The position numbers and the translations under genes were made by a program. Source: Halopseudomonas sabulinigri (GTDB taxonomy: Bacteria > Pseudomonadota > Gammaproteobacteria > Pseudomonadales > Pseudomonadaceae). Taken from it: DNA of 64,000 nt. Below, piece after piece: positions 1 through 64,000 of this stretch. A model generated the notes under the pieces. It saw nothing but the letters and a program-made list of their open reading frames with translations. It made no database searches and was not told the origin of the DNA. Where the stretch lies: positions 1,736,001 through 1,800,000 of the forward strand of contig NZ_LT629763.1 of the NCBI RefSeq assembly GCF_900105255.1. The letters are read 5' to 3'. Every line of letters starts with the position of its first letter. Positions within the stretch are counted from its first letter, which is position 1.

Positions 1-1397
1 TTGAAGAGGCGGTAGGTGAGATCAAGGCTGCCCAGGCACGCCTTGATGAAGTCTACGCCGCCTACGCCGAGCCCGATGCCGACTTCGACGCACTGGCCGC
101 CGAGCAGGGTAAGCTGGAAGCCATTCTGCAGGCCGCTGACGGTCACAACCTTGAGCGCCAACTGGAAGTCGCCGCCGACGCGCTGCGCCTGCCACCGTGG
201 GATGCCACCATCGAGCACCTGTCTGGTGGCGAGAAGCGCCGTGTCGCACTGTGCCGCCTGCTGCTCTCAGCCCCTGACATGCTGCTGCTGGACGAACCAA
301 CCAACCACCTTGACGCCGACTCCGTCGCCTGGCTGGAGCAGTTCCTGCACAACTTCCCCGGTACCGTGGTCGCCATTACCCACGACCGTTACTTCCTCGA
401 CAACGTCGCTGGCTGGATTCTCGAGCTTGACCGCGGCCAGGGCATCCCCTTTGAAGGCAACTACTCCCAGTGGCTGGAATCCAAGGCCGCCCGCCTGAGC
501 ACCGAAGCCAAGCAGGAAGCCTCCCACGCCAAGGCGATGAAGGCCGAGCTGGAGTGGGTACGCCAGGGTGCCAAAGGCCGCCAGGCCAAGTCCAAGGCGC
601 GTCTGCAACGCTTTGAAGAACTGCAATCACAGGAATTCCAGAAGCGCAGCGAGACCAACGAAATCTACATCCCGGCCGGCCCGCGCCTGGGCGACAAGGT
701 CATCGAGTTCAACGGTGTAACCAAGGGCTATGGTGATCGGGTGCTGATCGACAACCTGTCCTTCGCTGTACCCAAGGGCGCGATTGTCGGTGTAATCGGG
801 GGTAACGGCGCGGGTAAATCCACCCTGTTCCGCATGATTACCGGCAAGGAGCAACCCGATGGCGGCGCCATCGACATCGGTGAAACCGTCGAGATCGCCA
901 GCGTCGACCAGAGCCGCGATGACCTGGACGGCAGCAAGACCGTATGGGAGCAGGTATCCGACGGCTTCGACATGATCAAGGTGGGCAACTACGAAGTACC
1001 CTCGCGTGGTTACGTTGGACGCTTCAACTTCAAGGGCTCCGACCAGCAAAAGTTCGTCAAGGACCTGTCTGGTGGTGAACGTGGTCGTCTGCACCTGGCG
1101 CTCACGCTCAAGCGTGGCGCCAACGTGCTGCTACTTGACGAACCCTCCAACGATTTGGATGTGGAAACCCTGCGAGCGCTGGAAGAAGCGCTGCTGGACT
1201 TCCCGGGCTCCGCCATCGTGATCTCGCACGATCGCTGGTTCCTTGACCGCATCGCCACCCATATCCTTGCCTACGAAGACGATTCGCAGGTGGTGTTCTT
1301 CGACGGCAACTACACCGAGTACGAAGCCGATCGCAAGAAGCGCCTGGGCGAAGCCGCTGCGCAGCCGCACCGGGTACGTTACAAGAAACTGGCCTGA
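1..1397 (+). CDS. ettA: Energy-dependent translational throttle protein EttA (5' truncated)
   Basis: This is an ABC-F ATPase that binds the ribosomal E site and gates entry into elongation according to ATP/ADP level. The reading frame is open from the window edge, and about 464 residues are visible of a family length near 555, so the first Walker A and N-terminus lie outside. The visible part starts in the arm region of the first ABC domain. It then shows signature LSGGEKRR, Walker B LLLDEPTNHLD, the linker, a second Walker A (GGNGAGKST), signature LSGGERGR and LLLDEPSNDLD. The match to the E. coli protein is close throughout. A T-less hairpin follows the stop. Confidence 0.97.
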   Translation, partial: EEAVGEIKAAQARLDEVYAAYAEPDADFDALAAEQGKLEAILQAADGHNLERQLEVAADALRLPPWDATIEHLSGGEKRRVALCRLLLSAPDMLLLDEPTNHLDADSVAWLEQFLHNFPGTVVAITHDRYFLDNVAGWILELDRGQGIPFEGNYSQWLESKAARLSTEAKQEASHAKAMKAELEWVRQGAKGRQAKSKARLQRFEELQSQEFQKRSETNEIYIPAGPRLGDKVIEFNGVTKGYGDRVLIDNLSFAVPKGAIVGVIGGNGAGKSTLFRMITGKEQPDGGAIDIGETVEIASVDQSRDDLDGSKTVWEQVSDGFDMIKVGNYEVPSRGYVGRFNFKGSDQQKFVKDLSGGERGRLHLALTLKRGANVLLLDEPSNDLDVETLRALEEALLDFPGSAIVISHDRWFLDRIATHILAYEDDSQVVFFDGNYTEYEADRKKRLGEAAAQPHRVRYKKLA

Positions 1398-1403
1398 TGC
1401 CCC

Positions 1404-1428
1404 GCCCGGACCGCCAGGCGGTCCGGGC
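1404..1428. terminator. Hairpin after ettA
   Basis: A perfect 10-bp stem (GCCCGGACCG / CGGTCCGGGC) with a 5-base loop lies seven bases after the ettA stop. There is no T-tract, so it could be an attenuated terminator or an mRNA 3'-end stabiliser. Confidence 0.5.
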
Positions 1429-1545
1429 TGTTCAGCAGAAAGACGCTATAGTTAACCCAACAAGACTGATTGCGCAGCGCCAGCATTGGCCGCAACGCAG
1501 CAGCCCGGCAGCAACACCCGACTGCATCGCCCCGGGAGGCAATCC

Positions 1546-1902
1546 ATGAGTGATGAAAGACGCCGTTTTACCCGCGTACCCTTCGATGCCAACACCCTGT
1601 TACAACAGGACCACTGGCAAAGCCCGGTGCAATTGATCGATATTTCGCTGCATGGCCTGCTGGTACTGCAGCCCGACAGCTGGGATAAAGCCCAACCACA
1701 AGCCCCCTTCAGCGCCATCATCGAGTTGAACGACGGCCAGCAGATCCGCATGGAAGCCACCTTGAGTCACGCCGAAGAGGGCCTGCTCGGCTTTGTCTGC
1801 GAGCACATCGATCTGGACTCCATCAGCCATCTGCGACGCCTGATCGCGCTCAATACCGGTGATGCGGCGTTGCTGGAAAGGGAGCTTAAAGCGCTGCTAT
1901 GA
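1546..1902 (+). CDS. mapZ: PilZ-domain c-di-GMP receptor, MapZ (PA4608) type
   Basis: This is a 118-residue single-domain PilZ protein. The N-terminal RRRFTR supplies the RxxxR motif and DISLHG supplies D/NxSxxG, the two c-di-GMP-binding motifs. The tail (HIDLDSISHLRRL) closely resembles P. aeruginosa PA4608/MapZ, which binds c-di-GMP and inhibits the chemotaxis methyltransferase CheR1. Its position beside radA is also as in P. aeruginosa. The start at 1546 is chosen because GGGAGG precedes it by seven bases and because the protein then aligns with the family; the longer upstream frame has no support. The CheR partner role is inferred from homology. Confidence 0.9.
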   Translation: MSDERRRFTRVPFDANTLLQQDHWQSPVQLIDISLHGLLVLQPDSWDKAQPQAPFSAIIELNDGQQIRMEATLSHAEEGLLGFVCEHIDLDSISHLRRLIALNTGDAALLERELKALL

Positions 1903-1924
1903 AGCTGCGCTTTAGCGCAGCTTC
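1901..1924. terminator. Hairpin between mapZ and radA
   Basis: A perfect 10-bp inverted repeat (GAAGCTGCGC, loop TTTA, GCGCAGCTTC) overlaps the mapZ stop codon. It sits between convergent genes, so it may end transcription from both sides. No strong T-tract follows on either strand. Confidence 0.5.
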
Positions 1925-1963
1925 AAGCGACAACCTTCAGGCTAAGGCCACAACAGCGGCGTT

Positions 1964-3334
1964 TTACTCAAAAATCGCCGACAGCGCTTGATCCAGCCTG
2001 GTAACGGCAATGACCTGCATCCCCTTGGGCGACTCCTTGGGCGCATTTGCCTTGGGCACAATCGCGCGCGTGAAGCCGTGCTTGGCAGCCTCCTTCAAGC
2101 GCTCCTGACCACTGGGCACCGGCCGAATCTCGCCGGACAGCCCCAACTCTCCAAACACCATCAAGTCCATCGGCAGCGGCCGATTGCGCAGGCTCGACAT
2201 GACAGCTGCCAGCAAGGCCAGGTCGGCGGCGGTCTCCAGCACCTTGACGCCGCCGACCACGTTGACGAATACATCCTGATCGTAGGTTGCGACCCCGCCG
2301 TGGCGGTGCAGTACCGCCAGCAACATGGCCAACCGGTTCTGATCCAGGCCCAGGGTGACGCGGCGCGGATTGCCCAGATGGCTGGTGTCGACCAGCGCCT
2401 GCACCTCCACCAGCATCGGCCGCGAGCCTTCCCAGGTTGCCATTACCACACTGCCGGGAATGGGCGCGTCGTAGCGCGAGAGGAAGATCGCCGATGGATT
2501 GGCGACTTCCTTCAAGCCCTTGTCGGTCATCGCGAACACGCCCAGTTCATTCACCGCGCCAAACCGGTTCTTCACCGCGCGCAGCATGCGGTAGCGACCA
2601 TCCGCCTCCCCTTCGAAGTACAGCACGGTATCCACCATATGCTCCAGCACGCGGGGGCCGGCCAAGGAACCTTCCTTGGTGACATGGCCCACCAGGAAGA
2701 TGGCGGTGCCGCTCTGCTTGGCGTAGCGCACCAGCAAGGCAGCGCTTTCGCGCACCTGCGCCACGCCACCCGGCGCCGACTGCAACTGCTCGGTGAAAAT
2801 GGTCTGAATGGAGTCCACCACCATGACGCGCGGCTGCTCCTGACGAGCGGTCGCCACAATGCTTTCAATGCAGGTTTCGGTCATCACCTTTAGTTGATCT
2901 TCCGGCAGACCCAGGCGCCGCGCCCGCATCGCTACTTGCTGCTGCGACTCTTCGCCCGTCACGTACAGTGCCGGCATAGCCTGCGCCAGGCGACACAGCG
3001 TCTGCAGCAGAATGGTCGACTTGCCGATGCCCGGGTCGCCACCAATCAATACCACAGAGCCGCCAACCAGGCCACCGCCCAGCACCCGGTCTAGTTCGGA
3101 CGAGCCACTGGGCTGGCGCGGCATTTCTTCGGTCGAAACCTCTGACAGCGTTTTCACCTGCGCCTGTTGGCCGGCCCAGTTGCTGCTATGCGTGGGGCTA
3201 CCGCCGGTGGGCGTGGTGTCCAGCACGGTCTCTACGAGCGTATTCCAGGCCTGGCACTCTGGGCACTGCCCAGCCCACTTGGAAAAGGTTGCGCCGCACT
3301 CGGTGCAGCCGTATACGCGTTTGGTTTTCGCCAT
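1964..3334 (-). CDS. radA: DNA repair protein RadA (Sms)
   Basis: RadA is a RecA-like, DnaB-type ATPase that promotes branch migration during recombinational repair. It has 456 residues, normal for the family. In order there are an N-terminal C4 zinc finger (CTEC and CPEC), Walker A GGDPGIGKST near residue 98, the RadA-specific KNRFG motif, and a C-terminal Lon-like S5 domain. The start is the ATG at 3334, with GGAGG four bases upstream. It is convergent with mapZ. Nothing looks degraded. Confidence 0.98.
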   Translation of the reverse strand: MAKTKRVYGCTECGATFSKWAGQCPECQAWNTLVETVLDTTPTGGSPTHSSNWAGQQAQVKTLSEVSTEEMPRQPSGSSELDRVLGGGLVGGSVVLIGGDPGIGKSTILLQTLCRLAQAMPALYVTGEESQQQVAMRARRLGLPEDQLKVMTETCIESIVATARQEQPRVMVVDSIQTIFTEQLQSAPGGVAQVRESAALLVRYAKQSGTAIFLVGHVTKEGSLAGPRVLEHMVDTVLYFEGEADGRYRMLRAVKNRFGAVNELGVFAMTDKGLKEVANPSAIFLSRYDAPIPGSVVMATWEGSRPMLVEVQALVDTSHLGNPRRVTLGLDQNRLAMLLAVLHRHGGVATYDQDVFVNVVGGVKVLETAADLALLAAVMSSLRNRPLPMDLMVFGELGLSGEIRPVPSGQERLKEAAKHGFTRAIVPKANAPKESPKGMQVIAVTRLDQALSAIFE

Positions 3335-3361
3335 GCATCCTCCGCCGGAATTGCGCCCGCC

Positions 3362-3401
3362 CCGACCTGCGAGGCGCGACCTGCGAGGCCCGACCTATAA
3401 T
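3362..3401 (+). promoter_or_regulatory. 14-bp tandem duplication ending in a TATAAT box
   Basis: CGACCTGCGAGGC occurs twice in tandem (3364-3389), followed by CGACC and a perfect TATAAT at 3396-3401. The TATAAT lies about 113 bases upstream of the polyphosphate phosphotransferase start and 60 bases upstream of radA on the other strand. I see no good -35 at 17 bases, so the promoter call is tentative. Confidence 0.35.
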
Positions 3402-3513
3402 GCACAGGGTTCGAACGCAAAACGGCTATTGTTGTCGAGCTGAGAAGTAACAAACAACCCTTGCCCGCCGTCTGGCTCGCATTTCTGCCAGCAGCATCAA
3501 AAAAGGCCAGTAA

Positions 3514-4959
3514 ATGAGCAAAGAAAAAAGTGTGAAAAAACAGCGTGAAGCGCTCTGCGAAGACCTGCTGGAGGCCCAGTTCGAACTGCAAAAATCTAAT
3601 CTGGGCCCCGTGCTGCTACTGGTCAGCGGCAACGACCTGGCCGGCAAGGCCGAACTTATCTACACCTTTTACGACTGGCTGGACAATCGCTACCTGAACA
3701 CCCGCGCCTTTACCCTGCCGCAGGGCGTAGAACGCAAAATGCCGCGGCTATGGCGCTACTGGCGCAGCCTGCCGCCCGCCGGCACGCTGGGATTCTATCT
3801 GGGCTCCTGGTATCACCAACCGCTTATCCGGTTAAGCCGTGGGCAGCTTTCGGAAAAACACTTCACCGTCGAAATGGCGCAGATCACCCGCTTTGAGAAC
3901 CAGCTGGTAGCCGAAGGCGTCGGTTTGCTCAAGCTTTGGCTGCACCTGGATGACGACCACACGCAGAACTATCCACCCCACGAGCAACAACAGCAGTACG
4001 ACAGCCTGGCCATGCGTGAGTGGGGCGAATTCAGCACCACCGAGTACTCCGCCGTCCGCCAGGCCGCCGATCGCATGAGCGAGCTGACCTCAAGCGCGAT
4101 CGCGCCCTGGATTCGGGTACCCAGCAGCGATCCAGACCAACGCGATCTGCAGGTCGGCCGCTTACTGCTGCAGGCCATGGAACACCAGCTGCAAGGCAAG
4201 GGCTTGCGTCCTGACCAGCGCGATTGGCAGCCCAGCAAGCATGACCGCCTGGCCGAGCTAGACTACGACTGCGCGCTGAAAAAAGATGTCTACAAACGCG
4301 AGCTGGCGCACTACCAACAGCAGTTGCGCGACCTGATCCGCCACCCCGCCTTTGCTAAAGGTAGCCTGCTGCTGGTATTCGAAGGGGCGGACGCCGCCGG
4401 CAAGGGGGGCACCATCCGCCGTATCACACGTTGTCTCGATCCACGTATTTTGCGTGTGCACGGCACCCGCGCACCCACTGACGAAGAGCGCAGCCAACCC
4501 TATTTACTGCGCTTCTGGCGGCGCATCCCTGCGCCAGGCAGGGTGGTGGTATTTGATCGCAGCTATTACGGCCGCGTGCTGGTAGAGCGGGTCGAAGGAT
4601 TTTGTTCCGAGCTCCGCTGGCAGCAAGCCTATGCCGAGATCAATGACTTTGAGGCGCAGCTGCACAAGGCTGGCACTCAGGTGATCAAGTTCTGGCTGGC
4701 CATCACACCGGAAGAACAGTTGTCGCGCTTTGAGGCGCGCGAGAAAACCCCGACCAAGCGCTACAAGCTCACCGATGAGGATTGGCGTAACCGCGAAAAG
4801 TGGCCGGATTACGTGAATGCCATGAACGATATGGTCGAAAACACCGCCACCGCCCATGCTCCTTGGCACGTTATTCCAGCAACCGACAAACGCTACGCGC
4901 GCATTCAGGCTCTGCGCATTGTCTGCGAGACCCTGCAAAAACGATTGAAACAAAGTTGA
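3514..4959 (+). CDS. pap: Polyphosphate:AMP phosphotransferase (double-domain PPK2)
   Basis: This enzyme transfers phosphate from inorganic polyphosphate to AMP, making ADP. It is a 481-residue protein with two tandem PPK2 modules, the arrangement of class II PPK2/PAP. The first carries a degenerate P-loop ([11 protein letters not shown], near residue 37). The second carries the canonical [11 protein letters not shown] near residue 290 and the Walker B-like FDRSYYGR, so the second is probably the catalytic copy, as known for the family. AAGG lies seven bases before the ATG. It stands alone between radA (divergent) and mscL. Confidence 0.93.
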
Positions 4960-5014
4960 GGGCTGCGCATTATCAAAGCTCACGCGCCGCGTCGGCGCCA
5001 GCGAGGAAGTGCGT

Positions 5015-5422
5015 ATGAGTATGTTGCAAGAATTCAAGACCTTCGCCCTGCGCGGCAACGTGGTCGATATGGCGGTGGGTATCATTATCGGTGCCGCTTT
5101 TGGCAAGGTAGTGTCTTCGTTCGTCACCAACGTGGTCATGCCCCCCTTGGGACTCATGATCGGCGGCGTCGACTTCGCCGACCTGGCTATAGTGTTGAAG
5201 GAAGCCCAGGGCGAACTACCGGCGGTGACGCTGGGCTACGGCCTGTTTATCCAAAGCGTTGTCGACTTTGTGATCATTGCCGCCGCGATTTTCGTTGCCG
5301 TACGTGTCATGAACAGCCTGAAGCGCAAGGAAGAGGCTGCTCCGGCCGCGCCACCCGCCCCCAGTAAGGAAGAAGTCCTGCTGAGTGAAATCCGCGACCT
5401 GCTGAAACAGCAAAACGGCTAG
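5015..5422 (+). CDS. mscL: Large-conductance mechanosensitive channel MscL
   Basis: MscL is an inner-membrane pentameric channel that opens under membrane tension and protects against hypo-osmotic shock. It has 135 residues. The N-terminal amphipathic helix is followed by TM1 ([20 protein letters not shown]), a periplasmic loop, TM2 ([19 protein letters not shown]) and a charged C-terminal bundle ([15 protein letters not shown]). The ATG at 5015 has GAGGAAG just upstream. A GTG two codons earlier is in frame but would overlap that ribosome site. Confidence 0.97.
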
Positions 5423-5428
5423 TCCCCG

Positions 5429-5450
5429 CGGGGGCGGCCCCTCCGCCCCC
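5429..5450. terminator. GC-rich hairpin after mscL
   Basis: An 8-bp inverted repeat (GGGGGCGG / CCGCCCCC) starts seven bases after the mscL stop. It is GC-rich without a T-tract, so it is a possible terminator only. Confidence 0.4.
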
Positions 5451-5497
5451 AGGCGTCCTGGGTTATACTGATCGGCCTGATTCGCAAAGGCCCGCCC

Positions 5498-6616
5498 ATG
5501 CACGCTTTCAACTCCCCCTACGGCGACCTGACACTCACCCGTTATCCGCCGACCCGCAATCCGACTCTGCAGGCGTTCGATGCCGCGGATCAGTATCTGC
5601 TTAATCAACTGAATGCCAGCAATAACGAAGGTCCGTTACTGATCATCAACGATCAATTCGGTGCACTGGCCTGCGCGCTGAGCGCACAGAATCCCAGTAG
5701 CTGGGGCGACTCCTGGCTGAGCAAGCAAGCGTTGAGCGAGAATCTCGACACCAACCACCTGCCAGCCGACGCAGTCGACTTTGTGCCCGGCAGCGCTACA
5801 CCCACGGGCCGCTACCAGCGGGTGCTGCTGCGCGTACCCAAAAGTTTGACCCTGCTGGAAGACCAACTGCAGCGCTTGCGGCCGCAGCTCTTGCCCGGCG
5901 CAGTGGTGATGGCCGGCGCCATGATCAAGCATCTGCCACCGCGTGCTGGCGACCTCTTGGCCACTTATATCGGCCCCTACCAGGCATCGCTGGGCTGGAA
6001 GAAGGCGCGTCTGCTGAGCGCGACCCTCGACCCTCATCTGAACCCACCGCAGGCGGAGCTGCACAGCGGCTATGCCCTGGAAGGCACGTCGCTGACGCTG
6101 CGTAACTTGCCCGGTGTGTTTTCCCGTGAGCGGCTGGATATTGGCACTCGTCTACTGCTGCCGTTGATTCCCGTCCTGGCTGAACAGGCCAAGCACATAG
6201 CCGACCTGGGCTGTGGCAACGGCGCACTGGGCCTGATGGCGGCACTGCACAACCCCTCAGCCGAGCTGTTGTTCTGCGACGAATCTTACGCGGCAGTGGC
6301 GAGTGCCGAGCACAACTTTCACAGCGCCTTTGCCGGTCGCGACGCGGGGTTCCGGGTCGATGATGGCTTGCTGGGGGTAACGGCGCAAAGCCTGGATCTG
6401 GTGCTGTGCAATCCGCCGTTTCATCAGCAGCAGGTGGTGGGCGACGACATCGCCCTGCGCCTGTTCAGCCAAAGCCGCCGCGCGCTGGCGGCCGGCGGCA
6501 AGCTGGTGGTGGTGGGCAACCGCCACTTGGGTTACCACATCAAACTGCGTCAGTATTTCAATGAAGTCACTCAGCTGGCAGCGTCCAGCAAGTTTGTGGT
6601 GCTGCAGGCCAGCTGA
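5498..6616 (+). CDS. rlmG: 23S rRNA (guanine(1835)-N2)-methyltransferase RlmG
   Basis: RlmG methylates N2 of G1835 in 23S rRNA. It has 372 residues, the usual length. The N-terminal half is the degenerate methyltransferase domain used for RNA binding. The C-terminal half carries SAM motif I (IADLGCGNGALGL) and the catalytic NPPF tetrapeptide (LCNPPFHQQQ). AAAGG lies seven bases before the ATG. Its stop abuts the convergent yqhA stop with no gap. Confidence 0.93.
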   Translation: MHAFNSPYGDLTLTRYPPTRNPTLQAFDAADQYLLNQLNASNNEGPLLIINDQFGALACALSAQNPSSWGDSWLSKQALSENLDTNHLPADAVDFVPGSATPTGRYQRVLLRVPKSLTLLEDQLQRLRPQLLPGAVVMAGAMIKHLPPRAGDLLATYIGPYQASLGWKKARLLSATLDPHLNPPQAELHSGYALEGTSLTLRNLPGVFSRERLDIGTRLLLPLIPVLAEQAKHIADLGCGNGALGLMAALHNPSAELLFCDESYAAVASAEHNFHSAFAGRDAGFRVDDGLLGVTAQSLDLVLCNPPFHQQQVVGDDIALRLFSQSRRALAAGGKLVVVGNRHLGYHIKLRQYFNEVTQLAASSKFVVLQAS

Positions 6617-7132
6617 TCAGTCAGGCAGACCGGCATCACCCTTGCCGTTCTTGGCCAATTTGTCGAGCACGCCCATGCCGAAGGCCGATACGACAAAGGT
6701 CATGTGAATGATCACATACCACATGAGTTTGTCGTTGGGGATGTTCTGCGCGTTCATGAACACCTTGAGTAGGTGAATGGACGAAATCGCCACAATAGAA
6801 GCGGCGACTTTCATTTTCAGCGAGCCCGAGTCCATTTTGCCCAGCCAGCTGAGCTTCTCGCGGCCGTCCTCGATGTCGAGCTGGGAAACGAAATTCTCGT
6901 AGCCGGAAATCATCACCATCACCAGCAAGCCACCTACCAAAGCCATGTCGACCAGCGACAGCACGACCAGAATCAGGTCTGCCTCGGCAATCTCCAGCAG
7001 GTGCGGCGCCAGGTGGGCCAGCTCTTGAAAGAACTTGACCGCCAGCGCCAGCAACGCGAATGACAGACCAAAATAGATCGGGGCCAGAATCCAGCGCGCC
7101 GAATACATCATGTTTTCCAGTAAACGCTCCAT
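6617..7132 (-). CDS. yqhA: UPF0114 (YqhA family) inner-membrane protein
   Basis: A 171-residue integral membrane protein of unknown function with about three or four hydrophobic segments ([20 protein letters not shown]; a stretch after [23 protein letters not shown]; further ones after [18 protein letters not shown] and [14 protein letters not shown]). The N-terminus and the SGYENF segment are characteristic of the TIGR00645/YqhA family. GAGG lies upstream of the ATG. Function is not established, and nothing in the neighbourhood suggests one. Confidence 0.88.
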
Positions 7133-7207
7133 TACCGCTATTACCTCGACTCAAAAGGGAATCAACAAACCAGCCAGCATGATACCAGCGCAGTTGTGCA
7201 CAGTATC

Positions 7208-7216
7208 TGTGGATAA
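7208..7216 (-). promoter_or_regulatory. DnaA box (TTATCCACA)
   Basis: An exact match to the high-affinity DnaA box, read on the minus strand. A second exact copy lies 250 bases away in the same gap. Confidence 0.5.
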
Positions 7217-7457
7217 CACTGTGTGCAAAACGCAGATAACTGCGCTTCACCCTGAAAACACAGGTACTGCACGCAGCCGTTCAAAAAACACTCAATACGC
7301 GCAAGCCAGCCGTCTGCAAGCGCGAGCCTCCTGTAGGCCTAGTGCCACGCCGCCTGCAGAAAGTTGACCAGGGGCTTGAATTCACAATCCAACGCGGGGG
7401 TCAAGACCCCGTTTGTGGAATACGTTGGACAATGTCAGCCAATGTTCGGCGCCAGCC

Positions 7458-7466
7458 TGTGGATAA
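7458..7466 (-). promoter_or_regulatory. DnaA box (TTATCCACA)
   Basis: Second exact consensus DnaA box in the yqhA to Lon-like protease gap, in the same orientation as the first. Confidence 0.5.
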
Positions 7467-7517
7467 GTCTGTAGACAAGGTTTGTAAAAGCGCCCTTGGC
7501 CGGCGCCGCATCTGGCC

Positions 7518-9965
7518 TCAGCCGCGCTCACCCGCCGCGGGTGGGTCGCCCTCTGGCTCCTCGGCTTCTTCTTCCCGGTCGCGCTCGGCAATCTCGGCCA
7601 AGCGCGATACCACCCGTGCATTGATGCTACCTGCGGTAAATTCGCCGTCTGCAGCCATCTCGCCCGCCGGCTCGCCAGCCAACAGCGCCAACGCTTCGTC
7701 GACATGCGCCACCGCGTAAACGGCAAACTGTCCGGCCTGCACCGCTGCCAACACCGCTTCGTCGAGCATCAGGTTGGGCACATTGGAGCGGGGAATGATC
7801 GCGCCCTGCTTACCGGTCAAGCCACGCGCCTCGCACAGCCGGAAGAAGCCTTCTATCTTCTCGTTCACGCCACCCACGGCCTGTACTTCACCAAACTGGT
7901 TAATCGAACCGGTAATCGCGTAGCACTGCTGCAAGGGAGTACGCGAGAGCGCGGAGATCAACGTGCAGACCTCGCCCAGCGAGGCGCTATCGCCATCCAC
8001 GTACCCGTAGGACTGCTCCAGCGCGATGCTGGCAGAAATCTCCAGCGGGTAGTTCTGCGCGTAGCGGCTACCCAGGTAACCGGTAAGAATCATCACGCCC
8101 TTGGAGTGGATCGGCTGCCCCAGGTTCACCTCGCGCTCGATGTCGACAATGCCGCTGCCACCCGGGTACACGGTCGCACTGATACGCGCGGGAACGCCGA
8201 ACACCGAATCGCCCACCTCCAGCACGGTGAGGCCATTGCACTTGCCCACCGCCGCGCCCTGGGTATCGATCAGAATCACCCCCGAGACCATATCCTCACG
8301 AATACGCGCGCTCACACGACCTGTGCGCGTCTCCTTGGCACGCAGGGCGCGCTCGATGTGCGCGGTGTCGGTCAAGGGGTCGCTGGCGAGCTGCCGAACG
8401 AAGTCGGCCTCGGCGACCAGCTGAAAGATGTCGCTGATGCGCGCCGAGAGGCGCGTCTGATGCTCTGCCAGCCGAGCGCTGTAGGTCAGCACACGCGCAA
8501 CGGCGGCGGCAGTCAGTGGTGCCAGCCCCTCCTCCGACGTACGCGTTTTCAGCAACTGCGCCATACCTTCAATGCTGTCGGTGGTGCGCGGTAGATCCTC
8601 GTCAAAATCCACCAGCACGCGGAACATTTCCTGAAAGTCCGGATCCAGGTCCTGCAAGGCGTAGTACACCTGCCGTGAACCTATGATCACCACCTTGAGG
8701 TTCAGCGGGATAACCTGCGGCGTGAGGGTAACCGTGGCCAATCGCCCCATGTCGGCCCAAGGCGATTCCATTTTCAGCAGACGTGAATGCAGGGCGCGCT
8801 TGAGCGCATCCCAGACAAAGGGCTCACTCAACAACTTTTCGGCCTCCAGCACCAAATAGCCGCCATTGGCCCGGTGCAAAGCGCCAGGACGAATGTGCCG
8901 ATAACTGGTGACCAGACCGCCCTGCTCCGGGCTGTACTCAACCCGGCCGAAAAGGTTGTCGTAGGACGGGTGTGGCTCGTGCACCACCGGCGCGCCGCCG
9001 CTGCCGTGATGACCAACGATCAAACTGGGACTGTATTGCTCAACCAGCATCTGCTTCTTGTAGGCGTCTGGCTTGGCCTCCAGCACCCGCTCTTCGACCA
9101 GTTGGTCGATGACGGTTTTCAGCAGATTCTGGCGCATGGCCTGCAGGTATTCGCACACAGCCTGATTACCGCAATAGGCCTCCAGCAGCGGCTCCAGCAA
9201 GGGTTGCAGGGCCTCGGTAATGGTTTCTTCGTTCAATTCGCGCAGCTGGTTGCTCGACTCGCGCTTCCATTGCGGCAGGCTAGACAGCGCTTCGTTCAGC
9301 ACCTCTTCCAGCGCCGAAATATCGGCATGAAACCGGTCGCGTTCCTCCTCGGGCAACTGCGAAAACTCCGCCTCATCCAGTGCCTTGCCTTCTTTCATCG
9401 GCGTAAAGGCAATGTTCTGCGCATCGCGGTAGATGGCAATACTCTTTTCCAGCGCGCGCCGCTCTACCGAATCGATGGCGCGGTCGTAACGCTGGTTGAA
9501 AGCACGGTCGATAGCGCTCTTCTTCTGCTGATAGGCCGGGTGCTCGAACACGGCCGGGAAGGTTGCCAGCAGATTGTCGATAAACTGCTCAAGGGTGCTG
9601 ATCAACTCGCCAGCGGTGCCGGGCGCCAGGCTGATCACCCAGGGCTCACGCGGTTCATCAAAGTTATTGACGTAAACACAGTCCTGCGGGGTGATCTGCC
9701 GTTTGGCTTCCGCTCGCAGATAGCGCAGCACGTAAGAGAAACGGCCCGTGCCGGGGTCACCCATGACAAACACGTTATAGCCGGGGCGATGCATAGCCAC
9801 CCCGAACTGCAGCGCCTCAACCGCGCGCTCCTGACCGAGGATGCCACGGAACGGCTCCAAGTCATCGGTGGTGGTGAACCCCATATTGGCGAGGTCGATA
9901 GGGACGGTCAGTTGTTCGGGCTTGAGACGGAGGTTCTGTTCTAGCGCAGCGGAATCAGTGGTCAT
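7518..9965 (-). CDS. asrA: Lon-family ATP-dependent protease, AsrA-like
   Basis: An 815-residue S16 peptidase of the Lon-like class to which P. aeruginosa AsrA (aminoglycoside-induced heat-shock modulator) belongs. The N-terminal part holds an AAA module and a long helical insertion. The C-terminal third is the protease domain with the Ser-Lys dyad, S660 (in DGDSAS) and K703 (in GGVNEKIEG), spaced 43 residues apart exactly as in E. coli Lon. The ATPase motifs are unusual. Walker A reads GDPGTGRFS with Arg in place of Lys, and the Walker B position reads LVLEAEKLL. AAGGA lies six bases before the ATG. The gene name rests on family resemblance. Confidence 0.82.
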   Translation of the reverse strand: MTTDSAALEQNLRLKPEQLTVPIDLANMGFTTTDDLEPFRGILGQERAVEALQFGVAMHRPGYNVFVMGDPGTGRFSYVLRYLRAEAKRQITPQDCVYVNNFDEPREPWVISLAPGTAGELISTLEQFIDNLLATFPAVFEHPAYQQKKSAIDRAFNQRYDRAIDSVERRALEKSIAIYRDAQNIAFTPMKEGKALDEAEFSQLPEEERDRFHADISALEEVLNEALSSLPQWKRESSNQLRELNEETITEALQPLLEPLLEAYCGNQAVCEYLQAMRQNLLKTVIDQLVEERVLEAKPDAYKKQMLVEQYSPSLIVGHHGSGGAPVVHEPHPSYDNLFGRVEYSPEQGGLVTSYRHIRPGALHRANGGYLVLEAEKLLSEPFVWDALKRALHSRLLKMESPWADMGRLATVTLTPQVIPLNLKVVIIGSRQVYYALQDLDPDFQEMFRVLVDFDEDLPRTTDSIEGMAQLLKTRTSEEGLAPLTAAAVARVLTYSARLAEHQTRLSARISDIFQLVAEADFVRQLASDPLTDTAHIERALRAKETRTGRVSARIREDMVSGVILIDTQGAAVGKCNGLTVLEVGDSVFGVPARISATVYPGGSGIVDIEREVNLGQPIHSKGVMILTGYLGSRYAQNYPLEISASIALEQSYGYVDGDSASLGEVCTLISALSRTPLQQCYAITGSINQFGEVQAVGGVNEKIEGFFRLCEARGLTGKQGAIIPRSNVPNLMLDEAVLAAVQAGQFAVYAVAHVDEALALLAGEPAGEMAADGEFTAGSINARVVSRLAEIAERDREEEAEEPEGDPPAAGERG

Positions 9966-10069
9966 CCAGCATCCTTGGCATACAGGGAGGGCAATACGGC
10001 ATTGTTGCGCCGCCGGGCGCCTGCTGACAAGCCTCGACCTGCAGCAGGGTACGCGGCACGCGCGGGTAA

Positions 10070-10930
10070 TCAGTCTTCGAGTGTGCTGGCACTGGCAGGG
10101 TTGCCCAGCTCTCGTACCAATTCACGTACCAGCGGCTTCATGAAAAAGCTGCTTTCAGGCATCAGATTTACCTGCACGCCATAGGCTACCAGCTCATCCC
10201 CTACGACCGGCCCGACGGCGGCCACCGTGAGGCGTGACAGAGCGGACAATAACTGCGGCTCGCCCTCCTCGCGCCGGCGCGCAATTTGAAACAGACGGCG
10301 TACCTGGGTGGCGCTGGTGAACGCAATGGCATCGACCTCGGCGGCCAGGAGTGCGTCGATCAGCTGCACTACCTGGGTATCTTCCACATCATCCGCATAA
10401 ATATAGGGAGACACCGTACTGACCTCGGCGCCCGCGCCCTGCAGAAACTCGATCAGGCGCACATTTGGGTCGCTGCCATACAGCTGAACCCCTATCCGTT
10501 GGCCTTCCAGGTTCTCGCCCTTGAGCGTGTCAATAACGCCCTCCGTGGTCGGCGCGACCGCCACGCGGTCGGCTTTCAGGCCCAGCTTGCGCAGCGCGGC
10601 GCCGGGTTTTGGGCCACGTGTAAGCTTGCTGATCGGCGCCAGCGCAGCCACAAAGTCGTCGCGCAGACTGCCGCCCTCGCGCTCGGCGAGCGAGACCATA
10701 CGGCGCAGCCCTTCACCGGTCAGTAAAATCAATTGATCGAAGGGCTGCGCAATCAACGCCTGCATCCACTGGCGGACCGGTTCGGGATCGGGCGCGTCGT
10801 GAATGGATACCAGCGGGCAGCGCAAGACATCGGCCCCACGCTTGATCAGCATGTCGGCAAAGAGGTCAAGTTCACGGCTTTCCGGCAGCGCGATGCGGCG
10901 GCCAGACAATGGCAGGTCTTCAGTACTCAT
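10070..10930 (-). CDS. Uroporphyrinogen-III synthase (HemD) family protein
   Basis: A 286-residue protein with the two-lobed HemD fold. Lobe 1 begins with the strand GRRIALPES. Lobe 2 includes IGVQLYGSDPN, the AIAFTSATQVRRLF segment (the typical FTS of the family) and VAAVGPVVGDELVAYG. HemD cyclises hydroxymethylbilane to uroporphyrinogen III, but pseudomonads carry the true hemD next to hemC. This solitary copy may therefore be a paralogue with a related tetrapyrrole role. I chose the ATG at 10930 rather than an in-frame TTG at 10945. Confidence 0.75.
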   Translation of the reverse strand: MSTEDLPLSGRRIALPESRELDLFADMLIKRGADVLRCPLVSIHDAPDPEPVRQWMQALIAQPFDQLILLTGEGLRRMVSLAEREGGSLRDDFVAALAPISKLTRGPKPGAALRKLGLKADRVAVAPTTEGVIDTLKGENLEGQRIGVQLYGSDPNVRLIEFLQGAGAEVSTVSPYIYADDVEDTQVVQLIDALLAAEVDAIAFTSATQVRRLFQIARRREEGEPQLLSALSRLTVAAVGPVVGDELVAYGVQVNLMPESSFFMKPLVRELVRELGNPASASTLED

Positions 10931-11048
10931 GGCGATGGGTCTCAATCAGTGCGGATAAGCCATTGTGCGCAGCCGGCTTGCGCTTGAAAAGCGTAAACGC
11001 AATATCCGTCGCAACACGCCCACTCCGGCGTCATCGCCAGGGCCGTCA

Positions 11049-11079
11049 CCCGGGAAGGTCGAGTTCCATCTCGACCCTG
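11049..11079 (+). repeat. Interspersed hairpin repeat, copy A
   Basis: The core GGTCGAGTTCCATCTCGACC at 11057-11076 forms a perfect 7-bp stem with a six-base loop and is preceded by CCCGGGAA. It is identical at 27 of 28 positions to copy B at 32433-32460 (opposite strand). It lies between the HemD-family gene and the patatin gene. Confidence 0.75.
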
Positions 11080-11149
11080 CGCCTTCCTGGATTAAAGCTG
11101 GCTGCCGCACAGTGGCCCCGCCAGCTATTATCGCCGCCGGCGCGTAACT

Positions 11150-12610
11150 CTATTTCTCCCAGCCACGGCTATGCAGGATGTGATCAAGCGTACGGCTGAC
11201 CGCGGTGCAATTACGCACCATTTCCACCTTTTCCCAGGTCGAGCGCTCGCCCTCGTGAATCAGACGGTGCATGGCCTCACGGGTGGGCGGGGCCAACAAT
11301 CGCAGCGGATGATCCCAGCGGTTACGCAGAAAAATATTGATGTCGGCCGTGTAGTCCTGCGCCAGTACGCCGTAGGTCAGGTGCTGCATCAAGCTGATCA
11401 CCGGTGACTTGATACGGATGTTGTCGCGGCTGAAGCGCATGGCTTCGGCCGCCCCCATCTTGATGAAGTGGGCCTGAAAATTCACCAGCGAACGCAGCCG
11501 CGTGCGCGGCACATCCGGATCCGGGGTAATCGCCAGCGCAGCCGGGTTGGTCATGCTGGAAATGAAGTGGTTGACGCCATACAGGCGCGCCAGGCGCTTG
11601 GCCGGCAGGTCGTCGGCAAAAGAGCCGTCAATCCATTTCATACCTGGCAGATACGGCACGGTTTCACCGGCAGCGTTGCGGCACATCAAAGTGACCGGCG
11701 GGTAAACGCCATATATCGCGCAGGAGGCCATCACCGCCGACCGAATCAGCACGTTGGGCGAGGTAATGGCATTCAGCAGGCGCGGCGCCTGCTGCGTCGA
11801 CAGCCCCGTTACCGTGATATTCAGCTTGCGACCCGTCAGCTCAAAGGCTTCCTGAAAGGTCATGTCGGGGATGATTTTCGCCAGGTAGTCACGCAGGTTA
11901 TCCGCATCCATGGCAGGCCGGTTATTGCCCAGCAACGAGAGCGTCGGTCGGATCGCGGTGGTCTCCTCCACATCGTGGTGCAGGTTATCCAGGCTCAGGC
12001 GGTGGCGCAGCTCATCATCGTGGTGAGTACAGGCGGTTGCCGCCAGTATCGAGCCGGCGCTGGAGCCTGAGATAATCTCCGGCAGCAGCCCCTGCTCGAA
12101 CAGGGCCTTCAACACGCCGGCATGAAAGAAGCCCAGCACCGCGCCACCGCTGAGCATCAACGCAGAACGACCGTTGCAATGACTGGCCCGCAGGAAGAAG
12201 TCCTGCTTCTCCTGCAGCGGGATAATGTCGTCAGATACCTCGTTCAAATCCTTCAGAGCGCCGCAGAGCTCGTCTATGTAGCGGGTAATCAGGGTTTTGG
12301 TACCCAGCCGCGCCTTGTTGTACAACGACGGCTTACCCATGCCGCCGAGGTTGCCGTGCACCCCCTCGTTCAGCGCGAACAGTAGTTGGTGAAAGTCGCC
12401 CCGAAAACGCAGATCGCGCAACACATCAAGGCGCTGACGTAGCGAGCGGTAATCATAGCTTTCACAGGCGTCATCCTGCTTCCAGTCGTCCAGACCGTGC
12501 TCGTGGTCATACTCCGCAGCCAGCTCGGCCCACTCGTCATAGGTTTCTGCATTTTCCATTGCCTGCAGCAACGACTTGCTGCGCGCACGCTGAAACAGTT
12601 TCAAGCCCAT
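11150..12610 (-). CDS. Patatin-like phospholipase with DUF3336 domain
   Basis: A 486-residue lipid acyl hydrolase. The N-terminal DUF3336 region (about residues 1-145) precedes the patatin core, which has the oxyanion loop SGGAVLG (154-160), the nucleophile elbow GSSAG with S184, and the catalytic Asp in WIDGSFADD. This is the bacterial relative of yeast triacylglycerol lipases Tgl3/4/5. No signal peptide is seen, so it is probably cytoplasmic and may act on lipid inclusions. AGAGG lies seven bases before the ATG. The co-directional wax ester synthase upstream (48-base gap) suggests a storage-lipid turnover pair; that link is inferred. Confidence 0.88.
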   Translation of the reverse strand: MGLKLFQRARSKSLLQAMENAETYDEWAELAAEYDHEHGLDDWKQDDACESYDYRSLRQRLDVLRDLRFRGDFHQLLFALNEGVHGNLGGMGKPSLYNKARLGTKTLITRYIDELCGALKDLNEVSDDIIPLQEKQDFFLRASHCNGRSALMLSGGAVLGFFHAGVLKALFEQGLLPEIISGSSAGSILAATACTHHDDELRHRLSLDNLHHDVEETTAIRPTLSLLGNNRPAMDADNLRDYLAKIIPDMTFQEAFELTGRKLNITVTGLSTQQAPRLLNAITSPNVLIRSAVMASCAIYGVYPPVTLMCRNAAGETVPYLPGMKWIDGSFADDLPAKRLARLYGVNHFISSMTNPAALAITPDPDVPRTRLRSLVNFQAHFIKMGAAEAMRFSRDNIRIKSPVISLMQHLTYGVLAQDYTADINIFLRNRWDHPLRLLAPPTREAMHRLIHEGERSTWEKVEMVRNCTAVSRTLDHILHSRGWEK

Positions 12611-12658
12611 ATTCGTACCTCTGGCGCCACGACGGCGCCGGTTGCCTGTATCGAAAAA

Positions 12659-14293
12659 CTAGCGCGCGCTGCTGGCCGATCTAGCCGGCTGCACATCGGA
12701 CGCTCTGGGATCTGGCTCGGCGGCGGCAATCTTTTCCGCCTTGCGCTTGCGCGCACTTGGTACCGCCTTACCTTCCGGCACCGAAACAGCCTCCCCAGGC
12801 TTGCTTTCGGCGCTCTGGTTAGCCGTATCAGGCGCCACAGCGGTCAAGGCCTGCTCTGCCTTCTGAGTCGCTTCAAGCTCTTTCATCAGTGCCTGATACT
12901 CTTGGGTGGAGGCTTCCATGCAGGCGATATAGGTGTCCATGTCGCCAACAATCTTGCGATCGGCCACTACACCCAGATTCAGCTCATCGTAGATGCCGGT
13001 CATACCGTGGCTGATACCCATGCCATCGGAAATCGGTACCAGCGGGAAAACGTTGACGATCTTGGCACCGGCGAAATAACGCGGCTGCATACCCGGAATG
13101 CCCGGCACATTGGTGATCACGGTATTGATCATCGGAAAGCGGCCAACCGAGCGTATGCGATTCTGCGTCCAGGCGCCCAGCGCGCGCATATAGGGCGGGA
13201 TCATGTCGCCGAAGGCGTTGCTCAGGTCGCACAGCACTTCCTTGGCCAGCGGTACGCCCTTGGCCGTTCTGCGTTGCACCGCGTGCAGGCGATCTACCGC
13301 ATTGGGTACGTCGGTACCGATGCCGATAAACATGGCGGAAATCAGGTTGCCACAATCCTTGTTGGCCTCGCTTGGGCGAATGGAGACAGGACACATGGAC
13401 ACCAGCGAACCTGTGCTGGGCAACACGTTGTGGTGCGACAGATACCGCCGCATACCGCCACCAATAATCGCAATCACCACATCATTCAGCGTCGAGCCCG
13501 GGCAAAGCTGGCGCATGCGCTTGAGCTCGGATATTTGCCAGGTAAAGGCACCATAAGAGCGGTGTGGGGAAATTTGGGTATTGAAGATGCTTTTGGGTAC
13601 GCGTGTCTGTTCCGGCTTGGCCTCGTCGCGCAAACGGCGGGCCAATTCAATGCCCTTGCGGCCGACTGTCCAGCCGGCCTTCATGCTACGCAGTGTCTGC
13701 CCCATCATGCGCGGGGTGGTGCGGGCCCACATCTCCAATCGGGTGGGTGCACGCTCGGCTACCTCCACCCGGTCACGGCGACCGTACTCGTGTTCCGCGG
13801 TCTCCTCCATCATCGCTGTGGTCAGCTCCAGACTGGCTTTGCCGTCAACATAGGCGTGATGGAAGCGGATCAGTACCGCGAAGCTGTTGGGCGGCAAGCC
13901 TTCAACATTGTTGACGCCTTCGATGATGTAGATCTCCCATGGCGCACGCTCCATATCCACGCTGCGCGACATAGTGCGCGCAGTGAAAATGCACAGCTGC
14001 CGCCAATCGCCCGGCTGCGGCAAACCAACGTGGCGCACGTGATATTCGAGGTCAAAGTTTTCGTCATCCAACCAGTAAGGATCGTCCAGTTGAAAGGGAG
14101 CTTGCTCCAGCCGACGGCGAAAGAAAGACGTGGTATTCAAACGATCCGAGATGTACTGCAGAATTTCCTTATGTCGCACTAACCCACCCGGCGCACTGCT
14201 TTGATCACAAAGCCAGAGACTGCCAATCATCATCGGCTGATTGGGCGCCTCAAAGTAGAAGAAGTGAGAGTCCATCGGGGTGAGCTGTTTCAT
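12659..14293 (-). CDS. Wax ester synthase/acyl-CoA:diacylglycerol acyltransferase
   Basis: A 544-residue WS/DGAT bifunctional acyltransferase that makes wax esters or triacylglycerols from acyl-CoA. The catalytic HHxxxDG motif is present as HHAYVDG (residues 145-151). The family's NDVV segment (STLNDVVIAIIGGG) and the NTVITNVPG segment also appear. The C-terminal 80 residues are a low-complexity Ala/Glu/Lys/Arg extension beyond the usual 460-residue core. GAGG lies nine bases before the ATG. A perfect palindrome sits about 176 bases upstream. It is followed in the same direction by the patatin gene. Confidence 0.93.
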   Translation of the reverse strand: MKQLTPMDSHFFYFEAPNQPMMIGSLWLCDQSSAPGGLVRHKEILQYISDRLNTTSFFRRRLEQAPFQLDDPYWLDDENFDLEYHVRHVGLPQPGDWRQLCIFTARTMSRSVDMERAPWEIYIIEGVNNVEGLPPNSFAVLIRFHHAYVDGKASLELTTAMMEETAEHEYGRRDRVEVAERAPTRLEMWARTTPRMMGQTLRSMKAGWTVGRKGIELARRLRDEAKPEQTRVPKSIFNTQISPHRSYGAFTWQISELKRMRQLCPGSTLNDVVIAIIGGGMRRYLSHHNVLPSTGSLVSMCPVSIRPSEANKDCGNLISAMFIGIGTDVPNAVDRLHAVQRRTAKGVPLAKEVLCDLSNAFGDMIPPYMRALGAWTQNRIRSVGRFPMINTVITNVPGIPGMQPRYFAGAKIVNVFPLVPISDGMGISHGMTGIYDELNLGVVADRKIVGDMDTYIACMEASTQEYQALMKELEATQKAEQALTAVAPDTANQSAESKPGEAVSVPEGKAVPSARKRKAEKIAAAEPDPRASDVQPARSASSAR

Positions 14294-15022
14294 TGTAGAA
14301 GTCCTCGTACCGGGTAAGGTGTATTCGATTCATCGCCAAGCATCGCCGTCTTGCGATCAACAGGCCTTGATTCAAGTCAAGCAGTTAAGCCAGAAATGTA
14401 AAACGCACCAAAAAACAGCCATCGACTTAAATCGATGTAATTTGAGGCTGAAGAGGATAATGCAATTTTGTGACCAATTGGTCACAGCATCATAAATACT
14501 GGGGACAGCTCACAAAGAAAGATCATTCTGGCCTTGAGCCAGAGCCTGCGGCAGACAACCACAAGGCGACACATTTTGAAATTGATTTGCGCCTGCCAGC
14601 GCCATGAGCACCATATTGGTGCGCACGTTTAGCCATGGTGGGCATCTCGCAACGGCTATTCCGTCCTGTTTGCGCGCTCGTTAGAGACAAACGGAAACGG
14701 CCCGAGCGTAGCTGGCGCTAAGCCTAAGCCCATACTTTGCGCGTGACACCAGTGAGCGAGCCAAGCGATAAAGGGCCGCCGGATTGACGTACCCCGTGCC
14801 TGGATCTCGCTGCCGCAGGTGCACCTCTGAGCACAGGCAGATCTAGATGCAGGCACTCGCCGCTAGGTTAACCAAAGCAAATTGACTGGATACCCGGCGT
14901 CGCCAGGTCAGCACACAACAAGGCGTGGCTGCGTGTATGAGCCAGCCCGGCCAGCGCTTTACAGCTAAGACTCAAACTGAGTTAATCCACTCTTTAACCA
15001 GCGGCGTAACTCGGGGCGAATA
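14294..15022. other. Gene-free 729-base stretch
   Basis: I find no credible gene here. The left part holds the upstream region of the acyltransferase gene with a perfect palindrome at 14469-14486. From about 14500 rightward there are inverted repeats (TCTGGC CTTGA GCCAGA at 14527-14543; CACCA TAT TGGTG at 14609-14621) and a GGGGACAG string at 14501-14508. Together these look like remains of a small dispersed element. A 66-codon minus-strand frame (14656-14856) has no supporting ribosome site or recognised homologue. Confidence 0.5.
14469..14486. promoter_or_regulatory. Perfect 18-bp palindrome, candidate repressor operator
   Basis: TGTGACCAATTGGTCACA is a perfect dyad 176 bases upstream of the acyltransferase start. 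The inner TGACCA-AT-TGGTCA matches the half-sites reported for TetR-family regulators such as RutR (TTGACCAnnTGGTCAA). It is not a CRP/Vfr site, because the TGTGA and TCACA arms are separated by eight, not six, bases. Confidence 0.55.
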
Positions 15023-15811
15023 ATGTGTGAACTACTGGGTATGAGCGCCAACGTACCGACCGACATCTGTTTCAGCTTTGCCGGGTTGATGCGCCGCGGT
15101 GGTGGCATTGGCCCTCACCGCGATGGCTGGGGTGTTGCCTTCTATGAAGGCAAGGGCGTGCGCTGCTTTCACGACCCCAACCCATGCCATGACTCAGCCA
15201 TTGCCAAGCTGGTCGAGTCCTACCCCATCAAGTCACAGAACGTCATCTGCCATATCCGCCAGGCCAACGTCGGCGGCGTCAGCCTAGCCAACACGCATCC
15301 TTTTACCCGTGAGCTCTGGGGCCAGTACTGGGCCTTTGCTCACAACGGACAGTTGGCCAACTTTGACTCGACCAAGGGCCCATTCCGGCCCGTTGGCGAC
15401 ACCGACAGCGAAGCGGTCTTCTGCCACCTGCTCAATACCCTGAGCCAACACTATGAGCAGCCACCAGACACCTCCGATCTGATTCAAACGCTAAGCCAGG
15501 CCTGCCAGCCCCTGCTGAAGCACGGGGTGTGCAACATCATGCTCAGCAACAGCGACTGGCTTTTCACCCTCTGCACCAGCAAGCTCCACTGGATCACCCG
15601 CAGAGCGCCGTTCGGCGCAGCACACCTTAGCGACGTAGAGGTCAGCATCGACTTTACCGAGCACACCACCAGCGCCGACATAGTCACCGTTATCGCCACG
15701 GAACCACTGACCAATAACGAGCAATGGAACGCCTGCCAGCGCGGCGAATGGCGCTTATGGCAGGCGGGTGAGACGCTGCTTCAGGGTAACTTGCTGACGC
15801 CGGCGATTTAG
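15023..15811 (+). CDS. Class II glutamine amidotransferase (YafJ family)
   Basis: A 262-residue Ntn-type glutamine amidotransferase domain standing alone. Met1 is followed by Cys2, the expected N-terminal nucleophile. Other conserved pieces are HRDGWGVAFY, CHIRQANVG (substrate-binding Arg region), FAHNGQL and GDTDSEAVF. It belongs to the YafJ/DUG3-like group, whose substrate in bacteria is not settled. The ATG at 15023 is chosen because only this start exposes Cys2. The ribosome site is weak. It lies upstream of the UDP-sugar dehydrogenase but with a separate gap. Confidence 0.88.
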   Translation: MCELLGMSANVPTDICFSFAGLMRRGGGIGPHRDGWGVAFYEGKGVRCFHDPNPCHDSAIAKLVESYPIKSQNVICHIRQANVGGVSLANTHPFTRELWGQYWAFAHNGQLANFDSTKGPFRPVGDTDSEAVFCHLLNTLSQHYEQPPDTSDLIQTLSQACQPLLKHGVCNIMLSNSDWLFTLCTSKLHWITRRAPFGAAHLSDVEVSIDFTEHTTSADIVTVIATEPLTNNEQWNACQRGEWRLWQAGETLLQGNLLTPAI

Positions 15812-15877
15812 CTGCATATCTACTTGCTCCACTACCGGGCATTTGCAATCATCGACCGACTGACCACGCCAAGGAAG

Positions 15878-17230
15878 ATGGACGTTCAACCTATGCCCCG
15901 CACCGCCCTCGAAAGCAACAAACCCGATACCTGCCTGCGGGAACTCTCTGAAAGAATTGAATCAAAACGGTGCGTTGTGGGTATCTACGGACTGGGCTAC
16001 GTCGGCCTGCCGTTGGCACTGCGCTTTGCCGACATGGGTATCAAGGTCATTGGCTTTGATATCGATGCAAACAAAGTTGCCATCCTGAACGGCGGTGGCA
16101 GTTACATTGAGCGCATCACCCGCGAGGCTATTCACCAGGCCCGCGCAAGCGGCTTTGAGGCAACTGCAGACTTCAGCCGCACCGCTGAGGTGGATGCACA
16201 GATCATCTGCGTACCCACCCCGCTGGATAGCCACCATCAACCCGACCTTAGCTACGTCACAGATACCGTTGACAGCATTTTGCCGTTTTTCAAGGCTGGC
16301 CAATTGATGAGCCTGGAAAGCACAACCTGGCCCGGCACGACAGAAGAACTGCTGGCGCCGCGACTTTGGGCATGTGGCTTCACCCCTGGCGTCAATTGCG
16401 CGCTGGTGTACTCTCCTGAGCGAGAAGACCCCGGTAACGCGCACTTCAGCACGGCGCAAATCCCCAAGGTCATCGGCGGCATGACGAGCCAGTGCCTGGA
16501 ACTTGGCAGCGCGCTGTACGCCAACGCGATTGAAACCATGGTGCCGGTGAGCAATACCCGCGTGGCCGAGATGACCAAGCTGCTTGAGAATATCCACCGC
16601 GCAGTCAACATCGGCCTGGTCAACGAGATGAAGATCGTTGCCGACAAGATGGACATCAATATTCACGAGGTGATCAACGCGGCCGCCACCAAACCCTTCG
16701 GCTTCGTACCCTATACACCTGGCCCTGGTCTCGGCGGCCACTGCATCCCGATCGACCCTTTCTACCTCACCTGGAAAGCCAAGGAGTACGGGATCAATAC
16801 CCGCTTCATCGAACTGGCTGGTGAGATCAACCACTACATGCCCCACTGGGTGGTGCAGAAGGTTGCCGACGCACTCAACGAGCACGGCAAATCCGTCAAA
16901 GGCAGCCGCATTCTAGTGCTAGGCCTAGCCTACAAGAAGAACATCGACGACACCCGAGAGTCGCCCGCAGTGGAGATCATGTCGCTCTTGCAGGACAAGG
17001 GGGCCGATGTCGCTTACTCGGATCCGCATGTGCCAAGTTTTCCGCAGAAGCGTGACTATCATTTTGACCTGAAATCGGTCGAGCTGACATTCTCTAATAT
17101 TGAAAGTTACGACTGCTTGGTACTAGCAACGGACCATGACGGATTTGACTACGAGAGCTTGTCCGAGCATGCGAAGCTTATCATCGACACCCGAGGGCGT
17201 ACCCAAGGGGAGAACGTGATTAATGCCTGA
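15878..17230 (+). CDS. UDP-N-acetyl-sugar 6-dehydrogenase, WbpA-like
   Basis: A nucleotide-sugar dehydrogenase of the UDP-GlcNAc/ManNAc 6-dehydrogenase group, which produces uronic acid sugar precursors for surface polysaccharides. The N-terminal Rossmann motif [10 protein letters not shown], the central [18 protein letters not shown] helix and the catalytic Cys in GGHCIPIDP are present, followed by the C-terminal UDP-binding domain ([16 protein letters not shown]). The length is about 450 residues. The start is uncertain (ATG 15878, ATG 15893 or an upstream TTG). It overlaps the following GT4 gene by eight bases, so the two are co-transcribed. Confidence 0.88.
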
Positions 17231-18392
17231 TCCCAAGCGACAAAAGATACTGATCATCACCCGTAACCTGCCGCCGCTGGTGGGAGGAATGGAACGACTT
17301 AACTGGCACATGGCTGATGAGCTGTCTAAACATGCAGATGTGTGCGTGATTGGCCCGAGAGGTGCTGCCGCTAACAAGCCTGAAGCAGTGCAACTAGCAG
17401 AGGCACCTATAAAGCCTCTGCCGCTGTTTCTTTTGGTCAGTTTAATAAAAGGGCTGTGGAGCGCAATATTCTGGCGGCCAGATACAGTGCTAGCAGGCAG
17501 CGGTCTAACCTCGCCCTCGGTATGGCTGCTCAGCAAAGTATGCAGGGCCAGGTCCGCAGCTTACCTCCATGGTTTTGACATTACGGTTGACCACTGGCTT
17601 TATCGCAAGGTCTGGCGCCCAACGTTCAAGAAGCTCAATACCGTCATAGTCAATAGCACCCCTACACGGGAGCTAGCTCTAGCCGCAGGGGTACCTTCCG
17701 CAAATATAAGTATCGTATTCCCGGGAGTCACCCTGCCGGAAGCCGCACAACCTTTAAGCCGAATCAACAAATTCAAGCGCCAACAGGGGTTAGAGGGCAA
17801 GAAAATCCTGCTGTCCGTGGGGCGATTAACGACACGCAAGGGTTTACGGGAGTTTGTTGAGTTCAGCTTGCCGAAAATAGTAAGTGCCGAGCCAAACGCT
17901 GTTCTAGTTATCGTTGGCGAGGCACCGAAAAACTCGCTTGGCGCAAGCGTGCAGACTGTTGAAAGCATCCAGGAGCAAGCTAATAGGTCAGGTGTCGGGA
18001 AACACATCAAGTTTCTCGGCGTAATCACCGAAAAAACGTACCTGGCTACCGTGTATGAGGCAGCCCATTTACACGTATTCCCAGTCCGCGCTATACCCAA
18101 CGACCCTGAAGGCTTCGGCATGGTTGCTATCGAAGCCGCTGCGCATGGCTTACCTACAGTAGCATTTGCTACCGGAGGAGTAGTAGATGCGGTTAAAAAC
18201 AGAACGTCAGGAGAGCTGATTGAACGGCAGGACTATGGTGCACTAGCACAGGCAGTAATAGAAAATCTGAAGACCACAAGCACAACGCCAGATATGTGTA
18301 GCAGATTCGCACTAGACTTTGGATGGACCGCGTTCGGTCGAAATCTGCAAAGCGTCATCCATCATTTACCAGGCGCGTCCGGAAGCGACTAG
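17223..18392 (+). CDS. GT4-family glycosyltransferase
   Basis: A 389-residue GT-B fold retaining glycosyltransferase. The N-terminal lobe begins with [19 protein letters not shown], typical of GT4. The C-terminal lobe has [13 protein letters not shown] and the nucleotide-sugar binding E-x7-E region [17 protein letters not shown]. The start ATG overlaps the end of the UDP-sugar dehydrogenase gene. Its last 27 bases overlap the convergent end of the sialyltransferase-like gene. The acceptor is unknown; it probably adds a sugar to a surface glycan. Confidence 0.9.
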
Positions 18393-19343
18393 TCTTTGTT
18401 GACGGTCGGTTAATGTTTCGTAAAGCGGATCAAAGCCAGGAAAGCGGCGGGTCTCGCGACCGAAGAGGAATTTGGACACATAAGCGAATGTAGAGCTAGG
18501 TGTGACAACCTGAACAATCTGCTCAGAGCAACGCATCAAAATCCACTCTGCCGGAGTGTCTGCCGGCAGAACAGCAAACTTCCTGTATTTAGTCACATTT
18601 TCAATGGGGTGTGGCTTGATCAACAGATCAGCTAACCCTGTGAGAGAAACACGAAGTACGTCAAGCTCTGCAAGCAATTGCTCTTCGCTAATCAAACCTA
18701 ACTCCACCACAGGCGGCGTCACGACTAGAATATATTTTCCTGCGCCAGGCAAAGAAAAATCCATGGGGCTCAGCGTGTCTAGCACGTCCAAATACGACGA
18801 GCTCATACGCTGATCCAGCCTAAATGAACTATCAAAAATAAAGCAACGCTCATTCACGCGAAACTTGAAATACGAATTCAAAAGAAATATTACGGCCAGC
18901 GCCAAGGCATATTTTATAGGCAATGGCAACTTCACGCGCGCCAAGTCTTCTCTCAAATATGCTTTAACGTCCTGCCGGTAACCGCCGTAAGACCCCAGCC
19001 CCTCCTCCGTAAGTATCAGCTTGACTGAAGCTGCCTTGCTACTAATAAGCTTATATACCCTGTAAGGCCGTTTCGTTGGTGTCACTAACCCTACACGCTT
19101 TCTTTCCCATCGTGCATCTAGTAAAAGCGAATTCAGCTCGTCGACTGACTTCAAGAAAAAAACTTCTTCCGCGCATTCGCTCATTACTCTTTCATTCGTT
19201 CGCGCGCTAACGCCTTTAAAAGGGGTAGCCAGAAAGGCAATGCAGCGGGGCTTGGTCTTTAGACGCTTAAAATAAGCCAGCACGCCCAGCAGATGGTACC
19301 AAGACGAGAACTTGCAGACGTATAAGTCCATCTCACGCACCAT
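18366..19343 (-). CDS. Putative GT-B glycosyltransferase with sialyltransferase-type motifs
   Basis: A 325-residue protein with no close relative that I recognise. It carries, in order, EEG (113-115, in LTEEGLGSYGGY), HP (245-246, in LIKPHPIEN) and SST (283-285, in TPSSTFAYVSKFLFG). These are the D/E-D/E-G, HP and S-S/T motifs shared by bacterial sialyl- and polysialyltransferases of GT38, GT52 and GT80. One hydrophobic stretch (about 143-158) may be a membrane association. GGAG lies five bases before the ATG. It is the last gene of the five-gene operon. The donor sugar need not be sialic acid, because no neuABC-type genes are seen. Confidence 0.6.
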   Translation of the reverse strand: MVREMDLYVCKFSSWYHLLGVLAYFKRLKTKPRCIAFLATPFKGVSARTNERVMSECAEEVFFLKSVDELNSLLLDARWERKRVGLVTPTKRPYRVYKLISSKAASVKLILTEEGLGSYGGYRQDVKAYLREDLARVKLPLPIKYALALAVIFLLNSYFKFRVNERCFIFDSSFRLDQRMSSSYLDVLDTLSPMDFSLPGAGKYILVVTPPVVELGLISEEQLLAELDVLRVSLTGLADLLIKPHPIENVTKYRKFAVLPADTPAEWILMRCSEQIVQVVTPSSTFAYVSKFLFGRETRRFPGFDPLYETLTDRQQRLVASGRAW

Positions 19344-19358
19344 AGAGTCTCCATAAAA

Positions 19359-20651
19359 TTAAATCAGTCGAAATTTGGACGGCGTCTTCTTAAAATAGAC
19401 CGCCCACTTGGCTAGCATCAAAAACAGAAATGCAAAGAAAACACTAGCAGGCACCGCATAGATAGAAGAGTAAAAAGAGACCACATAAACAGAGCAGAAA
19501 AATAGAGGCAGCATGCTTACATGGCAGGCAAAAACCGCTCTATCCAGCCGCTGCGCATACAATGCAAAATGCGCCACCATAGACAAAGAAAAGACCACTT
19601 GCGACAACAACAAGAAAAGCAAAATCCCCATATACTCGAAATACACATCATTCCGAATGAAGAGCTGTATATATGGAAACACCAGCAATATAAAAATCGA
19701 GCTTAATATCGAAAACACAAAAGCAGAAAACAACATTTTACGCAACAAGGATTTGAATACATCCGAATCCCCAGACTCCCATGCAGACATTACTTTCGGA
19801 TACAAGTAACTAAAAACCCCTGCATCCAAGAAAGAACCTATCGCACCGGCAATACCCGCATACAGCACAAACGCAGCCAGAACGTAACTGCCAACGAAGT
19901 CCTCAAACAGGAAACGATCCAAGGTTCCTATCGCCTTAAGCGATAACGAAGAGAGCCAGTACGGTAGTGAGGTACCAACCCCCAACCAAACCCAATGCCA
20001 CCCCAGGAATCTGCGAGCACCTCCGGCAAAAAGCTTTTCTTTAATCAGAATCAGGGACAGCGTAGCGGCTACCAACCCGCCCAGCATCCAGGCGAGCAAA
20101 AGATCTTTTAAGCCTATATCATCCGGAAAAAAAAATAGCAGCACGCTCATAAGGATAGCCCAAATCCCTGAGCGAAAAAACATCACAACACCTGCACCAA
20201 ACGGCTTACCTAATACCACCAGAAGTCTACCGCACTCTTGGCCAACTAATTCGAATAAAAATATAGGGATAAGAAAGTAGCCAACAGAAGCCCAACCGTT
20301 GTCAGCAAAAAACAGCATAAACACGACATAAAAAACACAAATTGTCAGTGCCGTGCAAAACAAAAAAACACCGTGGGACAACAATACATCAGAGACATAA
20401 ATCTTTCGCTGCCCCAGCAAGGTTCGCGCTGAGTACACATAAAACTCAGCGCCAGCCACATATTGGAAAAAGACGACTAACGCTGCGAACAAACCAAAAA
20501 AACCAAATTCGTATGGGGTAAGCGCCTTCGCCGCAAGGAAAAGAAGGGAAAAACGAGAAAGAAGCGTTATCGCTCTAAGAGCCATACTAGCAGCCGGAAG
20601 CACACCACCCCGAAGACTTATCACCACTTCACATTTCTTCTTCAGCAACAT
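19359..20651 (-). CDS. Wzx-like polysaccharide flippase
   Basis: A roughly 430-residue polytopic membrane protein with about 12 hydrophobic segments, in the MOP superfamily pattern of O-antigen/oligosaccharide flippases. It would move lipid-linked glycans across the inner membrane. The segment LRAITLLSRFSLLFLAAKALTPYEFGFFGLF is the typical N-terminal Wzx region. The ATG at 20651 overlaps the upstream GT2 gene by 23 bases. GTG codons at 20627 or 20624 are alternative starts with less overlap. The sequence is strongly AT-rich compared with housekeeping genes in the window. Confidence 0.82.
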   Translation of the reverse strand: MLLKKKCEVVISLRGGVLPAASMALRAITLLSRFSLLFLAAKALTPYEFGFFGLFAALVVFFQYVAGAEFYVYSARTLLGQRKIYVSDVLLSHGVFLFCTALTICVFYVVFMLFFADNGWASVGYFLIPIFLFELVGQECGRLLVVLGKPFGAGVVMFFRSGIWAILMSVLLFFFPDDIGLKDLLLAWMLGGLVAATLSLILIKEKLFAGGARRFLGWHWVWLGVGTSLPYWLSSLSLKAIGTLDRFLFEDFVGSYVLAAFVLYAGIAGAIGSFLDAGVFSYLYPKVMSAWESGDSDVFKSLLRKMLFSAFVFSILSSIFILLVFPYIQLFIRNDVYFEYMGILLFLLLSQVVFSLSMVAHFALYAQRLDRAVFACHVSMLPLFFCSVYVVSFYSSIYAVPASVFFAFLFLMLAKWAVYFKKTPSKFRLI

Positions 20652-21579
20652 ATTGTCGCTGGTAACGGGTTCCGGAAAAATAGAACACGGCCGACGCTAG
20701 TCTAACGAAAAATCGCTTGATGAAAAATGGAAGTGGTCGCGAAACGATATTTTTGGCAATAACGAGAACACCCTGTCTAAACAAAGAAAAAAAACAGAGC
20801 AGTACACGTGAAAAGAAACCCGCACTATTAATATCGACACGACTGTACGCCATCTCCGCATAGGCCTCAGGGTGTCGCGCCCTAAATATATATGAAGTAT
20901 AGCTCCCTGCTTCGAACATTTTTTTACATACAGTAGGCAGTGAGATGTCATCATCATGATAAACGGCTGATTCAACAGCGTACTCTGGCTGTACGCCCAT
21001 CTCAATCAGTCTAATAATCCAATCACGATCCTCAAATCCATAATGTGTATAGGCACAATCAAACCCGCCGGACTTGACAAAATACTCGCGTGAAACCGCA
21101 CAGTACTGAGTTGAGAATGCGAGCGGATTGCCATCGTAAAATTCACGCTCTCGATCTAGCATTAACTGATTGAAATACTCAGACCAGAACCCAAATCCTT
21201 CTGACTTTAGCTTCCCAAAAACAACAGCAGCGTTAGAACCCAGGTAGGGAAGAAGGGACATAAGCGTAAGCTCTGACTCTGCCCTACAGTCCGCATCCAA
21301 AATTATTAAATAATCCGCCACACTAGTGACTGCGCCGGCATTGACTGCTCCCCCGCGCCCGAGAGATTTCTCGTTCCTTATTACACGAATGGTATGCCCT
21401 TCTTCCAGTTTCGGGAGGTGACGAATAACGCTGTCAGACTCCGTAGAGCCATCATCCACAACACATATTTTCACATCACACTTTTGGCCAACCTGTTGAT
21501 TCAGCCAGGACTCTATAACCTCAGCGAAAACCCTGCCCGGATTTTTAACCGGAATGACGACTTCTATGCTAAGCATCAT
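20629..21579 (-). CDS. GT2-family glycosyltransferase
   Basis: A 316-residue GT-A fold transferase. It begins with the strand IEVVIPVKNPGRVFAEVIESWLNQ. The nucleotide-binding VVDDGSTES and the metal-binding DAD (residues 95-97) follow, then GFEDRDWIIRLIEMG in the acceptor half. A short hydrophobic C-terminal segment may tether it to the membrane. It lies 25 bases after the DPM-like GT2 gene and overlaps the flippase gene, so it is part of the same operon. Donor and acceptor are unknown. Confidence 0.88.
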   Translation of the reverse strand: MMLSIEVVIPVKNPGRVFAEVIESWLNQQVGQKCDVKICVVDDGSTESDSVIRHLPKLEEGHTIRVIRNEKSLGRGGAVNAGAVTSVADYLIILDADCRAESELTLMSLLPYLGSNAAVVFGKLKSEGFGFWSEYFNQLMLDREREFYDGNPLAFSTQYCAVSREYFVKSGGFDCAYTHYGFEDRDWIIRLIEMGVQPEYAVESAVYHDDDISLPTVCKKMFEAGSYTSYIFRARHPEAYAEMAYSRVDINSAGFFSRVLLCFFSLFRQGVLVIAKNIVSRPLPFFIKRFFVRLASAVFYFSGTRYQRQYVAEEEM

Positions 21580-21604
21580 TTAATTTCCGCAATCAACGCA
21601 ATTA

Positions 21605-22453
21605 TCAATCACCTTTATACATCAAGGCAGTAATTTGTTCGGAGATAAGTCCCATAAGAAAAACCATCACGCTTCCAGTATAAAGAAGCGCGCTCATATT
21701 GGTAAATCGGCCAAAAGTGCCGAGCGTGTAGGCATACCAAGCTGACGCCATAAAAAACGCAATAGCAGCAATGGGCGCAAATAGTTTAAGCGGCGAGTAT
21801 AAAGTGCCGACTTTAAAAATAATAAGCAAAAATCGTAGACCATCACGCAGTGGCCTTATGTGGCTTCGCCCCTCACGTTTCGCAGCATGAATAGGCATAT
21901 AAGCCACCGAGTAACCTGCACGGAAAAACGCCATTGTTGACGTAGTTGGATAGGAAAAACCATTTGGTAGCAGATAGACAAACTCCATGAACTTAGCTGC
22001 TCGCACCGCGCGGAAGCCCGAAGTAAGGTCCTCTACCTTACGTCCTGTCATGTAGGTGGCGAGCCTGTTATAAAACCCATTAGCCACTCCCCGACCTATG
22101 CTAGCTTGAGAGCCTTGCTGTCGGGCACCTACTACCAGATCGTAACCATCACCAATTAGGTCGAGCAACCCTTGAATATCTGCGGGGTCATGCTGGCCAT
22201 CCGCGTCCATAAATACGATCACGTCGCCAGACGCGACCCTTGCGCCAGATTTGATCGCAGCTCCATTACCTTTGCTATATGGGTGCGATACAACCAACGC
22301 TCCGGCTTGTCTGGCCGCACTTTCGGTGTCGTCTGAAGAGCCATCATTGACCACAATTACTTCAAAACCTGGGTACGTGGCAACAATATTAGCTACAACC
22401 TTCCCGACAGAGACTCCTTCGTTCTTAGCTGGCAATACAACACTCACCTTCAC
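21605..22453 (-). CDS. GT2 glycosyltransferase, dolichol-phosphate mannose synthase-like
   Basis: A 282-residue transferase of the DPM/GtrB-like group, which typically charges a polyprenyl phosphate with a sugar. Motifs: VSVVLPAKNEG, VVNDGSSDD, the catalytic DADGQHD and the DLTSGFRAVRA segment. Two C-terminal membrane segments follow (LFAPIAAIAFFMASAWYAYT and SALLYTGSVMVFLMGLIS). The start codon is GTG with GGAGG seven bases upstream, and it overlaps the preceding gene's TGA as GTGA. A polyprenyl-phosphate sugar would suit the GT-C-like protein encoded just upstream as donor; this pairing is inferred. Confidence 0.88.
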   Translation of the reverse strand: MKVSVVLPAKNEGVSVGKVVANIVATYPGFEVIVVNDGSSDDTESAARQAGALVVSHPYSKGNGAAIKSGARVASGDVIVFMDADGQHDPADIQGLLDLIGDGYDLVVGARQQGSQASIGRGVANGFYNRLATYMTGRKVEDLTSGFRAVRAAKFMEFVYLLPNGFSYPTTSTMAFFRAGYSVAYMPIHAAKREGRSHIRPLRDGLRFLLIIFKVGTLYSPLKLFAPIAAIAFFMASAWYAYTLGTFGRFTNMSALLYTGSVMVFLMGLISEQITALMYKGD

Positions 22454-24396
22454 TCGCGCGCCTCCGCTATTGCTTGTTTCATGGCAGATAGCAACTCAGC
22501 CGGCAAGGTTGAAGCTACCTGCGCGTCATTTTCACGCCTGGCAATCGCCTGCTCAGCACGACTTATATCTCCCTGCTCCAGAGCAAAGTAGACTTGGTAC
22601 TGAAGAACAGGCACCGCGTCAGGAGCAATATTCTCAGCTTGGGACAAAGAGCGCCATACCATATCAACCTGTCCCAGTTCTTGCTCAATCATCGCCTTAA
22701 CAAAGTAGATTTTTGCTCCATACACGGCAACGTTCATCTTAGAACTCTGTTCAAGGAGCTCAATCAATGAAAGTAGATCTGAAAAACCTAGCGACCCGCA
22801 TTGATTTGCAGACAGTAGCGTGTGCAAATTAAAAAGCTGATCAACAACCGTTACATTTATCCGGCCAGTTTCTGCTACGGAAATCGCTTCTCGCATTCTG
22901 CTTGCGGTATCGTGACCATCTGAAATAACACATGAATACATCACGCCTTGCAGCCTGATATCCAAGCAATCCGGACATGCCTGCTTGGTTCTATCCAAGA
23001 CTTTCAGAGCAAATGCCATCCTCTCTCGCGAGATATATTCGCTATTCTGCTCTCCCAGCGCGGCGAGATCGTCTTTGCTTTGCTCAAGAAAAACAGCGTG
23101 CAAAGCTGCCCTAGCAGACCCTGGATGACGTTTATTCCAAGTGTCCGCGGCCTCTTGTGGTTGCCCCCAGAGACTAGTAATCGCCAACAAAACAGCAGCA
23201 AGCAACACGATATAGGCCCCGAGAAGCCAAGGTGCAACACGTGCTATCTTGCCTTTCGCAGTAAAGGCTGCAACGGTCAAAAACAAGCATATGCCGTACA
23301 TAGCAACATAGTTTCTATGCTCAAAGTAGAGCTCGAGCATAAGGCTTGTTGATTCAATAAGGTGTCCAGCAACAAACCATAAAACGGCAAAACTAAAAAA
23401 CTTGTAACGGCTTCGATAAGCGAACGCGAACAACAAGACTGCTAGCCACGACATACCAGCAGCAATAACGCCTAGGTCGAGAGTTTTTAAACCGTAATAG
23501 TCATGGAATGGACCATACGCAGTAGGTGACTGAGGGAAAAACCCTCTATAGAGGTACTCCCACAGGACCACCCACTCGGTCACCACCCTATCCGCAGGTG
23601 AAAATCCTCTATAGCTATTGACCGCAAACCAATCGAAGCGGATAGGTGAAATATAAAACAGGACAAACAACAAGGGAGCACATAGCACCAACCTTCTCAG
23701 CCAAGGCCACCCATCGCGCTCACCTTTTAGCCTTACCACAAAGAAATCGATCAGCAGAGCAAACACAGGGAAAAGCGCTCCGCTTTCCTTCGTATATATC
23801 GAAAGCAGCGTACCCAAACCCAACACTGATAACTGCGCAAGCGTACCAAAAAGCGGCCCACGCACAGCCCAAGCATAGCCCTTGATAAAGCCCAACAACC
23901 CCATCAAGCCAAATAATGTCGCCAGGCCCGTCATTCTCTGGATAGCAATCAAGGAAGCCGATGCCAATATAGGCAAAACCGCCCACATCAGCGCAGACAT
24001 TAGCGCTACACGAAAATGCAACCGACGCTCAACATTGCCGATCAATGCAAGGCATTCACGTCCGATTAGAAAAAACAAAAGAAAATTGAAGCAATGAACA
24101 ACAACATTAAAAAAGAGAATACCTTGGCTATTCTCAGGCCAACCAGACGCAAACGGGACAAAACTCAAGAGGGCAATGGGCCGACCTAACGGGCCGGCAT
24201 GGCCTCCACTCACAAAGGACCAAGCCTCTCCCCAGCTTTGTATACTCGCCAACCCCTCAAGATTCGAGTAGTCATCGTAATAAAGAGCTCCGGAAATTCC
24301 CGGAATATATATAAGCACCAAAAGTACAGCGCAAAATAATACCAGCGACAGCTTCGCGAATTTACCCACTTGCAACGAGTTCCCGACTAAGTACAT
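22450..24396 (-). CDS. Multi-membrane GT-C-like protein with TPR-like C-terminal domain
   Basis: A protein of about 648 residues. Residues up to roughly 420 contain about 10-12 hydrophobic segments. The first periplasmic loop carries an acidic pair (GALYYDDYSNLEG), as expected for the catalytic site of GT-C transferases. A later loop has LELYFEHRNY. The last 220 residues are soluble and helical, resembling TPR-like repeats. The layout resembles TMTC-type or oligosaccharyltransferase-like proteins. It sits 47 bases downstream of pilA with a terminator hairpin in between, and is followed by a DPM-like transferase. Pilin or surface glycosylation is inferred. The ATG at 24396 is uncertain. Confidence 0.6.
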   Translation of the reverse strand: MYLVGNSLQVGKFAKLSLVLFCAVLLVLIYIPGISGALYYDDYSNLEGLASIQSWGEAWSFVSGGHAGPLGRPIALLSFVPFASGWPENSQGILFFNVVVHCFNFLLFFLIGRECLALIGNVERRLHFRVALMSALMWAVLPILASASLIAIQRMTGLATLFGLMGLLGFIKGYAWAVRGPLFGTLAQLSVLGLGTLLSIYTKESGALFPVFALLIDFFVVRLKGERDGWPWLRRLVLCAPLLFVLFYISPIRFDWFAVNSYRGFSPADRVVTEWVVLWEYLYRGFFPQSPTAYGPFHDYYGLKTLDLGVIAAGMSWLAVLLFAFAYRSRYKFFSFAVLWFVAGHLIESTSLMLELYFEHRNYVAMYGICLFLTVAAFTAKGKIARVAPWLLGAYIVLLAAVLLAITSLWGQPQEAADTWNKRHPGSARAALHAVFLEQSKDDLAALGEQNSEYISRERMAFALKVLDRTKQACPDCLDIRLQGVMYSCVISDGHDTASRMREAISVAETGRINVTVVDQLFNLHTLLSANQCGSLGFSDLLSLIELLEQSSKMNVAVYGAKIYFVKAMIEQELGQVDMVWRSLSQAENIAPDAVPVLQYQVYFALEQGDISRAEQAIARRENDAQVASTLPAELLSAMKQAIAEARE

Positions 24397-24400
24397 AAAC

Positions 24401-24430
24401 AAAAACCCCGGCTAGACAGCCGGGGTTTTT
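24401..24430 (-). terminator. Strong intrinsic terminator after pilA
   Basis: A 13-bp inverted repeat (AAAAACCCCGGCT / AGCCGGGGTTTTT) with a four-base loop and T-runs on both sides starts 13 bases beyond the pilA stop. It probably ends most pilA transcripts. Its 3' arm lies only a few bases before the ATG of the next gene. Confidence 0.88.
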
Positions 24431-24442
24431 TTTGGCTAGCGA

Positions 24443-24853
24443 TTAGCCACGGCAAGAGCCTGGCATCCACTTGGTTGGGGTACCGGAGCAAATCCAAGCG
24501 GCGATGTTGTTGCGCGAGGTACCGGAAGGAGTCAGCGTCACAGTAATGGTCTCATCAAACTCACCAGCTTGGCTGTCAATGGTAATAGTACCATCGTTCG
24601 CCACTGCCAAATTGGTCGCGTATTGAGTGCCGATGAAGTCGCTATCGCAGGTCGCCAACTGGGCGCCAAATCCGTTCGACTGAACAATCTCAGTTACACA
24701 AGTACGCGCAGAACTGGCGGCCAGTACGATCTCAGAAGCCTTAGCGCGATTGGTGTAATCTTGGTATGCCGGCAGAGCGATGGCGGCGAGAATACCGATG
24801 ATCGCAACAACGATCATCAGTTCGATCAAGGTAAAACCCTTTTGAGCTTTCAT
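24443..24853 (-). CDS. pilA: Major type IVa pilin PilA
   Basis: This is the structural subunit of type IV pili. The 136-residue precursor has the short leader MKAQKG, with PilD cleavage before Phe, and Glu at mature position 5. The hydrophobic N-terminal helix [20 protein letters not shown] follows. A C-terminal disulfide loop is likely between the cysteines in [10 protein letters not shown] and GSCRG. The protein ends in Gly, not the Ser used for TfpO-type O-glycosylation in P. aeruginosa group I pilins. AAGGAG lies six bases before the ATG. It is divergent from pilBCD. Confidence 0.97.
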
Positions 24854-24899
24854 TTAGAACTCCTTAAGTGTGAGATAGCCTAGAGGCTGAAAGGTGCAA

Positions 24900-24915
24900 T
24901 GCACAACTTGTGCCA
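24900..24915 (-). promoter_or_regulatory. Sigma-54 (RpoN) promoter of pilA
   Basis: Read on the minus strand, TGGCACAAGTTGTGCA places GG and GC 12 bases apart, the -24/-12 signature of RpoN promoters (consensus TGGCAC-N5-TTGCA). It ends 46 bases upstream of the pilA start. PilA transcription in pseudomonads is known to depend on RpoN with PilS/PilR. Confidence 0.75.
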
Positions 24916-25141
24916 CAAGCTCGACACAACCCAACCCTGCAAGGCATGGGCGATAGCGCCTGCAATAACCTACAGCTAAATGGACGGATATCCGTACCCT
25001 AGGCGTCAGAAGGTGACATTTTTGGTCACTCCTCAAATGGCGACATGTGCTCGCAGCGTTATTTGCGGTGCATTATCTATAGCGTATGTACTATAGTCCC
25101 CGTATCTAAAGCCATTTCGCAATTAGAGACGCCAAAGGATT

Positions 25142-26842
25142 ATGGAAACCCCCGCTCTATCTGGGCTGGCACGCCGCATTGTTCAAGATGGGCTGCTCGA
25201 TGCCGACACCGCAGCTAAGGCAAGTCAGCAGGCTAGCCAAGACAAGATCCCACTGATCACGCACCTCGTACAGCGCAAGCTTGCTAGCTCCCGTGACCTC
25301 GCAATGGTTTGTGCTGAAGAGTTTGGTTATCCCTACTTTGACTTAACCGCCATAGACAAAGAAACGCAACCGAGTGAGTTGGTTAGCGAGAAGCTAATTC
25401 GTCAACACAACGTATTGCCCTTATTCAAGCGAGGCTCGCGCCTCTATTTAGCCATATCCGACCCAACCAACCAACAAGCGCTTAGCGACATCCAGTTCAA
25501 CACCGGACTGATGACCGATGCTGTAATAGTAGAGGACGACAAGCTGCATACTGCTATCGATAAGTTCCTGGACAGCCCTACCGGCGGACTAGGCGATATG
25601 GCAGACGCAGACCTTGACGACCTAGACGTTCAGGCAGTTACCGACGACGATAACAAAGACAACGGTACTGACGCTGACGACGCCCCTATAGTTCGCTTCG
25701 TCAACAAAATGCTCTTGGACGCGGTACGAATGGGGTCTTCTGACCTGCATTTCGAGCCTTACGAGAAGACATATCGAGTTCGCTTCCGTACCGACGGCAT
25801 TTTGCACGAGGTGGCCAAGCCACCACAGCAGCTTGGTGTGCGGATTGCGGCTCGCTTGAAAGTAATGTCGTCTATGGACATGGCCGAGCGGCGCAAGCCG
25901 CAGGATGGCCGTATCAAGATGAAGATATCCAAGAACAAAGCCATCGACTTTCGCGTAAACACCCTCCCAACTCTCTGGGGCGAAAAGGTGGTGCTGCGTA
26001 TTCTCGATTCCGAAAGCGCCAAGATGGGTATCGACGCACTGGGCTATGAGGACGACCAGAAGCATATGTACTTGGCGGCACTTGAGCGCCCGCAAGGCAT
26101 GATCTTAGTGACAGGCCCTACCGGCTCAGGCAAAACGGTTTCACTGTATACCGGATTGAACATTCTCAATACCATGGAGCGCAATATCTCCACTGCAGAA
26201 GACCCGGTAGAGATCAACTTGGAAGGCATAAATCAGGTCAACGTGAACCCTAAGCAAGGCTTGGATTTCGCCAAAGCATTGCGCGCGTTCTTGCGGCAAG
26301 ACCCGGATATCATCATGGTTGGGGAGATTCGCGACCTCGAGACCGCGGAGATCGCTATCAAGGCAGCCCAAACCGGCCACATGGTGATGTCTACGCTACA
26401 CACCAACAGTGCTGCTGAGACGTTGACTCGTTTGCGCAATATGGGCGTGCCTTCCTTTAACATCGCAACGTCGGTAAATCTGATCATCGCTCAGCGCTTG
26501 GCACGCCGGCTTTGTAAAAGCTGCAAGAAGCCGATGGAAATTCCCCGCGAAACACTGCTGGAGGAAGGCTTCTCGGCAGAGCAGGTCGATGCCGGCATTA
26601 CAATATTTGGCCCTGTGGGTTGCGAAAATTGTAAAGATGGTTATAAAGGACGTGTTGGTATTTATGAAGTCGTCAAAATTACGCCTGCGATGCAGCGCAT
26701 CATCATGGAAGACGGCAACTCTATTCAGATTTCTGATGTAGCCCAGAGCGAGGGCTTTAGAAGCTTGCGCCAATCGGCCCTTATGAAGGCAGAAGAGGGT
26801 GTTACCAGCCTGGCGGAAGTTAACCGAGTGACCAAGGATTAA
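25142..26842 (+). CDS. pilB: Type IV pilus extension ATPase PilB
   Basis: The hexameric cytoplasmic motor that powers pilus assembly. It has 566 residues. An N-terminal MshEN/T2SSE-N domain (about 1-150) is followed by the secretion ATPase core with Walker A GPTGSGKT, Asp box, Walker B IIMVGEIRDLETAE, His box and a tetracysteine zinc site (CKSC and CENC). AAAGG lies just before the ATG. It is the first gene of pilBCD-coaE-yacG, divergent from pilA across 288 bases. Confidence 0.98.
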   Translation: METPALSGLARRIVQDGLLDADTAAKASQQASQDKIPLITHLVQRKLASSRDLAMVCAEEFGYPYFDLTAIDKETQPSELVSEKLIRQHNVLPLFKRGSRLYLAISDPTNQQALSDIQFNTGLMTDAVIVEDDKLHTAIDKFLDSPTGGLGDMADADLDDLDVQAVTDDDNKDNGTDADDAPIVRFVNKMLLDAVRMGSSDLHFEPYEKTYRVRFRTDGILHEVAKPPQQLGVRIAARLKVMSSMDMAERRKPQDGRIKMKISKNKAIDFRVNTLPTLWGEKVVLRILDSESAKMGIDALGYEDDQKHMYLAALERPQGMILVTGPTGSGKTVSLYTGLNILNTMERNISTAEDPVEINLEGINQVNVNPKQGLDFAKALRAFLRQDPDIIMVGEIRDLETAEIAIKAAQTGHMVMSTLHTNSAAETLTRLRNMGVPSFNIATSVNLIIAQRLARRLCKSCKKPMEIPRETLLEEGFSAEQVDAGITIFGPVGCENCKDGYKGRVGIYEVVKITPAMQRIIMEDGNSIQISDVAQSEGFRSLRQSALMKAEEGVTSLAEVNRVTKD

Positions 26843-26845
26843 GTC

Positions 26846-28108
26846 ATGGCGCAACAAGCAGCACTAAAAAAGAATCCTGCAGCTGCCAAGAAAAAGGCCA
26901 AGGAAGAGAAACTTTACCCCTTCAAGTGGGAAGGTAAAGACCGTAAAGGCACCAAAATTACGGGGGAGACTCAGGGCTCAAATCCTGCATTGATTAAGAA
27001 CCAGCTGCGCAAACAAGGCATCTTGGTTACCAAAATCAATCGCAAGTCTACCCTATTTGGCAAGCGAGCAAAGGCGATAAAGCCTCTAGACATCGCGTTT
27101 TTTACTCGCCAGTTGGCGACGATGATGGAGTCAGGGGTTCCCATCATTCAGGCTTTCGAGATCATTGCCGAGGGCGCTGAAAATCCGAACGTGGCTAAGC
27201 TAGTCACCGAAATCAAAACTGATGTTGCTGCTGGCAACACCCTTGCGGATTCACTGCGCCAACACCCTAAATATTTTGACGATCTCTTTTGCAACTTGGT
27301 GGAGTCAGGCGAGCAGTCTGGCCGCCTTGAGTCACTTCTAGATCGTATCGCAACCTATAAAGAAAAAACCGAAGCGCTCAAAGCTAAAATTAAAAAGGCT
27401 ATGACCTACCCCATTTCGGTTGTAGTTGTCGCAATCATCGTGACAGCGATCATGCTGCTAAAGGTTGTGCCCAGTTTTCAAGAGGTCTTCGCCAACTTTG
27501 GAGCAGAACTACCTGGCTTCACACTTTTCGTGATTGGCCTATCTGAATGGTTGCAAGCCTGGTGGTTCGTGGCCCTCTTTTTGATTATCGCTGTTGGGTA
27601 CGCCTACTCTCAAGCTCACCTCCGCTCAAAGCGATTTAGAGACGCGGAAGACCGCGCCTTGCTGAAAGCTCCCATTATCGGGGATATTATCTACCAGGCA
27701 GCTGTAGCGCGGTATGCACGCACTCTTTCCACAACCTTTGCAGCAGGCGTGCCATTGGTAGAAGCCCTCGACTCTGTAGCAGGCGCGTCAGGCAACGTCG
27801 TTTTCTACAACGCTGTCATGAAAATCAAAGAAGATGTCTCAGCCGGTTCGCAGCTGAACTTTTCGATGCGAAATACAAATGTATTCCCTTCACTGGCTAC
27901 TCAAATGGCCGGCATCGGTGAAGAATCAGGCAACCTCGATGGCATGCTTGAAAAAGTTGCGGACTACTATGAAGCAGAAGTTGACAACAAAGTAGACAAC
28001 CTCACGACCCTGCTAGAGCCTATGATTATGTCCGTTCTAGGCATTTTGGTTGGCGGGCTGATCGTAGCCATGTACCTCCCTATCTTCCAGCTCGGCAACG
28101 TCGTATAA
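26846..28108 (+). CDS. pilC: Type IV pilus inner-membrane platform protein PilC
   Basis: The polytopic platform that couples the PilB and PilT motors to pilin movement. It has 420 residues with two T2SSF domains (KPLDIAFFTRQLATMMESGVPI in the first; ARYARTLSTTFAAGVPLVEAL in the second) and three membrane segments, including VVVVAIIVTAIMLLKVVPSF and the C-terminal IMSVLGILVGGLIVAMYLPIF. It starts three bases after pilB. Confidence 0.98.
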   Translation: MAQQAALKKNPAAAKKKAKEEKLYPFKWEGKDRKGTKITGETQGSNPALIKNQLRKQGILVTKINRKSTLFGKRAKAIKPLDIAFFTRQLATMMESGVPIIQAFEIIAEGAENPNVAKLVTEIKTDVAAGNTLADSLRQHPKYFDDLFCNLVESGEQSGRLESLLDRIATYKEKTEALKAKIKKAMTYPISVVVVAIIVTAIMLLKVVPSFQEVFANFGAELPGFTLFVIGLSEWLQAWWFVALFLIIAVGYAYSQAHLRSKRFRDAEDRALLKAPIIGDIIYQAAVARYARTLSTTFAAGVPLVEALDSVAGASGNVVFYNAVMKIKEDVSAGSQLNFSMRNTNVFPSLATQMAGIGEESGNLDGMLEKVADYYEAEVDNKVDNLTTLLEPMIMSVLGILVGGLIVAMYLPIFQLGNVV

Positions 28109-28112
28109 ACGC

Positions 28113-28985
28113 ATGCAGCTTCTCGATTACCTGGCCAGCCAAACGCTGGCCTTTATTTTACTCGCGGGCCTGCTGGGACTGGTTATCGGCAGCTTCCTCA
28201 ACGTGGTGATTCATCGCCTGCCCAAGATGATGGAAAACCAATGGCTGCAGCAAAGCAGAGAAATGCTGCATCCTGACGAAGAGCAGCCTGCTCAGCCGAC
28301 CTACAACCTCATACTCCCGCACTCACACTGCCCTCACTGCAACACCGAGATCAAGGCCTGGCAAAACCTGCCGCTTTTGAGTTATCTGCTGTTGAGAGGC
28401 CGCTGCGGCCACTGCAAGGGCAGTATTAGCCCGCGTTACCCCATGATCGAACTGATGACCGCTCTGCTTTCCATGGTGATAGCATGGCAATACGGCTTTG
28501 GTTGGCCGGCTGCCGGGATGCTGGTACTGACCTGGGGATTGATCAGCCTGAGCATGATCGACGCCGATACCCAGCTACTACCCGACGTACTGGTATTGCC
28601 GCTGTTATGGCTTGGGCTGATCGCCAACAGTTTCGCGATCTATACCTCTCTGCACGAGGCACTGTGGGGCGCGGTCGCCGGTTATCTCAGTCTGTGGTCG
28701 GTTTATTGGCTATTCAAACTGGTGACTGGCAAGGAAGGCATGGGCTATGGTGACTTCAAGCTACTGGCCATGCTGGGCGCCTGGGGTGGTTGGCAGATAC
28801 TGCCATTGACCATATTGCTATCTTCGCTGGTGGGTGCCGTTCTTGGCATCATCATCCTGAAGACACGCGGGCAGGACAACACCACACCCCTGCCCTTTGG
28901 CCCTTACCTGGCGATTGCAGGCTGGATTGCACTGATCTGGGGTGAGACAATCACTGGCACCTATCTAAAGTTCGCCGGCTTCTAA
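28113..28985 (+). CDS. pilD: Prepilin peptidase/N-methyltransferase PilD
   Basis: The membrane aspartyl protease that cleaves leaders of pilins and pseudopilins and methylates the new N-terminus. It has 290 residues. The cytoplasmic loop carries two CxxC pairs (CPHC and CGHC) for zinc. The catalytic aspartates lie in [12 protein letters not shown] and GYGDFKLLA. It starts four bases after pilC. Its substrates here include PilA and the minor pilins at 47-54 kb. Confidence 0.98.
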
Positions 28986-29046
28986 GTTGGCGATCAGCCG
29001 CCTTGGGCGGCAGGTGACTCACTTTCGGATACCAGCACTCGCAGTT

Positions 29047-29658
29047 ATGACCATGATCATTGGCTTGACCGGCGGCATTGGCAGTGGCAAGACCGCCGCC
29101 GCCAACTACTTTTCTTCCGCCCACGATATTCACGTAGTGGACGCCGACCTGAAGTCGCGCATAGTCGTAGAGCCCGGCAAGCCCGCACTGCAGCATATCG
29201 TTGATCGCTTCGGTGCCGAGATCCTCCTGGAGGATGGCCAGCTAAATCGCGCCGCCCTACGCCAACAGGTGTTCAGTGATCCACAGCAACGCGTTTGGCT
29301 GGAGCAACTGCTGCACCCCCTGATACGCGAAGAAATCATCAGCGACTTGCACAGCGCTGCATCGCCTTATGCGCTGCTTGTATCCCCCCTATTGGTTGAG
29401 TCCGGCCAACACCGGCTGACGAGTCGCGTCATCGTGGTGGACGTTCCCGAAGAGCTACAGTTGGCCCGCACGGCGATACGTGACCAGGTTTCAGAACAGC
29501 AGGTCAGGGCCATCATGCAAGTGCAGGCACAGCGGGAGGCGCGACTACGCCAGGCCCACGACGTTATCGTCAACGACCGCGATTTGGCTCACCTCCATCA
29601 ACAGGTAGATGCGCTGCATCAACAGTATCTCGCCATGCTGCAGGAGAAAGAAATATGA
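29047..29658 (+). CDS. coaE: Dephospho-CoA kinase CoaE
   Basis: The last step of coenzyme A synthesis, phosphorylation of dephospho-CoA. It has 203 residues from the ATG at 29047, chosen because the P-loop ([11 protein letters not shown]) then begins at residue 6 as in the family. The DADLKSR and LLVESG segments are also conserved. It lies downstream of pilD in the order kept across pseudomonads and overlaps yacG by an ATGA. Confidence 0.96.
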
Positions 29659-29843
29659 CACTCAGCGTCGAATGCCCCACCTGTCTGGCGCCGGTGACCT
29701 GGGATGCCAGCTTTCCTGATCGCCCTTTCTGCTCTCACCGCTGCCGCCTTATTGACCTGGGCGCCTGGGCCTCGGAGGAGCATGTGATACCCGGTAACGA
29801 TCAGGAGCAGGATGTGTTTTCCGAGGATCTGCCGCCGCAATGA
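29655..29843 (+). CDS. yacG: DNA gyrase inhibitor YacG
   Basis: A 62-residue zinc protein. The cysteines CPTC and CSHRC form the C4 zinc site, and the segment [19 protein letters not shown] is diagnostic. E. coli YacG binds GyrB and blocks gyrase. Its ATG overlaps the coaE TGA, so it is translationally coupled. Confidence 0.96.
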
Positions 29844-29874
29844 GCCTCAGAACCAGCCAAAATACGGCGACCTG

Positions 29875-30828
29875 ATGCGCCGCATCCACGTGATGGCGGC
29901 CGTCATCAAGAACTTGGACGGTCAGATACTCATTGCCAAACGGCCTGACAGCTCACATCAGGGCGGCCTGTGGGAGTTTCCTGGCGGAAAGTTGGAACCA
30001 GACGAGTCCCGCTTTGCGGCGCTGCGCAGAGAGCTACAGGAAGAGCTTGGCATTGAGGTGATTCAGGCCAGACCGCTAATCGATATCCGGCATGACTACC
30101 CCGACAAGTCAATCCGTCTGGACGTGTGGCTGGTCGACAGGTTCAGCGGTATCGCCCACGGTGCGGAGGGTCAGCCAATACGGTGGGTACAAAGCGCCGA
30201 GCTCAACCAGTTTGAATTTCCCGCAGCCAATAGGCCCATCCTTACCGCCGCGCAGCTGCCGGAACGCTACCTGATCACGCCCGACTGCGACGAACAAACG
30301 CTTTTTCGCGGCCTGGACCAGGTCAGAGGCGAAGGCGTCCCACTGATTCAGTTACGCCAGACTCAATTGCAGCCAGAAGCCTACGACGCGCTCGCACAGC
30401 GCGTGACGCAGCGCTACGGCGACGACTTCAAGTGGCTGTTGAAAGGCGATGTGCAGCCGCGCGTGACAGATTGCGGCTGGCATCTTAACAGTGCCCAGTT
30501 AAGGCGGCTTTGGCAGCAGCAGGCAGACGGACAGAAAGCCCAAAAGCCTTTCAGCGGCCTGCTGGCAGCTTCCTGCCACAACGCAGAAGAGCTCTCGATG
30601 GCGATCGCACTGGGCGTAGACTTTGTAACCCTGTCACCCGTGCAAACCACCGCCAGCCACCCCGACGCCAACCCCCTGGGATGGGAACAGGCTGAGCAAC
30701 TGATAACCGAGGGCAACCTGCCGGTCTATCTACTCGGAGGGCTACAACCATCGCACTCTGCGCGGGCTTTCGACATTGGCGCGCAGGGGGTAGCAGGTAT
30801 AAACGCGTTCTGGCCCAGCGACAATTGA
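29875..30828 (+). CDS. mutT: Nudix hydrolase (MutT) fused to thiamine phosphate synthase-like domain
   Basis: A roughly 317-residue fusion found widely in pseudomonads. Residues 1-130 form the MutT domain, whose Nudix box (G38 to I60: GX5EX7REUXEEXGU) is intact, so 8-oxo-dGTP hydrolysis is likely. Residues from about 140 form a ThiE-like TIM barrel (VPLIQLRQT; VTLSPVQTT; PVYLLGGLQP). Its activity is unknown. The start at 29875 gives the usual MRRIHV opening. Upstream codons lack a ribosome site. Confidence 0.9.
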   Translation: MRRIHVMAAVIKNLDGQILIAKRPDSSHQGGLWEFPGGKLEPDESRFAALRRELQEELGIEVIQARPLIDIRHDYPDKSIRLDVWLVDRFSGIAHGAEGQPIRWVQSAELNQFEFPAANRPILTAAQLPERYLITPDCDEQTLFRGLDQVRGEGVPLIQLRQTQLQPEAYDALAQRVTQRYGDDFKWLLKGDVQPRVTDCGWHLNSAQLRRLWQQQADGQKAQKPFSGLLAASCHNAEELSMAIALGVDFVTLSPVQTTASHPDANPLGWEQAEQLITEGNLPVYLLGGLQPSHSARAFDIGAQGVAGINAFWPSDN

Positions 30829-30846
30829 ACGCTGGCCATTGCAATA

Positions 30847-31794
30847 CTACTGAACCTCTACCACGCGCAATTCCTTGGGCATGCTGAAAACGATGTTCTC
30901 TTCCTGCCCGGCCAGCTCTTCTGCGCCGGTAGCGCCCTGCGCATGTAGATGCTGAATCACCTGACGCACCAGCACATCCGGCGCTGATGCCCCTGCGGTG
31001 ACACCAATACTGGCTACCGAGGCGAGCCATTCCGGTTTGATTTCATCTGCCCCATCGATCAGATACGCCGGCGTACCCATGCGCTCAGACAGCTCGCGCA
31101 AACGGTTGGAATTCGAGCTGTTGGGGCTGCCGACAACCAGCACCAGGTCACACTCACTGGCCAGCTGCTTGACCGCATCCTGCCGATTTTGAGTGGCGTA
31201 GCAGATGTCGTCCTTGCGCGGACCGTCAATCGCCGGGAAGCGCGCGCGCAGGGCATCGATAACACGGGCGGTGTCGTCCATCGATAGCGTAGTCTGGGTA
31301 ACAAAGGCCAGGCGCTCCGGATCGCGAACCTGTAACTGCGCAACGTCTGCTTGTTCCTCCACCAGATAGATTGCGCCGCCCTGGCTGGCATCATACTGCC
31401 CCATGGTGCCCTCCACTTCCGGGTGGCCAGCGTGGCCGATCAGCACACACTCCCGACCATCTCGGCTGTAACGAGTAACCTCCATGTGCACCTTGGTGAC
31501 CAACGGACAGGTCGCATCAAACACCTTGAGACCGCGATCGGCCGCCTGCTGCCGCACGGCTTGCGAAACGCCATGGGCACTGAAGATAACAATGACGTCA
31601 TCCGGCACCTGGTCAATTTCTTCCACAAAGACCGCACCGCGGCTACGCAAGTCTTCCACCACAAACTTGTTGTGGACCACTTCATGACGCACGTAAATAG
31701 GCGGGCCAAAGACTTCCAGTGCCCGATTGACGATCTCGATGGCGCGATCAACGCCTGCACAGAAGCCGCGCGGATTAGCCAGTTTGATCTGCAT
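30847..31794 (-). CDS. ispH: 4-hydroxy-3-methylbut-2-enyl diphosphate reductase IspH
   Basis: The last enzyme of the MEP isoprenoid pathway, an iron-sulfur reductase giving IPP and DMAPP. It has 315 residues. Three conserved cysteines are visible: C12 in GFCAGVD, one in DATCPLV and one in [11 protein letters not shown]. The ATG at 31794 is preferred over the GTG two codons earlier because GAGG lies five bases before it and the protein then begins [10 protein letters not shown] as in P. aeruginosa. Confidence 0.97.
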
Positions 31795-31876
31795 GAGCAC
31801 CTCGGGGCATTAGTCTGTTGATGGGCGAATTATCCAGCATCATTGCGCTGATTGCGATGACTGACCGATAAGCCGG

Positions 31877-32314
31877 TCAGGCCGGCGCCACCGCGACAAT
31901 TTCGACGTCAAAGGTGATGACCTTACCTGCCAAGGGGTGATTGAAGTCAACCTCTACCACCTTCTCGTGGATAGTTTTCACCACACCCGGCAGCTCACCG
32001 CCGGCAGCGTCCTGAAAAATCACCAGCAGGCCTTCTTCCAGCTCCATCTCGTCGAACTGATCCCGCGCTATGCTCTGTACATTCTGCGGATTACCCGGCC
32101 CAAAGCCGCGCTCCGGTTCGATCGCAAAGCTACGCCTATCTCCCGCTTGCAGACCGAACAGCGCTTGCTCGAAGCCAGGCAGCAAACTGCCATCACCCAC
32201 CTTGAAGGTCGCCGGTTGTTTATCCAGCGTGGTGTCGACCACATCACCGTTGGGCAATTTCAGCGTGAAGTGCAGGGTCACCTGGGTGTCGTGGTTGATG
32301 CGCAGGTCTGTCAT
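31877..32314 (-). CDS. fkpB: FKBP-type peptidyl-prolyl isomerase FkpB (SlpA)
   Basis: A 145-residue SlpA-type FKBP with an inserted IF domain; a cytoplasmic proline isomerase and chaperone. Visible segments are VTLHFTLKLPNGDVVDTT, GDGSLLPGFEQALFGLQAGD, and FNHPLAGKVITFDVEIVAV. The ATG at 32314 gives the family start MTDLRINHD; the longer upstream frame runs through repeat DNA. Its place upstream of ispH and downstream of lspA-ileS is conserved in pseudomonads. Confidence 0.95.
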   Translation of the reverse strand: MTDLRINHDTQVTLHFTLKLPNGDVVDTTLDKQPATFKVGDGSLLPGFEQALFGLQAGDRRSFAIEPERGFGPGNPQNVQSIARDQFDEMELEEGLLVIFQDAAGGELPGVVKTIHEKVVEVDFNHPLAGKVITFDVEIVAVAPA

Positions 32315-32388
32315 TTTGGTATCTCGAATTTGATTTAGGTAATACATCCGTCGGGGAAGCGCTGTGCAGCGGAGCCGCTTCCAGGGAC

Positions 32389-32408
32389 AGCCGGGTTCCA
32401 TCCCGGCT
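32389..32408. repeat. Hairpin with the same 7-6-7 geometry (copy C)
   Basis: AGCCGGG, loop TTCCAT, CCCGGCT. It has a different stem from the GGTCGAG repeats but the same stem length and the same loop as copy A. It lies 24 bases from copy B in the fkpB-lspA gap. Confidence 0.55.
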
Positions 32409-32432
32409 CGCGGTGGTGCGGCTTTTGCCGCT

Positions 32433-32460
32433 GGTCGAGATGGAGCTCGACCTTCCCGGG
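32433..32460 (-). repeat. Interspersed hairpin repeat, copy B
   Basis: On the minus strand this reads CCCGGGAA followed by GGTCGAGCTCCATCTCGACC. It has a perfect 7-bp stem with a six-base loop and differs from copy A at one of 28 positions. It lies between fkpB and lspA. Confidence 0.75.
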
Positions 32461-32536
32461 AACAAACCAAACCAGTGTGCGGCTATACAGTTCATGCGCC
32501 TCGCGGAAAAAGCGTCCTGCCCGCATCTACCAGCTT

Positions 32537-33031
32537 CTAGCTCTCAGCCTGCTTTTTACCGACAAACATATCCACAATCAGCAAGCCAGCACCGACGGTA
32601 ATGGCACTGTCGGCGATATTGAAGGCTGGGAAGAACCAGCGCTGCTGCCAGTGCACCAGAATAAAATCGACTACGTGCCCCAGCACCACACGGTCATAAA
32701 GGTTGCCCAGCGCGCCGCCCAGAATCAGCGCCAACGCGATGGCTTCCATACGCTTGCTGCGATCCAGCCGCGACAGCCAGATGCAGAGCACCACGCTGAC
32801 TACCACGGCAATGGCGGCGAACAACCAACGCTGCCAGCCTGCAGCATCCGCCAAAAAACTGAACGCCGCACCGGTGTTGTACGCCAGGGTAAAGCTGAAC
32901 AGCCCTTCGATTACTGGCACCTGGTGGTACATCTCTAGGTTGGAGACCGCAATCCACTTGCTCAGTTGATCCAGCGCGATCACCAGTACCGAAAGCCATA
33001 GCCAGGCCAGACTCCCCTTGGCCTCAGGCAT
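32537..33031 (-). CDS. lspA: Lipoprotein signal peptidase LspA
   Basis: The inner-membrane aspartyl peptidase that removes signal peptides from prolipoproteins. It has 164 residues and four membrane segments. Conserved blocks are [40 protein letters not shown] and FNIADSAI; the last two carry the catalytic aspartates. The ATG at 33031 overlaps the end of ileS by eight bases, so the two are coupled. Confidence 0.97.
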
Positions 33032-35849
33032 GATGACGCACCTCACCAGCGCCCTCGATGTTATCCACACAGCGCCCGCAAATGTCGGGGTGCGCGGCGT
33101 GACTGCCCACGTCGGCACGGAAATGCCAGCAACGCGCGCACTTGGCTTCCGCCGACTTGAGAATACGCAGCTTCAGACCCGGCACTTCGGTAGCCACAGC
33201 CTCGTCGGGGGCGTCCGCCAACGGAGCCAGCGCTGCCTGCGAGGTGATAAGCACAAACCGCAGCTCGTCGCCCAGCTTGCTCAACGCCTCGTCGAGTGCC
33301 GGCTCTACGAACAGGGTGACCTCGGCCTCCAGATTACCGCGGATCGCCTTCGCGTTACGCAGGTTCTCCAGCTCCTTGTTGACGGCTTCCTTGACGCCCA
33401 TGACGGTGTCCCAAAACACGCGCCCCAGTGCCTGATCCGATGGCAGTTCAGCAAGCCCCTCGTACCAGGTGTTGAGCATGACCGACTCATTGCGTTCGCC
33501 TGGCAGGTGCTGCCAAAGCTCTTCGGAGGTGAAGGACAACACCGGTGCTATCCAGCGCACCAAGGCTTCAGCGATGTGATAAAGCGCAGTCTGGCAAGAG
33601 CGGCGCGCTACGCTGTTGGCCTGGGTGGTGTACTGGCGATCCTTGATGATATCCAGATAGAAGCCACCCAGTTCCTGAACGCAGAAGTTGTGCACTTTCT
33701 GATAAACGTTCCAGAATTTGTAGGTGTCATAGGCCTCGACAATTTCCGCCTGCAGCAAACGGGCGCGGTCAACTGCCCAGCGATCCAAGTCCAGCATCTG
33801 CTCCGCCGGCAAGGCATCGACCTTGGGGTCAAAGCCGTTCAGGTTAGAGAGCAGGAAGCGCGCGGTATTGCGAATACGGCGGTAGGCGTCGGCACTGCGC
33901 TGCAGAATCTGATCGGAGACGGCCATCTCACCGGAGTAATCGGTGGAGGAGACCCACAAACGCAGAATGTCGGCGCCCAAGGTGTCATTGACCTTCTGCG
34001 GCGCGATGGTATTACCCAGTGATTTGGACATTTTGCGGCCGTTCTCGTCGACCGTGAAGCCGTGCGTCAGCAGACCTCGATAAGGTGCATGACCATCGAT
34101 AGCGCTCCCGGTCAGCAGCGACGAGTGGAACCAGCCCCGATGTTGGTCAGACCCTTCCAGATACAGATCGGCCAACGCACCCGCCGCATGCCCCATGGGG
34201 TGCGAGCCACGCATGACGTGCCAATGCGTGGTGCCGGAGTCGAACCAGACATCCAAGGTATCGGTAATCTTGTCGTATTGACCGGCTTCGTCGCCCAGCA
34301 GTTCGCTGGCGTCCATGTCGAACCAGGCATCAATGCCGCCCTGCTCCACGCGCTCAGCAACCTGCTCGATCAATTCCAACGTGCGTGGATGCAGCTCGCC
34401 ACTTTCCTTGTGCAGGAAGAAGGGAATCGGCACGCCCCAATTACGCTGCCGCGAGATACACCAGTCCGGGCGACCGGCAATCATGTTGTGCAAGCGCTGC
34501 TTGCCCCAGGCCGGCACGAACTCAGTCTGCTCGATGGCATTGAGTGCGCGTTCTCGCAGGGTTTCACCGCCCTTGACCGGGACGTCCATGCCGACGAACC
34601 ACTGCGCGGTGGCACGGTAAATCAGCGGCGTCTTGTGGCGCCAGCAGTGCATGTAACTGTGCTGAATGCTCTGATGCTTGAGCAAGGCACCCACTTCCTC
34701 CAGCTTGGTCACGATGGCTGGATTGGCCTTCCAGATAAACTGACCGCCGAAGAACGGCAAATCGCTGACATACACACCGTTGCTCTGCACCGGACTGAAA
34801 ATATCGTCGTTGGTCATGCCGTATTGCTTGCAGGTACGGAAGTCATCCTCACCGTAAGCGGGCGCGGAGTGCACCACGCCGGTACCCGCGTCCAGCTCGA
34901 CATACTCCGCCAGGTAAACCGGCGACAGGCGCTCGTACAGCGGATGACGGAAGTTGATCAGCTCCAGTGCGGCGCCGGGTGCAGTGGCAATCACCTCGCC
35001 TTCCAGGCCGTAACGCGCCAGACAGTCAGCCACCAGGTCTTCAGCCAGCAGCAACAGGCGCTCGCCGGTATCGACCAGCGCGTAATTGAATTCCGGATGC
35101 ACATTCAGCGCCTGGTTGGCGGGAATGGTCCAGGGCGTGGTGGTCCAGATCACGATAGCGGCTGGCTTGGGCAGCGCGCCCAGACCGAAAGCAGTTGCCA
35201 GTTTGTCAGCGTCCTCTACAAGGAAGGCGACATCGATGGCATCGGACTTCTTGTCCTGATACTCGACTTCAGCCTCGGCCAGTGCCGAACCACAATCGAA
35301 ACACCAGTTGACCGGCTTTAGGCCCTTGAACACCACACCCTGCTCGACCATTTTGCCGAGTGCGCGGATCTCACCGGCTTCGTTGGCAAAGTTCATCGTC
35401 AGGTAGGGGTTATCCCAATCGCCCAACACACCCAGGCGGATAAAATCTGCCTTCTGCAGGGCGACCTGCTCGGCGGCGTAGGCGCGGCTAAGCTCACGCA
35501 CCTTGTCGGCCGGCAGATGCTTGCCGTGGGTAGTTTCAACCTTGTGCTCGATAGGCAGGCCGTGACAGTCCCAGCCAGGTACATAAGGCGCATCAAAACC
35601 CGACAGGGTTTTGGAGCGCGTGATCATATCCTTGATGATCTTGTTCAACGCATGACCGATGTGAATGACGCCGTTAGCGTAGGGCGGGCCATCGTGCAGA
35701 ATGAACTGCGGGCGGCCCTGGCTAACCTCGCGAATGCGCTGGTACAAACCATCAAGACGCTTGAGGGTTTCCGGCTCGCGGTTCGGCAGCCCGGCTTTCA
35801 TCGGAAAGTCCGTGGCAGGCAGGTTCAGTGTCGCTTTGTAATCGGTCAT
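33024..35849 (-). CDS. ileS: Isoleucyl-tRNA synthetase IleS
   Basis: A class I aminoacyl-tRNA synthetase with 941 residues. The HIGH-type motif ([10 protein letters not shown], about residue 60), the CP1 editing domain, the KMSKS motif ([11 protein letters not shown]) and the C-terminal zinc cysteines (CARC and CGRC) are all present. It lies between ribF (22 bases upstream) and lspA (overlapping), the conserved ribF-ileS-lspA order. Confidence 0.98.
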
Positions 35850-35871
35850 TTCGGTTCAGGCTCTTTTAAGT

Positions 35872-36798
35872 TCACAGGCCCCATTGGGCCCTGGCCGCGG
35901 CAAAATCAGCCTTGATTGCCGCCTGCAATGCATCCAGCGAGTCGAAGCGTTGCTCGTCCCGCAGTTTTTCATGAAACACGACGTCGAGCCGACGACCGTA
36001 CAGGTCACCGGCAAAATCAAACAGATGGACCTCAAGGTGGGCGCTGCCATCGCCCGCGACCGTCGGCCGCTTGCCGATATTGGCAACGCCCTTGCGCAGC
36101 TCGCCATCCAGCATCACGCTCACCCGATACACACCGTGCAGGGGTGGGTTGACGCGCTTGAGCTGCACATTGGCGGTCGGCGCGCCGATGGTGCGACCCA
36201 GTTGCTGGCCGTGCAACACCCGGCCACTGATACTGAACGGGCGACCCAGCAACCGCTCGGCGAGGGCAAAGTCACCCTCGGCCAGTACCTGGCGCAAGCG
36301 CGTACTGCTGATACGCTCGCCGCTCTCGGCCACCGTATTGGCCGCCTCGACCGTAAAGCCATGACTCACACCGCTGCTCTGCAAGAAGGCAAAGTCACCC
36401 GAGCGGTCACATCCAAACCGGAAGTCGTCGCCCACCTCCAGATGCTTGACGCCCAAGCCATCGATCAACACCTGTTGCACGAACTGCTCCGCGCTGAGCT
36501 CGCGCAGGCGGCGATTGAAGGCCAGGCACAGCACCCGGTCAACGCCTTGGGCCTGCAACAGCGCGAGTTTTTCGCGCAGACGGGTGAGCCTGGGCGGCGC
36601 CGCATCGGGGGCAAAGTATTCGCGGGGTTGCGGCTCGAAGATCACCACACAACCCGGCAAGCCCAATCGCTCGGAATGCGCACGCAGCCGGGCCAGAATC
36701 GCCTGGTGGCCGGCGTGCACGCCGTCGAAGTTGCCAATTGTTGCGACACAGCCCCGGTGCCGGGGCCGCAGGTTATGTAGACCGCGGACCAGTTCCAT
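35872..36798 (-). CDS. ribF: Bifunctional riboflavin kinase/FAD synthetase RibF
   Basis: Converts riboflavin to FMN and then FAD. It has 308 residues from the ATG at 36798. The N-terminal FAD synthetase domain shows IGNFDGVHAGHQAIL and a later ISSTRLRQVL. The C-terminal riboflavin kinase domain shows GRTIGAPTANVQL and the GVYRVSV strand. The upstream extension of the frame has no family resemblance. Confidence 0.97.
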   Translation of the reverse strand: MELVRGLHNLRPRHRGCVATIGNFDGVHAGHQAILARLRAHSERLGLPGCVVIFEPQPREYFAPDAAPPRLTRLREKLALLQAQGVDRVLCLAFNRRLRELSAEQFVQQVLIDGLGVKHLEVGDDFRFGCDRSGDFAFLQSSGVSHGFTVEAANTVAESGERISSTRLRQVLAEGDFALAERLLGRPFSISGRVLHGQQLGRTIGAPTANVQLKRVNPPLHGVYRVSVMLDGELRKGVANIGKRPTVAGDGSAHLEVHLFDFAGDLYGRRLDVVFHEKLRDEQRFDSLDALQAAIKADFAAARAQWGL

Positions 36799-36883
36799 AA
36801 TGCTCGTTAATGGTGGATCAGTCGAAACGCTGGAGTATACAGGTTTGCTGCTACCAGCGTCATGCCCGCCGTCGCCCGACCCG

Positions 36884-38455
36884 CTAGGCGTGGCGCAGAT
36901 CACGCAGGCGCAGCCCGCCTGCCAGCAACACGAGCAGATAAGCCCCCATACCTGCCGCCACCAACTGCGTCATCTCCCATGCCTTGCGCTGCCAGCCCCA
37001 AGCCAGCCAGTCCTGCGTCGGCGGCGCCAGCCACAACAGCGCCAGCGACATGGCCACACAGGCCGCGAGCAGGCGCAGCGCAAACAGCAGCCAACCAGGC
37101 TGCGCCTGAAAGACACCGGCCTTACGCAAGCCCCACCAGAGCAGACCGGCATTGAGCAACGCCGACAGCGAGGTGGCCAGCGCCAACCCCACGTGGGCCA
37201 GCGGCCAGATAAGGAGCAGATTCATGCCCATGTTGGCGATCATGCAGATAATGGCGATTTTGACCGGGGTCTTGGTGTCCTGCCGCGCAAAGTAACCAGG
37301 CGCCAACACCTTGATCAGCATGAAGGTCATCACCCCCACGGAATAGGCACGCAGCGCTGCAGCCGCCTGCACCACATCCTGATCGGTCATTGCGCCGTAG
37401 TGAAATAGCGCCGCAATCATCGGTTCAGCCAGCAACAGCAAAGCGATGGCCGCGGGCACGCCCACCAGCAGCACCATACGCACCGCCCAATCCAAGGTAC
37501 GGGCGAAGGCACGTGGGTCATCCGCCGAGTGCTGCCGCGACAGCGCCGGCAGAATCACGGTGCCGATGGCAATACCGAAGGCGCCAAGCGGCAGCTCGGA
37601 CAAACGGTCGGCGTAGTAAAGCCAGGAGATACTGCCGGTTTGCAGGAAAGACGCCAGCACGGTATCCAGCAGCAGATTGATCTGACTCACCGAGACTCCA
37701 AACAGGGCCGGAATCATCAGCGTCATGATGCGCTTGACCCCAGGATCCTTGCGATCGGGTCGAGGCACTGGCAGCAGCTTGATCTGCGCCAGAAACGGCA
37801 ACTGAAACAGCAACTGTGCAACGCCGGCGATAAATACGCCCCAGGCCAGCGCCATGATGGGTTGCGCGAAATAGGGGGTGAGGCACACGGTGGCGCCGAT
37901 CATGCAGACATTCAACAGCACCGGGGTGAACGCTGGCACCGCAAAACGCCCGTAACTGTTCAGAATCGAACCACAGAGCGCAGTCAGCGAGATGAGAAAC
38001 AGATAGGGGAAGGTGATGCGCAGCATATCGGTAGCGAGGCCGAGCTTGGCCTCGTCATCGTGAAAGCCCGGCGCAAACAGCATGATCAACACTGGCGCAC
38101 CGGCGACACCCAGAGCGGTAATACCCGCCAGCGTGAGGCCTAGCGTACCCGTCACCCGATCGACCAACTGCTTTACATCCGCCAGCGCGCGTTTTGAGCG
38201 ATATTCAGACAGCACCGGCACGAAGGCCTGGGCGAAGGCGCCTTCGGCAAATAACCGGCGCAGGAAATTGGGGATCTTGAAGGCAATGAAAAAGGCGTCG
38301 GCCTCTGACTGCGAACCAAAATACGCCGCCACCACCACATCGCGTACCATGCCCAGAACCCGCGACAACAAGGTCATGATGCTCACCACCATCCCCGAAC
38401 GGAGCAGGCTGGGCGCCTTGGTTGGCGTGCTATCGGAGGGCGGAGTCTGGGACAT
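36884..38455 (-). CDS. murJ: Lipid II flippase MurJ (MviN)
   Basis: Flips the peptidoglycan precursor lipid II across the inner membrane. It has about 523 residues and 14 predicted membrane segments. The N-terminal block SLLRSGMVVSIMTLLSRVLGMVRD and the SEADAFFIAFKIPNFLRRLFAEGAF block are typical. The ATG at 38455 is preferred over an upstream TTG. It lies 85 bases upstream of ribF and is divergent from rpsT. Confidence 0.97.
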   Translation of the reverse strand: MSQTPPSDSTPTKAPSLLRSGMVVSIMTLLSRVLGMVRDVVVAAYFGSQSEADAFFIAFKIPNFLRRLFAEGAFAQAFVPVLSEYRSKRALADVKQLVDRVTGTLGLTLAGITALGVAGAPVLIMLFAPGFHDDEAKLGLATDMLRITFPYLFLISLTALCGSILNSYGRFAVPAFTPVLLNVCMIGATVCLTPYFAQPIMALAWGVFIAGVAQLLFQLPFLAQIKLLPVPRPDRKDPGVKRIMTLMIPALFGVSVSQINLLLDTVLASFLQTGSISWLYYADRLSELPLGAFGIAIGTVILPALSRQHSADDPRAFARTLDWAVRMVLLVGVPAAIALLLLAEPMIAALFHYGAMTDQDVVQAAAALRAYSVGVMTFMLIKVLAPGYFARQDTKTPVKIAIICMIANMGMNLLLIWPLAHVGLALATSLSALLNAGLLWWGLRKAGVFQAQPGWLLFALRLLAACVAMSLALLWLAPPTQDWLAWGWQRKAWEMTQLVAAGMGAYLLVLLAGGLRLRDLRHA

Positions 38456-38647
38456 GGATTTGGGCGCCGGCAAAAGCCGCCATCATAGCGTCCCGCACGT
38501 CGCCTTGTCAGGTGCGCAGCATACAAGAGCGCAACTAAATAGAAGCGTGCAGGCGGCTTTCTCTGTATACTCCGCGCACCGCGACAGACCGCCGGCAGCG
38601 CTGCATCTCAAAGTGACAGCGCCGCCCGTCGGATTTCCTCAGCCCTC

Positions 38648-38676
38648 TTGACATTAACCTGTCTCGGCTGCATAGT
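38648..38676 (+). promoter_or_regulatory. Sigma-70 promoter of rpsT
   Basis: A perfect -35 TTGACA (38648-38653) is followed after exactly 17 bases by CATAGT (38671-38676), a 4-of-6 -10 box. The predicted transcript starts about 45 bases before the rpsT GTG. Confidence 0.65.
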
Positions 38677-38727
38677 ACGCGGCCTTATTTGTACCTAATT
38701 CATCCAGATTTTCTGAGGAGCACGACG

Positions 38728-39000
38728 GTGGCCAACTCACCTCAAGCCAAGAAACGCGCCAAGCAGGCCGAGAAGCGCCGCAATCACAATGCAAGCCTGC
38801 GCTCCATGGTCCGCACTTACATCAAGAACGTTGTCAAAGCGATCGACGCCAAAGACCTCGAGCAAGCCAAAACTGCCTATACTGCAGCCGTTCCGGTCAT
38901 CGACCGTATGGCCGACAAGGGCATCATTGCCAAGAACAAGGCCGCTCGCCACAAGAGCCGCCTGAACGCACACATCAAGGCAATGGCTGAAGCCGCCTGA
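38728..39000 (+). CDS. rpsT: 30S ribosomal protein S20
   Basis: A 90-residue, lysine- and arginine-rich S20. The segment [33 protein letters not shown] is nearly the same as in P. aeruginosa. The start codon is GTG (38728), with GAGGAG eight bases upstream. A non-ATG start is common for rpsT and is linked to its autoregulation in E. coli. A strong terminator follows. Confidence 0.97.
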
Positions 39001-39018
39001 TCTGCGATTCTTGCTGCA

Positions 39019-39052
39019 ATAAAAAAACCGGCCATGAGCCGGTTTTTTTATT
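39019..39052 (+). terminator. Intrinsic terminator of rpsT
   Basis: AAAAAAACCGGC, loop CATGA, GCCGGTTTTTTT: a GC-rich stem followed by seven T, 19 bases after the stop. Confidence 0.9.
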
Positions 39053-39143
39053 GCCTTGAATATATACCCTCAAGCTCATTCGCCGAGCCAAACCCCAACA
39101 CCCCCCCCTAACAGCTCTCCAGAAAACACCTGACCTGGCTGTT

Positions 39144-39175
39144 TACTCGGGTAGGTCGAGCACCATCTCGACCAT
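39144..39175 (+). repeat. Interspersed hairpin repeat, copy D
   Basis: The core GGTCGAGCACCATCTCGACC at 39154-39173 has a perfect 7-bp stem and a six-base loop. It is preceded by CGGGTA, close to the CGGGAA of copies A and B. Confidence 0.7.
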
Positions 39176-39250
39176 GCACATCAAACGCAACGCCGCTGGA
39201 CGAGATGCAACCACCCCTTACCTGCAAACAAAGCTGCCTGAGCATCAACC

Positions 39251-39275
39251 AGGAAGGTCGAGCCGCATCTCACCC
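39251..39275 (+). repeat. Interspersed hairpin repeat, copy E (degenerate)
   Basis: AGGAAGGTCGAG followed by CCGCAT and CTCACCC. The left arm and flank match copies A and B, while the right arm has lost pairing. It lies 100 bases from copy D in the same gap. Confidence 0.5.
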
Positions 39276-39306
39276 CACAAAAACCACCAAACGCGGCGCA
39301 CACACT

Positions 39307-40425
39307 TCAGATCAGCACCAAGTTATCCTTGTGTATCAACTCAGGGTCATCGATATAGCCGAGAATGCGCGCAATCGACTCGGTGGACTTACCCAGAATA
39401 CGTGCCGCATCCTGCGCACCGTAATTAACCAGGCCGCGAGCAACCTCCCGCCCGTCCGGCGCCACGCAAACCACCATTTCGCCACGCCGGAAACCGCCCT
39501 CTATTGCCGAAACACCGACCGGCAACAGACTGTGCTTACCCGTGGTAAGCGCCTTTACGGCCCCTTCATCGAGCAACAAGCGCCCGCGCGTTTGCAGATG
39601 ACCAGCCAGCCACTGTTTGCGCGCCGCCAACATCCCGCGCTCAGGCAACAGCAAAGTACCCAACGCCTCACCCTGATGCAGACGAGCAACCACACGCTCT
39701 ATGCGCCCACCTACGATCACCGTCGCCGCACCGGAGCGCGCAGCCAGTCGCGCCGCACGCAACTTGGTCTGCATACCGCCGCGCCCCAGAGCACCAGCAC
39801 TGCCGCCAGCCATAGCATCCAGCTTGGGGTCATCCGCCATAGCGTCGGAAATCAGCTCGGCCTGCGGATTGTGGCGGGGATCAGCGGTATACAGGCCATC
39901 CTTGTCGGTGAGAATCACCAACAGATCAGCCTCAACCAGATTGGTTACCAGAGCCCCCAGGGTATCGTTATCACCAAAGCGAATTTCGTCAGTCACCACG
40001 GTGTCGTTTTCATTGATCACCGGGATCACATTGAGATCCAGCAGCGCCCGCAATGTACTGCGCGCATTCAGGTAGCGCTTGCGATCAGACAGATCGTCAT
40101 GGGTGAGCAACACCTGCGCGGTAGACAGGCCATGTTGCTGAAAGCTCGACTCCCACGCCTGCACCAGCCCCATCTGACCAATAGCAGCGGCGGCCTGCAT
40201 ATCGTGGGTGGTTTTCGGTCGCTCGGTCCAGCCAAGCCGACTCATGCCGGCAGCAACAGCACCGGACGACACCAGCACCAGCTCGGCACCGCTGGCACGC
40301 AGCGCGGCCAATTGCTCGACCCACACTGCCATCGCCGCGCGATCGAGCCCGCGACCATCGCCCGTCAACAGGGCACTACCAATCTTGACCACCCAACGGC
40401 GGGCTCCGCTTACCTTTTCGCGCAT
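39307..40425 (-). CDS. proB: Glutamate 5-kinase ProB
   Basis: The first step of proline synthesis, ATP-dependent phosphorylation of glutamate. It has 372 residues. The amino acid kinase domain shows [23 protein letters not shown] and [13 protein letters not shown]-terminal PUA domain (about 275-365, with [17 protein letters not shown]) follows. It lies 76 bases downstream of obg in the conserved rplU-rpmA-obg-proB order. Confidence 0.98.
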
Positions 40426-40501
40426 GCTGATTCCATCAACAGATTGCCCAAGTTCATGCCAGACCCGGCGCTGCGCGCGCCGGGCTTACCGCTCAACCGA
40501 C

Positions 40502-41710
<1,209 letters not shown>

Positions 41711-41762
41711 CTATCTCCCCTTCCCTGTCGGGACGGGCTAATGGAAAGAGTACGCTACAAAC

Positions 41763-41792
41763 AAAAAAGCCCCGTCGCAAGACGGGGCTTTT
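41763..41792 (-). terminator. Intrinsic terminator of rplU-rpmA
   Basis: On the minus strand: AAAAGCCCCGTC, loop TTGC, GACGGGGCTTTTTT. A strong GC stem with six T lies about 17 bases after the rpmA stop and upstream of obg, so obg needs its own promoter or read-through. Confidence 0.9.
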
Positions 41793-41808
41793 CAGCAGCA
41801 AAGAGCTA

Positions 41809-42066
41809 TCAGGCAGTTACGACATTAACGTAACGACGACCGAACTTGCCCTTAACTTCGAATTTCACCACGCCTTCAGCTTTGGCGAACAAGGTGTGAT
41901 CCTTGCCCATGCCAACGTTCTTGCCAGGGTGGAACTCGGTGCCACGCTGACGAACAATGATGTTACCCGGAATGATGGCCTGGCCACCGTACATTTTTAC
42001 ACCAAGGCGTTTGGATTCTGAATCGCGACCGTTGCGCGTGGAACCGCCTGCTTTTTTGTGTGCCAT
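41809..42066 (-). CDS. rpmA: 50S ribosomal protein L27
   Basis: 85 residues, full length, beginning [20 protein letters not shown], the conserved N-terminus that reaches the peptidyl transferase centre. AGGAG lies upstream. It is 23 bases downstream of rplU. Confidence 0.99.
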
Positions 42067-42089
42067 GAGTCTATATCTCCTGAATCAGC

Positions 42090-42401
42090 TTAGGCAGAGA
42101 TGCCAGTAATCTTGATTTCGGTGTACCACTGACGGTGGCCCTGACGCTTCATGTGGTGCTTACGACGACGGAACTTGATGATGCGAACCTTATCGCCGCG
42201 GCCGTGAGCGCTGATCTCAGCAGTCACTTTAGCGCCTGCAACAACGGGAGCGCCGATTTTAACGTCATCACCGTCTGCAACCAGCAGAACCTTGTCAAAT
42301 TCGATGCTGGCGCCAGTTTCAACGTCCAGCTTCTCTACTTTCAGGAACTCGCCTTCAGCGACCTTGTATTGCTTGCCGCCGGTAACAATGACTGCGTACA
42401 T
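42090..42401 (-). CDS. rplU: 50S ribosomal protein L21
   Basis: 103 residues, starting [14 protein letters not shown] as in the family; the longer frame upstream is leader sequence. [15 protein letters not shown] is the conserved rRNA-binding stretch. GGAG lies before the ATG. It is the first gene of rplU-rpmA, driven by a clear sigma-70 promoter. Confidence 0.99.
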
Positions 42402-42536
42402 GTTGCTTTCTCCGTAATCCTGCTCACCCAGCGCTTGGTTAGAATCATTAGTGGCTGGCATGGCTGCAAGTGGCTCCGCCTATCGGACCCGACCTTGCCA
42501 TTGTCAAAACAGGGATGCTGTATCTTAGGGGCGAGG

Positions 42537-42565
42537 ATTGTACTCAAGCGCGCCGCTTTGCGCAA
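42537..42565 (-). promoter_or_regulatory. Sigma-70 promoter of rplU-rpmA
   Basis: On the minus strand, TTGCGC (42565-42560) and TACAAT (42542-42537) are separated by exactly 17 bases. It leaves a leader of about 130 bases before the rplU ATG. Confidence 0.7.
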
Positions 42566-42597
42566 GCACCGTACAAGCCTGATAGACTGCGCTTTTC

Positions 42598-42626
42598 TTG
42601 ACAGTAAATGGCCTGCAACCTAGCAT
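42598..42626 (+). promoter_or_regulatory. Sigma-70 promoter of ispB
   Basis: A perfect TTGACA (42598-42603), 17 bases, then TAGCAT (42621-42626). It is divergent from the rplU promoter 33 bases away and lies 33 bases before the ispB start. Confidence 0.7.
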
Positions 42627-42658
42627 GCCGCGGAACCTTTTCAGGAAGTCTGCAACCG

Positions 42659-43627
42659 ATGACCACCCTGCCATTCTACGCACCGGTATCCGATGATTTT
42701 GATGCGGTGAATCAGCTCATCCTTGAGCAACTGCATTCGCGAGTCCCGCTGGTAGAAAAGATCGGCCACTACATTATCAGTGCCGGCGGTAAACGCCTGC
42801 GCCCCCTGGTCGTTCTGCTGGGCGCACGTGCCTGCGGACTGTCCGACCCACGTCAGCACAGCCTGGCCGCGATAATCGAGTTTCTGCACACAGCCACCCT
42901 GCTGCACGACGACGTAGTCGACACCTCAGACCTGCGTCGAGGCCGCTCCACTGCTAATGCACTCTGGGGCAACGCTCCCAGCGTACTGGTCGGCGACTTT
43001 CTGTACTCACGCGCCTTTGAAATGATGGTCGCCTTAGGCGACATGCAGATCATGCGAATTCTCGCCAACGCGACCAACGTCATCGCCGAAGGTGAGGTAC
43101 TGCAGCTGTCCAAGGTGCGCGACGCCAACACCGACGAAGCCACCTACATGGAGGTGATTCGCAGCAAGACTGCCATGCTGTTCGAAGCGGCGTGCCACAC
43201 CGCCGGCGTTCTGGCAGAAGCAAACGCGCAACAGACCGAAGCCCTGCGCCAGTATGGCAACGCCCTGGGTATCGCTTTCCAGCTGATGGACGACCTGCTT
43301 GACTACAGCGGCGATGCTGCCGAAATGGGCAAGAATGTGGGCGACGATCTGGCCGAGGGCAAGCCCACCCTGCCGCTGATCTACACCATGCGCCATGGCT
43401 CTGCAGAGCAGGCGGCACTGGTTCGTCAGGCGATACAGAAGGGCGGCACGGACGATATCGCGCCGATTCGCGAGGCAGTTGCAGCCTCAGGCGCTCTGGA
43501 CTATACCGCAGGCCTGGCCCGCGAGCAGGCCGACGAAGCCGTCCAGCTGCTGCAGGTGTTACCCGCGTCCGAATACCGAGACTCCCTGGAGCAGTTGGCG
43601 CGCTTTGCAGTGGATCGCAAATTCTAG
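42659..43627 (+). CDS. ispB: Octaprenyl/polyprenyl diphosphate synthase IspB
   Basis: A trans-prenyltransferase making the ubiquinone side chain. It has 322 residues from the ATG at 42659, with AGGAAG ten bases upstream. The first Asp-rich motif is LLHDDVVDTSDLRRG and the second is LMDDLLDYSGD. KIGHYIISAGGKRLRP binds the allylic substrate. It is divergent from rplU, as in P. aeruginosa. Confidence 0.96.
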   Translation: MTTLPFYAPVSDDFDAVNQLILEQLHSRVPLVEKIGHYIISAGGKRLRPLVVLLGARACGLSDPRQHSLAAIIEFLHTATLLHDDVVDTSDLRRGRSTANALWGNAPSVLVGDFLYSRAFEMMVALGDMQIMRILANATNVIAEGEVLQLSKVRDANTDEATYMEVIRSKTAMLFEAACHTAGVLAEANAQQTEALRQYGNALGIAFQLMDDLLDYSGDAAEMGKNVGDDLAEGKPTLPLIYTMRHGSAEQAALVRQAIQKGGTDDIAPIREAVAASGALDYTAGLAREQADEAVQLLQVLPASEYRDSLEQLARFAVDRKF

Positions 43628-43760
43628 ATCACTCGAATGGCGCTACCGCCTCACAGGCACGATGAGCGTCATTACCACCGCGACAACCTTTGCCATCAAG
43701 CTCACTACGAAGGCACAAAAGGAATCATCGCACCCAAGAAACGTCTGCGCTCGCACCTGA

Positions 43761-43780
43761 TGCCGAGCTCCATCTCAACA
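43761..43780 (+). repeat. Possible degenerate copy of the interspersed hairpin repeat
   Basis: 16 of 20 positions match the repeat core, including the central GAGCTCCATCTC, but the outer arms no longer pair. It lies in the ispB-fklB gap. Confidence 0.35.
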
Positions 43781-43801
43781 ACAGGCACCAACCGAACCAA
43801 C

Positions 43802-43827
43802 GAAGGGCGAGCTAGCACTCGCCCTTC
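43802..43827. terminator. Hairpin between convergent ispB and fklB
   Basis: A perfect 10-bp stem (GAAGGGCGAG / CTCGCCCTTC) with a six-base loop, 28 bases past the fklB stop on the minus side. No T-run follows on either strand. Confidence 0.55.
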
Positions 43828-43855
43828 ACGGCAAAACCTTTGCAACGAAAGGTTT

Positions 43856-44473
43856 TTACAGCACCTTCAACAGCTCAATATCGAAAACCAGCGCACTGTG
43901 CGGCGGAATGCTGTTGCCCGCACCGCGCTCGCCATAAGCCAGCTCAGACGGAATAAACAGACGCCACTTGGCACCTTCCTGCATCAGTTGCAGCGCTTCG
44001 GTCCAACCAGCGATCACGCCACCCACCGGAAACTCGGCTGGCTGGCCGCGCTTGTAGGAGCTGTCAAAGACCTCACCGGAAATCAGCGTACCTTCATAAT
44101 GCGTTTGCACTGTGGAGCTGGCGTCTGGCGTGGCACCAGTGCCCGCGGTCACCACTTCATACTGCAGACCTGAAGCGAGCGTCACAACGCCATCACGCTT
44201 GCCATTTTCTGCCAGAAAATCCACACCCGCCTGCGCAGCAGCCTTGGCGGCCTCCTGCGCTACAGCGCGCATTTTCTCCTGCAACTGCTGAAACGCAGCT
44301 TGCAGTTCGGCTTCCGGAACCTGGCTAGGCTGTTGGCTATAGGCATCGCGCAGGCCTGCAGCAACCAGGTCCAACGTCAGGTCAGGGATGTTGCTGGCCA
44401 GCAATTGCTCGCCCATCTGGCGGCCAATGCCGTAGCTGACGCGCTGTTCGTCGTTGTCAAAAGTGTTGCTCAT
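43856..44473 (-). CDS. fklB: FKBP-type peptidyl-prolyl isomerase (FklB)
   Basis: A 205-residue proline isomerase. The N-terminal dimerisation domain (about 1-90) is helical with RVSYGIGRQMGEQLL. The C-terminal FKBP domain shows GLQYEVVTAGTG, VQTHYEGTLISGEVFDSSYKRGQPAEFPVG, and ELAYGERGAGNSIPPHSALVFDIELL. GGAGG six bases before the ATG at 44473 fixes the start. No signal peptide is seen, so it is cytoplasmic. It is divergent from the purine permease. Confidence 0.93.
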   Translation of the reverse strand: MSNTFDNDEQRVSYGIGRQMGEQLLASNIPDLTLDLVAAGLRDAYSQQPSQVPEAELQAAFQQLQEKMRAVAQEAAKAAAQAGVDFLAENGKRDGVVTLASGLQYEVVTAGTGATPDASSTVQTHYEGTLISGEVFDSSYKRGQPAEFPVGGVIAGWTEALQLMQEGAKWRLFIPSELAYGERGAGNSIPPHSALVFDIELLKVL

Positions 44474-44593
44474 GGCGAGCCTCCAGTCAGAAAAATGGCC
44501 GACAAGCCTGACACAAGCCCGGCAAAAATTCACCCACGAGAGCGAATCCGCTACAATGACCGGCTTTCTGCCCACATCCCGGAAGCACCCACC

Positions 44594-45886
44594 ATGCTTG
44601 AAAAACTCTTCAAACTTCGCGAACACGGCACCACTGTGCGCACCGAGCTGCTGGCCGGGCTGACAACGTTCCTGACCATGGCCTACATCATCTTCGTCAA
44701 CCCGATGATGATGGCCGATGCCGGAATAGACCCAGGCGCGGCCTTTGTCGCCACCTGCCTGGCCGCTGCCATAGGCTCACTGATCATGGGCCTGTGGGCG
44801 AACTACCCGATCGCCCTTGCTCCTGGCATGGGGCTCAACGCCTTCTTCTCCTACACGGTCGTTGGCTCCATGGGCTATAGCTGGCAAGTCGCCTTGGGCG
44901 CAGTCTTCCTGTCCGGCCTGATGTTCTTTCTACTAAGCATCTTTCGTATTCGCGAGTGGATCATCAACAGCATACCCATGGCCCTGCGCTCAGCGATTGC
45001 CGCCGGCATCGGCCTGTTCCTGGCGCTGATTGCACTGAAAAACGCAGGTATCGTGGTCGACCATCCCGCTACCCTGGTCTCCATGGGCGATTTGACCCAG
45101 CCCGGCGCCCTGCTGGCTGCCGCCGGCTTCGCGGTAATAGTCGCGCTGGCCTACCGTAAAGTAACCGGCGCCGTAATGATCGGCATCCTGCTGATAACGG
45201 CCATCAGCCTGATAACCGGCCTGAGCCAGGCCAGCGGCGTGGTTTCGGCACCACCCAGCCTCGCACCCACACTCATGCAACTCGACATCAAGGGCGCACT
45301 GGAAGTTGGCATGCTGAGCATCATCTTCGCCTTCCTGTTTGTCGATCTATTCGACACCTCAGGCACCTTGATCGGGGTCGCCCAACGCGCCAACCTGGTC
45401 GATGCAGACGGAAAAATGCCGCGTCTGGGGCGCGCCCTGATGGCAGACAGCACCGCTACCATGGCTGGCGCGGCGCTAGGCACTTCTACTACCACCAGTT
45501 ACATCGAATCGGCTGCCGGCACTGCGGCTGGCGGTCGTACTGGGCTTACCGCCTGCGTGGTCGCTTTACTGTTTCTGCTCAGCCTGTTTTTTTCGCCACT
45601 GGCCGGCGCCGTACCCGCCTTCGCTACTGCACCAGCGCTCTTGTTTGTTGCCGTGTTGATGACCGGCGGCCTGGTTCAAGTGGACTGGGACGATCTTACT
45701 GAAGCGGCCCCTGTGGTGATTACGGCGATCATGATGCCGCTGACCTTCTCGATTGCCAACGGCATCGCAGCTGGCTTTATCGTCTGGACGGCAATCAAAT
45801 TGCTCTCAGGCCGCTGGCAAGACCTCAACCCCAGCCTCTACGTTCTGGCTGGTCTCTTTGTCATCAAACTGGCGTTGTTTAACTAA
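44594..45886 (+). CDS. NCS2-family purine permease (AzgA type)
   Basis: A 430-residue inner-membrane proton symporter for adenine, guanine or hypoxanthine. It shows [53 protein letters not shown] and [13 protein letters not shown], all typical of the AzgA/GhxP group, with 13-14 hydrophobic segments. The substrate within the purines cannot be told from sequence. GGAAG lies eight bases before the ATG. Its stop overlaps the trmA start (TAATG). Confidence 0.92.
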
Positions 45887-46971
45887 TGGGCCTTGCATTC
45901 GATCCTGCCAACTACGCCGCGCAGCTGGCGGAAAAACGTGAGCGCCTGTGTTCCCTGCTCGCACCTTATTCTGCGCCAGAGCCTGAGGTGTTCGAATCGG
46001 CTCCGGAGCACTTTCGCCTGCGCGCCGAGTTTCGCCTCTGGTACGAACAAGGACAGCCGCACTACGCCATGTTCGAGCGCGGCGATAAGCATAAGGCGGT
46101 ATTGATAGACCAGCTTCCTATTGCCAGCAAACGCATCAACGACTTGATGACGCCGCTGCTGGAAGCCTGCAAGGCAGACCCGCTACTCGGACGCAAACTC
46201 TTCCAGGTTGAGTTTCTCACAACGTTGTCCGGCGAGGCACTGCTCACCCTCTGCTATCACCGCCCGCTCGACGATGACTGGGATGCCCCTGCCAAGTCGC
46301 TGGCACAAGCGCTGAACATCCAACTGATTGGGCGCAGCCGAGGCCGCAAGCGCGTGCTGGAGCGAGATTATGTTGTCGAGGAGCTGGAGGTAGCCGGCAA
46401 ACCGTGGCGCTACCAGCAAATAGAGGGCGGCTTTACCCAGCCTAACGGCGGCGTCAACCAGCACATGCTTGGCTGGGCGCTGAATGCTGCTGGCGAGAAC
46501 ACCGATGACCTGCTGGAGCTGTATTGCGGCAATGGCAACTTCACGCTGCCCCTGTCCACTCGCTTTCGCAAAGTCATGGCAACCGAGCTATCAAAAAGCT
46601 CAGTCCGCTCTGCCGTTGCCAACCTGGAAATGAACCAGGTCGAGAATGTCACATTGGTAAGACTGGCAAGCGAAGAAGTTACTCAAGCACTGACCGGCGT
46701 ACGCGAATTCCGCCGCCTGCAGGGCATTGACCTGAGCAACTTCAACTTCGGCACTGTATTTGTCGATCCCCCACGGGCCGGCCTCGACCCCGCAACGCTT
46801 GACCTGATCAAAGGTTACGATCGCATCCTGTACATTTCCTGCAACCCGGAGACCCTGGCGCAGAATCTGGACGAGCTTAACAAAACCCACCGAATAACGC
46901 GTTGCGCGCTATTCGATCAGTTTCCGTATAGCCATCATATGGAGAGCGGGGTGTTGTTGGAGCGGCGCTGA
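45886..46971 (+). CDS. trmA: tRNA (uracil-5-)-methyltransferase TrmA
   Basis: Makes ribothymidine at position 54 of tRNAs. It has 361 residues. The SAM motif [14 protein letters not shown], the DPPRAGLD motif and the catalytic cysteine in [13 protein letters not shown] are present. No TRAM domain or iron-sulfur cysteines are seen, which separates it from RlmC and RlmD. The TAATG junction implies coupling to the permease gene. It converges on pilE. Confidence 0.97.
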
Positions 46972-46993
46972 ACGCCGCTCTAACAAAGGAGGA

Positions 46994-47425
46994 TTACCAG
47001 CACGACGCATCACTGGCTGTTTTGACGCCAAGGTGGTTGATGCTGAGACTGCCGCACTTGGTGTCATTGCTTTGCTGCACCCCCCTAACGGTGGCTTTCG
47101 CTGTGTAGGTGCTTTGCGCCAACGTATCCACAGTGAACACGTACCGATTCTCCATATCTGCTTCCGTACTACACCCAAGCACCGGCGCAGCGCCTAGATA
47201 AGTGAGATTAGTGCTGTAATACCGCTCCATGAACTGCACATACTCGGAAAGGCAGCCCTTGGCACTGTCCCGGTAAGAGCGGGTTACGTAAGCCGTATAG
47301 GACGGGAACGCGATCGCGGCCAATATGCCAATTACCACGACCACAATCATCACCTCAATCAGGGTAAAACCTGATTGAGTCGAGTCACTGCGACGAACCG
47401 CGCCCATCTTTTTCCAAGACATCAT
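46994..47425 (-). CDS. pilE: Minor pilin PilE
   Basis: A type IV minor pilin with a 143-residue precursor. A 19-residue leader ends in Gly before [20 protein letters not shown], with Glu5 present. The globular part has a C-terminal cysteine (DASCW) that may pair with an upstream Cys. It starts one base after pilY1. It is the last gene of the fimU-pilE operon. PilE is known to join the priming complex at the pilus tip with PilV, PilW, PilX and FimU. Confidence 0.93.
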   Translation of the reverse strand: MMSWKKMGAVRRSDSTQSGFTLIEVMIVVVVIGILAAIAFPSYTAYVTRSYRDSAKGCLSEYVQFMERYYSTNLTYLGAAPVLGCSTEADMENRYVFTVDTLAQSTYTAKATVRGVQQSNDTKCGSLSINHLGVKTASDASCW

Positions 47426-47426
47426 G

Positions 47427-50400
47427 TCAATTCCCCAGGTTTATCAATTCACGCCAGGAGGTCCTGCCGGCGCCTGCTGAAAACGGCTTTATGTCGAGAT
47501 CTCGTATGGCGCCGTCATCCGTAGGAATATACATCTTGCTATCCAGGAACGAGGGGTTACTGAAGCCCGTGTTAAGCCCAATACCAGATACAACTGTCCA
47601 AACCCCGTTTATCTGCACTTTATCAGCATCGGTGAAATCACCGTCACCGTTTAGGTCAAAATAAGTATCTGCGAGCCGAGCACCAGTGAACGGATCGATT
47701 GACATGATCACCCCACGACCGCTTGGCGCGCACGGATCACTCGAGTCAGGAATACGAGTGTTACCGATAAGCGCACTACCCTGAAACTGGTTTTGAGTAA
47801 TCATGCGCTCGCCGAGAGCGGACTTTGAGCCATCACTGGCAACCTGGTAGAGATCGATAAACCAGCCTTGCTTTCCAACCAGATCTTCACGCGCGCCTTG
47901 TTCAATGACACGAGCGGAAACTTCAGAAGAAACAGCAACATCCAATAGAATTTCACGCTCTAGCATATCGCTTCTAGTCGCTGTGGTTCCGCTATCGTTA
48001 TCGGTGTATCCATACCAGGTTTGCACCTGCATATCAGCCAGATCGTCAGTATTAACGTAACGTCCAGTGCCGAAGAAAAGCCATACCTCCTGGCTGTAGG
48101 GCGACCTACCCGCAAGCGGTGTAGCGGTAATGGGCTGAGCAACACCACTTGGATCGGTAGCTTGAAATAGCTGGGTGACCGTACGCGGTGTGTTTGCCAG
48201 CCCCGTCACTTTCCACAGGTTACCTTGCAAGTCACCGGCGTAGGCAGTATCGGTGATGCCATCACCATCCTGATCCCAGGCACGAATGGCGGACAAACCG
48301 TTATCAACCGCCGTAGACATAGCAGTGGTAGTCACCGCCCCGGTGAAGACGTTGATGCTAATTAGCGAAGCGACACCACTACTGCTGTTAGGCCCATTGC
48401 CGATCATCACAGACCAGTTACCATTCGCTATCTGCGCAATAACCGGTTTGCCAATGTTATTACCCAACTGGGGAATGTCAGTAGAGCTCTTCTCCCAAAG
48501 AAAAGTGACATTAGCAGGATCAGTCACGTCAAGCGCAAACAAGGCATTACTGGTAGTAGACCTGTCTTTCGCGACACCGCCGTAGCCAAGCGTGCCAACG
48601 AGAACAGTCCGCCAGTTACTGCCGTCGTAAGCGTCGGCTACCGTCAATTCGCCGTCAACGAAGTAACGGTGATCATAACTCGGAGAAGCGAGCTCTCCCA
48701 TGCCATTTTCAATGACGCGTTTGGGAACATAAGCAAAGGTTTCGACCCCACTTAAAGTGTCACCCGTAGTCGCATTGAACCCATGCAACATGCCGTCATT
48801 ACCACCCACATATACTACAGGGGTCCGATTTAAAGCAGCTGCCCAGCTTGTATATGAAGAGGCCCCGGTGAACGAGCGCCCGGCATACAGCGTTGAGCTC
48901 GGCTTGCCGACATAGACCGGCTGCGAATCAACAATATCGCCTAGAACGCCTTGGCGGACACGGAAGCCAGTGGAGTTATTCTCTAACGTTCGTACGCCGC
49001 GCAGATACTGAATAATGTCGGCCGGTGAGTCTCCGCTGTTATTTTTTAAGGCATCACGCAGAGCTGTGCTGTTCAGCCCATTGTAAGTAAAGTTAGCAAA
49101 GGAGCTGCCATTCCACGTTTTAATCACACGATTCGCCGGCGCGGGCAGTTTGGACGATGCAGTCCAAGCAGGCGTAGGATTTAAAGACCCAGTAGTTGAA
49201 TCAATAGTGAATGCGTTCAAATCCCCAGTCCACTGTCCGCTGGTGTAGACCGCCTGAAAACTGGCCGACCCAGCTTCTAGGGTAGTTGAATTGAGGGCAA
49301 GCGATGACCGGTTACCTGTTTGCTCCTGCTGAATATCAGAAAACGCGCGCACCAGGCCATCAACCATATCCTGCGCACTCGCAACGACATAAAAATTATC
49401 AGGTCGCAGATCATTGTTTGAAAGTGTTTCTCCGGTCGTGTGCCACCAAGAGTTAGGCATGTTCGCGGGAATATCGTAGGGATCGAAATCTTCAGGTACC
49501 TCGAGCCCACCGTACTTTGCAGCCAACCAATAAGGGTTATTTCTCCTGCCTTTCAAACCAGACTCAAGAATATCAATCCAATATGTAGAGACTGACTGCT
49601 TCCCTTCCATATTAGGACGCAGATCCGAAGTATTAGCATCATAAGCAAGCACCGATATTCTATCTGTCCCCGTACCGGCGCCCGTAACATTGATGCCGCC
49701 CTCCTGGGAGCTCATTTGCGCCCGCAGCAAATCAAAATCAGTTTCCGCCAAGGGATCATCGCTTTTGTGTACTCGATCGTCATTGTGCGTATTGGTATCA
49801 CCTATACCCAGGAAAAAATTCTTTTGGCAGCTAAACTGGAGTGGATCATCCGCCTCAGTAGCCTGCCAATCAATAATTGGCAGGCCGCCTACCAGTCGAT
49901 CAAGACTATCACCAGTCGCATTCAAGCTAATATATTCCGAACGATTAGAGAGCCCCTTGATATACCGATAAGCCGTATAGTAAAGCTCACTGACGTTGTC
50001 ATACCGCTTGAATAGCGTATTGGGGACTATAAGCCCGCTTTTATTAATATAGCTTATGACACCACTATTGACGACGGGAGTATTTCCATAAGGCGTTGAC
50101 GATGCATCTGTGGGATCCGGGTTGTTTATGAACACACCTGTATTTTCATTCCACTCTGCGTGAGCGTTAGCTTCTTCATTATTATTGTCGTTAATAGCAT
50201 AAGGCCCTACATACTTCATGCGGGCATGCATGATACCGCCTTCGCTATTACGGTTACTGGTCCCACCAGAGTTATCGTTTATATAGCCAAATGCGCTGTA
50301 GCGCATATTGTCCGAATTCGCTTGAATCAGACCCTCCGGCTTTTTGCCTTGATCGTAGTCAACACAATTTAACTCCGGCAGTGCTGACGTACAAACCTGC

Positions 50401-51110
50401 ACGCGCACAGACACCTCATAAACAGTTGCATCACTAAAGCTTTTGCTGCCACCATATCCGTGGACAGCTGGATTATACGCAGTAGGCGTGTTATTCAGAT
50501 TGCCGGTACGGGAAAAGCGCATTTTGTTTCCCATACGGGTGTTGGCGATACCAATTCTAGTATTGAACGCCCCCCATGTGGTGGGAGTCGACCTTGCAAC
50601 ATTTGATGAAATATTTGCATCAGGGAAGTTATTAGCACTACCCCCCTGCCCGGTCTGTACGCCCTTCTCCAAAACTGTCATCGTAGGCGTGTCAACCTGA
50701 CGGTAACCGCCAGTCAATATATGCCTAAAAATATCAATCGACTGCATAGTCGACCAATTAAGGTAGTGACCACTCCACTCATCAGCCTGATTACAGTTAC
50801 TTCCTATGCGAACAGGATAAAAATACCTATTAGCCTCGTTATTATTGTAATTATATTTATAACATTTAGCGCTATCAAAGTAGCCTACATATTCACCGCT
50901 AGTTGAATATGCCGCCTTGTATGCGCGAGTGACCATAGTCGGAAACTCGAACGAGCCGATGATTGCCATATTACCTGGAACCGGTTTGGCCACCAGCAAA
51001 GGTTGTTGATCTATATCAACCGCCGCATGCGCACTGGCACTGGCCAGCAGCAGTGAAGCAATGAAAGTGGAGGTGCCGGAGCGTGCAAACACTCTGAATA
51101 GGTTTCTCAT
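47427..51110 (-). CDS. pilY1: Pilus tip adhesin PilY1
   Basis: A roughly 1,227-residue pilus-tip and surface-sensing protein, exported by a Sec signal peptide (cleavage after ASAHA, near residue 29). The C-terminal half is the PilC/PilY1 beta-propeller (APVVYVGGNDGMLHGF-like repeats) with the EF-like calcium site DQDGDGITD at 946-954, the loop shown to control pilus retraction in P. aeruginosa. A second Asp-rich loop (DLNGDGDFTDAD) lies near the end. I see no clear von Willebrand A MIDAS opening in the N-terminal half. The ATG at 51110 has GGAG eight bases upstream. Confidence 0.93.
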   Translation of the reverse strand: MRNLFRVFARSGTSTFIASLLLASASAHAAVDIDQQPLLVAKPVPGNMAIIGSFEFPTMVTRAYKAAYSTSGEYVGYFDSAKCYKYNYNNNEANRYFYPVRIGSNCNQADEWSGHYLNWSTMQSIDIFRHILTGGYRQVDTPTMTVLEKGVQTGQGGSANNFPDANISSNVARSTPTTWGAFNTRIGIANTRMGNKMRFSRTGNLNNTPTAYNPAVHGYGGSKSFSDATVYEVSVRVQVCTSALPELNCVDYDQGKKPEGLIQANSDNMRYSAFGYINDNSGGTSNRNSEGGIMHARMKYVGPYAINDNNNEEANAHAEWNENTGVFINNPDPTDASSTPYGNTPVVNSGVISYINKSGLIVPNTLFKRYDNVSELYYTAYRYIKGLSNRSEYISLNATGDSLDRLVGGLPIIDWQATEADDPLQFSCQKNFFLGIGDTNTHNDDRVHKSDDPLAETDFDLLRAQMSSQEGGINVTGAGTGTDRISVLAYDANTSDLRPNMEGKQSVSTYWIDILESGLKGRRNNPYWLAAKYGGLEVPEDFDPYDIPANMPNSWWHTTGETLSNNDLRPDNFYVVASAQDMVDGLVRAFSDIQQEQTGNRSSLALNSTTLEAGSASFQAVYTSGQWTGDLNAFTIDSTTGSLNPTPAWTASSKLPAPANRVIKTWNGSSFANFTYNGLNSTALRDALKNNSGDSPADIIQYLRGVRTLENNSTGFRVRQGVLGDIVDSQPVYVGKPSSTLYAGRSFTGASSYTSWAAALNRTPVVYVGGNDGMLHGFNATTGDTLSGVETFAYVPKRVIENGMGELASPSYDHRYFVDGELTVADAYDGSNWRTVLVGTLGYGGVAKDRSTTSNALFALDVTDPANVTFLWEKSSTDIPQLGNNIGKPVIAQIANGNWSVMIGNGPNSSSGVASLISINVFTGAVTTTAMSTAVDNGLSAIRAWDQDGDGITDTAYAGDLQGNLWKVTGLANTPRTVTQLFQATDPSGVAQPITATPLAGRSPYSQEVWLFFGTGRYVNTDDLADMQVQTWYGYTDNDSGTTATRSDMLEREILLDVAVSSEVSARVIEQGAREDLVGKQGWFIDLYQVASDGSKSALGERMITQNQFQGSALIGNTRIPDSSDPCAPSGRGVIMSIDPFTGARLADTYFDLNGDGDFTDADKVQINGVWTVVSGIGLNTGFSNPSFLDSKMYIPTDDGAIRDLDIKPFSAGAGRTSWRELINLGN

Positions 51111-51133
51111 TTTAGGTTCTCCTGTATGCCGCA

Positions 51134-51688
51134 TCAGAGGTTCTGCTTCACGGTAATCTGCAGCGCTACAACCGAGCGCCCATCACCGGCAGGAACACCG
51201 CTTCGACCTGTAATTCGGAACAACACCGCATTGGGAGCAGACTGGTCGCAACCGGCGTAATTGGCACAGTTGGCACTACTGCCGATATCCAGCTCGTCGG
51301 TGCCGCCAACAGTGCCCATCTTCTCGATGTAATACTGCGGCGTAGACCCAAGCTTGGCGCTATTTACACGATAATCCGCTGCCACCGTCGCCCAACCGTC
51401 GGTATTGTTTGTAAAAGTATTTGTCGGAATTGAAGGGCAGTTTGTATTCGCGTTGGTGCAGTCCCGCCCCAACGTCTGATCAGCTTCTATGGCCGCTTCA
51501 CCCGCCCTGAGGGCTGCCTCTGCGCCCTGGTACGAGAGCGAGCGATCGTACATATTTGAGCTCATTTTTTCGTTCAGCGTGGTACTGCGGATGGAAGCCA
51601 ACCCGATCATCGTAACCACCAGCAGCATTATCAGCGCTACCAGCAGCGCCGCGCCGGACTGACGTGAGCGTAAGTGTGAAGTATTCAT
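51134..51688 (-). CDS. pilX: Minor pilin PilX
   Basis: A 184-residue minor pilin. The leader ends MNTSHLRSRQSG, followed by AALLVALIMLLVVTMIGLASIR. Glu5 is replaced (Val), as usual for PilX/GspK-type tip subunits. The ALRAGE segment and paired cysteines in the globular domain are visible. Its ATG overlaps the pilW stop (ATGA). Confidence 0.92.
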   Translation of the reverse strand: MNTSHLRSRQSGAALLVALIMLLVVTMIGLASIRSTTLNEKMSSNMYDRSLSYQGAEAALRAGEAAIEADQTLGRDCTNANTNCPSIPTNTFTNNTDGWATVAADYRVNSAKLGSTPQYYIEKMGTVGGTDELDIGSSANCANYAGCDQSAPNAVLFRITGRSGVPAGDGRSVVALQITVKQNL

Positions 51689-52776
51689 AGGGAGCGATTC
51701 CTGATGGCAACGACACTGGTAAGAGCGCGGCCCAAGCGCCCCTCATCAACAGTGGTATCGGTTGAAATATTCTGATCCTGCGTCAACAGCGTTAGCGTCA
51801 CTTCAACCGCATTGACGTCCGCCCAGCGATTACCCACAGTGCTGGCGTCAATAAAATCAGAGGTGTCGGCAAGCCGGTAACGCAATGCCATACTGGTTAC
51901 GCCCGCCGCAATCTCAATCTGCTGAACATCACCGGCCCCTGCGTTGTTACTCAGGCGAGCCATGTAAAGCGACCGCCCCCCTTCACCTGCCCTACCGTTA
52001 TCACCTATGTACCACGCAGTAGCAGTCAACTTGGCAATTACCGAGTTGTGACCATAAGGACCTTGGTTACCATTTGTGTTGCAAGGTTGGTTGGCGTTAT
52101 TGCCGGGAATGATTTCACCCAGCCCCTTGGTACAATTACCCGGAGACTGAGAGTTGCCTGTATTAACAACCAACTTGTCGGCGTTGTTGCCTTGCCCATT
52201 ACTCATCTGGAAAATGGTACCTTGGCTTTCGTTACATACCATCAGAACCTCGCCATTGAGCAGCCCGTGAGCATTACCCGACGCGGTACCAACTGTGAAA
52301 TTCGCGGAGTTGTTGCTGGTGTCGTAGTCTTCCACGTAAACGCCGCCAGCATCACCCGACAGCATCACCAGCGACTCGGTATCGGCTATTTGGTTGTCTA
52401 CATTTGCCAGAGCCGAATCCCCATCGTAGCCAATAAAGGCGTTATCCCAGTCGTAGTACCAAGGCACGTTGTTTGTTTGCGCTGGGTTGAGGATATTGAC
52501 CACCGGGATATCGTTGCCACAAGGCATATTTCCGGCCTGGCGAATGTCGCGGGCAAGCAACTCATAGCCAACACGGGCGCCATCTTGGAGTTGAGATAGG
52601 CCGCGGTTGGTACGAAAGCTTTGGGTGTTGGAAAGCATAATGCCAGTTACTGCGCCGATGATTACCAACCCCAATACAAGAGCAATCATCAGCTCAACCA
52701 ACGCCAAGCCGCGGCTTTTGAATGACGTTGGCGTATTCAACCAGCGCTTGTACTTACTCACGACTCCGCCTTTCAT
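51685..52776 (-). CDS. pilW: Minor pilin PilW
   Basis: A 363-residue minor pilin, the largest of the set. A long leader (MKGGVVSKYKRWLNTPTSF, then KSRG) precedes LALVELMIALVLGLVIIGAV. The region GYELLARDIRQAGNMPCG is typical of PilW/GspJ-like proteins. The start ATG overlaps the pilV stop (ATGA), and its own stop overlaps the pilX start. Confidence 0.93.
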   Translation of the reverse strand: MKGGVVSKYKRWLNTPTSFKSRGLALVELMIALVLGLVIIGAVTGIMLSNTQSFRTNRGLSQLQDGARVGYELLARDIRQAGNMPCGNDIPVVNILNPAQTNNVPWYYDWDNAFIGYDGDSALANVDNQIADTESLVMLSGDAGGVYVEDYDTSNNSANFTVGTASGNAHGLLNGEVLMVCNESQGTIFQMSNGQGNNADKLVVNTGNSQSPGNCTKGLGEIIPGNNANQPCNTNGNQGPYGHNSVIAKLTATAWYIGDNGRAGEGGRSLYMARLSNNAGAGDVQQIEIAAGVTSMALRYRLADTSDFIDASTVGNRWADVNAVEVTLTLLTQDQNISTDTTVDEGRLGRALTSVVAIRNRSL

Positions 52777-53225
52777 AGTTGTACCTCGGTCGTAATCTGT
52801 TGGGTAGCACTGCCACCCAGGCCACGACTGTCATCCCATTGAACAATTACCGTACAGTCTGTGCTGTTGCATGTAACAGAGCCTTTGGCCGCGTCACCTA
52901 AATTTTGAGTCAGCTGCGCGCGCCAAACCTGAACAGCCTTTGCCGGAAAAGTCGCGTTAGCAGAAGGGTCGTCGTCCAGACCAACGTTGAAACGGCCATT
53001 CTTGGCCGAGTCCGCATCGGCACGAATGGCCTCAATTATCGAGTAGCTTTGCATAACACCCATTGAGCGCTCCATGGCGCTCTGATTATTGCGCAGAGAG
53101 GCAAGCTGCAGCCCTGCCAAACCAAGTAAACCGATAGACAGCACCAACACGGTGATCAATACTTCAATCAACCCGATACCACGCTGACTATAGAGCGGTT
53201 GACGCTGAGAAAGTCGGCCGTTCAT
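52773..53225 (-). CDS. pilV: Minor pilin PilV
   Basis: A 150-residue minor pilin. The leader ends in QRG before IGLIEVLITVLVLSIGLLGLAGLQLASL, the PilV/GspI pattern. The ATG at 53225 has GGAG eight bases upstream and overlaps the fimU stop (ATGA). A TTG two codons earlier is in frame but less likely. Confidence 0.93.
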   Translation of the reverse strand: MNGRLSQRQPLYSQRGIGLIEVLITVLVLSIGLLGLAGLQLASLRNNQSAMERSMGVMQSYSIIEAIRADADSAKNGRFNVGLDDDPSANATFPAKAVQVWRAQLTQNLGDAAKGSVTCNSTDCTVIVQWDDSRGLGGSATQQITTEVQL

Positions 53226-53740
53226 GGGCAAACTCCTGCTACTTTGACAATTGAAACACGACTAGCCGCACCGAACTTCACATCCCGCACGGATTCTGAG
53301 GGCCCGTCTGTAGAGCATGCTGATATCTCTGCCTCGGCAATGAGGCTCCCGCCAGTTCTAGCCAGGCCATCGCCCCCGAAGTCGACGCGATCATTGGTTA
53401 AAGTTGAGGTCATTTCTACACTACCACCATAGGTATTCAGCGCGCCGCGGCGTAGCACGTTAGCGCCTGACAGCACTACCCAGTTCACCCAATCGCCCGA
53501 CGCGCCGGCACAAGTGGTGGCAGTAGCCGTTGCAGCACGGCACAACTGGATAGTGCTATTGCGCTTAATCGACTCAGAGCGAGCAAAGCTGACGATATCG
53601 ACCATATCGGACGCAATGCCATTCAGCCGACTACTGACAATCAAATTGCGGAATGAAGGCAATGCCAAAGCCACCAATATCGCCGCCACCGCGATGGTCA
53701 CCATCATCTCGATCAGAGTGAACCCCTTCACACTTCGCAT
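53222..53740 (-). CDS. fimU: Minor pilin FimU
   Basis: A 172-residue GspH/FimT-family minor pilin. The leader is MRSVKG, and the mature N-terminus FTLIEMMVTIAVAAILVALALPSF keeps Glu5. AGGAGGG precedes the ATG. It is the first gene of the fimU-pilV-pilW-pilX-pilY1-pilE operon and probably carries its promoter upstream, in the 148-base gap shared with fimT. Confidence 0.92.
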   Translation of the reverse strand: MRSVKGFTLIEMMVTIAVAAILVALALPSFRNLIVSSRLNGIASDMVDIVSFARSESIKRNSTIQLCRAATATATTCAGASGDWVNWVVLSGANVLRRGALNTYGGSVEMTSTLTNDRVDFGGDGLARTGGSLIAEAEISACSTDGPSESVRDVKFGAASRVSIVKVAGVCP

Positions 53741-53831
53741 CAAAACAACCCTCCTAGTAGTTCATGCAATATAAGAATAGGCAGTGACAACGTCTTGCTT
53801 GCACCGATAGCCGGTCGAATGCGCAGCATGA

Positions 53832-53846
53832 CAGGTAATTAACCTG
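53832..53846. promoter_or_regulatory. Inverted repeat in the fimU-fimT divergent gap
   Basis: CAGGT-AATTA-ACCTG, 5-bp arms around a five-base AT-rich centre, 43 bases before fimT and 92 before fimU. It could be a shared operator. No known regulator consensus is matched. Confidence 0.3.
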
Positions 53847-53888
53847 CCTTTCAGGGCAAAAGCGTGCGACTTGCACAAGGAGAAGGCA

Positions 53889-54419
53889 ATGCGCTGCAAG
53901 GGCTTCACCCTGGTAGAACTGCTCACCGCGCTGGCACTCGTGACCATATTGCTGAGCATAGGCCTGCCGGCGTTCGGTCGGCTGATCGACAACCAGCGCA
54001 TGGACGTCGGCAAGGAACAGCTGGCGCGCAGCATACAACAAACTCGCGAAGAAGCAGTGCGGCGCAATGAGGCGGTCACCATGGCCCCGGTTGACGGTGA
54101 CTGGAATGCCGGCTGGCGCATATTCATTGACCGCAACAGCAACACGCTCTTTGATCAGGGTGACCAGCTGTTAGGTCAGGATATGGCGGCCAGCGTGCAC
54201 CACATTCATGGCAGCGGCGCACTCGCTCGTTATTTGCGTTACAACGCTCTGGGGGAGTCGGAACTGGTTAACGGCGGTTTTCTGGCTGGCACATTACGCC
54301 TGTGCCCACACCAGCAGGGCGATGACGCGCGCCTGCTGATTATCAACCGCGTTGGGCGCCTACGCCTGGACCGCGAGCCTGCGCAGCCGCGCTACTGCCC
54401 TGCATCGCTCGCGCATTAA
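53889..54419 (+). CDS. fimT: FimT-like pseudopilin (GspH family)
   Basis: A 176-residue prepilin. The leader MRCKG precedes FTLVELLTALALVTILLSIGLPAF with Glu5 present. The GspH core includes RSIQQTREEAVRRNEAVTMAP and DGDWNAGWRIFID. The start is the ATG at 53889, with AAGGAGAAGG just upstream. FimT of related bacteria binds DNA for natural transformation. It is transcribed away from fimU, unlike the co-directional arrangement in P. aeruginosa. Confidence 0.88.
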   Translation: MRCKGFTLVELLTALALVTILLSIGLPAFGRLIDNQRMDVGKEQLARSIQQTREEAVRRNEAVTMAPVDGDWNAGWRIFIDRNSNTLFDQGDQLLGQDMAASVHHIHGSGALARYLRYNALGESELVNGGFLAGTLRLCPHQQGDDARLLIINRVGRLRLDREPAQPRYCPASLAH

Positions 54420-54420
54420 A

Positions 54421-54440
54421 AAGGCAGCCCTGAGGCTGCC
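54421..54440. terminator. Hairpin between fimT and argJ
   Basis: AGGCAGCC, loop CTGA, GGCTGCCT between the two convergent stops. Weak T content follows, so efficiency is uncertain. Confidence 0.5.
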
Positions 54441-54470
54441 TATAGCGTAATGCTGCCTTGGCATCTCTAC

Positions 54471-55688
54471 TCAGGTACGATACTCGGCATTGATCCGCAC
54501 ATACTCGTGCGAAAGATCAGTCGTCCACAGCGTCTCAGTGCAATCGCCACGCCCCAGCTCGATGCGAATGGTGATTTCGGCCTGTGTCATCACTGCGGCG
54601 CCCTGCTCCTCAAGATATTCCTGAGCACGGCTGCCATTACGGGTAATGCAAACGTCGTCCAGATAAACATCAATCTTTTCGACATCCAGGTTCGCGACGC
54701 CGGCATAACCCACTGCAGCGAGAATACGCCCCCAGTTGGGGTCTGAAGCGAACAGTGCGGTCTTGATCAGAGGGGAATGCGCTACGGCGTAGCCGACATC
54801 CAGACACTCATCGCGATCAGCGCCGCCATTTACCTGAACCGTCACGAACTTGGTGGCGCCTTCGCCGTCACGCACAATGGCTTGCGCCAACTCAAGCATC
54901 ACCGCGTTAACCGCCTCAGCCAACTGATGATATTCCGCGCTGTCGGTGGAGGCTATTTCGGGCATATCGGCCAAGCCGGTAGCGATCAGCACGCAGGAAT
55001 CGTTGGTACTGGTGTCGCCATCAATGGTAATTCGATTGAACGACAGATCTGCAGCCGCTTTCACCATGTGCTGCAACACTGACTGGGCGACTCTGGCGTC
55101 GGTTGCTACATAACCCAGCATGGTCGCCATGTTCGGGCGGATCATACCTGCGCCTTTGGAGATGCCGGTGATGGTGACCGTTTGGCCAGCCAGGGTAATC
55201 TGCCGGCTGCTCCCCTTGGGCTGAGTATCGGTGGTCATGATGCCTTCCGCCGCGACCGCCCAATTGCCCTCAGACAGATCCGCCAGCGCTGCGGGCATTG
55301 CATCGATAACCTTGGCGGCAGGGAGCAACTCACCGATTACGCCGGTACTGAATGGCAACACTTGCTGCGCATCAACACCCACCAGGTGCCCCAGCGCCTC
55401 GCACGTGCTGACAGCAGCTTGCATGCCTGGTTTGCCGGTACCGGCGTTGGCATTGCCCGTGTTGACCAGCAGATAGCGTGGCGAGCAGCTAAGGTGCTGG
55501 CGCGTGAGGGTTACGGGCGCAGCGCAGAACGCGTTGGTGGTGAATACCCCGGCAATGCTCGCGCCCTCGGCAGCCTCCATAATAACGACGTCCTTGCGCC
55601 CCACCCGTTTGATGCCAGCAGAGGCGATACCGAGGCGAAAACCGGGAACAGGATGCAAAACGGGCAAAGGGCCGAGACCAACGGGCAT
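54471..55688 (-). CDS. argJ: Bifunctional ornithine acetyltransferase/N-acetylglutamate synthase ArgJ
   Basis: Recycles acetyl groups in arginine synthesis. It has 405 residues. The self-cleavage site before the nucleophile Thr lies in [13 protein letters not shown], giving alpha and beta chains. The [10 protein letters not shown] segment is conserved. The ATG at 55688 has GGAG eight bases upstream; a GTG three codons earlier is less likely. It lies downstream of secA across a repeat-rich gap. Confidence 0.97.
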
Positions 55689-55714
55689 GGCGGACACTCC
55701 AAGGAAATTAAATT

Positions 55715-55745
55715 TAGAAGCTAGAAGCTAGAAGCTAGAAGCTAG
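55715..55745. repeat. Heptanucleotide tandem repeat (TAGAAGC)x4
   Basis: Four perfect TAGAAGC units plus a partial fifth, 26 bases before the argJ start. Related GAAGCT/AAGCTT strings recur at 55788-55816, on the other side of the hairpin. Confidence 0.85.
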
Positions 55746-55781
55746 TGTGGGGGGTTACGATTAACTCGTCACCCCCCACAC
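55745..55781. terminator. Long G/C-run hairpin after secA
   Basis: GTGTGGGGGGT (55745-55755) pairs perfectly with ACCCCCCACAC (55771-55781), an 11-bp stem with a 15-base loop. It lies about 40 bases past the secA stop and abuts the heptanucleotide repeat. Confidence 0.6.
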
Positions 55782-55820
55782 ACCTTCTTCAAGCTAACGG
55801 CTTATAGCTTCAAGCTTGTT

Positions 55821-58559
55821 TCAGCTTATCTGCCCGTGGCAGTGCTTGTATTTTTTACCGGAACCACAGGGGCATGCGTCGTTACGCCCCACCTTGGCGC
55901 CATCGCGCGTCTGCGGCGCGGCTGGTGCGGCGGCGACCTGCTCCGGCTCCGCTGGTTGCGCATCGGCAACACTAGCCAGCTCTTCGTGCTTGAACTGCAT
56001 GCGTCGCTGCAGCTCTTCCGCCTGCTGACGCAGACGAGCCTCTTCCTCTGCAGGATCTTCACGCTTGATCTGCACATGGCTCAAGACGCGCACAGTGTCG
56101 CGCTTGAGATTGCCCAGCATCTCTTCAAACAGGTTGAAGGCTTCGCGCTTGTACTCTTGTTTGGGGTTTTTCTGCGCATAGCCACGCAGGTGAATACCTT
56201 GACGCAGGTGGTCCATGGTGGCCAGGTGCTCTTTCCACAGATCATCCAGCACGCGCAACAGCATCTGCTTCTCGAACGAGCGCATGGCGTCGGCACCGGC
56301 CAGCAACTCCTTCTCTTCATAGGCCAGCACCAGCGCTTCCAATACGCGCTTGTTGACGCCCTCTTCGGTCAGCGTCTCGTCGTCATCGAGCCACTGCTGC
56401 AGCGGCAAGTGCAAGCCCAGCTCACTGGCCAGTTGCTGTTCAAGGCCGGCGATATCCCACTGTTCAGGCAGGCTACCGAACGGCATATGCTGGCCAACCA
56501 GATCGGAGACCACGTCTTCACGGATGGCCTGAATAGTTTCCTGCACGTTGTCGCTGGCAAGAATCGAGTTGCGTTGACCGTAGATCACCTTGCGCTGCTC
56601 GTTGGCTACGTCATCGTATTCCAGCAATTGCTTGCGAATATCGAAGTTGCGCCCTTCAACCTTGCGCTGAGCTTTCTCGATGGCGTTGGTGACCATGCGG
56701 TGCTCGATGGCCTCGCCCTTCTCCATGCCCAGGGCTTTCATGAAGTTCTTCACCCGGTCGGAGGCGAAGATGCGCATAAGGCTATCTTCCAGCGACAGAT
56801 AGAAACGACTGGAACCCGGATCACCCTGACGACCGGCGCGGCCGCGCAGCTGGTTGTCGATACGACGAGACTCGTGACGTTCGCAAGCAATGATGTGCAA
56901 GCCGCCTGCTTCCAGCACCTGCTGATGACGTTGCTGCCACTCGCCCTTGATCTGCGCAATCTGCTGCTCGGTCGGGTTCTCCAGACTGGCGACTTCCGCT
57001 TCCCAGCTGCCGCCCAGAATGATGTCGGTACCCCGGCCTGCCATGTTGGTGGCAATGGTCACAGCACCGGGGCGGCCGGCCTGCGCAATGATTTCCGCTT
57101 CTTTCTCGTGATACTTGGCATTCAGCACCTTGTGCGGGATCTGCTCACGGGTCAGCAGCTGCGCCACGACTTCGGATGACTCGATTGACGCGGTACCCAC
57201 CAGTGCAGGACGACCACTCTCCATGCACTGCTTGATATCCGCCACGATGGCGGCGAATTTCTCGTCGATACTCAAGTACACCAGATCGTTGTGATCCTTG
57301 CGCACCATCGGCTTGTTGGTGGGTATAACCAATACGTCCAAGCCGTAGATTTGGCGAAATTCAAAGGCTTCGGTATCAGCCGTACCGGTCATGCCGGACA
57401 ATTTGGTGTAGAGACGAAAATAATTCTGGAAGGTAGTCGACGCCAGCGTCTGGCTCTCGGCTTGAATCTTCAAGCCTTCCTTTGCCTCAATGGCCTGGTG
57501 CAAGCCCTCGGACAAACGGCGGCCGGGCATGGTACGGCCGGTATGCTCATCTACCAGCAGCACCTGATTGTTCTGCACTATGTATTCGACATTGCGATGG
57601 AACAAGGTGTGCGCGCGCAGCGCAGAATGCACATGGTGCAGCAGGTTCAGGTTTTGCGCGGCGTACAGGCTGTCACCTTCTTCCAGCAAGCCTTCCTTGA
57701 CCAGCAACTCTTCGACGAACTGGTGCCCCGCCTCGTTCAACTCAACCTGACGGGTCTTCTCGTCGATGCTGTAATGCCCATCGACCGACTCTTCGCCCTC
57801 TTCAGCAGGATAACCGCGCTTGAGCAAGGGAATCAGGGTGTTGATAGCGGTATACAGGCGGGAACTGTCTTCGGCGGGCCCCGAGATGATCAACGGCGTG
57901 CGCGCCTCATCAATCAGAATCGAGTCAACCTCATCGACTACGGCAAAATTGGGTTCGCGCTGAAACTTGTCTTCCAGGCGGAAGGCCATATTGTCGCGCA
58001 GGTAATCGAAACCCAGCTCGTTGTTGGTGCCGTAGGTAATGTCGCAGCGGTAGGCGGCGCGCTTCTCCTGCGGGTCCTGGAAGGGCACCACGACGCCAAC
58101 CGACATACCGAGAAACTCGTACAACGGGCGCATGGTGTTGGCATCACGCGAGGCCAGGTAATCGTTCACCGTGACCACGTGCACACCTTTGCCGGATAGC
58201 GCATTCAAGTAGACCGGCAGCGTGGCGACCAGGGTTTTACCCTCGCCAGTCTTCATCTCTGCGATCTTGCCTTCGTGCAATGCCATACCGCCGATCATCT
58301 GCACATCGAAGTGGCGCATGCCCATCACGCGCTTGCTCGCCTCGCGCACCAGCGCAAAAGCTTCAGGCAGCACCGCATCCAGGGTCTCACCACCAATCAC
58401 CCGCTGCCTGAGCTCTTCGGTCTTGGCCTTCAGCTGCTCGTCGCTCAGTGCGTTCAAGCCTTCTTCCAGAGCGTTGATCGTGTTGACGACCTTGCCCATC
58501 CGCTTCAACTCACGATCGTTCTTGCTTCCCAACAGCTTTCTCATTAAAGGCGCAAACAT
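55821..58559 (-). CDS. secA: Preprotein translocase ATPase SecA
   Basis: The motor of the Sec export pathway. It has 912 residues from the ATG at 58559, matching the family start [17 protein letters not shown]. Walker A MKTGEGKT, the [15 protein letters not shown] helicase motif, NMAGRGTDI and [13 protein letters not shown] are intact. The C-terminal linker ends in the zinc site [14 protein letters not shown], which binds SecB and lipids. It is preceded by the M23 peptidase gene, as in P. aeruginosa. Confidence 0.98.
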
Positions 58560-58732
58560 AGTCGACTTCGATATCCATTTGGTGATCGGCGCACCCGAAA
58601 CCTGCGGCGGGCGGGCGCCTGGAAAAAGGCATTCTACTCTGATTATTGCCTGACAATAAACCGCGCACCCGGCAGCGTGCCCGGACGCCACTGTCGTGAC
58701 ATCCGAGCTTCAGTAATGGGGGCAAAAAAGGA

Positions 58733-59674
58733 CTATTTCAACGCGACGTAACGCGCGGGATTTACGGCCATGCCGTTGCGGTAGACTTCGAGGTGCAAAT
58801 GCGAGCCTGTAGAGCGTCCGGTACTGCCAACCGCAGCGATCTCTTCACCCTTTTGCACCAGGTCGCCCTTGCTGACCTTGATAACCGAGGTGTGCGCATA
58901 GCGCGTTTTGTAACCACCGCCATGGTTGATTTCAACCATGTTTCCATAGGCACCATTGCGCCCGGCAAAAACCACTACGCCGCTGCCTACAGCATATATA
59001 GGTGTGCCGCGGGGCGCGGCAAAATCCAGCCCGGTGTGCATGGAGATGCGCCCGGTAATGGGGTCGGTACGGCGGCCAAAACCAGAGGAAAGGTGCCCCA
59101 GACGCACCGGCTTGAAGTCCAGTGCGGAATCAACATCCGATTGCCGACTAACCATCAGGTCTTCGAGCAGCTGCAGTTGTTGAGTACGATCGTCTATCCG
59201 CTCCGACAGCTGCTCAATTACGTTCTGCAGGTCAGGCGCGTGATAGCTCAGATCATCACCGCTGCGCAGCTCCGGGCCACCCATGCCTGGATCGATTTCA
59301 TCACCAAAGTTGAACTCGCCATCAGAGAAGTCCGCCAACTCGGTCAAGCGCTCGCCCAGCGCATCCAGACGGGTCAAGCGCATCTGCAACCGCGCCAGCT
59401 GCTGGCTCATGCGTTCTATCTGCGCCTGGGTTCCGTCGTCCGCCTCAACATCACCGATGTCATAGTCGTGGAGAACTTGCTGCCACTCCGGCGTACTGTC
59501 GACTGCCGCCACCTCGTCGGGTGGCGGAGCACCCGCGCTCAGCAGCTGCCAAGTGAGCAGCGCCGCAGTCACCGGCAACGCAGCCAAGAGCGCAATACCC
59601 GCCACAACCCAGGGAGCCCCCAGCGTCAGCGTACGTGACGCGCCATGGCGTCCAGTGAGAATAATAATGTTCAA
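58733..59674 (-). CDS. M23-family metallopeptidase with membrane anchor and coiled coil
   Basis: A 313-residue periplasmic peptidoglycan endopeptidase-like protein, orthologous by position to P. aeruginosa PA4404. A membrane segment (about 22-46) precedes an acidic coiled coil (about 75-190) and a LytM domain. The zinc ligands are visible as HTGLD and the final HLHLE. The start appears to be TTG at 59674 with GAGG seven bases upstream; no ATG fits. It diverges from the DUF721 gene. It may act in division or envelope remodelling near the dcw genes. Confidence 0.88.
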   Translation of the reverse strand: MNIIILTGRHGASRTLTLGAPWVVAGIALLAALPVTAALLTWQLLSAGAPPPDEVAAVDSTPEWQQVLHDYDIGDVEADDGTQAQIERMSQQLARLQMRLTRLDALGERLTELADFSDGEFNFGDEIDPGMGGPELRSGDDLSYHAPDLQNVIEQLSERIDDRTQQLQLLEDLMVSRQSDVDSALDFKPVRLGHLSSGFGRRTDPITGRISMHTGLDFAAPRGTPIYAVGSGVVVFAGRNGAYGNMVEINHGGGYKTRYAHTSVIKVSKGDLVQKGEEIAAVGSTGRSTGSHLHLEVYRNGMAVNPARYVALK

Positions 59675-59750
59675 ATAACGACCTCAAACAATCACGATGG
59701 CGGTTCTGATAGGATGACCGCTCTATCACTCCAAACCGGTATACACCTGC

Positions 59751-60203
59751 ATGGCCTTCTACCCGCTGGACGCTCGCAGACCCGTTGACCTGCTGCGCAC
59801 CAACATGACGCTGAAGCACCTGTATGCCCAAGCGAAAAACCTGGAGCGGTTACAGGCGCTGGTAGAGACTCAGCTTGAACCCGCTGCCCGAGAACACTGC
59901 AAGGTAGCCTCGTGTACAGATGGCGTCCTGCGCATGGTGGTAAGTAGCAGCCAGTGGGCAACCCGCCTCAGGTACCAGCAAAAACGTCTCATACGCCAGT
60001 TACAGGCCTACAAAGAATTCGCAACCTTAACGAAAATTCATTGCAAGGTACAACCGCCACTGGTCAAAAAAGCACCACCAGTTCGCACAATGCGGCGTTC
60101 ACAGGTCGCTGCGGAACACCTGCGGGACACCGCGGAGGGCGTTACAGACGCCCGGCTGCGCAGCGCACTGGAAAAACTGGCACGCCATCACGCCGACAGC
60201 TAG
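59751..60203 (+). CDS. DUF721 domain protein
   Basis: A 150-residue protein of the DUF721 (DciA-like) family, with LKHLYAQAKNLERLQALVETQLEP and SSSQWATRLRYQQKRLIRQL. In bacteria lacking DnaC, DciA proteins load the replicative helicase; whether this short member does so is unproven. It sits between the M23 peptidase and lpxC, the conserved Pseudomonas position (PA4405). The ribosome site is weak. Confidence 0.82.
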   Translation: MAFYPLDARRPVDLLRTNMTLKHLYAQAKNLERLQALVETQLEPAAREHCKVASCTDGVLRMVVSSSQWATRLRYQQKRLIRQLQAYKEFATLTKIHCKVQPPLVKKAPPVRTMRRSQVAAEHLRDTAEGVTDARLRSALEKLARHHADS

Positions 60204-60292
60204 AGACAGCCAGAAGGCACAAAAAGACAGCGCCAGAACGGAACCCAGACCCCGTGTCCCTTGTCTGGCACGCGGATTACCACAAAAAAGAA

Positions 60293-60314
60293 AACGGCCA
60301 CCGAAGTGGCCGTT
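60293..60314 (-). terminator. Intrinsic terminator of lpxC
   Basis: AACGGCCAC, loop TTCG, GTGGCCGTT on the minus strand, followed by a T-rich run. An ultrastable tetraloop hairpin 53 bases after the lpxC stop. Confidence 0.8.
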
Positions 60315-60367
60315 AAATAGAAACGAAACGAGATAGGTGTCAGACGACTACTCTGTTGTCCGCGACA

Positions 60368-61279
60368 TCAAACCGCTGCAGCGGGGCGCATGAAGGAGAT
60401 CGGCGCCGTCCCTGCATCGTCAAATGTGACTACTTCCCACGCATCCTTGGTGAGCAGCAGCTTGCGAATCAGCTTGTTGTTCAGCCCATGACCGGATTTG
60501 TAGCCCTGAAATTCACCCACCAGGCTTTTGCCCAACAGGTAAAGATCACCAATGGCATCCAGAATCTTGTGCTTCACGAACTCGTCTTCATAGCGCAGAC
60601 CGTCTTCATTGAGTACGCGGTATTCGTCAACGACAATCGCGTTGTCCACACTGCCGCCCAATGCCAGGTTCTGCGAGCGCAGGTACTCGATATCACGCAT
60701 GAAACCGAAGGTACGAGCGCGACTGACTTCCTTGACGAACGATGTGCTGGAGAAATCCACACAGGCGTTCTGACTTCGACCGCGGAAAACCGGATGGTCA
60801 AAATCGATACCAAATGAAACCTTGAAACCTTCAAAGGGCACGAAGGTGGCGGTTTTGCCGTCCTCCTCAACAGTCACTTCACGCTTGATGCGAATGAACT
60901 GCTTGGGAGCGTCCTGTTCCTCAATACCAGCGGACTGGATCAGGAACACAAACGGGCCGGCGCTGCCGTCCATAATCGGCACTTCGGAGGCGCTCAGCTC
61001 AACATAGGCGTTATCGATACCCAGACCGGCCATGGCAGACAGCAGATGCTCTACCGTATCAACCTTGGCGCCATCCTTGATCAGGGTGGTGGACATGGTG
61101 GTCTCACCCACGAACTCGGCACGCGCCGGGACCTCGACCACAGGGTCGAGATCCGTGCGGCAGAACACTATCCCGGTATCTACCGGTGCCGGTTTCAGCG
61201 TGAGGTATACCTTCTCACCCGAATGCAGACCAACACCAGTGGCCCGGATGATGTTCTTCAGTGTGCGTTGTCTGATCAT
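60368..61279 (-). CDS. lpxC: UDP-3-O-acyl-N-acetylglucosamine deacetylase LpxC
   Basis: The committed step of lipid A synthesis, a zinc deacetylase. It has 303 residues from the ATG at 61279 (MIRQRTLKN). The zinc ligands lie in TVEHLLSAM and in [14 protein letters not shown]. The upstream frame extension has no family match. It lies downstream of ftsZ in the same direction, as in other pseudomonads. Confidence 0.98.
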
Positions 61280-61376
61280 GCTTGACTGGGTCCGCTCTAG
61301 TTGCGAATAATTTTCAACAAATTGGCGTGCATAATAGCAAAGTACGCCTTTGATGAATACCAATAAGCCCTATGCT

Positions 61377-61399
61377 GCCGATTGATCAGATCAATCGGC
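61377..61399. terminator. Hairpin overlapping the ftsZ stop
   Basis: GCCGATTGA pairs with TCAATCGGC around a five-base loop. It includes the ftsZ stop codon and has no T-run, so it may reduce rather than block read-through into lpxC. Confidence 0.45.
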
Positions 61400-62569
61400 C
61401 TGGCGCCGCAGGAAGGCCGGAATATCCAGATAATCCAGGTCTTCTGCCGGACGGCTCAAGCGTTCAGCCGCGCTGCCCTGCGGATGCTGGTTACGCATCA
61501 CGGTAGGACGATCAAGGTCGCGGTAGTTTGGCGCTGAACCTTCACTCTGGCGTGTTGCAGCAGCTTGCGCCTGTACCGCGGTATTGTCGACTACCTTGAC
61601 GGGCTTCTCGACCTTGGCACCCAGACCGGTTGCAACCACGGTGACCCGCAGTTCGTCGCGCAGTTCTGGATCGATAACGGTACCCACCACCACGGTGGCG
61701 CTTTCGGAAGCAAATTCTTCAACCGTGCTACCTACCTCAGAGAACTCACCCAGCGACAGGTCTGGGCCGGCAGTGATGTTAACCAGAATACCGCGCGCAC
61801 CCATCAGGTTGACGTCTTCCAGCAGCGGACTGCGAATCGCCGCTTCTGCCGCTTCACGGGCGCGGTTCGGGCCGCTGGCGTGGCCGGTACCCATCATGGC
61901 CATGCCCATTTCGCTCATAACGGTTTTCACGTCGGCGAAGTCGACGTTGATCATACCCGGACGCATGATCAGATCAGCAATACCCTGCACGGCGCCCAAC
62001 AGCACGTCGTTGGCCTTGCTGAACGCGGCCAGCAGGCTGGCATCCTTACCCAACACGGTCAGCAGTTTTTCGTTCGGAATGGTGATCAGCGAGTCAACGT
62101 GCTGGCCCAGCTCACGAATACCTTCTTCAGCGATCTGCAGACGCTTGCGCCCTTCGAACGGGAAAGGCTTGGTGACTACAGCCACGGTCAGAATGCCCAT
62201 TTCGCGCGCCACTTCAGCGACGATTGGCGCTGCACCGGTACCGGTACCACCACCCATACCCGCGGTAATGAACACCATGTCGGCACCCTGCAATACTTCA
62301 GCGATGCGCTCGCGGTCTTCGATGGCCGCTTCACGGCCGATCAGCGGGTTGGCACCAGCGCCCAGACCCTTGGTGACAGCTGAACCCAGCTGCAGGACGG
62401 TGCGTGCGCTGACATTCTTCAGCGCTTGCGCATCGGTATTGGCGCAGATGAAATCCACACCTTCTACGTTGTTGACAACCATGTGCTGCAGGGCGTTACC
62501 GCCGCCGCCGCCTACACCAACAACTTTGATTACTGCGTTCTGCGGGACGTTATCGATCAGTTCAAACAT
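61391..62569 (-). CDS. ftsZ: Cell division protein FtsZ
   Basis: The tubulin-like GTPase that forms the division ring. It has 392 residues. The signature GGGTGTGAAPI and the N-terminal GVGGGGGNALQHM are intact. The variable linker leads to the C-terminal peptide LDYLDIPAFLRRQAD, which binds FtsA and ZipA. AAGGAGAAGG precedes the ATG. It is 92 bases downstream of ftsA. Confidence 0.99.
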   Translation of the reverse strand: MFELIDNVPQNAVIKVVGVGGGGGNALQHMVVNNVEGVDFICANTDAQALKNVSARTVLQLGSAVTKGLGAGANPLIGREAAIEDRERIAEVLQGADMVFITAGMGGGTGTGAAPIVAEVAREMGILTVAVVTKPFPFEGRKRLQIAEEGIRELGQHVDSLITIPNEKLLTVLGKDASLLAAFSKANDVLLGAVQGIADLIMRPGMINVDFADVKTVMSEMGMAMMGTGHASGPNRAREAAEAAIRSPLLEDVNLMGARGILVNITAGPDLSLGEFSEVGSTVEEFASESATVVVGTVIDPELRDELRVTVVATGLGAKVEKPVKVVDNTAVQAQAAATRQSEGSAPNYRDLDRPTVMRNQHPQGSAAERLSRPAEDLDYLDIPAFLRRQAD

Positions 62570-62661
62570 GACCTTCTCCTTGAGTACAGACTCGTTTCGT
62601 TTTCGTTTCGTTTACTGCATTTAGCCCGCTTGAGCGGGTCTGCTACTGAAATTGCAAAAGC

Positions 62662-63897
62662 TTAAAAATTGCCTTGAAACCACTTCTTCACCCGCTCGAC
62701 TACCGGCACCTTGGGGCCGCTGTCGCTCGGGCTGCTGCTCTGTTCGCCGTGGTGTTTGATGCCGTAATGCAACAGGCCCACGCTGGTCGCGTAAACCGGA
62801 TTGCGCACCACATCGGTCAGCCCCTTGAACTCCTGCGGCATGCCCAGGCGCACCGGCATATGGAAAATCTCTTCGGCCAGCTCAATGGCGCCTTCCATTT
62901 TTGCGGTGCCGCCGGTCATAACGATGCCCGCCGGGATCATGTCTTCGAAACCGGAGCGGCGCAGTTCAGCCTGAATCAGGGTGAACAGCTCGTCATAACG
63001 CGGCTCGACCACCTCGGCCAAGGCCTGGCGCGATAGGTCACGCGGTGGCCGCTCGCCGACGCTCGGCACCTTGATGGTTTCTTCCGGGCCGGCCAGCTTG
63101 GCCAGTGCGCAGGCATAACGAATCTTGATCTCTTCGGCGTACTGGGTCGGGGTACGCAGCGCCATGGCGATGTCATTGGTAACCTGGTCGCCGGCAATCG
63201 GAATCACTGCGGTGTGGCGAATAGCGCCTTCGGTGAAGATGGCGATATCGGTAGTACCACCGCCAATATCTACCAGACACACACCCAGTTCTTTCTCGTC
63301 TTCCGTCAGCACCGCATAGCTGGAGGCCAGTTGCTCGAGAATCACGTCTTCCACTTCCAGCCCGCAGCGACGGATGCACTTCTCGATGTTCTGCACCGCG
63401 TTCAGTGCACAGGTCACTAGGTGCACCTTGGCTTCCAACCGCACGCCCGACATGCCCAGAGGCTCGCGCACACCTTCCTGGTTATCGATCACATATTCCT
63501 GCGGCAGGATGTGCAGCACTTTCTGATCCGCCGGAATGGCCACCGCCTGACCGGCATCCAGCACACGCTCGATATCGGCCTGCACCACCTCACGGTCACG
63601 AATCGCGACTATTCCGTTGGAGTTCAGGCTGCGGATGTGATTGCCCGCAATCCCCGCGAATACCGAATGGATCTGGCAACCGGCCATGAGCTCTGCTTCT
63701 TCGATGGCCCGCTGAATCGACTGCACGGTGGACTCGATATTGACCACCACGCCCTTTTTCAGCCCGCGTGAGGGGTGCGAGCCAATACCCACGATCTCCA
63801 GCTCGCCGTCCGCGCCGATCTCGCCGACCAGTGCCACGACCTTGGAGGTGCCGATATCCAGCCCCACTATCATCCTGCTACCCTGCTTGCTTGCCAT
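62662..63897 (-). CDS. ftsA: Cell division protein FtsA
   Basis: The actin-like membrane tether of the Z ring. It has 411 residues from the ATG at 63897. IVGLDIGTSKVVALVGEI is the phosphate-1 loop, and LVDIGGGTTDIAIF and GIVMTGGTAKMEG are the other nucleotide motifs. The amphipathic membrane helix is at the very end (VVERVKKWFQGNF). It starts ten bases after ftsQ. Confidence 0.98.
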   Translation of the reverse strand: MASKQGSRMIVGLDIGTSKVVALVGEIGADGELEIVGIGSHPSRGLKKGVVVNIESTVQSIQRAIEEAELMAGCQIHSVFAGIAGNHIRSLNSNGIVAIRDREVVQADIERVLDAGQAVAIPADQKVLHILPQEYVIDNQEGVREPLGMSGVRLEAKVHLVTCALNAVQNIEKCIRRCGLEVEDVILEQLASSYAVLTEDEKELGVCLVDIGGGTTDIAIFTEGAIRHTAVIPIAGDQVTNDIAMALRTPTQYAEEIKIRYACALAKLAGPEETIKVPSVGERPPRDLSRQALAEVVEPRYDELFTLIQAELRRSGFEDMIPAGIVMTGGTAKMEGAIELAEEIFHMPVRLGMPQEFKGLTDVVRNPVYATSVGLLHYGIKHHGEQSSSPSDSGPKVPVVERVKKWFQGNF

Positions 63898-63907
63898 AGT
63901 CTTTCCG

Positions 63908-64000
63908 TTACTCCCCCGATTCGACCGGTTCAACTGGCTCGCGCCAGGCCACGGCCATGCCATTGCTGTAGCGCAGATCCACCCGCGCGATCAGTTCCCG
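63908..64000 (-). CDS. ftsQ: Cell division protein FtsQ (3' end only)
   Basis: The last 30 codons of a gene cut by the window edge. The translation ends [18 protein letters not shown], then a short Glu-rich tail and TAA at 63910-63908. This is the conserved C-terminus of FtsQ, and its place directly upstream of ftsA agrees. Confidence 0.9.

Follow-up and report, generated by a model that had tools for sequence, protein, structure and literature searches.

Directly after pilA in Halopseudomonas sabulinigri (NZ_LT629763.1) lies a set of genes best read as an exchangeable pilin-glycosylation cassette. Its first gene, g1, encodes a GT-C membrane protein, and of 100 distinct g1-like ORFs examined (a set including the best 80 of at least 576 relatives), 59 have a pilin gene upstream on their own strand, no more than 1.5 kb away. 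In our view g1 likely transfers a glycan from a polyprenyl carrier to PilA, an expectation shared with a single-sugar alternative weighed below, so that the odds of the two overlap.

The pilA locus and its variable slot

In the window (the whole 64,000-nucleotide stretch of DNA analysed), the ORF listing bears out the five minus-strand genes, overlapping or closely spaced, that the initial annotation described after pilA, with spacings of 15, −23, 25 and −4 bases between g5/g4, g4/g3, g3/g2 and g2/g1 (ORF coordinates). The proposed acceptor PilA (24443..24853, minus strand) is a major type IV pilin (PF00114 and PF07963; PDB match to Neisseria PilE, 4.1e-18) whose last residue is Gly. Candidate starts for g1 (22450..24396, minus strand; longest ORF 22450–24402) are ATG 24396, 4 bases past a terminator-like hairpin of 13 pairs and a T run (24401..24430, minus strand), and GTG 24369, which agrees with the shorter N-termini of some homologues. 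The start is uncertain, and the sequence favours ATG 24396 because L017, the closest g1 homologue, retains the codons upstream of GTG 24369. G+C in g1–g5 is 44.5–48.6% against 58–62% in genes farther out, confirming the A+T richness that had suggested transfer; low G+C alone is nevertheless no island marker, since pilA (52.6), pilB (52.6) and pilC (49.0) are likewise low.

Of these five genes, the three farthest from pilA are variable cargo. The product of g3 (20629..21579, minus strand) is a GT2 glycosyltransferase, as initially called (PF00535, 1.2e-20), with a counterpart in L017 (50%) and other genes in its position in L018, L019 and L026. For g4 (19359..20651, minus strand), the proposed Wzx-like flippase, 12 predicted TM segments fit that call, which Pfam and NCBIfam searches, giving no meaningful match, and a poor single-sequence AF2 model (pLDDT 48) do not reinforce. 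The sialyltransferase call for g5 (18366..19343, minus strand) is weak in the window protein itself (PF07388, E 0.0068, 16.4 bits, below the cut-off of 23.3) but passes in its L017 homologue (47%, 26.8 bits), suggesting a sialyltransferase-superfamily-like glycosyltransferase; within the order, g5 homologues occur in 1 of 293 genomes, the window's own. Neither g4 nor g5 gave a useful match in the PDB.

The island probably reaches 15824, taking in a UDP-sugar dehydrogenase and a GT4 glycosyltransferase (15824–18392), because L017 and L018 have both alongside their clusters, as L019 and L026 have the GT4; as an exception, G019 carries the two beside pilB, with neither g1 nor pilA in the stretch read. 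The GT4 gene (17223..18392, plus strand; PF00534, 4e-27) is convergent on g5, and homologues of 54–67% mark the distal end of the cluster in L017, L018, L019, L026 (partial) and L143. The WecC/TviB-like dehydrogenase (15824..17230, plus strand), a likely supplier of donor sugar, scores 423 bits against TIGR03026, above cut-off, and 266 against the WecC model, under its cut-off of 459. Homologues of 72–75% occur in L143, L208, L209 and L212, with a version at least 60% identical in just 5 of the 100 loci examined (again including the best 80 of at least 576 relatives).

Sister genomes show the slot in other states. In G022 the island position is nearly empty, and elsewhere Wzy_C/PglL-type genes or a sulfatase-fold protein occupy the place next to pilA, with PglL_A, Wzy_C and Wzy_C_2-type domains in G025 and G026 (family scan of ten proteins from nine genomes; other neighbours judged by eye). 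P. aeruginosa pilin glycans aid evasion of pilus-specific phages (discussed in PMC11841053), so a pilA slot in which unrelated modules interchange would offer a natural setting for studying phage-driven exchange; if TfpO and TfpW are a guide, the benefit here may be phage or surface masking.

Linkage and covariation of g1 and g2 with pilin genes

A contig search with the single g1 sequence found no relative; with a g1 alignment as query, at least 576 were recovered, of which the best 80 were analysed. The full set drew on 95 sources (the window, L017–L028, L087–L166, L208 and L209) and comprised 105 g1-like ORFs longer than 500 aa, reduced to 100 by dropping 5 that duplicated another over their last 200 residues; some form tandem pairs in one locus, and the seeds, picked by homology, mostly turned out to be pilA-linked, which may bias the set. 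Pilin and g1 are at most 150 bp apart in 47 of these 100 (best 80 of at least 576 relatives included). Among other ORFs of at least 300 aa in the same loci, 11 of 479 have such a pilin, a background for which the pilin test was slightly narrower than for g1 and loci holding two g1 were counted twice. The remaining 41 g1-like ORFs divide into 20 whose loci contain some pil gene or pilin-like ORF, 19 whose loci showed no pil gene and 2 at contig edges; homologues thus lie beside pilin genes in other genomes and are not consistently part of O-antigen clusters away from pilA. The 59 of 100 is slightly low, as L017 has pilA beside g1 but went uncounted (the ORF taken for its g1 began at a start codon farther upstream); L017 is also absent from the Mantel, flippase-candidate, pilin-tail and hairpin counts below. 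Looser counting over the best 80 of at least 576 relatives, minus L134 and L157, which lack a complete g1 ORF, gives an upstream pilin in 49 of 78 and a g2-like gene downstream in 41 of 78. Weak hits in the TPR region make the order-wide g1 figure of 120 of 391 too high; 60 of 391 have E below 1e-40.

The second gene, g2 (21605..22453, minus strand), was called a DPM-like polyprenyl-sugar synthase and holds up as such: its GT2 domain (PF00535, 1.3e-28) is related to ArnC, DPMS and GtrB (sll0501) in the PDB, and its top NCBIfam model is AglJ at 122 bits, below the equivalog cut-off of 325, indicating a polyprenyl-phosphate sugar synthase of DPM/GtrB/ArnC/AglJ type. The pair g1+g2 is the only conserved core of the cluster, g3–g5 being variable cargo. 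In the set of 100 g1-like ORFs (best 80 of at least 576 relatives included), g2 more than 50% identical follows g1 in 49, and 35 have both the pilin upstream and g2 downstream; a few g1 homologues are partnered by a GT2 just 27–31% like g2. Of 37 genomes from the genus, five carry g1 (E ≤ 0.001), and those same five carry g2 (E ≤ 1e-60).

Divergence of the pilin follows g1 more than g2. Distances in the pilin variable region correlate with those in g1 (Mantel r 0.45, n = 35; r 0.60 with pilB controlled, n = 15), shared ancestry being incompletely removed in both, and controlling for g1 leaves no correlation with g2 (r −0.02); with pilB alone controlled, pilA and g2 give r 0.30 (p 0.008), again with shared ancestry incompletely removed. 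L026 (G010) is 92% identical to the window in pilB, 26% in the pilin variable region and 23% in g1. Hairpins like that of the window occur in 36 of 55 pilA–g1 gaps, with 0.3 expected from shuffles (script), and the script found none in the same-genus loci L019 and L026; the element is likely, judging from sequence, an attenuator.

Fold and relatives of g1

The GT-C-like call for g1 is upheld by structure prediction: the AF2 model (pLDDT 93.8) has a multi-TM GT-C core followed by a C-terminal TPR domain, and its closest structural matches are STT3, Pmt1/2, Pmt4 and ArnT. An alignment of 66 homologues (window g1 plus 65 of 74 listed) shows an acidic pair (D43 in 66/66, D44 in 65/66) in the predicted first outer loop, its side suggested by the GT-C match; these and the RP, KE and EHRNY positions are conserved in 62–66 of 66. 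The membrane domain has no Pfam model. Searched up to E 10, g1 matched nothing in Pfam, PglL_A, Wzy_C, Wzy_C_2 and DUF1736 included, and the 66 homologues, which together hit 23 families at E ≤ 0.01, do not match any of these either; TPR_19 matches 26 of the 66, and no TPR model matches window g1 itself.

Comparison with a probable PA7 genome gives a remote homologue (hhalign probability 98.3%, E 1.6e-14, 21% identity over 429 columns; HMM 55 bits) that, from its gene order, we infer to be TfpW, the characterised D-Araf pilin transferase. TfpW (the group IV pilin D-arabinofuranosyl transferase of P. aeruginosa Pa5196/PA7) is, like g1, a GT-C membrane protein whose gene comes immediately after pilA, and the DD and KE positions of the candidate align with those of g1. 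It is followed by tfpX and relies on a D-Araf pathway encoded elsewhere (according to PMC12369383), whereas g1 has a linked DPM/AglJ-type synthase, an EHRNY block, and QRM at the candidate's RFD. The human O-mannosyltransferases TMTC1–4 share the GT-C core plus C-terminal TPR, and g1 shows DD, RP, KE and an E..R.Y-like motif in the order of TMTC Table 4 (PMC7801869); unlike them it is bacterial and pilin-linked, has no DUF1736 match and carries QRM in place of RxD. The enzyme family to which g1 belongs is widespread, so far unnamed and remotely homologous to the TfpW candidate. The initial annotation had recognised the gene set as none of the known pilA-flank genes such as tfpO and tfpW, which stands for TfpO but needs qualifying for TfpW.

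The genes for TfpO, TfpM and PglS frequently neighbour that of the pilin or pilin-like protein they modify, and in the table of a 2025 review all four O-OTase classes are WaaL-like (PMC12645811). TfpO/PilO, TfpM, PglS and PglL are of this WaaL-like kind, a domain for which g1 has no match. TfpO and TfpM use a C-terminal Ser or Thr. We rejected a TfpO-like C-terminal Ser route, as the earlier reading also had, because Gly is the last residue of the window PilA, Wzy_C gives no match in g1 and 53 of the 59 linked pilins end in neither Ser nor Thr (6 do). The pilin linkage and the missing Wzy_C support the suggestion of a pilin modification system other than TfpO. If this holds, bacterial pilin O-glycosylation would gain a large second branch in a pilin-linked GT-C family that brings its own sugar-lipid synthase, and a transferase independent of a C-terminal Ser could serve glycoengineering.

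Proposed pathway and competing readings

In the pathway we propose, g2 would place a sugar on polyprenyl phosphate at the cytoplasmic side; g3, g5 and the GT4 would probably extend it, partly supplied by the UDP-sugar dehydrogenase; g4, the presumed flippase, would move the lipid-linked glycan to the periplasm; and g1, with its acidic pair in the first outer loop and its TPR arm, would transfer it to Ser/Thr of PilA, either ahead of assembly or while this proceeds. The hairpin after pilA would pass only part of transcription, keeping the enzyme low relative to pilin. D-Araf may be the cassette sugar. A nonulosonic acid is conceivable as the sugar of g5, since the genome contains two NeuB-family genes, one of them (L210) with PseF-, PseG- and PseH-like neighbours, judged from the sequences by eye. 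More tentatively, and at less than even odds, g1+g2 could represent a class of pilin oligosaccharyltransferase system, widespread in Gamma- and Betaproteobacteria and so far without a name, using a glycan on polyprenyl monophosphate in the archaeal AglJ style and TMTC/TfpW-like GT-C–TPR transfer, distinct from WaaL-like TfpO, TfpM, PglS and PglL. The Haloferax AglJ pathway builds its glycan on dolichyl monophosphate with cytoplasmic GTs, a flippase and a GT-C transferase; the window set differs in being bacterial, in a g2 far below the AglJ cut-off (122 versus 325 bits) and in a g1 with no family-model match.

Transfer by g1 of only the single sugar of g2 from polyprenyl phosphate to pilin, as by PMT/TMTC with Dol-P-Man, with g3–g5, GT4 and dehydrogenase making another surface glycan, strikes us as somewhat unlikely. 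It agrees with g2 being a DPM/GtrB-type synthase, with the single-sugar enzymes Pmt1/2, Pmt4 and ArnT among the g1 fold matches, and with L024, L027 and L028, where g1+g2 adjoin pilA and the same strand has no Wzx/ABC-type flippase close by; a same-strand Wzx- or ABC-type candidate lies within the first five ORFs past g2 in only 11 of 35 pilA+g1+g2 loci. Yet STT3/AglB oligosaccharide enzymes match g1 about equally well, g3–g5 overlap or nearly overlap one another and g2 in operon-like fashion, and the 105 proteins encoded past g2 include 20 with GT-B and 7 with GT2 glycosyltransferase matches, alongside methyltransferases, aminotransferases and ABC exporters.

Both of these readings keep PilA as acceptor. 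An O-antigen or capsule operon next to pilA by chance, with g1 acting on polysaccharide, would resemble Gtr systems, in which a GT-C enzyme works with a GtrB-type synthase and a flippase, and whose examples modify O-antigens (in the account of PMC11127046); g3 and the GT4 are also common surface-glycan gene types. The window shares the synthase, candidate flippase and GT-C enzyme with GtrB + GtrA + GT-C sets, but is pilin-linked, with a 12-TM flippase candidate and extra GTs. We judge this reading improbable, and not the main one, because 59 of 100 g1-like ORFs are pilin-linked against 11 of 479 in the background; pilA–g1 covariation, PglL/Wzy_C-type genes in the same slot of sister genomes and remote homology to a pilin transferase (the TfpW candidate) also speak against it. 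More improbable still is a g1 serving mainly in pilin assembly or as a chaperone through its TPR arm, in a TfpY-like role, rather than as an active transferase, given the conserved acidic pair, RP, KE and EHRNY and the sugar-lipid synthase linked in 49 of the 100. We retain the pilin-glycosylation cassette as the best reading.

Extent and layout of the pilA-linked island

We interpret the genes beside pilA as a real, swappable pilin-modification unit and infer that the modification is glycosylation. From 15 kb of the window (one-contig genome of 4.03 Mb), genes for a GATase, a UDP-sugar dehydrogenase (15824–17230) and a GT4 glycosyltransferase (17223–18392) follow in this order on the plus strand. 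The minus strand then carries g5, g4, g3, g2, g1 and pilA, and beyond pilA come plus-strand pilB, pilC and pilD, named from our reading of the sequences. The five-gene set g1–g5 (18366–24396) is present next to pilA as the initial annotation described it. GATase and pilA lie about 8.6 kb apart here versus 166 bases in genome G022, so the stretch from dehydrogenase to g1 looks like a single inserted unit. A Pseudomonas viridiflava locus (L143) repeats pilA–g1–g2 plus two further genes, which by sequence look like GT2s, with a convergent GT4 (54% identity) and dehydrogenase (75%). Three g1 loci from the genus containing a PA7-like genome (L208, L209 and L212) also carry the dehydrogenase (72–75%). 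Within the stretch compared, however, a dehydrogenase of at least 60% identity accompanies only 5 of 100 distinct g1-like ORFs, and it is therefore not a general partner of g1. Elsewhere, the dehydrogenase–GT4 half adjoins pilB with neither pilA nor g1 within the stretch (G019, L084:486–8791), which would reflect either rearrangement of a copy or the assembly itself.

Linkage and covariation of g1 with the pilin

The g1 product, a GT-C membrane protein with a C-terminal TPR domain, belongs to a large family remotely related to TfpW; Pfam offers no model for the membrane domain of this family. Homologues of g1 often sit beside a pilin gene elsewhere too, a check that the initial annotation had proposed: 59 of the 100 g1-like ORFs have a same-strand pilin gene at most 1.5 kb upstream (47 at most 150 bp), versus 11 of 479 other ORFs of at least 300 aa from the same loci, a background for which the pilin test was slightly narrower and loci with two g1 genes were entered twice. 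Of the others, 20 have a pil gene or pilin-like ORF somewhere in their locus, 19 have neither and 2 lie at contig edges. The polyprenyl-phosphate sugar synthase gene g2 follows g1 in 49 cases, and 35 have both pilin and g2. Genus-wide, g1 and g2 occur in the identical 5 of 37 genomes (cut-offs 0.001 and 1e-60, respectively); two random five-genome sets would coincide with a chance of 2.3e-6, uncorrected for ancestry. The g2 product is a GT2 with AglJ as top NCBIfam model, under cut-off, and ArnC, archaeal DPMS and GtrB as solved relatives.

Distances over the pilin variable region correlate with those of g1 (r 0.45, p 0.0005, n = 35) and weakly with those of g2 (r 0.12, p 0.08), the latter falling to −0.02 after controlling for g1. 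With pilB controlled (n = 15), values are 0.60 for pilA–g1 (p 0.0005) and 0.30 for pilA–g2 (p 0.008). These comparisons fit g1 as the component that would meet the pilin. Locus L026 (genome G010) matches the window at 92% in pilB and 73% in g2 but 26% in the pilin variable region and 23% in g1, as expected had pilA and g1 been exchanged together.

A terminator-like hairpin occupies 36 of 55 pilA–g1 gaps of up to 400 bases, versus 0.3 expected from base shuffles; within the genus it is present in the window and L018 and was not found in the gaps of L019 and L026. According to PMC11841053, a terminator of this kind 3′ of the pilin gene is a proposed attenuator of accessory genes. Tandem g1 duplicates occur at L021:6720–10621 and in G402, G185, G153, G130, G191 and G263, possibly serving two pilin sites or two sugars. 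Membrane proteins of 225–266 aa adjoining g1 (L101:5349–6026 and L148:7913–8713) gave no noteworthy match in a Pfam scan and resemble TfpX/TfpY accessory proteins in size and place.

Alternative modules beside pilA

In other Halopseudomonas the pilA-adjacent slot holds PglL-type genes (G025, G026), Wzy_C-type genes (G016, G023), sulfatase-fold genes (G030, G036, G017, G024) or a β-lactamase-fold gene (G007); in the remaining genomes compared, no such module was recognized by reading. That the g1 module and known pilin oligosaccharyltransferase types alternate in one slot independently supports a pilin role. Open-access literature on pilin glycosylation, as far as accessible, yields TfpW and WaaL-like classes; we found there no description of a pilA-linked GT-C–TPR family with a DPM/AglJ-type synthase, which does not establish absence from print.

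The stretches with the sulfatase-fold membrane proteins (PF00884) of the four sister genomes are L076:9740–13212, L077:2604–5205, L070:11220–13894 and L067:2629–4068. In three of these genomes the protein has a partner: G030 encodes a Wzy_C protein after the sulfatase-fold one, and the partners in G036 and G017 resemble that Wzy_C protein at 25–28% identity. Neisseria PptA is a pilin phosphoform transferase, and by analogy the sulfatase-fold protein is perhaps another. The β-lactamase-fold gene (PF00144, scanned in L079 only) and an adjoining gene that looks like an acyltransferase lie in L079:10809–13054; in two further genomes, L081:11191–13190 and L083:11894–13093 hold genes similar to this set in length and place.

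Cargo downstream of g2

Gene content 3′ of g2 varies from locus to locus. We scanned 105 proteins, comprising the first three ORFs past g2 in 33 loci plus g3–g5 of the window and L017 (L142, one of the 35 loci, contributed no ORF). At E ≤ 1e-5, the matches listed, which cover 25 of 72 families, include Glycos_transf_1 (20), Methyltransf_11 (15), Glycos_transf_2 (7), ABC_tran (5), DegT aminotransferases (5), LPG_synthase_TM (4), UDP-GlcNAc 2-epimerases (3) and Sulfotransfer_3 (3). Such variety suggests that a glycan is assembled on lipid before transfer, yet many loci have no clear flippase nearby: selecting by length, transmembrane count and Walker motif, we found a same-strand Wzx- or ABC-type candidate within the first five ORFs of 11 of 35 loci. 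The ABC-type candidate of L109 has PglK as top model (354 of 1000 bits, under cut-off), and a 290-aa transmembrane protein of L101 matches the flippase-like TIGR00374, also under cut-off. About 50 kb before the window, the same genome carries a NeuB-family gene with neighbours resembling pseudaminic acid genes (L210:9380–12755).
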